NCBI GenBank assembly: GCA_949300345.1
Contig: CASGDR010000010.1
Span: forward strand, 1-32,957
Direction of reading: 5' to 3'
Length of the DNA: 32,957 nucleotides
From: an uncultured bacterium
GTDB lineage: Bacteria; Bacillota_I; Bacilli_A; RFN20; CAG-826
Part shown: positions 1 through 32,957 of the stretch, in pieces
Layout: the number at the start of each line of letters is the position of its first letter
Numbering within the stretch: the first letter of the stretch is position 1
Program-made: the position numbers and the translations under genes
Notes under the pieces: model-generated
Seen by the model: only the letters and a program-made list of their open reading frames with translations
Database searches by the model: none
Told to the model about the DNA's origin: nothing

Positions 1-60
1 CTCGAACCGTCGACCCCTTGATTAAAAGTCGAGTGCTCTACCGGCTGAGCTAACGGAGGA
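1..60 (-). tRNA. tRNA-Lys (anticodon TTT), cut by the window edge
   Basis: The reverse complement gives the start of a tRNA with the D-arm motif TAGCTCAGCCGGTAGAGCA and an anticodon loop CTTTTAA, so the anticodon is TTT. The T-arm begins (GGTTCGAG) but the 3' end and acceptor strand lie beyond base 1, so the exact 5' base (59 or 60) cannot be confirmed by pairing. It is the last visible member of a four-tRNA minus-strand cluster. Confidence 0.88.
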
Positions 61-64
61 CCCC

Positions 65-139
65 TGGCTGGGGTGGCTGGGATCGGACCAGCGCATCAGG
101 GAGTCAAAGTCCCTTGCCTTACCGCTTGGCTACACCCCA
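65..139 (-). tRNA. tRNA-Gln (anticodon TTG)
   Basis: Complete cloverleaf on the minus strand. The acceptor TGGGGTG pairs with CACCCCA, the anticodon stem AGGGA/TCCCT encloses loop CTTTGAC (anticodon TTG), and CCA is encoded at 65-67. Only a few bases separate it from tRNA-Lys and tRNA-Tyr, so the cluster is probably one transcript. Confidence 0.95.
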
Positions 140-146
140 ATAAAAA

Positions 147-230
147 TGGTGGGTGAAGATGGATTTGAACCACCGAACCCGAAGGAGCTGATTTACAGTC
201 AGCCGCGTTTGGCCACTTCGCTATTCACCC
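147..230 (-). tRNA. tRNA-Tyr (anticodon GTA)
   Basis: The minus-strand acceptor GGGTGAA pairs perfectly with TTCACCC, followed by A and an encoded CCA (147-149). The anticodon stem-loop CTGACTGTAAATCAG places GTA in the loop. At 84 nt with a long variable arm it has the class II form expected of bacterial tRNA-Tyr. Confidence 0.95.
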
Positions 231-255
231 ACAGTCACGTTGCCCGAGTATGTTG

Positions 256-330
256 TGGTGGGTGCTAGAGGGTTCGAACCTCCGACCCCCGCCTTGTAAG
301 GGCGATGCTCTCCCGCTGAGCTAAGCACCC
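256..330 (-). tRNA. tRNA-Val (anticodon TAC)
   Basis: The minus-strand sequence begins GGGTGCTTAGCTCAG. The anticodon stem CGCC/GGCG surrounds loop CTTACAA (anticodon TAC), the T-arm is GGTTCGAACC, and the 3' end GCACCC-A-CCA pairs with the acceptor. It is the promoter-proximal tRNA of the cluster. Confidence 0.95.
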
Positions 331-354
331 GAAGGGAGGCAAACGTGCCCACAT

Positions 355-383
355 ATAATATCAATGTGGATTAGCCTAATCAA
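355..383 (-). promoter_or_regulatory. Promoter of the tRNA-Val-Tyr-Gln-Lys cluster
   Basis: On the minus strand, TTGATT (378-383) and TATTAT (355-360) are separated by exactly 17 bases, a good sigma-A-type promoter. It lies about 24 bases upstream of the tRNA-Val 5' end. Confidence 0.75.
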
Positions 384-708
384 TCGGCAAAATTGCCTTC
401 GTAGGTCCTCTCACTTTGGGGCTTTCCGCTGCCTCCAAAATGCGTCCGTTTCATATCCCTAAAGTTAATTAGGTCACACCATAAATTCCTCTAAATCGGA
501 TTTTCGTATATCAAAAATAAAAATACACTATATAAAATGCTCATCAATTAATTGGAAAACCCAACAAATCTGGGCCAAATCGCTTTGAAATCCCACATAT
601 GATGCAAGTGCATACCATTTACAATCCATTCAAGATTTTTTAATTTGCAATAGCATGCTGTTTTATTAAATTCATTCCTGCGCGAGTCGTTAGGAGGTTG
701 TTTGAAAT
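384..708. other. Gene-free stretch upstream of the secreted-protein cluster
   Basis: No coding region is supported here. It is clearly more AT-rich than the rest of the window. It contains a short hairpin CGGCAAAATTGCC near 385, a 12-bp palindrome ATGCAAGTGCAT at 602-613 that could be an operator, and a weak promoter TTGCAA (645-650), 15 bases, TTAAAT (666-671) for the gene starting at 709. The Shine-Dalgarno TAGGAGG is at 691-697. Confidence 0.5.
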
Positions 709-2097
709 ATGCACACAGATATGAAATCGCTGAAGAAGGGGACTTTGTTGGCCTGCGGCACCGTTATGGCCTGTTGTGCCGCCGGAAGCGTTGCCATCAT
801 TTCTACCCAAACCAGCAATTCTTTGATCGAGGCCGAAGATGCCCCTTACACCCTTGCACTCACAGGGGGGTCTTTCAGCGGAACCGATTCACATGAAGAG
901 GGGGATGACTGGGCCGCGAACACCTATACGGCCGACCATAACGGCTATGAGCTGACTTATTACCACTACAACTGCGAAAAAGGCTCGGAAGGCGGCAATC
1001 TGGTCACCTTATACACCGATACCTATCAAGGATATATCTTCAACCAGTCCAAACTGACTGCCCTCAGCCAAGTGAATGTGGTTTTTACCGCCGATGAGGG
1101 CGCTAGCCTTTTGATGCTTCGCGGCTGGTATGACTCCGCTTTGCTTCAAACCTGGGAATCCGAGGTTCTGACTTGGGGCAATGAACCGGGGACCGCAAAG
1201 AACTATTACGACATTGTCTGGCAAGACGATGACCTTGGGACCACGCTCGTTAGCGATGCGGCGGTCAGTTTCGGGGGGATCGCGCCCAACTATCTTAAAT
1301 TTGTGGCAGTGGGCGGGAACGTGACCATTGCTTCGATTACCTACACATATGACTGCCCGCAAACCGCTCCGACCTCGGTAACGCTTGCAGATGAGGATAT
1401 CTTCCGCCTGCACACCAAATCCGGTTCGGAACCTAATTTCGGCGGCAGCTCTACCTTGAATGAGGGCGTTTATCTCTGGCTCAATTACGGATTCAGCAGC
1501 CAAAGCAAATGGGAAAACAAGATCTTCACCTACGATGAAGCCAACGCTTATTGGTATGTTGATTTCAGCGCCTCCGATGTCGGTGGCACCTATAGCGTCA
1601 ACCAGGCCTCCGTTTCCATGGGCTTCTCCATACTTTTGGGAAACTCGTCCTCCCCTGATTGGGACTATGTGGATGCTTCGTATAATTCTTACAAGGCTTA
1701 TTTCTCCCAGGGACAGACTGAAATCACCCTATGGAATGCTTTGCGTTTCGATGAACAGCCAAGCACCAGCACCGGCACTTTGAATGTCACCGTGACCTTC
1801 ACGGATTGGTCGGATCAGTCATATGATTCGGTGCAGCTGACCGGCGATTTCGGTTCTTCCAAAGAGGATTGGACGAATGTAGAAGGAACCTCAACATCAA
1901 ACGGTACCTGGTCGTTTACCGTCAGCAATCTCAATGCGGCTTGGTATAACTTTGGCTTCAATCTATATGCTGAGGGCAAGTACCAAAAGATGGTAAAACT
2001 TTCCAATGGTTGGGATTGTTCGGCCGAGGTTACAGCCGGCGGTACCAAAACCGTCAGTTATTCCGGAACCACTGCAGAGGGGCTGACCAAGCAGTAA
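709..2097 (+). CDS. Secreted modular protein, first of three paralogs (no catalytic domain seen)
   Basis: A 462-residue protein with a signal sequence (residues about 8-35: Lys-rich start, small and hydrophobic core). The start at 709 is chosen because TAGGAGG lies 11 bases upstream; ATG 721 is an alternative. Module A (about 45-225) is beta-rich with the landmarks GYIFNQSKLTALSQVNVVF and PNYLKFVAVGGN ... ITYTYDC, and recurs in the proteins at 2411 and 4067. Module B (about 230-345) begins with FRLHTKSG and ends in a strand pattern like the FTIRL segment of the paralogs. Module C (about 346-462) has TVTFTDW and a Gly/Thr-rich end. No sortase motif, transmembrane tail or known enzyme motif is visible. 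Function is unknown. Because the third paralog carries a galactanase, binding of plant glycan or the cell surface is a reasonable inference. The gene is monocistronic by its terminator. Confidence 0.85.
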   Translation: MHTDMKSLKKGTLLACGTVMACCAAGSVAIISTQTSNSLIEAEDAPYTLALTGGSFSGTDSHEEGDDWAANTYTADHNGYELTYYHYNCEKGSEGGNLVTLYTDTYQGYIFNQSKLTALSQVNVVFTADEGASLLMLRGWYDSALLQTWESEVLTWGNEPGTAKNYYDIVWQDDDLGTTLVSDAAVSFGGIAPNYLKFVAVGGNVTIASITYTYDCPQTAPTSVTLADEDIFRLHTKSGSEPNFGGSSTLNEGVYLWLNYGFSSQSKWENKIFTYDEANAYWYVDFSASDVGGTYSVNQASVSMGFSILLGNSSSPDWDYVDASYNSYKAYFSQGQTEITLWNALRFDEQPSTSTGTLNVTVTFTDWSDQSYDSVQLTGDFGSSKEDWTNVEGTSTSNGTWSFTVSNLNAAWYNFGFNLYAEGKYQKMVKLSNGWDCSAEVTAGGTKTVSYSGTTAEGLTKQ

Positions 2098-2112
2098 TCG
2101 ACATCGACTTGC

Positions 2113-2149
2113 AAAGGAGCGACCCAAATTGGGAAAGGCTCCTTTTTTT
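2113..2149 (+). terminator. Rho-independent terminator after the first secreted paralog
   Basis: The stem AAAGGAGC (2113-2120) pairs with GCTCCTTT (2138-2145), followed by a run of T. It sits 16 bases after the stop codon at 2097. Confidence 0.88.
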
Positions 2150-2410
2150 CATCCATTGCCATCGGATCGATTGCCGGATTAGGGCCACGATTCTCTTTTC
2201 GCATTGGATTTTCACATATCCAAACCCTCCTTTTTAAGGGCTTGGCCCATATATGCAAATCGGATGGAGCATATCCATTTTCCCGATGGTTGCTTAGCTT
2301 TGTCCCTTCGGCAAATGTAAGCCCTTACATCCCGACCACATCTAGGATTTTTGAATTTGAAAAACGAGGAAGCGTTGTTTAAATAGATTGACCCTTAGGG
2401 AGGTATTTTC
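2150..2410. other. Regulatory intergenic region before the second secreted paralog
   Basis: No coding region is supported. It holds a LacI-type palindrome (2316-2329), a candidate promoter TTGAAA (2357-2362), 16 bases, TTAAAT (2379-2384), and the Shine-Dalgarno AGGGAGGT just before ATG 2411. The remainder is AT-rich with no further structure that I can support. Confidence 0.5.
2316..2329. promoter_or_regulatory. LacI-family operator-like palindrome
   Basis: TGTAAGCCCTTACA has perfect 6-base arms around a two-base centre. It resembles a cre site except that the central CG is CC, so a sugar-responsive LacI-family repressor or CcpA itself could bind. It lies about 82 bases before the start codon and upstream of the candidate -35. 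Confidence 0.5.
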
Positions 2411-3724
2411 ATGGGTAGATCAATCAAATTGGGCAAGAAGGCCATTCTATTGGCTTCTGGCCTCGTATTGGCTTCTGCGGTCGTAGCGGGAACTGCGCTT
2501 GTAGTGCAGGGAGCCAATCCCACCATCGGTGCTGATAGCGACTATAGCTGGGATATCTATGCCAGTTCGTTTGGCAATGTCGATCCTAATCAAGGAGGTC
2601 AGTGGAAGGAACAAACCGTCAGTGTCGCCAACCAAGGAGGCTATGAGGTTGATTTCACCTGTTATGGATTGGAATCCTTGGAATCCGAATCATCCTGGTC
2701 TACCTTCTGGCTTGGGGACTACGGCTATTTCTTCAACGCCACGGAAATCACCGCGATCACTTCGGTTACCGTGGAATTTTCCACATTGAGTTCTTCGACA
2801 TTGAAGTTAATCCGCGGATGGGAAACTTCATGGGGAGAAATCGAGTGGCAGGACGAAACCGAAGCCGTGACTTTGACAACCGGAACCAAAGCAGATCTTT
2901 CCTCCGTTAAACCGAATTACATCAAATTCCTTAGTGAGGGTTCCTCGACAGGCGGCGGCGTTTCGATCAGCAGCATCAACATCCAATATGTTTGCGATGA
3001 ATCCTACACCACGATTGCCTCCGATTTCACAATCAGGCTCGAAAAGGACCCCACCCTAAATGCATCGACCGAACTTGGAGATTATGTTCCCTACGCCAAA
3101 GTGAGCCTAGGCAATGTAACCGATGGCTATTACAAGATGTCCAAGGATGATAGCGGCTTTTACACTGCAACCGTACCTAGTGCCGACTATGGCTCGGTCG
3201 AGGCCCTCACCAAGGATCAATTGATTTATTCGATCGTACTTGGAACCGATTCTTCATATGAAGATGCCGCCACTTGCAGCATATCCGATTGGAAGGACAC
3301 CTTGGGAAGGGGACAGACCACCCTTTGGATCAGCGATACTGCGTCTTTTGAAATCAGATCCGGAAACCTGACCCTCACTTTGAAATTCAGTCTCACTTTC
3401 AAAGACTCGTCCTGGCCAACTATTTACTATTCAATCAATGACAGAAATTTTACCGTCTCGGACAATGGTACTTTCTGGGAGCTCTCGAATTCCAAACAGA
3501 ATCCTGCCAACCCTTATAGTTTTGAAAATCTCACGGCAGGGGATGAGATTAGCTTTGGAATCTATTTCTATTATTGGTATGATGACGGAGACTACTTTGT
3601 CGCTTCAGATACAAGTGGAAAACCATTCACTATCAAAGTGGATTCCGACGCGACTTGGACCGTCGAAGCAGATCTATCTTCCGCCACCGCCGGCTCCACT
3701 ACGGCTGGAACCTTGAGTTCGTAA
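2411..3724 (+). CDS. Secreted modular protein, second of three paralogs (no catalytic domain seen)
   Basis: A 437-residue protein with a clear signal peptide (residues 1-34, KKAILLASGLVLASAVVAG core). AGGGAGGT lies 8 bases before ATG. It shows the same three-part order as its neighbours. Module A (about 42-200) has YFFNATEITAITSVTVEF, LIRGWE and KPNYIKFLSEG...INIQYVCD. Module B (about 205-310) starts FTIRLEKD and contains GYYKMSKDDSGFYTATVP. Module C (about 315-437) has LTLKFSLTFKD and ends with WTVEADLSSATAGSTTAGTL, which matches the module C end of the galactanase (EIAITADLETATTSN). There is no enzyme motif and no anchoring signal. The repeated module order beside a GH53 enzyme suggests a non-catalytic glycan-binding or surface protein, but this is inference. 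The gene has its own promoter, operator-like site and terminator. Confidence 0.87.
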   Translation: MGRSIKLGKKAILLASGLVLASAVVAGTALVVQGANPTIGADSDYSWDIYASSFGNVDPNQGGQWKEQTVSVANQGGYEVDFTCYGLESLESESSWSTFWLGDYGYFFNATEITAITSVTVEFSTLSSSTLKLIRGWETSWGEIEWQDETEAVTLTTGTKADLSSVKPNYIKFLSEGSSTGGGVSISSINIQYVCDESYTTIASDFTIRLEKDPTLNASTELGDYVPYAKVSLGNVTDGYYKMSKDDSGFYTATVPSADYGSVEALTKDQLIYSIVLGTDSSYEDAATCSISDWKDTLGRGQTTLWISDTASFEIRSGNLTLTLKFSLTFKDSSWPTIYYSINDRNFTVSDNGTFWELSNSKQNPANPYSFENLTAGDEISFGIYFYYWYDDGDYFVASDTSGKPFTIKVDSDATWTVEADLSSATAGSTTAGTLSS

Positions 3725-3744
3725 TCGTTCATTAATAAGCAATT

Positions 3745-3772
3745 GGGGCCGGCAGCCAGCCGGCCCCTTTTC
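3745..3772 (+). terminator. Rho-independent terminator after the second secreted paralog
   Basis: A GC-rich 9-bp stem GGGGCCGGC (3745-3753) / GCCGGCCCC (3759-3767) is followed by TTTTC. Confidence 0.9.
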
Positions 3773-3972
3773 AATGAAACGCATTCGGGATCTATTTGGA
3801 TTCCTCATGGCTTGGCCACCGGTTGATACCGCAGGATTAATTATGGACAAGACCCGATTTTTGTATATTAGGCCAAGGGCGTACGAAGGCTTTCCTATTA
3901 GATTTTGTGTTATGAAAAACCAAGGATTTATCGGAATATTTGCCATATAACCTTAAATAGTTCCAAATATCT

Positions 3973-3986
3973 TGTAAGCGCTTTCA
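3973..3986. promoter_or_regulatory. cre site (CcpA-type catabolite control) upstream of the GH53 gene
   Basis: TGTAAGCGCTTTCA fits the Bacillus cre consensus WTGNAANCGNWNNCWW at all but the last flanking base. It lies just downstream of a possible -10 (3953-3958), a position where CcpA typically represses, and 80 bases before the start codon. Carbon catabolite repression of a polysaccharide hydrolase is the usual role of such a site. Confidence 0.7.
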
Positions 3987-4053
3987 GGTAAATTTTCCCA
4001 AGATTCTCAAATTCCAAGATAGGGGATGAGGTTGTTTAATGGTCTAGTATGGC

Positions 4054-4059
4054 AGGAGG
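4054..4059 (+). promoter_or_regulatory. Ribosome binding site that sets the galactanase start
   Basis: AGGAGG lies 7 bases upstream of ATG 4067. It falls inside the open frame that could start at ATG 4049, so 4067 rather than 4049 is the supported start. Confidence 0.8.
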
Positions 4060-4066
4060 CAAGCTT

Positions 4067-6958
4067 ATGGCTAAGTTTGATAAGAAAATAGGAACCTTCG
4101 TCTGCACCGGGATTGCGCTGGCCCTTTCCCTAGGGGTGGTTACCATCGTCCTTTCCAACCGCTTCATCGATAATCCGGTCGAAGCCGAGGAGACCACATA
4201 CGAGTGGGCTCTTGAAGCAGGGGATTTCGATGATCCCTCTAGTGGTAGCGATATAGCCCTCAACCAAGCCGGTGCTGAAGTGGGGTTCTCTTTCTCTTCT
4301 GCCTCGCTTTCAAGCGGAAAGCTCGTAAGCCTATCTAACGGGGGATATTTCTATAACTCTGATTCGATTACCTCCATCAATAGCGTAACCGTTAACTTCT
4401 CCGGTTCGCTTACCGCCTACCACGGCTGGTACGATGGCTCGAATTTGGTCTGGTCGGAAAACAGCCATACTTTGGCCAGCGGGACCACGCTTGACTACAC
4501 CGGCTTATCGCCCAACTACGTGAAGTTTTTGGCCGCTGAGGACACCGATATTGCCTCAATCGTTTATGACTATGACTGCACGGCCTCGGCCACGAGCTAC
4601 ACTCCGCCTAGCTTTACGATCCGTCTGAAGGGCGGGGTCACGGTCGATGGCGAAAAGACCACAACCGAATCCCTGGTAATGTGGAGCAGCCTTTCCTCGA
4701 GCAATAAGGGCAATGACAATCTCGATTACAATCAGGCTTCCGGATATTATGAAGCGACTTTTGTTCCTAATTCTGCGATTACGCCTTCTTCTTCCTCGAT
4801 GGCCTTCGAATTTACCGTTGCAAAAAAAAGCGATTGGACCTATTCGAACAATGTCGTCGGCTATAAGGTTTACATTACCAAAGTCGGCCAGGATATCTTC
4901 GAATTGGACGATACGGTTACTTTCGGTTCCGATTTGGCTGGGGATTATTCCTTGAAAGTAAACGTCAGTCTCAGCAATGCGCCGGCTACAATGGATTCAT
5001 TCAGGGTGGATATCCAGAATTCCTCCTTCACCGTCGGAGAGGATTGGCCTAGCAACCAGTTTGGGTTTTTCGAAGATGTAGCGACCGCCACCGAGCTAAC
5101 CGGCGGCAAGTGGTACTTTGTCCTTTATTTCTGGGATGGATATAACAATTCATTCATAGTAGCCGACGCCAGCAACCCGGCTACCTATTCGATCGATATT
5201 TCCGCCAATACCGAAATTGCCATCACCGCGGATTTGGAAACTGCCACGACTTCCAATGACAACAAATTCTATTCCGGAACCATGAAAACCTCTGGGACTA
5301 CCACCTCTGGAGATGTCACCGTCAGCGACATGAATACTACCGTCTACGGCGGGGAGGACCAGGAAGGGGAAACCCCGACGGTTACCTTCTCCGACGGCGT
5401 GGAAGAGGAATACAGTCTTGCCGTGGCTTCCAGCGACAAGGCCTATGACAACGTGAACATCCGCATCGAAGGCAACAAGATCGTCGGCCTAAAAGGCGGA
5501 ACTACTACCGATGTCGTCCTGACCACGGTCAATTCCAACAAGAGCGTGACCTTCAGCGTCAGCGTCAGCAATTCGACCTACGATGACAATACCGATACTG
5601 CTTGGGAAACAAGCGAAGATTGGTTCGATAATGATGATTCGGCAGTGACCTCTTCGACCATTGGGCAAATCAAGGGGATGTCCTCGGATTTTGCCAACGG
5701 CGTCGATATCTCTTCCTGCAAGGCCCTATATGAAAACGGAGCCAACTACTTCAATGAGGACGGAGATGAACAATCCTTGTTCTACATCCTGAAGGATGCC
5801 GGCGTTAACTGGGTTAGGCTGCGCCTTTGGAACGATCCTAGCGAATCCTATGACGGGACCCTATACGATTACGGAGGCGGATCTTGCGACATCGAGAGGG
5901 TTACCTGGATGGCCCACGAGGCCCATATGGCCGGATTGAAGGTCCTCCTCGACTTCCATTATTCGGATTTCTGGGCCCACCCGTCCCAGCAGGTGATGCC
6001 GAAGGCATGGTCGGGCTATTCCTCCGTCAGCCAAATCGCCAGCGCCCTAAAAACCTATACCGAGGAAACCTTGATCGCTTTATACAATAACGACGCTTTG
6101 CCTTCGATGGTCCAGCTCGGCAACGAACTGGTTTCTTCCTCGGGGATGCTCTCCAAGGTCAATGCCACTTACAACACCTCGGCTACCTGCACCGCCCAAG
6201 GCGAAAATCCCTTGTATATCCAAAATGCAAAAACTAGCAGCTATGCCGGGACAGGCAATAACCTCGTCACTTACCTAATGGCTGCTTCCCAAGGGGTCGA
6301 CGATGCCATTGCTAGCATCGGGGTAGACAATGTTAAGGCCGAAATCGGGGCCGAGGACATCAAGAAGATGGTTCATTTCACCTCGACCAAGAAATATAAT
6401 GATTATCCTGACCGCTTCTCTACCATCAGCAAGGACTATGCCGGAAATTTCTTCAACAACATCAAGGACGTGGATTATGACGTTGCCGGATTCAGCGCCT
6501 ATCCTTTCTATGACTTCCGTGAGAACTATTCCGCCTTCAAGAAAGGTTTGAATAGTTTGAGAAACCTCAGCTCTTTGAGCGGCAAGGAAATCATGGTGGC
6601 CGAAACCTCCTATGTCTTCACCGCCGCTGCGTGGAACGACTACACCAGCAATGCCGTTTATGCCGGAAGCGACGGCCTACTTTACGGTACCGGCATTCTT
6701 AAATCCTATCCTGCGACCATCCAGGGACAAGCCGAAATGATCCATGATATGAGTGCCGACCTGGTCGAGGTAGGCGGAACCGGCATGTTCTACTGGGAAC
6801 CGGCCTGGCTACCGATCGGCGATTCCAGCACCGGGGCCTATGTAGGCTGGGGCGATGCGGGCAGCAAGGTGACCTGGGCCAACCAAGCCTTGTTCTCTTA
6901 CGGAGGCAAGGCCACCGGCTCGCTTAAGGTCTATAATCTGATGAATCCCGCTTCCTGA
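4067..6958 (+). CDS. Secreted multidomain GH53 endo-beta-1,4-galactanase (arabinogalactanase)
   Basis: A 963-residue exported enzyme expected to cleave beta-1,4-galactan side chains of pectin. The signal peptide spans about residues 1-45 (VCTGIALALSLGVVTIVLS). Residues about 48-410 repeat modules A, B and C of the two upstream paralogs (GGYFYNSDSITSINSVTVNF; SPNYVKFLAAEDTD; FTIRLKGG; AITADLETAT). Residues about 417-510 look like a bacterial Ig-like (Big_2) domain. The GH53 barrel starts near 534 (GMSSDFANGVDIS, WVRLRLWNDP, LLDFHYSDFWAHP). E687 in QLGNEL is the expected acid/base and E846 in MVAETSY the expected nucleophile; the family end GMFYWEPAWLP is present. No Leu-Pro-x-Thr-Gly anchor is seen, so it is released or held by its N-terminal modules. 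Regulation by the upstream cre site is likely. It is convergent with pgi across a shared terminator. Confidence 0.95.
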   Translation: MAKFDKKIGTFVCTGIALALSLGVVTIVLSNRFIDNPVEAEETTYEWALEAGDFDDPSSGSDIALNQAGAEVGFSFSSASLSSGKLVSLSNGGYFYNSDSITSINSVTVNFSGSLTAYHGWYDGSNLVWSENSHTLASGTTLDYTGLSPNYVKFLAAEDTDIASIVYDYDCTASATSYTPPSFTIRLKGGVTVDGEKTTTESLVMWSSLSSSNKGNDNLDYNQASGYYEATFVPNSAITPSSSSMAFEFTVAKKSDWTYSNNVVGYKVYITKVGQDIFELDDTVTFGSDLAGDYSLKVNVSLSNAPATMDSFRVDIQNSSFTVGEDWPSNQFGFFEDVATATELTGGKWYFVLYFWDGYNNSFIVADASNPATYSIDISANTEIAITADLETATTSNDNKFYSGTMKTSGTTTSGDVTVSDMNTTVYGGEDQEGETPTVTFSDGVEEEYSLAVASSDKAYDNVNIRIEGNKIVGLKGGTTTDVVLTTVNSNKSVTFSVSVSNSTYDDNTDTAWETSEDWFDNDDSAVTSSTIGQIKGMSSDFANGVDISSCKALYENGANYFNEDGDEQSLFYILKDAGVNWVRLRLWNDPSESYDGTLYDYGGGSCDIERVTWMAHEAHMAGLKVLLDFHYSDFWAHPSQQVMPKAWSGYSSVSQIASALKTYTEETLIALYNNDALPSMVQLGNELVSSSGMLSKVNATYNTSATCTAQGENPLYIQNAKTSSYAGTGNNLVTYLMAASQGVDDAIASIGVDNVKAEIGAEDIKKMVHFTSTKKYNDYPDRFSTISKDYAGNFFNNIKDVDYDVAGFSAYPFYDFRENYSAFKKGLNSLRNLSSLSGKEIMVAETSYVFTAAAWNDYTSNAVYAGSDGLLYGTGILKSYPATIQGQAEMIHDMSADLVEVGGTGMFYWEPAWLPIGDSSTGAYVGWGDAGSKVTWANQALFSYGGKATGSLKVYNLMNPAS

Positions 6959-6976
6959 TCTTCCCGACCTGAAAAA

Positions 6977-7010
6977 AGGTCCCGCCGTCCATTCGGCGGG
7001 GCCTTAATTT
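6977..7010. terminator. Bidirectional terminator between the galactanase gene and pgi
   Basis: A 10-bp stem GGTCCCGCCG (6978-6987) / CGGCGGGGCC (6994-7003) has one G-T pair. On the minus strand it is followed by TTTTTTC, the stronger U-tract; on the plus strand by TTAATTT. It serves both convergent genes. Confidence 0.88.
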
Positions 7011-7018
7011 GCTGCTTA

Positions 7019-8305
7019 TCAATACCCGGGCTTACCAAGCAGATGGAACATGTTCTTCTTGTAGATTTCCACGCCCGGCTGGTCGAAGGGGTTGATGCCT
7101 AGTAGATAAGCCGACATGGCACAGGCCCTTTCGAAGAAGTAGAAGAGGTAGCCCATCCCGAAGGCATCAAGCTTATCGATGCTCAGGACGATGTTGTCCC
7201 TTCCGGCATCCTTGGTGTGGGCCAGCAAGGTCCCTTCATAGGCCTTCTCGTTGATATAGGATAGGGGTTTGCCCTCCAGGAAGTTCAGCCCGTCGAGGTT
7301 TTCCTCATCATGGGGCATTTCCACGTCCTTGCGGTAGCTGCCTTTCCTGATGATGGTTTCGAAGAAGGACTTGGTTCCCTGCTGGATGAATTGGCCAAGG
7401 GAGTGCAGGTCCGTGGTGAAGGTGGCCGACATCGGCACCAGGGCCTTGTCGGACTTGCCTTCGGATTCGCCGAAGAGCTGCTTCCACCACTCGCCGACCT
7501 GGACGAGAGAAGGGGAATAGGAGATCAGCATCTCCCCATTGATCCCGTATTCCTCATACAGGGCGTATCTGGCTACGGCGTACTTGTAGGCTTCGTTCTT
7601 GCTAAGGTCGGGGTCATTGGTATCTTCCCTAGCCGCGGCCGAGCCCTCGAGGATTTCCTCGGGATCGAAGCCGGCGACGGCGATCGGGAATAGTCCCACG
7701 GCCGTCTGGACCGAGTAGCGCCCTCCGATGTCGCTGGGGAGGATGAAGGTGGTATAGCCTTCCTTCTTGGCTAAGGTAAGTAGGGCACCTTTTTCCTTAT
7801 CGGTCGTGGCGAAGATGGATTTCCTAGCCATCTCTACCCCGATATTCTTTTCAAGCAGTTCCTTGAGCAGTCTGAAGCTGACCGCCGTCTCGGTGGTCGT
7901 GCCCGACTTGGAGATGACGTTGATGGCGAATTTTCGGCCCTTGAGATAATCGAGGACATCGCCCACGTATTCGGGATCGAGGGTCTGTCCCATGAAGATG
8001 ATTTCCGGACTCTTGCGGGTTAAACCCCCAAGGGCTTCGATGGCGGCCCTAGCTCCGAGGTAGGAGCCCCCGATGCCGCAGACGACGAGGACATCGTAGT
8101 TATTGCGGACATAGTCGGCCGCTTCCTTGATGGCCTTGAGTTCGTCTTTATCATAGGCGATGGGTTGGTCGACCCAGCCTAGGAAGTCATTGCCCTTTCC
8201 GGTTTTTTCCTTGATCCAAAGATTGATTTGGTTGACCTTTTCCTGGTATTTGCCTAGATCCACCTGATGGACCAGGTGTCCCAAATCGGTAACGATGTGT
8301 TTCAT
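7019..8305 (-). CDS. pgi: Glucose-6-phosphate isomerase
   Basis: Interconverts glucose-6-phosphate and fructose-6-phosphate in glycolysis, in the cytoplasm. The 428-residue length matches the short PGI of Firmicutes and Mollicutes. Family motifs seen are CGIGGSYLGARAA (phosphosugar loop), VISKSGTTTETAVSF (SIS-domain signature), SLGQFIQQGT, and NPFDQPGVEIYKKNMF near the C-terminus. The start at 8305 is chosen because GGGAGG lies 7 bases upstream and the ATG overlaps the TGA of the S1 gene as ATGA, a translational-coupling arrangement; ATG 8323 would lie inside that coding region with no ribosome site. It is the last gene of a minus-strand unit that includes ispD. Confidence 0.96.
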   Translation of the reverse strand: MKHIVTDLGHLVHQVDLGKYQEKVNQINLWIKEKTGKGNDFLGWVDQPIAYDKDELKAIKEAADYVRNNYDVLVVCGIGGSYLGARAAIEALGGLTRKSPEIIFMGQTLDPEYVGDVLDYLKGRKFAINVISKSGTTTETAVSFRLLKELLEKNIGVEMARKSIFATTDKEKGALLTLAKKEGYTTFILPSDIGGRYSVQTAVGLFPIAVAGFDPEEILEGSAAAREDTNDPDLSKNEAYKYAVARYALYEEYGINGEMLISYSPSLVQVGEWWKQLFGESEGKSDKALVPMSATFTTDLHSLGQFIQQGTKSFFETIIRKGSYRKDVEMPHDEENLDGLNFLEGKPLSYINEKAYEGTLLAHTKDAGRDNIVLSIDKLDAFGMGYLFYFFERACAMSAYLLGINPFDQPGVEIYKKNMFHLLGKPGY

Positions 8306-8634
8306 ACATTTCCTCCCATCCATTTGCTTAGATGATTTCTTAAAGCGGTGAAATCAGAGTTTTCCCTGATGGCGGCCTTATTGTAGCCTAGCCGCCTTTC
8401 GCTTGGGCCCAAGGCCTTGACCGAGAGCCTCATGAAGCCTTTGGCTTCATCGACCTCGATTACCTTGACCCGGTATATATTACCAACCTTGACATAGCCG
8501 GTAAAGTTGCGGACATAGCCTTTCGAGAGCTCGCTGACATGCAGCAGCCCCGTCTCCCCATTAGGGAAAAGCAGGATCGCGAAGGAAGGGTAGACCTTGA
8601 TGACGACCCCGATGAGGATATCGCCTTCCTTCAT
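8302..8634 (-). CDS. S1-domain RNA-binding protein (YabR/GSP13 type)
   Basis: A 110-residue protein made almost entirely of one S1 RNA-binding fold (residues about 3-73): DILIGVVIKVYPSFAILLF, the GLLHVSELS strand typical of S1 domains, and VKVIEVDEAKGFMRLSVKAL. A short basic tail follows. Small single-S1 proteins of this type in Firmicutes (YabR, general stress protein 13, CvfD) bind ribosomes or mRNA. Which of these it matches cannot be decided by eye. Its ATG overlaps the ispD stop (ATGA) and its own TGA overlaps the pgi start, so the three are coupled in translation. Confidence 0.9.
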   Translation of the reverse strand: MKEGDILIGVVIKVYPSFAILLFPNGETGLLHVSELSKGYVRNFTGYVKVGNIYRVKVIEVDEAKGFMRLSVKALGPSERRLGYNKAAIRENSDFTALRNHLSKWMGGNV

Positions 8635-9359
8635 CCCTTTAGCCCCCTATAGAGGGTTTCGAATAGTAGTTGCCCGTCCCTATCGTTGACCTTGATGTTG
8701 GTGGGCTCACCCCTAACCATGGCCGGCTTGGTGCCGATCGTCGACATCAGCAAGGAGGCATCGTCGGTAAAATCCCCTAGGTGGTCCTTGGCCTTGTTGA
8801 AGGCCGATAGGTATAAGGACAAAGCCGCAACCTGGGGGGTCTGGACGGTATAGTTGCCCCGCCTATCCCCATAGTGGTCCACGGCTTCCCCGTTAGGGGA
8901 GTAGCACATCGAATCGGCGATGGGCAGGACGGGTATCGAGGCCAGGTTCTTCTTGGCCGCTTCCTTGAGCTTATGGATGAGGTTCTCACTTACCAAAGGA
9001 CGGTCGGCATCATGTATGAACACAAAGGCGTAGGGATCGGCGTGGTGCTTGCCAAGATAGGATACGGCCCTATAGGCGCTTTCTTCGCGGCTAGGACCGC
9101 CTTCGATGATGGCGATGAGCTTATTTTTATCCCCGATGAGCTTGAGGGTCTTATCCTTATAGCCCTTGGGTATCACCAGCAAAATGGCGTCGATGTCCTC
9201 GCTTCTAGCGAAGGTCTCATAGGCAAAAAGGAAAAGCGGCTTCCCCGCCATGGCCACATATTGCTTGGGGATATCGCTTCCGTAGCGCTCGCCCTTACCG
9301 CCCAATAGCAAAATGGCGATGCCTTGCAGCGGCTTGGTTTTCCTTCTGGGTTTATCCAC
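8631..9359 (-). CDS. ispD: IspD-type cytidylyltransferase (2-C-methyl-D-erythritol 4-phosphate cytidylyltransferase)
   Basis: Expected to join CTP and methylerythritol phosphate in isoprenoid synthesis. The 242-residue protein has the family elements in order: nucleotide loop LLLGGKGERYGSDIPKQY (residues about 17-34), FIHDADRPLV (near 113), a PIADSM segment, TVQTPQ, FTDDASLL and NIKVNDRDG. The nucleotide loop reads GGKGERYG where most IspD have AAGxGxRxG. The related enzyme TarI (CDP-ribitol synthesis) shares this fold and is the main alternative. No tar or other MEP genes are visible nearby. The start is GTG, with an extended -10 (TGC-TATAGT) only 6 bases upstream, so this gene can also be transcribed without a leader. 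Confidence 0.85.
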   Translation of the reverse strand: MDKPRRKTKPLQGIAILLLGGKGERYGSDIPKQYVAMAGKPLFLFAYETFARSEDIDAILLVIPKGYKDKTLKLIGDKNKLIAIIEGGPSREESAYRAVSYLGKHHADPYAFVFIHDADRPLVSENLIHKLKEAAKKNLASIPVLPIADSMCYSPNGEAVDHYGDRRGNYTVQTPQVAALSLYLSAFNKAKDHLGDFTDDASLLMSTIGTKPAMVRGEPTNIKVNDRDGQLLFETLYRGLKG

Positions 9360-9365
9360 CTTAAA

Positions 9366-9374
9366 ACTATAGCA
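9366..9374 (-). promoter_or_regulatory. Extended -10 promoter directly before ispD
   Basis: On the minus strand, TGC-TATAGT ends 6 bases before the GTG start codon. This spacing would start the transcript at or next to the start codon. Confidence 0.5.
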
Positions 9375-9382
9375 CTTAATGG

Positions 9383-10207
9383 CTATTTGTTGCTTTCCCT
9401 CTTCGAGAGGGTTTCCCTGATGGCCACGCTTTGGATGATGAGTCCCATGACCTTTTCTAGTTCCTTGCCGGCCCTATAGTCGGCCGGGCAGACGTAGTTG
9501 ACCCGCCCGTCATCGAAGAGGTGCCTGACCTTTTCTTCCTTGCCGCGGGGATAGACGGCAATGGACTTGCCCCCGTTGTTTTTGGCAATGATCATGGCGG
9601 GGATATCGGTCATCCCGTCGCCGATGTAGACGATGTTGGAATAGGGGATGCGCCTTTCGGGCCGCTTCTCGTTGACCCCGGCGTCGTCGTTGGCGTCATA
9701 GACGCCTTTGGAAATACGGAAGAAATACTGGGTCTTCTGGGTGTAGTTGATGGCCAGTTTGGGCCAAATGGGTTCTCCGTTTTCACCATAGAGGAATTCG
9801 CAGGCATAGATGACCTTGAACTCCTTGGCGATGGGGCAGCCTTCGACGATTTCGCGGTTGCCCGAGGAGATGAGGTAATGCTCGATCTTGATGCCGTTTT
9901 CCTTGCCTAGTTCGTTGATGCGGGAAAACCACTCGAGGACCCCGGGGAAGAATTCGATGTGCTTGCCCATTTCCCTCAGCCAGTCCCGGGTCATATGGAT
10001 GCCTTTTTCCTTGCTCATCCTAATCATCATGTAGAGATAGGAAAGGGTCCTTTCGACCCCGGTCTTTTCGCCGAATCTGGTGGTTTCTTCCCAAAACTCC
10101 TTGGGGGTCAATCCCAAGGCGGGGATGAAGCCGAAATTCTGCATGTCGGAGGTGGCCAAAGTGGAATCAAAGTCGTAGAGGATGGCCAGTATCGGTCTTT
10201 TTGCCAT
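9383..10207 (-). CDS. HAD-superfamily phosphatase
   Basis: A 274-residue cytoplasmic hydrolase of the HAD fold. Motif I is YDFDSTLATSD (residues about 11-21, Asp nucleophile and acid/base Asp), motif II is LISSGNRE (near 114), and motif IV is YIGDGMTDIPAM (near 198). An alpha-helical cap lies between motifs I and II (EFWEETTRFG ... LREMGKHIEFFPGVLEWF), as in SerB-like enzymes. The substrate cannot be told from the sequence. A strong promoter places its -10 six bases before ATG, so this gene probably opens a leaderless transcript running on through ispD, the S1 gene and pgi. The stop codon is 23 bases from ispD. Confidence 0.85.
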   Translation of the reverse strand: MAKRPILAILYDFDSTLATSDMQNFGFIPALGLTPKEFWEETTRFGEKTGVERTLSYLYMMIRMSKEKGIHMTRDWLREMGKHIEFFPGVLEWFSRINELGKENGIKIEHYLISSGNREIVEGCPIAKEFKVIYACEFLYGENGEPIWPKLAINYTQKTQYFFRISKGVYDANDDAGVNEKRPERRIPYSNIVYIGDGMTDIPAMIIAKNNGGKSIAVYPRGKEEKVRHLFDDGRVNYVCPADYRAGKELEKVMGLIIQSVAIRETLSKRESNK

Positions 10208-10213
10208 GTGTAA

Positions 10214-10242
10214 ATTCTAAGGCCATATGGCCTTTAGGTCAA
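10214..10242 (-). promoter_or_regulatory. Promoter of the HAD-ispD-S1-pgi unit, leaderless
   Basis: On the minus strand, TTGACC (10237-10242), a 17-base spacer and TAGAAT (10214-10219) end 6 bases before the ATG. The spacer contains the 14-bp palindrome AGGCCATATGGCCT, which could be an operator. No Shine-Dalgarno is present. Confidence 0.75.
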
Positions 10243-10254
10243 ATCGGCCCCCTC

Positions 10255-10785
10255 CTAGCGGGATTTCCTATTTTGGAAGAACTGTTCCCTGGTGATCTCG
10301 TATAGGGCACATAAGGCCGGGACATGGGCATTGTTTCCCGGTTCATAGAGGATATCGCCCACATAGGACATGCCTAGTTTCCTCATGACCCTCCCGGAAT
10401 TGGGGTTTTCCAAGTCGTGTTTGGCAATGATTCTCGTTAGGCCCTTCTCCAGGAAGAGGTATTCCAGTAGGGCATCGGCCGCCTCATAGATCAGGCCCTG
10501 CCCCCAATAGGGTTCGTCGATCACATAGCCGAGTTCGCATTTGGGCATGCTGACCGATATGGTCCCGATCATGATTCCGTCTTTTTGTATCGCATATTCG
10601 AAATAGTCGCCCTGGTTATAGAAAGAGATGACCCTTTTTATGTAATCAAGGCATCCATAAGGGGAATCATAGGGCTTCCAGGGCAGGTACTTCGTGACCT
10701 TGCTAGAAGAGCCGTACCTAAACATATAAGGGGCATCTTCCTCCCTTAGCTTCCTAAGTAGTAGCCGCGCCGTCCTGATAGCCAT
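10255..10785 (-). CDS. GNAT-family N-acetyltransferase (RimJ/RimL-like)
   Basis: A 176-residue protein that fits the acetyltransferase_3 group. It begins IRTARLLLRKLREEDA, has the central strand MIGTISVSM (near 70), the acetyl-CoA loop YWGQGLIYEAADALLEYLF (near 92-110) and the late motif NPNSGRVMRKLGM (near 128). It likely acetylates a protein N-terminus or a small amine; the substrate is unknown. It follows the M32 peptidase gene by 17 bases and precedes the HAD gene by 47, so it is probably cotranscribed with the peptidase. Confidence 0.88.
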   Translation of the reverse strand: MAIRTARLLLRKLREEDAPYMFRYGSSSKVTKYLPWKPYDSPYGCLDYIKRVISFYNQGDYFEYAIQKDGIMIGTISVSMPKCELGYVIDEPYWGQGLIYEAADALLEYLFLEKGLTRIIAKHDLENPNSGRVMRKLGMSYVGDILYEPGNNAHVPALCALYEITREQFFQNRKSR

Positions 10786-10802
10786 ATTTACGTAAAACAG
10801 GC

Positions 10803-12272
10803 TTATTTGACGGGATATTTATTGTCCAGATAGGAGATGAAATAGTCGATGTTGAACTCTTCCCCCGTTACTTCCTTGATCCAGATGGGACCGGGTAGAT
10901 AGTCTAGGGCGATTTCCTTTTCCAAGAATTTGGTGATGGAGGGTATATCGCCTTTGGATAGCAATCCATCCACATCGAGGTTCTTTCTGACATAGTGCAG
11001 CAGCTGCGCCCCATAGATGTTGCCCAAGGCGTAGGAAGGGAAGTAGCCGAAGGAACCGTCGGACCAATGAACGTCCTGGAGGATGCCGGTCTTGTCGTCT
11101 TTGGGGGATACGCCTAGATATTCCTGGTATTTCTTGTTCCAGACCTCCTTGGCATCCTCGGGCTCCAGCTTCCCGTTGATGAGGTCTTTTTCAATCTCAT
11201 AGCGGATGATGACGTGCAGGCTATAGGTGAGCTCGTCGGCTTCGGTACGGATGAGCGAGCGCTTCACCTCATTGACCTTCTTGTAGAATTCCTCATCGCT
11301 TAGAGCAAGGTCGCCCCCATAGGCATCTTCCACGCATTTCTTCAAGGAGGGGACCAAGGCCCTTGAGCGCCCCAAAAGATTCTCATAGAACCTCGAGTGG
11401 GTTTCGCATATTGCCATCGAGGCGGATCCTTCTAGGTAGTTTTCGAATTCCTCGTCGCTCCAATGCAGGAACTCGAGGCAGTGCCCGCCTTCGTGGATAG
11501 CAGTATATAGGGCATCCCTCCAATCCTTGGGCTTGAAGCGCAGGGTGATCCTGCTATCGCCTTCGGAGAAGAAGTCGCTGAACGGGTGAAGGGAGGTGGC
11601 AATCGCCGTCTTTGACCTTGGGAAGCCGATGAGATCGAGTGCGTTTTTGCACATGATCAGCTGCTTGTCCTCATCCAGTTCGGGAAGGGGGATGTAATTC
11701 AGAGTCGAGGGGGTGGCTTCGATTTCCTTTAGCTTTTTGATGATGAAGTCCTTGAGCCTGGAAAAGATACGGTCTATTAGCTCCTCGCTTAGCCCCTTGT
11801 CGGATAGCTTCAGGCAAACCTCGTAAGGGGTCTTTTCACCTTCCATCTTGAGCCTAGCGATTTCCCTAGAGGCTTCGACGTTTTTCCTAAAGTAGGGGAG
11901 ATAGGATTGATAGGAATTTTCCTCAACTGCCCTCTCCCAGGCCAAAGAGCAATCCATGAAGGCCTTGTTCCACCTATCGCGTTGCTCCTGGCTGGATTTC
12001 TTCACATAGAGGACATTCTCATAGAGATTTTCGATGAGTGCCCTTTCGGGTCTATCCAAATCCTTCTTTCTGGCTTTTTCGATGAGGTCCATGAAAGCGG
12101 GGTCGAGGAAGATGTCGTCCATGCCCTTGCTAAGTTCATTCATGAGCCGGCCTTCTTCCTCTTTGCCCTCAAGCGGGGCCTTGGTCGATAGGTCATAGTT
12201 GAGTATGGACATCAGGTGGCGGATCTTCCTCACCCGGTCCAGATAGGGTTTGAGTTCGATGATGTTTTCCAT
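10803..12272 (-). CDS. M32-family metallocarboxypeptidase
   Basis: A 489-residue cytoplasmic zinc carboxypeptidase (Taq/Pfu carboxypeptidase family, usual length about 500). The zinc site is H260-E261-G-G-H264, with E290 in the segment MAICETHSRFYENLLGRS as third ligand, at the family spacing of 26 residues after the second His. The family signature DVHWSDGSFGYFPSYALGN is present near residue 400. It releases C-terminal amino acids from peptides, probably for amino-acid recycling. No signal peptide is seen. It is the first gene of the minus-strand run; its promoter has TATAAT 10 bases before ATG, leaving almost no leader. Confidence 0.95.
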   Translation of the reverse strand: MENIIELKPYLDRVRKIRHLMSILNYDLSTKAPLEGKEEEGRLMNELSKGMDDIFLDPAFMDLIEKARKKDLDRPERALIENLYENVLYVKKSSQEQRDRWNKAFMDCSLAWERAVEENSYQSYLPYFRKNVEASREIARLKMEGEKTPYEVCLKLSDKGLSEELIDRIFSRLKDFIIKKLKEIEATPSTLNYIPLPELDEDKQLIMCKNALDLIGFPRSKTAIATSLHPFSDFFSEGDSRITLRFKPKDWRDALYTAIHEGGHCLEFLHWSDEEFENYLEGSASMAICETHSRFYENLLGRSRALVPSLKKCVEDAYGGDLALSDEEFYKKVNEVKRSLIRTEADELTYSLHVIIRYEIEKDLINGKLEPEDAKEVWNKKYQEYLGVSPKDDKTGILQDVHWSDGSFGYFPSYALGNIYGAQLLHYVRKNLDVDGLLSKGDIPSITKFLEKEIALDYLPGPIWIKEVTGEEFNIDYFISYLDNKYPVK

Positions 12273-12282
12273 AGGTAAATGG

Positions 12283-12288
12283 ATTATA
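12283..12288 (-). promoter_or_regulatory. -10 element before the M32 peptidase gene
   Basis: The minus strand has a perfect TATAAT ending 10 bases before the start codon, giving a leader of only about 3-4 bases. No convincing -35 or Shine-Dalgarno is seen. Confidence 0.5.
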
Positions 12289-12327
12289 GCGGTACTTGGC
12301 CAAAAGGGCGCCCAATATGATAGCTAT

Positions 12328-12355
12328 TTGACTTAATCCCCACTTGGATTAGAAT
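12328..12355 (+). promoter_or_regulatory. Leaderless promoter of the LemA-like gene
   Basis: TTGACT (12328-12333), a 16-base spacer and TAGAAT (12350-12355) place +1 at or next to the A of ATG 12363. No ribosome binding site is present. Confidence 0.75.
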
Positions 12356-12360
12356 CCAAG
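12343..12360. repeat. Perfect inverted repeat overlapping the -10 of the LemA-like gene
   Basis: CTTGGATT (12343-12350) and AATCCAAG (12353-12360) are perfect 8-base arms around AG. The repeat covers the -10 hexamer and stops 2 bases before the start codon, the right place for a repressor operator. Confidence 0.6.
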
Positions 12361-12362
12361 CG

Positions 12363-12890
12363 ATGACCTTCCAGCAGATCATGATACTGATCGCCACCAT
12401 CATCGCGATCGCCTATATCCTGGGCTTTGCCTATGTCTCGGGCCGCCTGCTTTATTTCAGGCGTTCCCTGAAAAAGAGCCTGATGGGAGCCTCCATCATC
12501 ATGTCACAGAAGAAGGAAGTCCTCCTCTCCTTGGCCAAATACTTCCGGGATAGCGGGGCCAAGCTCACCAAGGATGACGAGGTGGCCCTCACTAAAGTGA
12601 GGTGGCTGAAGACCGAAGCCAAAACCGCCGAGGAGGCCAATGCGGCCAACGCCCTTCTGAAAGCTTTTGAAAAAAGGGTCAGCTACATCGAAGCGACCCA
12701 TCCGGAAATCCCTAAAGGCGACGAGCTCTCTTGGCTCAGCGATGCCCTATATGACCTCAATTTCAACTATAGGCGGGTGACCGCGACCTTCAATTCGGAA
12801 TCGATCGGCTTCAATTATTGGCGCAAATCCTTCTTCTATCGCCCTTGGTTCTTCCTTTTCAGGGTCAAAAAAAGAGGTTCGCTCAACTGA
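12363..12890 (+). CDS. LemA-like membrane protein
   Basis: A 175-residue protein with one N-terminal membrane segment (about 7-28, MILIATIIAIAYILGFAYVSG), then a basic turn (YFRRSLKK) and a helical cytoplasmic or surface domain. The order of elements resembles the LemA family: helix with LLSLAKYF, LTKVRWLKTEA, an Ala-rich helix, the HPEIPKGDELSWLSDAL segment, FNYRRVTATFNSESIGF and an aromatic end FYRPWFF. The match is at pattern level only, so the family call is moderate. Expression is probably leaderless. The 3' end overlaps the convergent ABC-F gene by 8 bases, and no terminator is seen between them. Confidence 0.6.
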   Translation: MTFQQIMILIATIIAIAYILGFAYVSGRLLYFRRSLKKSLMGASIIMSQKKEVLLSLAKYFRDSGAKLTKDDEVALTKVRWLKTEAKTAEEANAANALLKAFEKRVSYIEATHPEIPKGDELSWLSDALYDLNFNYRRVTATFNSESIGFNYWRKSFFYRPWFFLFRVKKRGSLN

Positions 12891-14415
12891 ACTTCAGTTC
12901 ATAGTCCACGAGGTCTTCATAGAAGTCTTTTTCGTGGCTGACCATGATGATGGAGCCGGGGTATTCTCCAATGGCTTCCTTTAGGGCGGCCTTGGCTTTG
13001 ACATCGAGGTGGTTGGTGGGCTCATCAAGGATCAGGAAATTGCTCTTTTCCATCATCATCATGGCTAGCCTAGCCTTGGCCTCTTCCCCGCCGGAGAGCT
13101 CCTTCAGGGGTCTTATGGCCAACTCCTTCTTCAGGCCCACCGAACCCAATAGGGTCCTGATTTCGGTCTTGCTCAGATGGGGATATCTATCGGCGATGGC
13201 CTGGTAAGGGGATAGTTCCTCGGAGATGGTCTCTTCCTGGCTGAAGTAGGCGATCTTGGTGCCGCTTATGAACTTGAAGGTCCCTCCCTTGGGTCTGATT
13301 TCCCCAAGCAAAGTCCTCACCAAGGTGGTTTTGCCCACCCCGTTATGGCCCAATATGGCCAGCTTCTCCCCGGATCTGATGGTGAAGCTAATGCCATCTA
13401 GCAGGACGCTTTGGTAGCCGATGGCTAGATCATTAACCTCCAGCATCTTTTCCCCGGGCGAGAATGAGAAGGGGAATCTGATTTTCAAAGGGGCCTCGTC
13501 CTTATCGGGGGCCTCGAGGCGCTCCAGGGCATTGAGCCTCGTCCGTCTGGATTTGGCGGCCTTGGCCGAGGTAGCCCGGACGATATGCTTGGCGATGAAG
13601 ACTTCTTCCTTTTTGATGTACCGCTGCTGGGCGTTGTAGTCCTTCTCATACTGCTCTTTGTCCAACGCCGATTGGCTAAGGTAATGGGCATAATCGCCCT
13701 TGTAGCGGGTGATCTTTCCGTTTTCTAGGGCAAAGACCACCTGGGCTATTTTCCTTAAAAAGCCTTCGTCATGGCTTACCACCAAAAAGGCCTTGGGGTA
13801 TTCGTTTAGGATATCCACGAGGGCTTCGACCTGGACCGCATCCAGGAAGTTGGTGGGCTCATCGAGAAGCAGGATGTCGTTTTCCTCTAGCAGCATCTTG
13901 GCCAGATATGCCTTTTCCCTTTGCCCTGAAGAGAGCAAACCTAACCTGCTATCCTTCTTCTCTGATAGCCCGAAGCCCAAGATCAGGCGGTCGACCTTGC
14001 TTTCAAGCTTATAGAAGCCTTCAGAGTCGAGTTTCTCGCGCAGGGCTTCTGCTTTTTCCAGGAGCTTTTCATAGCCATCGTTTCCTAGACCGGCCTCTTC
14101 ATATAGCCTTTCCATTTCCTTTTCCATCATAAAAAGGGAGGAATAGACCCCATAAAGGTATTCTTCCAGCTTCAAATCGTCCTTGACCTTGGCCCTTTGG
14201 TCGAGATAGCCGAGCTTTACGTGGGGTTCGAGGATTACCTTGCCCTCATCGGGCTTTAGTTCCCCGGACAAAATGTTGAGGAAGGTCGTCTTGCCCGAGC
14301 CGTTTTTGCCCACGAGGACGCAGTGCTCCCCGGGGTTGATCTTCAAAGAGACCTTGCGGTAGAGCTCCTTGTCCGAATAGTCGAAATTGATGTCTTTTGC
14401 TTCCAGTATGGCCAC
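12883..14415 (-). CDS. ABC-F family ATPase
   Basis: A 510-residue protein with two ATP-binding domains in one chain and no membrane segments, the ABC-F form. Domain 1 has Walker A GKNGSGKTTF (near 37), a signature LLSSGQREKAYLAKML and Walker B DILLLDEPTNFLD. Domain 2 has GHNGVGKTTL, ELSGGEEAKARLAM and FLILDEPTNHLD. The linker (about 240-320) is rich in Lys, Arg and Glu. ABC-F proteins act at the ribosomal E site in translation control or antibiotic protection; which member this is cannot be decided. The start codon is GTG with no Shine-Dalgarno. It follows the ZIP transporter by 15 bases, so the two are probably one unit. Confidence 0.93.
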   Translation of the reverse strand: MAILEAKDINFDYSDKELYRKVSLKINPGEHCVLVGKNGSGKTTFLNILSGELKPDEGKVILEPHVKLGYLDQRAKVKDDLKLEEYLYGVYSSLFMMEKEMERLYEEAGLGNDGYEKLLEKAEALREKLDSEGFYKLESKVDRLILGFGLSEKKDSRLGLLSSGQREKAYLAKMLLEENDILLLDEPTNFLDAVQVEALVDILNEYPKAFLVVSHDEGFLRKIAQVVFALENGKITRYKGDYAHYLSQSALDKEQYEKDYNAQQRYIKKEEVFIAKHIVRATSAKAAKSRRTRLNALERLEAPDKDEAPLKIRFPFSFSPGEKMLEVNDLAIGYQSVLLDGISFTIRSGEKLAILGHNGVGKTTLVRTLLGEIRPKGGTFKFISGTKIAYFSQEETISEELSPYQAIADRYPHLSKTEIRTLLGSVGLKKELAIRPLKELSGGEEAKARLAMMMMEKSNFLILDEPTNHLDVKAKAALKEAIGEYPGSIIMVSHEKDFYEDLVDYELKFS

Positions 14416-14430
14416 GGGGATTAGTCTACT

Positions 14431-15219
14431 TTAGCCTAGGGCTACGTCCAAGACCATCATGAGGGCAAAGCCAAAGGCAAAGCCCAGGGTCGGAAGGTTG
14501 CTATGTTCGCCTTCCGAGGCTTCCGGGATCAGTTCCTCGACCACCACATAGACCATGGCCCCGGCCGCGAAGCTAAGTAGATAAGGTAGGGCCGGTTCGA
14601 CCACCGAGGACAAGGCTAGGGCCAGTAGGGCCCCCAGGGGCTCTACCACGCCGGAAAGGGTACCAAGCAAAAAGGATTTGTCCTTGCTATGGCCTTCCGA
14701 GGCCAAAGGCATGGAGACGATGGCCCCTTCGGGAAAGTTCTGTAGGGCAATCCCTAGCGATAGGGTAAGCGCGGAGGTCAAAGTCATCACCTCCGAGCCC
14801 ACGAGGGCCCCAAGTAGACCTACCCCGACGGCCAAGCCCTCTGGGAAATTATGGATGGTCACCGCGGTCACCATCATCGTGGTCCTCGAGGCTTTGCTAT
14901 GCAAACCTTCGGGATTCTGCTCACCGGGATGCAGGTGGGGGAGCAAGGAGTCGATGAGAAACATCAGCCCGATCCCGACGGCAAAGCCCACGAGGGAGGG
15001 CACGAAGGAAAAATTGCCCAGTCCCCCCGATAGTTCCAAACTAGGTAGTAGCAGTGAAAAGAAGGAGGCGGAGACCATGACCCCGCCGGCAAAGCCCATC
15101 AGGGCCTTCTTGAGCCGGGGGTTGAGTTCCTTCTTTAGGAAATAGACCATCAGGGCCCCCAAAGTGGTCCCGAGGAAGGGGATGGTGATTATGATGGCGA
15201 TATAAGCTTCTTTAGGCAT
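14431..15219 (-). CDS. ZIP-family divalent metal transporter (ZupT-like)
   Basis: A 262-residue integral membrane protein with several hydrophobic segments spread over the chain (about eight expected for ZIP). The two metal-site helices are seen as TIHNFPEGLAVGVGLLG (near 122) and ALQNFPEGAIVSMPLASEG (near 158), each with the ZIP N-x-P-E-G core; a conserved EPLGALLALAL helix follows. The loop LLPHLHPGEQNPEG contributes His residues. It most likely imports zinc, iron or manganese. It is divergent from the fucO-type gene. The upstream GTTAG/CTAAC repeat (15223-15238) is a possible operator. Confidence 0.92.
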   Translation of the reverse strand: MPKEAYIAIIITIPFLGTTLGALMVYFLKKELNPRLKKALMGFAGGVMVSASFFSLLLPSLELSGGLGNFSFVPSLVGFAVGIGLMFLIDSLLPHLHPGEQNPEGLHSKASRTTMMVTAVTIHNFPEGLAVGVGLLGALVGSEVMTLTSALTLSLGIALQNFPEGAIVSMPLASEGHSKDKSFLLGTLSGVVEPLGALLALALSSVVEPALPYLLSFAAGAMVYVVVEELIPEASEGEHSNLPTLGFAFGFALMMVLDVALG

Positions 15220-15344
15220 GGGGTTAGGCTAATCTAACTTACTCCTCTATTAAAGTATTCCGATACGGGTTTTGCGGATATCGAATCCTGTGTATGTAGG
15301 TCCATATGAGAGTAGACTTTAGGCATAGGAGGACAATAGTCCGC

Positions 15345-16490
15345 ATGAATAGAATAATCCTCAACCAAACCAGCTACCACGGCGAAGGTGCCGTAAGCGC
15401 GGTCGTGGAAGAAGTCCATTCCCGCCACTTCAGGAAGGCTTTCGTCTGCGCCGACCCCGACCTCATCCGCTTCGGGGTGACCAAGCACGTTACCGATCTT
15501 CTCGACAAGGATGGACTCCCTTATGAAGTCTATTCCAAGATCAAGGCCAACCCGACCATTCAGAACGTGACCGAAGGGGTGGAAGCCTTCAAGGCTAGCA
15601 AGGCCGATTTCATCATCGCCATCGGAGGCGGCTCGGCCATGGACACCGCCAAGGCCATCGGCATCATTGCCGCCAACCCCGAATTCGCCGATGTGGTTTC
15701 CCTAGAAGGGGTGGCCCCGACCAAGAATCCCTGCGTTCCCATCTTCGCCGTCCCGACCACGGCTGGGACCGCTGCCGAAGTAACCATCAACTACGTCATC
15801 ACCGACGTCGAGAAATCCCGTAAGTTCGTCTGCGTCGATCCCCATGACATCCCGGTCGTCGCCTTTGTCGACCCCGTCATGATGATGAGCATGCCCAAAG
15901 GCCTGACCGCCGCCACCGGCATGGACGCCCTCACCCATGCGATCGAGGGCTATATCACCAAGGCCGCTTGGGAAATGACCGACATGTTCCATCTCAAGGC
16001 CATCGAAATCATCTCCAAGAACCTCCGCGCTTCCGTCAGCGGCGATCCCGAAGGCAGGAAGCAGATGGCTCTGGCCCAATATATCGCCGGCATGGGCTTC
16101 TCCAATGTAGGGCTGGGCTTGGTCCACTCGATGGCCCATACCCTCGGAGCCAAGTACGATACCCCGCACGGGGTGGCCAATGCCATCCTCTTGCCCACCG
16201 TCATGGAGTGGAATGCCCCCGCGACCGGCGAGAAGTACCGCGACATTGCCAAGGCCATGGGCGTGGAAGGCACCGAGAAGATGAGCCAGGAAGAATACCG
16301 CAAGGCGGCCTGTCAAGCCGTGGCCAAGTTGGCCAAGGACGTCGGCATCCCTTCCGATCTGAAGGCCATCGTCAAAGAAGAGGACCTCGACTTCCTCTGC
16401 CAGTCGGCCTACGTCGACGCCTGCTTCCCCGGCAATCCCAGGGAAACCACCGTCGAAGACATCAGGGCCTTGTTCCTGAAGCTTCTCTAA
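15345..16490 (+). CDS. Iron-containing alcohol dehydrogenase (FucO/lactaldehyde reductase type)
   Basis: A 381-residue NAD-dependent oxidoreductase of iron alcohol dehydrogenase family III. The start at 15345 gives MNRIILNQTSYHGEGA, which matches the N-terminus and 382-residue length of FucO; AGGAGG (15327-15332) lies upstream, whereas ATG 15306 has none. The nucleotide site GGGSAMDTAKAIG is near residue 97. Metal ligands are in GMDALTHAIEGY and in GLVHSMAHTLGAKYDTPHGVANA. It would reduce lactaldehyde to 1,2-propanediol or other short aldehydes during fermentation. A GGAC/GTCC hairpin lies in the spacer between the Shine-Dalgarno and ATG and would shorten the effective distance. It is monocistronic. 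Confidence 0.93.
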   Translation: MNRIILNQTSYHGEGAVSAVVEEVHSRHFRKAFVCADPDLIRFGVTKHVTDLLDKDGLPYEVYSKIKANPTIQNVTEGVEAFKASKADFIIAIGGGSAMDTAKAIGIIAANPEFADVVSLEGVAPTKNPCVPIFAVPTTAGTAAEVTINYVITDVEKSRKFVCVDPHDIPVVAFVDPVMMMSMPKGLTAATGMDALTHAIEGYITKAAWEMTDMFHLKAIEIISKNLRASVSGDPEGRKQMALAQYIAGMGFSNVGLGLVHSMAHTLGAKYDTPHGVANAILLPTVMEWNAPATGEKYRDIAKAMGVEGTEKMSQEEYRKAACQAVAKLAKDVGIPSDLKAIVKEEDLDFLCQSAYVDACFPGNPRETTVEDIRALFLKLL

Positions 16491-16500
16491 GTTTCTCCAA

Positions 16501-16536
16501 AGGGGCTACCTCAAAACCAGGGTAGCCTCTTTTTTC
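16501..16536 (+). terminator. Rho-independent terminator after the fucO-type gene
   Basis: The stem AGGGGCTACC (16501-16510) pairs with GGTAGCCTCT (16521-16530), with two weak pairs, followed by a run of six T. Confidence 0.85.
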
Positions 16537-16618
16537 ATGCTTGGTTTGCCGTTGTTTAGCAGTTGGAAAACCCCTAACTGCTTTCATTTATCCAGCTATG
16601 AAGATTGGGCCTTTATAA

Positions 16619-16642
16619 ACAAAAACCTCGAGTCACTCGAGG
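16619..16642 (-). terminator. Terminator of tRNA-Leu
   Basis: On the minus strand, CCTCGAG, loop TGA, CTCGAGG and then TTTTTG form a textbook terminator 13 bases after the tRNA 3' end. Confidence 0.9.
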
Positions 16643-16654
16643 CCTGTTTTCGCT

Positions 16655-16739
16655 TGGTGCGGGAAACCAGAGTCGAACTGGCATGGATTGCTCCATACGC
16701 CCCTCAAACGTACGCGTCTACCTGTTCCGCCATTCCCGC
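16655..16739 (-). tRNA. tRNA-Leu (anticodon GAG)
   Basis: The minus-strand acceptor GCGGGAA pairs with TTCCCGC, then A and an encoded CCA (16655-16657). The anticodon stem TACGT/GCGTA (one G-U) encloses loop TTGAGGG, giving anticodon GAG. A long variable arm (GGAGCAATCC) confirms class II. It is a single gene with its own promoter and terminator. Confidence 0.95.
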
Positions 16740-16749
16740 GGCGAAGGCG

Positions 16750-16755
16750 ATTATA
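16750..16755 (-). promoter_or_regulatory. -10 of the tRNA-Leu promoter
   Basis: A perfect TATAAT on the minus strand is followed by the GC-rich discriminator CGCC, the same ten bases (TATAATCGCC) as in the tRNA-Ser promoter. The -35 is weak (TTTCAT with 17-base spacing). Confidence 0.65.
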
Positions 16756-16774
16756 AACTACCCTTTGCGAATAT

Positions 16775-16794
16775 GAAAGGGCGACCTTCGCCCT
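16775..16794 (-). terminator. Terminator of mgtE
   Basis: On the minus strand, AGGGCG, loop AAGGT, CGCCCT and TTTC form a 6-bp GC-rich hairpin directly after the mgtE stop codon. Confidence 0.65.
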
Positions 16795-16797
16795 AAA

Positions 16798-18267
16798 TCA
16801 GATGAAGGGGATGATGAAGGCCTCGCTGATGGCGAAGAAGATGATCAGGCTGGATACGTCCACGATCGTGGTAAGAAGGGGTTGGCTGACGATGGCCGGA
16901 TCCTTCTTCAATGCCGCGGCTAGCATGGGCAGCAAGACAGCGATGACTTTCGAGGCCAAAATGGCGATGAACATGGTCAAACTTACGACCGCCGATACCC
17001 TGATGGCGGAGAGGAAGAAGTCGGTGGTCCAGCAGTTGCCCAACCAGATGTTGGCCTCCCCGTTTTGGACAATGCCGAAATATTGCTCCATGGTGAACCA
17101 TAGGAAGGAGAATAGGGCCACCATCAGCCCGATGATGAGGGCGGAAATTATCTCCCGGCCCACCAGCTTCCAGACTTCCTTGGGTTTGAATTCCCCTAGG
17201 GCCAAGCCCCTGATCATCAGGGCAATGGTCTGTCCCCCGGCATTGCCGCCGGTATCCATGAGGGTGGGGATGAAGGCGGCTAGCACCGGGACTACAGATA
17301 GGGCATCCTGGAAGGAGGATAAGACCATGCTCGAGAAGGTGCCAAGGATCAGTAAGACGATGAGCCATGGCACGCATTTTTTGGCCATCTTCATGGGATG
17401 GGTTTCCAGATACGAATCCTCCAAAGCGGCCACGCCGTGCAGGCTTTCGATGTCTTCGGTGGTCGCTTGGGTCATGACGTCGACGGCGTCATCGACGGTG
17501 ACGATGCCCGAGAGGCAGCCGTCGTCGTTTAGTACCGCGATGGCGTTTAAGTCATAGCGCCTGAAGGCATTGGCCATCTCTTCTTTGTCGGTATCGACCC
17601 TGACGGAAGGGGCGTCCCGGTTCATGATGTCTTTCAGTAAAGTAGGCGATTCGGCAAAGATGAGGTCATCTAAGTCGACGGTCCCCACGAATTTCCTGGA
17701 GGCATCCCTGACGAAAACGGTATAGATGGTTTCCGCATCCCGGCCCTTGGCCCTGATGGCCCGGATGGTTTCCTTGACGGTGAGGTCATCTTTGAATTCG
17801 AGGAATTCGGTAGTCATGATGGCCCCGGCCGTATCGGGCTTGAATTTGAGCAGCCTATTGATGTCCTCCCTCATGTCGGGGGCCGCCGCCCGCATGATGC
17901 GGATGGCTAGATTGGCCGGCATGTCGCCGATGGTGTCGGCCAAATCGTCGGCGGATTGGCTATTGACCAGCTCCACGAGTTCCTTGTCCGCCATCGAAGA
18001 GATCAGCTTTTCTTTGCTATCGGAAGGCATCTCGTCGAAGATGTTGGCGCTGACCGAGCTGGGGACATCGCGGAAAAAGCGCATCAAGACGGTCGGGTCT
18101 AGGTCTTTCAAGGCATCGGCGATATCGATGTCGTTGACGGTCTTTGTTATCTCCTTGAGCTTATTGACATCATGGGCCTTTATGGCTTCTTCAAGCTCCT
18201 CGGGACTGATTCTAGTGACCTTTACTTCAAGGGTGTTATCAACGCTTATGGTTTCCTTTTCTTCCAT
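16798..18267 (-). CDS. mgtE: MgtE-type magnesium transporter
   Basis: A 489-residue magnesium channel/transporter. It has the MgtE order: a helical N-domain (about 15-125, LKDLDPTVLMRFFRDVPSS), tandem CBS domains (about 130-255, with SGIVTVDDAVDVMTQ), a plug helix, then five membrane segments in the C-terminal half including the pore region with TGGNAGGQTIALMIRGLALGE, the conserved MgtE pore signature. The N- and CBS domains sense cytoplasmic magnesium. The start at 18267 is chosen because GGGAGG lies 8 bases upstream; ATG 18273 is only 2 bases from it. The upstream 100 bases are too short and lack the features of an M-box riboswitch. It is divergent from pduL. Confidence 0.96.
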   Translation of the reverse strand: MEEKETISVDNTLEVKVTRISPEELEEAIKAHDVNKLKEITKTVNDIDIADALKDLDPTVLMRFFRDVPSSVSANIFDEMPSDSKEKLISSMADKELVELVNSQSADDLADTIGDMPANLAIRIMRAAAPDMREDINRLLKFKPDTAGAIMTTEFLEFKDDLTVKETIRAIRAKGRDAETIYTVFVRDASRKFVGTVDLDDLIFAESPTLLKDIMNRDAPSVRVDTDKEEMANAFRRYDLNAIAVLNDDGCLSGIVTVDDAVDVMTQATTEDIESLHGVAALEDSYLETHPMKMAKKCVPWLIVLLILGTFSSMVLSSFQDALSVVPVLAAFIPTLMDTGGNAGGQTIALMIRGLALGEFKPKEVWKLVGREIISALIIGLMVALFSFLWFTMEQYFGIVQNGEANIWLGNCWTTDFFLSAIRVSAVVSLTMFIAILASKVIAVLLPMLAAALKKDPAIVSQPLLTTIVDVSSLIIFFAISEAFIIPFI

Positions 18268-18324
18268 CTTCATATCCTCCCTTGCGTAGCCTAGACCAAA
18301 AGCAGCAGGTCTTTCAACCGCGTT

Positions 18325-18342
18325 TTTCCAATTTATTGGAAA
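18325..18342. repeat. Perfect inverted repeat in the mgtE-pduL divergent region
   Basis: TTTCCAAT and ATTGGAAA form 8-base perfect arms around TT. It lies 58 bases from mgtE and 46 from pduL, so a regulator bound here could touch both promoters. The regulator is unknown. Confidence 0.5.
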
Positions 18343-18373
18343 TGAAGACTATGGAATCTGGCGGAAGGGCTTC

Positions 18374-18379
18374 TATAAT
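18374..18379 (+). promoter_or_regulatory. -10 of the leaderless pduL promoter
   Basis: A perfect TATAAT ends 8 bases before ATG 18388, so transcription should start at or next to the start codon. No -35 and no Shine-Dalgarno are seen. Confidence 0.6.
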
Positions 18380-18387
18380 TTTGGCGT

Positions 18388-19005
18388 ATGGAAAAACAGT
18401 TCATCGTCGAAACCAGCGCCAGGCACATCCACCTGACCCAAGAAGCCTTCGACTACCTAATGGATGTTAAAGAAGGGGAGCATGCCTCTTTGTCGATCAG
18501 GAAAGAGCTTAGCCAACCCGGACAATACGTAAGCGATACCCGCTTGACCTTGGTCGGGGAAACCAATCCCAAGACCGGTAAGCCCCGCACCATCGCCGGG
18601 GTCTCGATTCTAGGACCCCTCAGGAATGTCAACCAGGTCGAGGTCTCCGCGACCGATAGCAGGACCTTGGGAAAGAAAGCCCCTATCAGGGAATCGGGCA
18701 ACGTCAAGGGCAGCGCCCCCATCGATATCCTCAATCCCGAAAACGGCAAACTCCTCCATCTTGAGGAAGGCCTCATCGTGGCCAAACGCCACATCCACAT
18801 GACCCCGGAAGACGCCGAGGAGTTCGGAGTCAAAAACGGCGATATCGTCACCGTCGAGGTCAAGGGGGAAGAGAGACGTACCCTTTTTGGCGACACCGTC
18901 ATCAGGGTCAGCCCCAAGTTCGCCCTTGCCATGCACATCGATACCGATGAGAGCAACGCCGCCAACGCCGGCGGGCTCATCTACGGCACCATCGTGGAGA
19001 AGTAA
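18388..19005 (+). CDS. pduL: PduL-type phosphate acyltransferase (phosphotransacetylase)
   Basis: A 205-residue enzyme that interconverts acyl-CoA and acyl-phosphate. Two related halves are visible, each with a zinc-binding His motif: TSARHIHLT (residues about 9-17) and VAKRHIHMTPEDAEEFG (near 131), with a further His in MHIDTDESNAANAG near the end. There is no N-terminal encapsulation peptide and no microcompartment shell gene in the window, so it probably acts as a free cytoplasmic phosphotransacetylase feeding acetate kinase. Its TAA overlaps the next ATG (TAATG), so the two genes are coupled. Confidence 0.93.
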   Translation: MEKQFIVETSARHIHLTQEAFDYLMDVKEGEHASLSIRKELSQPGQYVSDTRLTLVGETNPKTGKPRTIAGVSILGPLRNVNQVEVSATDSRTLGKKAPIRESGNVKGSAPIDILNPENGKLLHLEEGLIVAKRHIHMTPEDAEEFGVKNGDIVTVEVKGEERRTLFGDTVIRVSPKFALAMHIDTDESNAANAGGLIYGTIVEK

Positions 19006-19277
19006 TGGCCGAGAAGATCGTCTATGCTCCCCAGAACGTCTGTTCCAGGGAGATGTATATCACCGTCGAGGACAATAGGGTCGTTTCCTTTTCCTCGATC
19101 GGCGGTTGCAACGGGAACCTCCAAGGCATCGGGGCCCTCGTAGAGGGGATGGATATCGATGAAGTGATTTCCAAACTCTCGGGCATCAAGTGCCGGGGTT
19201 CAAGGACCAGGGAAGACAGCTGTCCCAACCAATTGGCCACGGCCCTAAAGCAATACAAAAAGTCCAAAGGGAAATAG
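19005..19277 (+). CDS. TSCPD-domain protein (TIGR03905-like)
   Basis: A 90-residue protein with the Cys pattern of the small TSCPD family: NVCSREMYITVEDNRVV (Cys near 12), the Gly-rich GGCNGNLQGIGALVEGM (Cys near 34), IKCRGSRTREDSCPNQLA (two Cys) and a Lys-rich tail. The same fold occurs at the C-terminus of class II ribonucleotide reductases, and metal binding is suspected. The biological role of the stand-alone form is not known. It is translationally coupled to pduL and followed by a terminator. Confidence 0.85.
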   Translation: MAEKIVYAPQNVCSREMYITVEDNRVVSFSSIGGCNGNLQGIGALVEGMDIDEVISKLSGIKCRGSRTREDSCPNQLATALKQYKKSKGK

Positions 19278-19281
19278 GATG

Positions 19282-19305
19282 TCCGCCGGAAGGCGGATTT
19301 CTTTT
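19282..19305 (+). terminator. Terminator of the pduL-TSCPD unit
   Basis: TCCGCC, loop GGAA, GGCGGA and then TTTCTTTT. Confidence 0.88.
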
Positions 19306-19336
19306 GCTACAATTTGAATAAGCGTTTTCGCCTGAT

Positions 19337-19345
19337 TGATATAAT
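19337..19345 (+). promoter_or_regulatory. Extended -10 promoter of the first EndA gene, leaderless
   Basis: TGA-TATAAT is an extended -10 that ends 8 bases before ATG 19354. No Shine-Dalgarno is present, so the transcript probably starts at the initiation codon. Confidence 0.6.
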
Positions 19346-19353
19346 TAGTGCCG

Positions 19354-20822
19354 ATGGGAAGAAAAGCATTTCTATCAATAGCGCTGGGGCTAACCGCGCT
19401 AACCTGCCTCGGTAGCGTCTTGTCGGCGCGTCTTAGCCAAGCCGTGGCTATAAGGGAGCCAACCTATTACTGCGGCCACCTTTATTTCGGCAGTGAGAAA
19501 AATAGCGGGGGAAGTGAAATTAAAGATGCTTTGGAAACCATCCAGTCATCATCGCATTCCCTCAACGTTTCCCTTTCCTCCATTGATTCCAGCAGGTGCT
19601 ATTTTCAGGAAGGCGGATATGCCCTTAGGATCGGATCTGGTTCCAACTTGGGCTCGGTAACTTTTACTTTCCGGACCGCTTTGGATTTCGAATATGTCGA
19701 AGTCTATGCCTGGAATTATGAAAGTAGCGGAACCAATAGCCTAAGCATTACGGCGACTAGCGAAAGCGGATCATCCTATTCGACTACCTTGAACGGCCTA
19801 GGCACCGGTGTGCCTGAATTTACAGCGGAAATGGCCAAAAGGTTGATTGCCTTTCCGACTCCTCCGGCATCAAAAGCATCAAATTCGAATCCGTTGCCGG
19901 AACAGGCACGAATTCTGCCAAGAATAGGAGGATCAGCCTAGGCAAAATCCTCTTCAAAATCGTAGAAGGAGGGACTCCTTCTTCTTCGAGCAGCCCTTCT
20001 AGCAGTTCCTCAAGTTCTTCTTCTACTTCTTCTGGATCATCATCGAGTGTCTCTTCATCCTCAAGCTCTTCCAGTTCCTCTTCCAGCGCTTCTTCCTCTA
20101 GCCTACCCACACATTCCTATTGGAATGGATTCGACTGGAACCGGACGGGTGCCGATCTTAAATCGGCTCTCGCAGACAAGATCTATAGCCATAAGGATGT
20201 CGGTTACGACGGTCTTTGGGAGGCTTACAAAACCACGGATGTGAACTCGTCGGGAAAAATCGTGGATATGTATTCAAACTACGCGTGGACGCCTACTTCA
20301 GAAGGCTCCAATTACAGCGTTGAAGGCGATTGCTACAATCGCGAACACATCGTGCCCCAGTCGGTCTTCGATAAAGCCAGTCCCATGATAGCCGACCTCT
20401 TCCATGTCTATCCGACCGACGGCTATGTAAACGGGAGAAGGAGCAATTACCCCCACGGGGAAGTTGGCTCTGCCACCTATACTTCCGGGAACGGCTCGAT
20501 GCTTGGCAGTTCCAACTATCCCGGCTATTCGGGTACCGTCTTCGAACCCTTGGACAAGTGGAAGGGGGACATCGCCAGGTCTTACTTCTACATGGTCACC
20601 TGCTATGAGGACAAGCTGAGCAGTTGGAACTCCTTCGGCATGTTCAGCAAGGATACCTATCCTTCCTTGACGAACTGGGCCAAGAGTATGCTTCTTGATT
20701 GGAATGCGCTCGACCCGGTCGATGAGTGGGAGATGACGCGCAACGACAGGGTCTATTCCATCCAGGGAAACCGCAATCCCTTCATCGATTATCCCGAAGC
20801 CGCCAACCTCATCTGGGGTTAG
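19354..20822 (+). pseudogene. Secreted EndA-type nuclease, first copy, broken by a -1 frameshift
   Basis: A frame starting MGRKAFLSIALGLTAL (signal peptide) runs through a beta-rich module (TYYCGHLYFG...FEYVEVYAW) to AEMAKRL, then shifts. From the AAAA run at 19837-19840 onward the homologous sequence continues in the -1 frame: SDSSGIKSIKF, RRISLGKILFKIVEGG, a serine linker of about 45 residues, and a full Endonuclease I domain (NREHIVPQS, HVYPTDGYVNGRRSN, PFIDYPEAANLIWG) ending at 20822. One extra A would restore a product of about 489 residues resembling the next gene throughout. It may be a true pseudogene, a homopolymer phase switch or an assembly error. GTG 19348 is a less likely start. 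Confidence 0.8.
20472..20549 (+). repeat. 78-bp stretch identical between the first two nuclease genes (copy 1)
   Basis: This segment matches 21949-22026 at every base, synonymous positions included, while flanking sequence differs. It encodes ATYTSGNGSMLGSSNYPG and beyond. Confidence 0.85.
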
Positions 20823-20866
20823 GCTTGCCTTCCCAAGTTTCAGTATCCCTTAGGGTATTAACTTAT

Positions 20867-20872
20867 TAGAAT
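20867..20872 (+). promoter_or_regulatory. -10 of the second EndA gene
   Basis: TAGAAT ends 8 bases before ATG 20881. There is no Shine-Dalgarno and no clear -35. Confidence 0.5.
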
Positions 20873-20880
20873 AAATGGCT

Positions 20881-22305
20881 ATGAAAAGGAGCCACGGGAT
20901 TTTACTGGGCCTAGTCGGAGCCATCTCCTTCGCGGTTGGCATCTGTTCCATGCACTTGGTTCCCATTTTCGCCCAAGACGAGGCCACTACCTACTGCGCC
21001 GATCTTGATTTCGGAAAGAGCGACTATAGCGGTTCTAAAGCCATATCCTCCTATGTCGATGTGATCAACGGGACCAGTTCGGCCAACCGTTACAAGGACT
21101 ATTCGCACAATATCCGCCTCTCTTCCATTTCATCCGACCATGTCTATTTCGAGCCGGCCAACGCCTCCACCGACTACGCCGTGAGGATCGGCTCAGGCAA
21201 CAACAAAGGAACCGTCACCTTCTACTTGGAAGAGACCCTTTGCTTCGAATATGTGGAATTCTATGCCTGGAGCTATCGCTCGGATGAGACTGTTTCCCTG
21301 AAGGTCACTACCGACAAGGATAGCGTTGGGGTCACCCTTTCCTTTTCCTCTTTCCTTCCGTCTTTTGAAGCCGGACAGGGGGTAAGGGCCACCAACATGG
21401 CCATAAACGAGGGCATCTCCTCTTTTACCTTGGCCAATACCGATAGCAGGGTCTCGCTAGGCAAGATCCTCTTCAAGGTAAGCGATGGAGGCACCCAGCC
21501 CTCACCGTCGAGTTCTTCTTCATCCTCAAGCTCTTCCAGTTCCTCCTCCAGTTCTTCTTCCAGCACTTCCTCCGGAGATGCCCCATCCCATTCCTATTGG
21601 GACGGATTTGATTGGAACCGGACGGGTTCTGCGCTGAAAACCGCTTTGTACAACCATATAAATAGCCACACCAATGTGGGTTATGACGGCTTATGGGATG
21701 TCTATAAGGATTCCGAAACCGACGAAAACGGCAAGATCGTGGACATGTATTCGAACAAGCGTTGGACCGTGGGGCAAAAATGCGGCAATTACCAAAAGGA
21801 AGGCGACTGCGTCAACCGCGAGCACACCGTGCCCCAGTCGGTCTTCAACGAAGCCAGTCCCATGAAAGCCGATGCCTTCCATGTCTTTCCGACCGACGGC
21901 TATGTAAACGGGAGAAGGAGCCGTCATCCCCATGGGGAAGTAGGGGGCGCCACCTATACTTCCGGGAACGGCTCGATGCTTGGCAGTTCCAACTATCCCG
22001 GCTATTCGGGTACCGTCTTCGAACCCATCGACCAGTGGAAAGGAGACTTTGCCAGGGCCTACTTCTATATGGTTACCTGCTACCAGAACAAGGTTTCTTC
22101 CTGGAACTATGACATGTTCTCCCAAAACACCTACCCCTCCCTTACCAGCTGGGCCGTAAACATGCTTCTTGAATGGTCGGACAATGACCCGGTCGACGAT
22201 TTCGAGAGGCAGCGCAACGATGGAGTCTACAAGCACCAGAAGAACCGCAATCCCTTCATCGATTATCCCGAAGCCGCCCATTTGATTTGGGATGGGGCCT
22301 ACTGA
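20881..22305 (+). CDS. Secreted EndA-type nuclease, second copy (intact)
   Basis: A 474-residue exported DNase/RNase of the Endonuclease I family (His-Me finger). The signal peptide is about 1-32 (GILLGLVGAISFAVGI). A beta-rich module (about 36-195, TYCADLDFG...FEYVEFYAWSY...SLGKILFKV) resembles that of its neighbours. A serine linker of about 28 residues (near 206-233) leads to the nuclease domain (about 240-474): IVDMYSNKRW, NREHTVPQS with E314-H315 as the expected metal and catalytic pair, HVFPTDGYVNGRRS and NRNPFIDYPEAAHLIWDG. Likely roles are nutrient recovery from DNA or escape from DNA traps. ATG 20881 is preferred over 20875 because it sits at the transcript start predicted from the -10. 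Confidence 0.92.
   Translation: MKRSHGILLGLVGAISFAVGICSMHLVPIFAQDEATTYCADLDFGKSDYSGSKAISSYVDVINGTSSANRYKDYSHNIRLSSISSDHVYFEPANASTDYAVRIGSGNNKGTVTFYLEETLCFEYVEFYAWSYRSDETVSLKVTTDKDSVGVTLSFSSFLPSFEAGQGVRATNMAINEGISSFTLANTDSRVSLGKILFKVSDGGTQPSPSSSSSSSSSSSSSSSSSSSTSSGDAPSHSYWDGFDWNRTGSALKTALYNHINSHTNVGYDGLWDVYKDSETDENGKIVDMYSNKRWTVGQKCGNYQKEGDCVNREHTVPQSVFNEASPMKADAFHVFPTDGYVNGRRSRHPHGEVGGATYTSGNGSMLGSSNYPGYSGTVFEPIDQWKGDFARAYFYMVTCYQNKVSSWNYDMFSQNTYPSLTSWAVNMLLEWSDNDPVDDFERQRNDGVYKHQKNRNPFIDYPEAAHLIWDGAY
21949..22026 (+). repeat. 78-bp stretch identical between the first two nuclease genes (copy 2)
   Basis: Identical to 20472-20549. The third nuclease gene is clearly different in the matching region (YSVQACEP instead of YSGTVFEP). 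Confidence 0.85.
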
Positions 22306-22324
22306 TTGGAAAACTTTGGTTTAG

Positions 22325-22330
22325 TATAAT
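22325..22330 (+). promoter_or_regulatory. -10 of the third EndA gene, leaderless
   Basis: A perfect TATAAT ends 6 bases before ATG 22337. No ribosome site lies between. Confidence 0.6.
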
Positions 22331-22336
22331 TTACCC

Positions 22337-23797
22337 ATGAATAGGAAAGCCTTTCTGATATCTTTCCTCGGGGCCTTGGGCCTCAGCGTTTCTTCCATCC
22401 TCCTCGGTTCCATCACCCTAGGGGTTGTGGGGCAAGAGGACGTTTCCAAAAATTGCTACAGCATTACCTTCGGCGACCTGGCATATTCGAATTGCAGAAC
22501 CGCCTTTTCGGGCGGGGACATATCTTCGGCCCCCTTCGATTATTCCTTTCCCGCCCTTAGCGGTGGAACCTATAGCACCAATAGGACCTATAGGCAGGAT
22601 AGGGGATATGCATTGAAGTTCTCTTCTTTGTATGAGACCGGCTACTTTGAGGTCAGTTTTTCCTCCAGTGTGGTCAGCGACGTCTATCTATTCGTCTATG
22701 GCTATATCAGCGAAAGCGGCTTCCATGATACCGAGCCCGGCATCCAAGTCACCACCTCGGCCAATACGACTGGGGTTTCTTCCTACCTCATCAGCGATCC
22801 GCAGTTTGACTATACCGGAGACACCACGGTGGACATGGGCATGGACCTGGAAGCTTATGAGGCCCCTTACATCTACCGTTTCTCGGGATTGGACAATGGC
22901 AGTGGGGATGCTTCTACCTGGATGAGGATCTCCGCCTTGCCCGATAAGGACAATTCGGTTTATGCCTCGCGCTTTTATCTAGCCAAGATCACCTTCACGG
23001 TCACTGAAAGCCAGCCTTCTTCGAGTTCTTCCTCAAGCGCCTCTTCAAGCTCTTCCTCCTATAGCGAGCCCGATCTTCCTACTTACTATGACGGAATCGA
23101 TTGGTCGCTTACGGGCGCCGAGTTGAAAAACGCCCTCCATGACACCGTTTCCAGCAATACGAAGACCCTTTCCTATAATGACCTTCTTACGGCCTATCAA
23201 ACTACCGACGTGGTGGACGGCTATATCCTCGACATGTATTCCAACCAGAAATACGCCATAGACGACAATGGTGCCTCGGCCGATCAGGAAGGGGAGGGGT
23301 ATAACCGGGAGCACATAGTCCCCCAAAGCCTATTTGAGGAAAAGCTTCCGATGAGGACCGACCTCTTCCATGTTTATCCCACCGACATCTATGTGAATAA
23401 ATGCCGCAGCAACTATGTCCACGCCGAGCTCGATAGCGTTTCCTTTACCTCCAGCAACGGCACCGCGGTCGGATATTCAAGCGCCCCCGGATATAGCGTC
23501 CAGGCCTGCGAACCCGCCGACGAATACAAAGGGGACATCGCCCGGTCGTATTTCTACATGGTTACCCGCTATCAAGACGTCATCTCCGGTTGGAGGAGCT
23601 ATGCGATGTTCAGCAAAGACAGCTTCCCTTCATTGAGCCAGTGGGCCCTGGAGACCCTGCTCAAATGGCATGACCAAGATCCGGTCAGCCAAAGGGAAAT
23701 CGACCGCAACAACGCCGTCTACGCTTTGCAAAACAACCGCAATCCCTTCATCGATTGCTCAGATTGGGCCCACATGGTCTTCGACGGGGCCTACTAG
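22337..23797 (+). CDS. Secreted EndA-type nuclease, third copy (divergent)
   Basis: A 486-residue exported nuclease with the architecture of the two genes before it. A signal peptide (about 1-32, FLISFLGALGLSVSSILLG), a different and longer beta-rich module (about 38-225), a short serine linker (near 230-250), then the Endonuclease I domain: ILDMYSNQKYAI, YNREHIVPQSLFEEKLPMR, DLFHVYPTDIYVNKCRSNY, DIARSYFYMVTRYQDV and NRNPFIDCSDWAHMVFDGAY. The Arg-Glu-His pair and the Asn-rich metal loop are kept, so it should be active. Its divergence suggests a different substrate or partner from copies 1 and 2. It has its own promoter. Confidence 0.92.
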   Translation: MNRKAFLISFLGALGLSVSSILLGSITLGVVGQEDVSKNCYSITFGDLAYSNCRTAFSGGDISSAPFDYSFPALSGGTYSTNRTYRQDRGYALKFSSLYETGYFEVSFSSSVVSDVYLFVYGYISESGFHDTEPGIQVTTSANTTGVSSYLISDPQFDYTGDTTVDMGMDLEAYEAPYIYRFSGLDNGSGDASTWMRISALPDKDNSVYASRFYLAKITFTVTESQPSSSSSSSASSSSSSYSEPDLPTYYDGIDWSLTGAELKNALHDTVSSNTKTLSYNDLLTAYQTTDVVDGYILDMYSNQKYAIDDNGASADQEGEGYNREHIVPQSLFEEKLPMRTDLFHVYPTDIYVNKCRSNYVHAELDSVSFTSSNGTAVGYSSAPGYSVQACEPADEYKGDIARSYFYMVTRYQDVISGWRSYAMFSKDSFPSLSQWALETLLKWHDQDPVSQREIDRNNAVYALQNNRNPFIDCSDWAHMVFDGAY

Positions 23798-23810
23798 GGG
23801 ATAATTCTCC

Positions 23811-23838
23811 TTTACTTAAGGAACATTCTTAGTAAAAT
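23811..23838 (+). promoter_or_regulatory. metK: Promoter of the metK leader
   Basis: TTTACT (23811-23816), 16 bases, TAAAAT (23833-23838). The expected +1 is near 23845, leaving a leader of about 158 bases before metK. Confidence 0.7.
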
Positions 23839-23844
23839 ATCGCC

Positions 23845-23952
23845 CAGAAAAGGCGTCCATCAAGAAGTCCTGCGCGGGGAATGCGGGGCTAGCAACTCCG
23901 GGATACCGGTAAGTGCTCACCCCAGCCGGATCCGACCCCGGAACGATGGACA
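23845..23952 (+). ncRNA. Structured metK leader, candidate divergent SAM-I-clan riboswitch
   Basis: The closing stem P1 is GTCCATC (23855-23861) with GATGGAC (23945-23951). Next is AAGAAG, like the J1/2 of SAM-I (ATCAAGAG). A hairpin CGC/GCG around 23873-23885 holds loop GGGGAAT. A long hairpin follows: GGGG (23885-23888) with CCCC (23920-23923), then GC-A-ACT (23892-23897) opposite AGT-GC (23912-23916), then CCGG-GATA-CCGG. The GC-A-AC / GT-GC bulge is the SAM-contact element of SAM-I and SAM-IV P3. A last hairpin, CCGG (23926-23929) with CCGG (23938-23941), precedes AAC and P1. The GAGGGA and GGCCC core of classical SAM-I P2 is missing. Position before metK and a terminator supports SAM control. 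Confidence 0.6.
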
Positions 23953-23963
23953 TGGGAAGATTT

Positions 23964-23990
23964 CCTCCCTAGGTCGGGAGGGCTTTTCTT
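23964..23990 (+). terminator. Intrinsic terminator in the metK leader
   Basis: CCTCCC (23964-23969) pairs with GGGAGG (23976-23981), followed by CTTTTCTT. An alternative hairpin GGAA-GAT-TTCC just upstream overlaps its 5' arm, so the two could be mutually exclusive. metK begins 12 bases later, which suggests attenuation. Confidence 0.8.
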
Positions 23991-24002
23991 GAAAGGACTA
24001 TT

Positions 24003-25187
24003 ATGGCCAAGCATCCCGTATTGTTTACTTCCGAATCCGTATCCGAAGGACACCCCGACAAGGTGGCCGACCAGATCGCCGACGCGATTTTGGACGCCTG
24101 TCTTCAAGGCGACCCCGATAGCCACGTCGCGGTCGAGGTCTTTACCACGACCGAATACATCCTCATCGGCGGGGAGGTAACCACCAAGGTCAAGGTGGAC
24201 TACGAGGGCATCGCCAGGAAGGTCCTCAAGGACATCGGCTACCTCAAACCCGAGGACGGCATCTCCATCGATTGCAAGATCGAAAACCGCATCAAGGAAC
24301 AATCCCCCGATATCGCCGGGGGGATCTATAACAAAGACCCTCTCGAAGCCGGGGCCGGGGACCAGGGTTTTGTCTTTGGCTACGCCACCGACGAGACCGA
24401 GGGCTACATGCCCCTTGCCATCTCCGTGGCCCACAAGTTGGTCAGGAGGGCCTCAGAACTTCGCAAGGGCGGCCAGTTCAAAGGCGCCCGTCCCGACATG
24501 AAGTCGCAGGTGACCATCGATTATAGCGAGCCTAGCCATCCTAGACTCCACACGGTGGTCATGTCGATCCAGCACGAAGAGTCGCTAGGGCAGAAGCAAC
24601 TGCAGCAATTCGTCAATGAAAACATCATCCTTCCGGTCGTGGATTCCTTCGGGCTCAACCATGATTTCAAATTGCTCATCAATCCCTCGGGCCGCTTCGT
24701 GATCGGCGGGCCGGCCGGGGATACCGGGCTTACGGGCCGGAAATTGGTCGTGGATACCTATGGGGGCAGCTGCCGCCACGGCGGGGGTGCCTTCTCGGGC
24801 AAAGATCCCAGCAAGGTGGACCGCTCGGCCGCCCTATATGCCCGATACATCGCCAAGAATCTGGTGGCTGCCAAAGCCGCCAAGCGCCTGGAAATCCAGA
24901 TTGCCTATGCCATCGGGGTAGCCCGGCCCGTATCCATATCCGTGGAGGATTTCGGGACCGCTAGCTATAGCAAGGACGACATCATCGAGGCCATCGAAAC
25001 CTGCTTTGACGCCCGTCCCGGGGCCATCATCGCCGCCTTCGGGCTCAATCACCCAGAAACCTTTAGGTATCGCGATACCTGCAACTACGGCTGCTTCGGG
25101 CGTCCCGACCTCGATTTGCCTTGGGAAAAGACCGATAAGGCAAACGAGCTTATCGCCCTATTTGCCCAAAAAAGAAAAATCCGCTGA
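24003..25187 (+). CDS. metK: S-adenosylmethionine synthetase
   Basis: A 394-residue cytoplasmic enzyme that makes SAM from methionine and ATP. Hallmarks are FTSESVSEGHPDKVADQI at the N-terminus (ATP site His and Asp), GAGDQGFVFGYATDET (near 116), the signature GGPAGDTGLTGRKLVVDTYGG (near 234) and GGGAFSGKDPSKVDRSAA (near 259). Length and order are normal for bacterial MetK. AAAGGA lies 6 bases before ATG. It is probably controlled by the leader RNA and terminator directly upstream. Confidence 0.98.
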   Translation: MAKHPVLFTSESVSEGHPDKVADQIADAILDACLQGDPDSHVAVEVFTTTEYILIGGEVTTKVKVDYEGIARKVLKDIGYLKPEDGISIDCKIENRIKEQSPDIAGGIYNKDPLEAGAGDQGFVFGYATDETEGYMPLAISVAHKLVRRASELRKGGQFKGARPDMKSQVTIDYSEPSHPRLHTVVMSIQHEESLGQKQLQQFVNENIILPVVDSFGLNHDFKLLINPSGRFVIGGPAGDTGLTGRKLVVDTYGGSCRHGGGAFSGKDPSKVDRSAALYARYIAKNLVAAKAAKRLEIQIAYAIGVARPVSISVEDFGTASYSKDDIIEAIETCFDARPGAIIAAFGLNHPETFRYRDTCNYGCFGRPDLDLPWEKTDKANELIALFAQKRKIR

Positions 25188-25240
25188 AGGTTTGTTTAGG
25201 TACCAACGGATCTTTTTGGCATCCCCATGGTCCCTCTTAC

Positions 25241-25268
25241 TTGTCTAAATCCTCTTTTCTTCTAAAAT
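25241..25268 (+). promoter_or_regulatory. Promoter of hpf
   Basis: TTGTCT (25241-25246), 16 bases, TAAAAT (25263-25268), followed by a leader of about 32 bases with the Shine-Dalgarno GGAAAGGA. Confidence 0.7.
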
Positions 25269-25307
25269 AGAATCAACAAGGCAGCAATGCCGGAAAGGAC
25301 ATAGACA

Positions 25308-25862
25308 ATGAAGTATCAGATCATCGGAAAGAACATCCTTGTCACCGATTCGATCAGGGATGCCATCGTCAAGAAGCTGTCCCGCATGGACAAGTATTTC
25401 AGAAACGATGAGGACATCCTCTGCCGCGCGGTGGTCAGGAGCTATACGGTTGGCGCCAAGGTGGAAGTGACCATCTTCACCAAACCGATGATCTTCCGCG
25501 CCGAAGTCAGGAACAACGACCTATATGCCGCCTTCGACTTCGCCATCGACAAGCTCGAAGGCCAGATGCGCAAACTCAAGACCCGCACCGGGAAGCGGCA
25601 CGAGGATGCCGAATCCCTCGGACGGGCCATCGCCCTTGAAAACCTCGAAGAGGAACTCGAAGCCTCCCAGTCCGAAGAGGTGGTCCGCACTAAGAGCTAC
25701 TACCTCGAACCCATGAGCCTTGAGGAAGCCATCGACCGGATGGAAGCCCTAGGCCACTCCTTCTTCGTCTATCTAGACGGGGATGACAACCGCATCTCGG
25801 TGGTTTACCACCGCAATGACGGGGGATATGGGGTCATACAAGCCGAGAACCAAGTCAAGTAA
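25308..25862 (+). CDS. hpf: Ribosome hibernation promoting factor, long form
   Basis: A 184-residue protein that dimerises and silences ribosomes in stationary phase. The N-terminal S30AE domain (about 1-97) begins MKYQIIGKNILVTDSIRDAIVKKLSRMDKYF. A charged linker follows (EEELEASQSEE), then the C-terminal dimerisation domain of long HPF (about 128-184): VVRTKSYYLEPMSLEEAIDRM and FFVYLDGDDNRISVVYHRNDGGYGVIQ. Its length matches the long form of Firmicutes. It is monocistronic with its own promoter and terminator. Confidence 0.95.
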   Translation: MKYQIIGKNILVTDSIRDAIVKKLSRMDKYFRNDEDILCRAVVRSYTVGAKVEVTIFTKPMIFRAEVRNNDLYAAFDFAIDKLEGQMRKLKTRTGKRHEDAESLGRAIALENLEEELEASQSEEVVRTKSYYLEPMSLEEAIDRMEALGHSFFVYLDGDDNRISVVYHRNDGGYGVIQAENQVK

Positions 25863-25863
25863 G

Positions 25864-25889
25864 GGAGCCGCAAGGCTCCTTTTCTTTTG
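25864..25889 (+). terminator. Terminator of hpf
   Basis: GGAGCC, loop GCAA, GGCTCC, then TTTTCTTTT, directly after the stop codon. Confidence 0.9.
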
Positions 25890-25895
25890 CCTTCT

Positions 25896-25911
25896 TACTC
25901 CTTATGGAGTA
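25896..25911. repeat. Inverted repeat before the Cof-type HAD gene
   Basis: TACTCC and GGAGTA form perfect 6-base arms around TTAT, ending 12 bases before ATG 25924. It could be an operator; it has no U-tract and is not a terminator. Confidence 0.35.
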
Positions 25912-25923
25912 CCATGAAGCCCC

Positions 25924-26787
25924 ATGGGTACCAACCGCCTTATAGCCACCGATCTCGACGGCACCCTGTTCTATCCCAGGGCCCGCTTTGGCCTTATCCG
26001 CCGCAAGACCCGCCGCTTTGTGAAGAAATTCCTCGAAGACGGAGGACGCCTCGTCACCGTTTCGGGCCGCAACAAATACGTCTCTTTGAAGGTGGGGCGC
26101 AAGCTCAAGCATCCAGTCGACGTCATCGGCTGCAACGGGGCCTTCATCATCTCCCAGGGCCAGGTGATCAGGGAAACCTGCTTTGAGGTCAACTACGCCA
26201 AGAAGGTCCTCGAGGAAATAAGGAAGGAATACAATCCGCCCTTATTGATATTGATGACCAGGGACCGCAACATGGTCCTAAATAGGACCGACGTCAGCCA
26301 CTTCACGAATTTCGGCTACTTCGTCTACCAATGGGTGATGGGGGTCTATAAGGAAACCTTCGTCAGAAGCGACAAGGTCTTCTGGGAAGAGATGGAGAAG
26401 GGCGACGTCTACAAGATCATGGTGATGTTTGGGCTCACCAAGAAGAAACAGAACATCGCCAAGGAAGCCAACAAGATATTCCGGGAGAGGTATAAGGAAG
26501 CCGAATTCTCCTGGGTCGGCCCCTTCATCGAAATCACTCCCAAGGGCTGCAGCAAGTCCGAAGCCCTGAGGTTCTATATTGAATACAATTCAATCAACCA
26601 CGATAATGTCATGGTTGTCGGTGACTCGGGCAACGACATTTCCATGTTCATGGACTTTCCGGACCATAGCTTCTGCATGTCCCACGGTCCCGAGAATGTG
26701 AGAAAATACGCCCGTCACACCATCGACAGGTTCCACGAACTGGAAGATTACGTCTACCCATCGGAGGAGACAAACGCCAATGAATAG
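25924..26787 (+). CDS. Cof-type HAD-IIB phosphatase
   Basis: A 287-residue cytoplasmic sugar-phosphate-type phosphatase. Motif I is LIATDLDGTLF (residues 6-16), motif II is LVTVSGRN (near 43), the cap is of type IIB (IGCNGAFI...), a conserved late Lys lies in TPKGCSKSEALRF, and motif IV is VVGDSGNDISMF (near 237). Such enzymes usually act on phosphorylated sugars or cofactors; the substrate is open. No Shine-Dalgarno precedes ATG 25924. Its stop overlaps the next gene by 8 bases, so the following unrecognised protein is coupled to it. Confidence 0.9.
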   Translation: MGTNRLIATDLDGTLFYPRARFGLIRRKTRRFVKKFLEDGGRLVTVSGRNKYVSLKVGRKLKHPVDVIGCNGAFIISQGQVIRETCFEVNYAKKVLEEIRKEYNPPLLILMTRDRNMVLNRTDVSHFTNFGYFVYQWVMGVYKETFVRSDKVFWEEMEKGDVYKIMVMFGLTKKKQNIAKEANKIFRERYKEAEFSWVGPFIEITPKGCSKSEALRFYIEYNSINHDNVMVVGDSGNDISMFMDFPDHSFCMSHGPENVRKYARHTIDRFHELEDYVYPSEETNANE

Positions 26788-27703
26788 AAATTCACAGATC
26801 ATCACCACCCTGATCCATTACAACGTCGTGATCAGGGACACCCTTGAGTATTGCCTTAGAAAGGACAGCTACGATACCAAGGCCTATGACGAGAAGAAAC
26901 GCTCGGTCCTCGTCGAGGTCGACCAAAAGACCCCGCTGAAGGCCATCCTCGACAATTCGGGGGAAGCCGGGGACAAGCTCGAGAAGACCATCCGCGACTT
27001 CTACGACAATGTCTACGGGGAAAACTCGACCATCCTCAAGAAGGCCGATGACGGCCTGAGGGTCGACCATGCCCAGCACTTGGCCATCTATGACGGGGTT
27101 GTCGCCATCCACGGAAACGTGGAAGCCATGATCCTAGGACTAGAGAGGGAAGCCATCAAGAACAAGATCGACGTCAGCTCGGCCATGGAGGTCAACAAGG
27201 CCGAAAACCGCCTCTATTGCGCCGTCGCCTTTTTGACCATGACCGCCGATTTGGCCGGTCTATTCCGCGACTACAACCAGGCCCGCGCCGAAGCCAAGGG
27301 CGAGGAATCGGCTTCCAGTCGCTTCATCGGAAACGACATCGGACACATCATCGGCCTTCTCAATTCGGTCAAGGCCAATAGCCATCTCACCGACGCCAAG
27401 TACAAGGCCGTCGAAGACAAGGTCACCGCTTTGGTGGAAATGATGACCGGACGCCGCGATCTGCCCCAGGGCAAGAACTTCCCGGAGGTCATCAAGGATA
27501 CCGAAGCCTCCATCCAGGAATTCGTCCGCGATTCCGAGGCCCCCTTCCGCAAGATCTACCAGCCCCTCATCAAGGAACTGATCGAAGAAGCCGCCAAGGG
27601 ACAAAACACCATCCCCGGGGATAGCAAACCCGTCGAAACCCCCATTGAAAGGAAGGACACCGGGATCGAACTCGATCCGGTCACCGGTCTGCCCAAGGCA
27701 TAA
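26780..27703 (+). CDS. Unrecognised soluble helical protein
   Basis: A 307-residue protein I do not recognise. There is no signal peptide or membrane segment. The predicted character is mostly helical and strongly acidic/basic, with long amphipathic runs (ILKKADDGLRVDHAQHLA, MILGLEREAIKNKIDVSSAM, TDAKYKAVEDKVTALVEMM). The last 35 residues are Pro/Glu-rich and probably disordered (IPGDSKPVETPIERKDTG). Its ATG lies inside the HAD gene (overlap ATGAATAG), with GGAGG about 13 bases upstream. A small two-helix membrane protein follows after 3 bases. The trio looks like one operon, which links this protein to a phosphatase and a membrane partner, but no function can be assigned. Confidence 0.75.
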   Translation: MNRNSQIITTLIHYNVVIRDTLEYCLRKDSYDTKAYDEKKRSVLVEVDQKTPLKAILDNSGEAGDKLEKTIRDFYDNVYGENSTILKKADDGLRVDHAQHLAIYDGVVAIHGNVEAMILGLEREAIKNKIDVSSAMEVNKAENRLYCAVAFLTMTADLAGLFRDYNQARAEAKGEESASSRFIGNDIGHIIGLLNSVKANSHLTDAKYKAVEDKVTALVEMMTGRRDLPQGKNFPEVIKDTEASIQEFVRDSEAPFRKIYQPLIKELIEEAAKGQNTIPGDSKPVETPIERKDTGIELDPVTGLPKA

Positions 27704-27706
27704 GCC

Positions 27707-28078
27707 ATGTCTAGCAAAAAGAAACCGGCAATCGGAGAAATCATCACTTGGTGCGTGGGTGCCCTGTTCATCCTCGGAGGTCTCTCCCTCATCATCCTTG
27801 GGGTGGTAGGGACCTACCTCAACGTGCCGGCCGATGAAAACCCCATTGTCCAGACCCAGGCCACCTTGCAGGCCGGAACCGGGATGGGCTACCGCTGGTG
27901 GGGCGTGATCTTCCTACTCATCGGCGCTCTCATCGCCACCATCTCCCTATGCTACTTTGCCAAGAAGGAAGACCGGGATTCCGAGCGCAGCGCCAGGCGT
28001 CGCGAGAGGATGTCGGTTAGGACCGAAACCCCCATTGAGGTCGCCGTGGGCGAGCCTACTCCCAAGGCCGAGGAATAA
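27707..28078 (+). CDS. Small two-span membrane protein of unknown function
   Basis: A 123-residue protein with two membrane segments (about 11-37, IITWCVGALFILGGLSLIILGVV, and 66-87, WGVIFLLIGALIATISLCYFA). Between them is a short loop; the C-terminal tail is highly charged (RDSERSARRRERMSVRTETP) and ends in a Pro/Glu segment resembling the tail of the protein before it (TPIEVAVGEPTP against TPIERKDTGIELDP). No family is recognised. It lies 3 bases after the preceding stop and is followed by a terminator, so it is the last gene of the HAD operon. Confidence 0.7.
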   Translation: MSSKKKPAIGEIITWCVGALFILGGLSLIILGVVGTYLNVPADENPIVQTQATLQAGTGMGYRWWGVIFLLIGALIATISLCYFAKKEDRDSERSARRRERMSVRTETPIEVAVGEPTPKAEE

Positions 28079-28093
28079 AAGCCAAGACATCTA

Positions 28094-28117
28094 GGAGCCG
28101 GACCCCGGCTCCTTTTT
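28094..28117 (+). terminator. Terminator of the HAD operon
   Basis: GGAGCCG (28094-28100) pairs with CGGCTCC (28106-28112), followed by TTTTTG. Confidence 0.9.
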
Positions 28118-28128
28118 GCATCTAACCC

Positions 28129-28145
28129 CTAGACTTATTGTCTAG
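28129..28145. repeat. Inverted repeat directly before the MATE gene
   Basis: CTAGAC and GTCTAG are perfect 6-base arms around TTATT, ending one base before ATG 28147. It is a possible operator over the promoter or start. Confidence 0.4.
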
Positions 28146-28146
28146 G

Positions 28147-29580
28147 ATGGCTAATATATCTATCGCCATGGAAGCAAGTCGCATTCCTCTAATCAGGGTA
28201 TTCAAAAGAAATGGGGCCATCGTCAGGATGGCGGTTCCCGTGTTTTTGGAACTGATCCTTTCGGTCCTCATGGGCTATGTCAACCAGTTCCTTTTGGCCT
28301 CGATTCCGGCGGCCAGCAACGGGGTGAGCCAATCCAACATGATCGCCAACATGTTCATTGTCTCCTTCAGCGTTCTTTCGACCTCCTCGCTCATCTTGCT
28401 TACCCAGATAAGAGGGGAACACCAGCTCTCCAAGGACCGCATCTATTCCTTGTCCTTCTTCCTCAACCTCATCATCGGGATCATCGTCTCGGCCATCCTG
28501 ATGGGCCTATCGCCCTTCGTCTTCTATTGGATGGGGGTGGACGAAGAGGTCATACCATATGCGAGCCAGTACCTTCTATATAGTTCCCCATCCTTGGTCT
28601 TCTATGCCCTGACCAATGTCTTCGGCGCTTTCCTAAGGGCCAACAAAAGAATGGTCTTTCCCACCTTGGTAGCCCTCTCCATGAATGTGGTGAACGCGCT
28701 GATTGCCGCCATATTCATCTATGGGGTGCCCGGTCTTTCGGAGATGCAGAAGATGATCGGCGTGGCCATTGCCACCGACATCAGCCGCTTCATCGGACTA
28801 GCGGTATCCGTCATCTTCTTCTATAAGACGGTCAAGGGCCATATCGGAATCAAGGTCCTAAGACCCTTCCCGAAGGCCACATTGAAAAGCCTATTGGGGA
28901 TCGGGCTGCCCACTGCCGGGGAGACTTTGTCCTATAACTTCTCCCAGCTGGTGCTTACCGTCATCGTCAACCTCGCCGTGAGCGTCCTGGCGCAGAACCT
29001 CCGCAACTACATCGTCACCTTTACCAGCATCATCTATCTCTTCGCGGCCGGGACCGCCATTGCCATGCAGGTCGTCGAGGGAAATCTACTAGGGGAGGGC
29101 AAGAAGGACGAAGCCTTCCAGTTGGCCAAAGACGTGGGCACCATGGCTAGGACGGTTTCCTTCGTCCTTTCGCTCATCGTCACCGCGATTGCCTTCTGGG
29201 TTTTCGCTTCATTGATGGGGCCGGCCATCGCCGATGAAAGCCTCAACCCCACGGGACTTACGGCCACGGATGTTGGACTGATGGCCCTATACTGCATGCT
29301 GATCGATATATTGCTTGACCAAGGTAGGGCCACCAACCTGGTCTATGTGAAGGCCTTGGAAACCTCGGGGGATGTCAGCTTCCCGGTTTCGGTATCCATC
29401 TTTACCTCCTGGGTCTTTACGGTCGGGGTAAGCGCCTTGCTTTGCCTGGTCTTCAACTTTGGGATCTATGGGGCCTTCATCGGGGCGATGCTTGATGAAT
29501 GCGTTAGGGGACTCATCTTCGTAATACGCTGGAAAAAAGGCGGGTGGCGAAACCGCACTTTGGCTGACAAACTTGACTAA
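28147..29580 (+). CDS. MATE-family multidrug/metabolite exporter
   Basis: A 477-residue membrane protein with about twelve hydrophobic segments. It fits the MATE family: MAVPVFLELILSVLMGYVNQFLL at the N-terminus (first helix), STSSLILLTQIRGE, YLLYSSPSLVFYALTNVFGAFLRANKR (family-typical segment before helix 5), then a repeat of the pattern in the second half (LGIGLPTAGETLSYNFSQL, FAAGTAIAMQVVEG). MATE proteins export drugs or metabolites using sodium or proton gradients; the substrate is unknown. The start is uncertain: ATG 28147 is given, ATG 28168 is possible, and none has a clear Shine-Dalgarno. Confidence 0.92.
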   Translation: MANISIAMEASRIPLIRVFKRNGAIVRMAVPVFLELILSVLMGYVNQFLLASIPAASNGVSQSNMIANMFIVSFSVLSTSSLILLTQIRGEHQLSKDRIYSLSFFLNLIIGIIVSAILMGLSPFVFYWMGVDEEVIPYASQYLLYSSPSLVFYALTNVFGAFLRANKRMVFPTLVALSMNVVNALIAAIFIYGVPGLSEMQKMIGVAIATDISRFIGLAVSVIFFYKTVKGHIGIKVLRPFPKATLKSLLGIGLPTAGETLSYNFSQLVLTVIVNLAVSVLAQNLRNYIVTFTSIIYLFAAGTAIAMQVVEGNLLGEGKKDEAFQLAKDVGTMARTVSFVLSLIVTAIAFWVFASLMGPAIADESLNPTGLTATDVGLMALYCMLIDILLDQGRATNLVYVKALETSGDVSFPVSVSIFTSWVFTVGVSALLCLVFNFGIYGAFIGAMLDECVRGLIFVIRWKKGGWRNRTLADKLD

Positions 29581-29597
29581 AACCCCGCAAAAAGGGG
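29578..29597 (-). terminator. Terminator of the EEP-DUF1893-AKR operon
   Basis: On the minus strand, CCCC, loop TTTTTGC, GGGG and TTTTAG form a short hairpin between the convergent MATE and aldo/keto reductase genes. The 4-bp stem makes it weak. Confidence 0.45.
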
Positions 29598-29610
29598 ATG
29601 TAAATTCCAA

Positions 29611-30714
29611 TTATTCGAAAGCTTTGGCTATCTGAAGCAGATAATCCCTGATCTTTAGATGCTGGGGGCATATCCTTTCGCATTTGCCGCATCTTATGCA
29701 CTCGGAGGCCTTGCCGTGGTCTATGGCGGCAATGTGGTAATAGGTTTCCCCGTTTGAATGTTCCTTCATACGCATGTGCTCGTTATAGATGGAAAAGTAG
29801 TCGGGGATCGGAATATTCTTGGGGCAGCCCTCCACGCAGTAGCGGCAAGAGGTGCAGGCGATTGGGGTGTGCTTCTTGATGTCTTCGACCGCTTCATTTA
29901 TCAATTTGAATTCGTCCTCGGATAGGGGTTCGAAATCGTCCATGGTCCTTAGGTTGTCTTTTACCTGTTCGATGGTGGACATGCCCGAGAGGATCATCAT
30001 GATGCCGTCCAAGGAGCCGACGAAGCGCAGGGCCCAAGAGGCCAAGGAAAGGGTGGGCCGCCTTTTTTTGAGCTTGCCGATGATATCCTCGGATATCTTC
30101 ATGATAGCCCCGCCTTTTAGGGGTTCCATCACGATGATGGGCTTATTGTATCTTCTAGCTACCTCATAGCATTCCCTTGCCCTCACGGAAGGGGATTCCC
30201 AGTCCACGAAGTTGATCTGCAATTGGACATATTCCATCTCGGGATGCTCCCTGAGGACCCTTTCTAGGACTTCGGGGGTATCGTGGAAGGAAAAACCGAT
30301 GTGCTTGGCCTTGCCTTCTTCCTTGAGCTTCTTGAGGAACTCGAAGCAGCCTAGCCTTTCGATGGTTTCATACCTACTTAGATTCAAGGCATGCAGCCAA
30401 TAGTAGTCGACATACTCCACCCCGAGCCTTTCGAGCTGTTCTTGGAAGATGGCTGGGGCATCCTCGGGCTTTTTGAGATCGAAAATCGGCAGTTTGGTGG
30501 TGATGGTAAAACTGTCCCTGGGGTAGCGTTTCACCACGGCTTCGCGGATGGCTTCCTCGGATTTGCCCTTATGGTAGACATAGGCCGTATCGTAATAGGA
30601 AAAGCCTTTGTCCATGAAGGCGTCCACCATGGGAATGAACTTTTCCATATCGATCTGTCCCTGATCTTCATCAAGGACGGGCAAACGCATGATGCCAAAA
30701 CCAAGCCTTTTCAT
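29611..30714 (-). CDS. Aldo/keto reductase with C-terminal 4Fe-4S ferredoxin domain
   Basis: A 367-residue cytoplasmic oxidoreductase. The barrel (about 1-265) carries the AKR active-site residues: Asp and Tyr in YYDTAYVYHKGKSEEAI (near 38-54), Lys in FTITTKLPIF and His in DYYWLHALNLSR. The C-terminal part (about 280-367) holds two cluster motifs, CTSCRYCVEGCPKNIPI and CIRCGKCERICPQ. This bacterial AKR/ferredoxin fusion is common in anaerobes, with substrate unknown. Its ATG overlaps the TGA of the DUF1893 gene (ATGA). It is the last gene of a three-gene minus-strand operon. Confidence 0.94.
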   Translation of the reverse strand: MKRLGFGIMRLPVLDEDQGQIDMEKFIPMVDAFMDKGFSYYDTAYVYHKGKSEEAIREAVVKRYPRDSFTITTKLPIFDLKKPEDAPAIFQEQLERLGVEYVDYYWLHALNLSRYETIERLGCFEFLKKLKEEGKAKHIGFSFHDTPEVLERVLREHPEMEYVQLQINFVDWESPSVRARECYEVARRYNKPIIVMEPLKGGAIMKISEDIIGKLKKRRPTLSLASWALRFVGSLDGIMMILSGMSTIEQVKDNLRTMDDFEPLSEDEFKLINEAVEDIKKHTPIACTSCRYCVEGCPKNIPIPDYFSIYNEHMRMKEHSNGETYYHIAAIDHGKASECIRCGKCERICPQHLKIRDYLLQIAKAFE

Positions 30715-31130
30715 CTTTTCTTCAATTTGGCCGAAGCGATTACGAGCTTCTTATAGGCCTCGTCTGGATTATCGATGTTTTCAATGGCCATGTCCATAGG
30801 GCATTTGCCGTCTCCGCGGCGGTTTAGGATATGGTCCGTCAGGATGTCGTAGGAATGGGGGATCCCGTATTTGGTGAGGATTTCCGAAGCCGGCTTGGAC
30901 ATGGTCCTACCATAGACTTCCTTCACCTTGGCCCTGACGAATAGCAAGGCGGCGGCCCTTCCCACGATCTTGTCGGCCACGGATGAATGCATCAGGATGT
31001 TGCTTTCGGAAATGTAGTCGAGCAAAGCGGCGATGCCAGGCTTGCCCGAAAGGGCGCTGGTATTGCCGTTTACGATGGCTAGGCAGATGTTGCCTTTTAG
31101 CATTTCTATGGCTTTTTCGATGTCTTTCAT
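30711..31130 (-). CDS. DUF1893-domain protein (deaminase-like fold)
   Basis: A 139-residue protein matching DUF1893 (TM1506 type). Recognisable elements are LKGNICLAIVNGNTSALSGKPGIAALLDYI, the conserved SSVADKIVGRAAALLFV (near 50-66), VKEVYGRTMSKPASEIL, and ILNRRGDGKCPMDMAIEN with the single Cys-Pro. TM1506 has a cytidine-deaminase-like fold but lacks the usual zinc motif; the function is not established. Its start lies one base after the stop of the upstream phosphatase/nuclease, and its stop overlaps the reductase start, so all three are cotranslated. Confidence 0.88.
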   Translation of the reverse strand: MKDIEKAIEMLKGNICLAIVNGNTSALSGKPGIAALLDYISESNILMHSSVADKIVGRAAALLFVRAKVKEVYGRTMSKPASEILTKYGIPHSYDILTDHILNRRGDGKCPMDMAIENIDNPDEAYKKLVIASAKLKKR

Positions 31131-31131
31131 A

Positions 31132-32319
31132 TCAGCTGAGCCTGAAGGTCAAAGTAGCGGGCTGATGGTCGGAATAGGAGAACATCTCGCCTTTGCCGCT
31201 ACTGACCTTGCTATTGTAGACGGAAATTACTTCGACGTTATCGCTTACGATGAAGCCGTCGATGGTGGTCACATAGTTGTAGCCTGGGGTATAGACAACA
31301 TCGGCTCCCCGGCAGGTCGGGACATTGTCGGCGGCCTGGATGCTAAAGCCGTCCGGGAAGGGGGAGTCCCCGTTCTCATCGAACATGAAGCCGACCCATT
31401 TGGGCATTTGCTGCTGGAACTGCTCGGCGAAGGGGAGATTTGATCTGGTGTAGTCGTAGGCGGGGTTATTGAGCAATAAATCATGGTTGAAGTCCCCGCC
31501 GACGATGACATAGGAACCCTTTTGCTGCTCCTCTTCCAAGAAGGTTGAGAGCATATTGGTCTGCAAGCTTCTAATCATGCCTCCTTCGTCATAGGCCGAC
31601 ATGTGGGAGTTGACGATGACGAGGTCCTTCCCGTTAACGGTGGGCACCCTATTGACGGAGAAGCAGCGATCGAGGTCGAAGAACTTATCGGGGAAGCTAT
31701 CGCTGACCGGATAGCTATGCCGCACCGATTCCTCTATCTGGTACCTAGATAAGGTAAGAAGGCCCGAGTTGATGGAACCGATGATGTCATTGAAGGGATA
31801 GCATAGCCAGGCCGAGTGGAAATTGCTGGCATAGGTGGAGGCATAGCCACTTATCTCTTCCTTGAACATTTCCCTTTGGTCCATGTGGTAGGTGCGGTCG
31901 GAATCATGGTCGACTTCCTGGATGGCGTAGAAATCGCTATTCAGGGACTTTAGGAAGGCGGCCGAGCCTTCGATGTTATAGGTCGCCTCTTCCAAGCTTC
32001 TGGCAGTGGCATAGGTACCGACCTCGCTTTCCCCGGCCGGGGAAATGCCTTCGTCCATGAAGAAGGTGTAGTCGGGGGAATAGGCACCGAAGCCGACATT
32101 GTAGGTGGTAAAGGTAAGTTCTTCCCCGATGGCGACCTTTTCCTCTTTGTTGTTTTCGATAGCTAAGACCGTACTGTCGGGGATGCGGTAGTACTGGGCC
32201 ACGACATAGATGACATAGCCTCCGGCAGTTAGGGCCAAAGCGGCAACAAGCGAGCCGAGGACAATGAGGGTGATGGCCCACCAGGCCAGTTTTCTCTTTT
32301 TATTGAGCGTTTCATCCAT
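31132..32319 (-). CDS. Membrane-anchored endonuclease/exonuclease/phosphatase (EEP) family protein
   Basis: A 395-residue protein with one N-terminal membrane segment (about 13-42, WWAITLIVLGSLVAALALTAGGYVIYVV) after a short basic cytoplasmic end, so the catalytic domain is outside. EEP residues are in order: N74 (TYNVGFG), E135 (IQEVD), H239 (NSHM), D276 and N278 (GGDFNHD) and D384-H385 (SDHQP). These metal and catalytic residues of the DNase I/sphingomyelinase fold are complete, so it should be active on a phosphodiester or phosphoester; the substrate could be nucleic acid or lipid. It opens the three-gene operon. No Shine-Dalgarno is seen before the start. Confidence 0.92.
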   Translation of the reverse strand: MDETLNKKRKLAWWAITLIVLGSLVAALALTAGGYVIYVVAQYYRIPDSTVLAIENNKEEKVAIGEELTFTTYNVGFGAYSPDYTFFMDEGISPAGESEVGTYATARSLEEATYNIEGSAAFLKSLNSDFYAIQEVDHDSDRTYHMDQREMFKEEISGYASTYASNFHSAWLCYPFNDIIGSINSGLLTLSRYQIEESVRHSYPVSDSFPDKFFDLDRCFSVNRVPTVNGKDLVIVNSHMSAYDEGGMIRSLQTNMLSTFLEEEQQKGSYVIVGGDFNHDLLLNNPAYDYTRSNLPFAEQFQQQMPKWVGFMFDENGDSPFPDGFSIQAADNVPTCRGADVVYTPGYNYVTTIDGFIVSDNVEVISVYNSKVSSGKGEMFSYSDHQPATLTFRLS

Positions 32320-32364
32320 GGAACAATTTTGAGACTTGAAGGCAGAAAAGAAAAGTGAGCCGTT

Positions 32365-32373
32365 ATTGTAGCA
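32365..32373 (-). promoter_or_regulatory. Extended -10 promoter of the EEP-DUF1893-AKR operon
   Basis: The minus strand has TGC-TACAAT about 45 bases before the start codon. No convincing -35 is present. Confidence 0.45.
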
Positions 32374-32424
32374 GAATCCCTTTATTTTCTTCGTTTTGCC
32401 TATTGCTTATGGATTCATTTCACC

Positions 32425-32514
32425 AAAACCAAAAGGGCTTGTCCATTGCCGGATAGGCATGGGCGAAGATGGCCAAGAATGCCCAAGCCTATGGTATTTC
32501 ATGGTTTTCTTTTT
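32425..32514 (+). ncRNA. Long imperfect hairpin in gene-free DNA, possible small RNA
   Basis: AAAACC (32425-32430) can pair with GGTTTT (32503-32508). Inside, ATAGGC-A-TGGGC (32453-32464) pairs with GCCCA-A-GCCTAT (32481-32492), 11 pairs with one A-A mismatch. A run TTTTCTTTTT ends it (32505-32514), as in a terminated RNA on the plus strand. No promoter stands out, so this is only a candidate. Confidence 0.3.
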
Positions 32515-32541
32515 GATCTACTAGATCTACTAGATCTACTA
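32515..32541 (+). repeat. Three perfect tandem copies of a 9-bp unit
   Basis: GATCTACTA occurs three times without a break, followed by GACG. The copies contain overlapping AGATCT and CTAG palindromes. It lies in gene-free DNA right after the hairpin. Confidence 0.85.
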
Positions 32542-32775
32542 GACGTGGGCTTTTCAAGGAGTTCTTATTGGCTTAGGCAATGGAAACAGTGTTTCTGATT
32601 TCAAGATCAAGGATTCTCTTGGCCTTGGCACGCACTCTTCATGTTAATAGGACCAGCAAGTATGAAAAGGAGCCCTTTGTAGGGCTTCCTTTGCTTAGCC
32701 GCCCAGCGCCTGTGGCGACTGGGTTTTGATTACGAACCCGTATCGCTTGCGCTTGGGGTTCGGGTTTTAACCTCT
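32542..32775. other. Gene-free stretch with three hairpins downstream of tRNA-Ser
   Basis: No coding region is supported. Read towards the tRNA: hairpin GGAGCCCT (32669-32676) / AGGGCTTCC (32681-32689), with T-runs on both sides and probably the terminator of tRNA-Ser; hairpin CCCAG-CGCC (32702-32710) / GGCG-A-CTGGG (32714-32723), followed by TTTT on the plus strand; and hairpin CGAACCC (32733-32739) / GGGTTCG (32756-32762). The first part (32542-32660) shows nothing that I can name. Confidence 0.5.
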
Positions 32776-32866
32776 TGGCGGAGGAACAGGGAGTCGAACC
32801 CTGGCGCCCGGTTAAGAGCCTACGAGCTTTCCAAGCCCGCCCCTTCAGCCACTTGGGTATTCCTCC
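32776..32866 (-). tRNA. tRNA-Ser (anticodon GGA)
   Basis: The minus-strand acceptor GGAGGAA pairs with TTCCTCC, followed by G and an encoded CCA (32776-32778). The anticodon arm GGGCTTGGAAAGCTC gives GGA. A long variable arm (GCTCTTAACCGGGCG) makes it class II; total 91 nt. Confidence 0.95.
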
Positions 32867-32879
32867 GTGGGCAAGGGCG

Positions 32880-32908
32880 ATTATAGGAGGTAGAAAGCCA
32901 AACTGCAA
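32880..32908 (-). promoter_or_regulatory. Promoter of tRNA-Ser
   Basis: On the minus strand, TTGCAG (32903-32908), a 17-base spacer and a perfect TATAAT (32880-32885), followed by the GC-rich discriminator CGCCC. Confidence 0.85.
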
Positions 32909-32957
32909 TCGCTTTCGTCCAAGCCGGAGGCATTATGGGCCCTTGTTAGGCCCAAGT

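What the first reader, a model, noticed from the sequence alone, without database searches (positions are those of the whole stretch)
23845..23990. metK leader: a divergent SAM-I-clan riboswitch, or a new SAM-sensing class
Between a good promoter and metK lies an RNA with a closing stem, three internal hairpins, and an intrinsic terminator ending 12 bases before the gene. The ends (ATCAAGAAG and AACGATGG) and the GC-A-AC / GT-GC bulge in the central hairpin match the SAM-contacting parts of SAM-I and SAM-IV. The classical P2 core (GAGGGA, GGCCC, GAA) is absent and replaced by a CGC/GCG hairpin with a GGGG loop that could pair with CCCC at 23920-23923. A standard covariance model might miss it.
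Basis: partly seen in the sequence, partly recalled or inferred. Interest (0 to 1): 0.62.

Follow-up and report, generated by a model that had tools for sequence, protein, structure and literature searches.

The report
Divergent SAM-I riboswitch before metK
The stretch before metK is a real RNA switch that very probably senses S-adenosylmethionine and belongs to the known SAM-I lineage, but it has lost that lineage's hallmark kinked stem, and covariation indicates that it uses a different loop (that of stem P4) to block its terminator.

Summary
Window 23852-23954 is a SAM-I-clan aptamer followed by an intrinsic terminator and metK. Rfam misses it at gathering score, and also at E 0.1 when the whole window is scanned. 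A focused scan gives RF00162 at 38.6 bits (cut-off 44.4). The element precedes metK in 32 genomes of the genus, and a model of it hits 196 of 279 genomes of the order. All four stems and the P2-loop/J3-4 pseudoknot covary strongly. Every presumed SAM-contact position is kept except one P1 pair, changed in some relatives. So it is not a new SAM-sensing class. It is a clade-specific SAM-I derivative in which P2 is one continuous helix with no kink-turn, while P4 and PK-1 are kept. That combination fits none of SAM-I, SAM-IV or SAM-I/IV as published.

Unexpected result: in 64 of 82 leaders (20 genera, window included) the P4 loop is complementary to the terminator loop plus 3' strand. This covaries (0 of 2,000 permutations as strong; 0 of 5,000 for terminator-loop bases alone). 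In those leaders the classical P1-3'-strand antiterminator is no better than chance; in the other 18 leaders it is present. I infer a P4-loop antiterminator. SAM binding and termination were not tested.

The parts
23811..23838 (+). sigma-70-like promoter, TTTACT-16-TAAAAT
   Evidence: consensus scan, 9 of 12 matches
23846..23852 (+). AGAAAAG near the 5' end of the transcript, complementary to the terminator U-tract (23983-23989); role uncertain
   Evidence: own versus permuted duplex energy in genera g1+g21: -8.9 versus -7.1, sd 0.38, 0/2000; many of these leaders are close relatives
23855..23861 (+). P1, 5' strand (GTCCATC)
   Evidence: 7 of 8 modelled P1 pairs have double changes in 72 leaders
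23862..23865 (+). J1/2 (AAGA), contains the presumed SAM-contacting G
   Evidence: G invariant in A1; aligned to RF00162
23866..23890 (+). P2: one continuous 9-bp helix (23866-23874/23882-23890), loop 23875-23881; no P2b, no kink-turn
   Evidence: all 7 modelled P2 pairs have double changes
23876..23879 (+). GGGG of the P2 loop, 5' half of pseudoknot PK-1
   Evidence: P2 loop x J3/4 covariation 0/2000
23891..23917 (+). P3 with the SAM-binding internal loop (AGCAAC / GTAAGTGCT)
   Evidence: core pairs invariant in 72 leaders, outer pairs covary
23920..23923 (+). CCCC of J3/4, 3' half of PK-1
23926..23941 (+). P4 hairpin (CCGG/CCGG) with loop ATCCGACC
   Evidence: 4 of 4 modelled P4 pairs have double changes
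23932..23937 (+). CCGACC of the P4 loop: proposed antiterminator strand, pairs with GGTCGG at 23972-23977
   Evidence: L4 x terminator loop+3' strand covariation 0/2000 in 64 leaders; loop bases only 0/5000
23945..23951 (+). P1, 3' strand (GATGGAC)
23963..23989 (+). intrinsic terminator: TCCTCCC-taggtc-GGGAGGG then CTTTTCT
   Evidence: scan; hairpin -11.9 kcal/mol
23972..23977 (+). GGTCGG spanning terminator loop and 3' strand, target of the P4 loop
23992..23997 (+). AAAGGA, likely ribosome-binding site of metK
   Evidence: sequence, 5 nt before the ATG
24003..25187 (+). metK, methionine adenosyltransferase (SAM synthetase)
   Evidence: TIGR01034, E 5.7e-151, above cut-off

Best explanation
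A SAM-sensing, transcription-terminating riboswitch that shuts off SAM synthetase (metK) when SAM is plentiful. Its aptamer is derived from SAM-I. It keeps the P1-P2-P3-P4 junction, the binding core and the P2-loop/J3-4 pseudoknot PK-1, but has replaced kink-turn plus P2b by one continuous P2 helix whose longer loop still reaches J3/4. Shown by comparison: all helices, PK-1, and base pairing between the P4 loop and the terminator loop plus 3' strand. Inferred: SAM as ligand, OFF polarity, and the switching step. Without SAM the P4 loop captures the 3' half of the terminator as it emerges, so RNA polymerase reads through into metK. With SAM, P1 closes and stacks with P4, the P4-loop/terminator helix loses to the local terminator hairpin, and transcription stops at the U-tract. 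Other members of the same family, and its relatives, do this job the classical way, with the 3' strand of P1 pairing to the terminator 5' half.
For: RF00162 aligns over positions 1-108 at 38.6 bits, E 2.3e-7 against all of Rfam in 401 nt. Covariation of the four stems and of PK-1. Positioned before metK in 32 of 33 genus genomes with a metK match and in every family leader read. Only 1 of 80 metK loci from across bacteria carries the model's match, the nearest one, L089, at 92.7 bits. Terminator directly before the gene. P4 loop x terminator: own -10.36 versus permuted -8.30 kcal/mol, sd 0.23, 0/2000 in 64 leaders of 20 genera; one leader per genus 0/400; three terminator-loop-facing positions 2.05 pairs versus 1.04 permuted, 0/5000. 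In the same leaders P1-3' strand x terminator 5' half is not above chance (588/2000), while in the 18 leaders without the P4-loop pairing it is strong (0/2000).
Against: No SAM binding or termination data. How SAM would break the P4-loop/terminator helix is not shown; a 9-25 nt tail could in principle bridge it with P1 closed. The trade-off between the two antiterminator modes is strong in raw counts (53/8/15/2) but rests on only 4 phylogenetically independent supported pairs, so it is not significant on the tree. Permutation tests do not fully remove relatedness. The element scores below the RF00162 cut-off.
Confidence: 0.76

Rival explanations
1. Ordinary SAM-I riboswitch whose switch is the classical one: the 3' strand of P1 and its tail pair with the terminator 5' strand, and the P4-loop complementarity is incidental, because both the P4 loop and the terminator 5' strand are C-rich.
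For: The classical pairing is clear in 18 leaders of 13 genera (0/2000) and in sister families. A short GGGA/TCCC tail pairing exists in the window, and tail x terminator 5' half is slightly above chance in the P4-loop group (5/2000).
Against: The P4 loop also covaries with terminator-loop bases that the terminator 5' strand does not pair with (0/5000). The control P4 loop x terminator 5' strand shows nothing (144/400). P1-3' strand x terminator 5' half is at chance in this group (588/2000).
Confidence: 0.17
2. A new SAM-sensing class unrelated by descent to SAM-I, sharing only the binding core by convergence.
For: The P2 architecture and expression platform differ; Rfam misses it at its cut-off.
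Against: Full-length RF00162 alignment with the same helix order, PK-1 and J4/1. Some members pass the RF00162 cut-off. Sister families at the same locus have kink-turn SAM-I.
Confidence: 0.03
3. The leader senses another ligand (SAH, spermidine or similar), as the published SAM-I-derived spermidine riboswitch does.
For: Precedent: spermidine riboswitches are rare SAM-I variants (PMC10853860). In 7 of 72 leaders one P1 pair next to the binding site is G-C instead of A-U.
Against: J1/2 and the P3 internal loop, the positions altered in the spermidine variants, are intact and invariant here. The gene is metK in every leader read, the commonest SAM-riboswitch target.
Confidence: 0.04

Closest known systems
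SAM-I (S-box) riboswitch, Rfam RF00162
   Same: P1-P4 order, invariant AUCAAGA / GCAAC / GUGC / GAU core, PK-1 between P2 loop and J3/4, P4 present, metK target, intrinsic terminator.
   Different: No P2a/P2b division and no kink-turn (described as conserved in SAM-I, PMC2258182); below Rfam cut-off; antiterminator apparently held by the P4 loop instead of P1.
SAM-I/IV, Rfam RF01725
   Same: P2 has no internal loop; P4 present (PMC6890682, PMC2864571).
   Different: SAM-I/IV is described as lacking PK-1; here PK-1 is present and covaries. RF01725 does not hit this element.
SAM-IV, Rfam RF00634
   Same: Shared binding core and PK-1; no SAM-I-type kink-turn.
   Different: SAM-IV lacks P4 and has PK-2 and P5 (PMC6890682); RF00634 does not hit this element.
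AdoCbl riboswitch loop-to-expression-platform pairing
   Same: A peripheral aptamer loop, C-rich in the description, pairs with sequence outside the core to control expression (PMC2258182).
   Different: There the pseudoknot forms with ligand; here the P4-loop pairing is inferred to form without ligand and to prevent termination.

Membership tests
SAM-I (RF00162) | conserved binding core (J1/2 G, P3 GCAAC / GUGC, P1 AU/GAU) | tested here: met
   invariant or nearly invariant columns in A1; 72-leader pair counts. Which residues contact SAM is own knowledge of the crystal structure.
SAM-I (RF00162) | four-stem order P1-P2-P3-P4 | tested here: met
   95.8% of cells paired, 23 of 29 pairs with double changes
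SAM-I (RF00162) | pseudoknot PK-1 between P2 loop and J3/4 | tested here: met
   own -7.28 versus permuted -3.76, 0/2000
SAM-I (RF00162) | kink-turn between P2a and P2b | tested here: not met
   single continuous P2, mostly 6-9 bp, in the family; sister families f2 and f20 keep P2b
SAM-I (RF00162) | score at or above the Rfam gathering cut-off (44.4 bits) | tested here: not met
   38.6 bits; 1 of 37 genus genomes and 1 of 18 other family leaders pass
SAM-I (RF00162) | P1 3' strand forms the antiterminator | tested here: inconclusive
   at chance in the group that contains the window (588/2000), strong in 18 other leaders (0/2000)
SAM-I (RF00162) | binds SAM | not testable with these tools
   needs in-line probing or calorimetry
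SAM-I/IV (RF01725) | P2 without internal loop | tested here: met
SAM-I/IV (RF01725) | absence of PK-1 | tested here: not met
   PK-1 present and covarying
SAM-I/IV (RF01725) | match to the RF01725 model | tested here: not met
   no match at the metK leader at E 10 in 8 genomes including the window's
SAM-IV (RF00634) | no P4; PK-2 and P5 present | tested here: not met
   P4 present and covarying; P3 loop of only 4 nt in the window; no model match at the leader
spermidine riboswitch (SAM-I variant) | changed nucleotides in J1/2 and the P3 internal loop | tested here: not met
   both are SAM-like and invariant; criterion from PMC10853860

The most novel reading that the evidence does not exclude
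A SAM-I-derived riboswitch lineage that lost the kink-turn yet kept PK-1, and in which control of the terminator has moved repeatedly between P1 and the P4 loop, so that a peripheral hairpin loop of the aptamer is itself the antiterminator.
Probability: 0.6. Interest if true: 0.62.

Novelty: new variant of a known kind. Interest (0 to 1): 0.52.

Why it matters
The SAM-I kink-turn is a textbook case in which the turn is needed to build the binding site (an A1nC k-turn mutation in the T. tengcongensis riboswitch abolishes SAM binding, PMC5061560). A natural lineage of roughly 190 genomes that dispenses with it but keeps the pseudoknot makes that dependence directly testable. The P4-loop antiterminator, if confirmed, would be a second way for a SAM-I aptamer to drive termination, and its repeated exchange with the classical mode in one bacterial family offers a way to study how expression platforms evolve. 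In practice, whole-window Rfam scans currently miss this metK regulator in nearly all genomes of the family tested.

Tried and rejected
Single-sequence folding alone: only marginally better than shuffles, and its minimum-energy fold pairs the P1 5' strand with the region before the ribosome-binding site; not pursued as the mechanism because comparison supports the aptamer. RF01725 and RF00634 as better homes: no match. Spermidine-type ligand change: contacts intact. A SAM-IV-like PK-2 from the P3 loop: that loop is only 4 nt in the window. Searching the rest of the genome for more copies: only the metK copy; the second metK copies of three genomes have no leader. The 5'-end/U-tract pairing is above chance in genera g1+g21 (0/2000) but not in the other genera (1184/2000), and the U-tract is inside RNA polymerase when termination is decided, so I did not make it part of the switch. 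Phylogenetic test of the trade-off between antiterminator modes: too few independent pairs. Literature search found no description of a P4-loop antiterminator for SAM-I, but most subscription papers are not held, including the original SAM-IV and SAM-I/IV structure papers.

Full report
What is there. Between a sigma-70-like promoter (23811-23838) and metK (24003-25187, TIGR01034) lies a structured leader ending in an intrinsic terminator (23963-23989). Rfam finds nothing there at gathering score nor at E 0.1 over the whole window. A focused scan of 401 nt aligns it end to end with RF00162 (SAM-I) at 38.6 bits, cut-off 44.4, E 2.3e-7.

Relatives. The window's genome has 36 relatives in its genus; 33 of the 37 genomes have a metK match. 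I read 33 leaders of that metK: 32 carry the element and one (G028) has lost it. A model of the aptamer (R1, 27 leaders) finds the element in 196 of 279 genomes of the order, 33 of 56 genera, and every family leader I read stands before metK. A family model (R2, 72 leaders) hits 1 of 80 metK loci drawn from all bacteria, the nearest relative L089, with 92.7 bits, where Rfam reports no SAM match even at E 0.1. Outside the family the metK leaders that the model reaches are mostly SAM-I above or near the Rfam cut-off: 14 of 18 examined pass it.

Structure. On the 27 genus leaders the named structure pairs in 95.4% of cells with double changes in 19 of 29 pairs; sliding the partners drops this to 30-39%. 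On 72 family leaders it is 95.8%, with 23 of 29 pairs and 561 cells doubly changed (that alignment was fitted to the model, so it leans towards it). P2 is one continuous helix, mostly 6-9 bp, with a loop mostly of 10-17 nt; there is no P2b and hence no kink-turn. A few leaders in genera g35 and g46 have a mismatch near the base of P2, which shortens the counted run. The P2 loop pairs with J3/4: own -7.28 against permuted -3.76 kcal/mol, sd 0.21, 0/2000; one leader per genus likewise 0/2000. Two leaders of sister family f2 (L189, L193) keep a P2b and pass the Rfam cut-off, so the loss of the kink-turn looks derived.

Binding site. J1/2 G, the GCAAC/GUGC internal loop of P3 and the P1 U-A pair next to the core are invariant. 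By my knowledge of the SAM-I crystal structure these are the SAM contacts. Seven of 72 leaders change the next P1 pair from A-U to G-C, not the window. The SAM-I-derived spermidine riboswitch changes J1/2 and the P3 internal loop (PMC10853860); that is not the case here. SAM is therefore the expected ligand.

Expression platform. The P4 loop carries a conserved CCCAC-like sequence in most leaders. It is complementary to the 3' part of the terminator loop and the top of the terminator 3' strand. In 64 of 82 analysed leaders (20 genera) the duplex is -6 kcal/mol or stronger; own -10.36 against permuted -8.30, sd 0.23, 0/2000. With one leader per genus across the whole set, own -6.36 against -4.04, 0/400. 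To exclude indirect similarity with the terminator 5' strand, I tested only the three loop positions that the terminator leaves unpaired: 2.05 pairs observed, 1.04 permuted, 0/5000. Examples: CCCAGAA/TTCTGGG, CCCATAA/TTATGGG, CCCACAA/TTGTGGG, CCACCT/AGGTGG, and CCGACC/GGTCGG in the window. The P4 loop against the terminator 5' strand shows nothing. In the 64 leaders the classical SAM-I pairing, P1 3' strand with terminator 5' half, is at chance (588/2000); in the 18 leaders lacking the P4-loop pairing it is strong, -8.97 against -5.22, 0/2000. On a metK tree the P4-loop trait needs up to 11 changes, at least 4 on supported branches. Raw counts of the trade-off are 53/8/15/2, but only 4 supported independent pairs exist and the sign test is not significant. 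Permutation does not remove shared ancestry completely; the genus-level versions are the safer numbers.

Mechanism. Because the P4-loop helix uses the top of the terminator 3' strand it excludes the complete terminator, so it should favour read-through. I infer that it forms without SAM and that P1 closure on SAM binding tips the balance to the terminator, giving OFF control of metK. How P1 closure disfavours the P4-loop helix is not shown. In genera g1 and g21 the 5' end of the leader also complements the U-tract and the bases behind it (own -8.9, permuted -7.1, sd 0.38, 0/2000; not in other genera). In the window this is AGAAAAG 23846-23852 with CTTTTCT 23983-23989. It cannot act before the polymerase has passed and may protect or shape the read-through RNA; I leave its role open.

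Compared with what is known. SAM-I: kink-turn described as conserved (PMC2258182). SAM-IV: lacks P4, has PK-1, PK-2 and P5; SAM-I/IV: undivided P2, P4, no PK-1 (PMC6890682; PMC2864571). The present element has P4, PK-1 and an undivided P2, a combination of its own. RF01725 and RF00634 do not match it. It works like SAM-I and descends from it, but fails SAM-I's kink-turn criterion, so I file it as a new variant, not a new class.

Limits. The library lacks most subscription papers, so absence of a published P4-loop antiterminator is not established. No binding or termination data exist for this RNA.

Noticed in passing
L003, L011, L012, L013, L014, L015, L017, L018, L020, L021, L022 (RF00162 hits elsewhere in the order): A second SAM-I-like group with no P4, kink-turn kept, J1/2 AUAAAGAGA instead of AUCAAGA, and a CUCCCAUC..GAUGGGAG-type terminator. 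It precedes metK once (L012) but otherwise unexpected genes: an operon with DUF3990 (L014), N-formylglutamate amidohydrolase (L018), an apparent ATPase by sequence (L020). Could be a SAM-I derivative with another ligand.
   Followed up: partly
L057 (G000:C1:212193-213275): The window's genome has a second, 43%-identical metK directly behind a DNA-methyltransferase-like ORF, with no riboswitch leader; similar extra metK copies occur in G014 and G029.
   Followed up: partly
L041 (G028): One single-contig genome of the same genus has metK without any trace of the leader, a natural loss of the switch.
   Followed up: no
L194, L195 (genus g25): P4 appears to be missing altogether in this genus while P1-P3 and PK-1 remain.
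   Followed up: no
window 20875-22305 and 22337-23797: Two adjacent endonuclease I (PF04231) paralogues with about 250-residue N-terminal parts that match no Pfam family, directly upstream of the metK promoter.
   Followed up: no
window 23846-23852 with 23983-23989: The 5' end of the transcript complements the terminator U-tract and downstream bases, covarying in two genera only; role unknown.
   Followed up: partly
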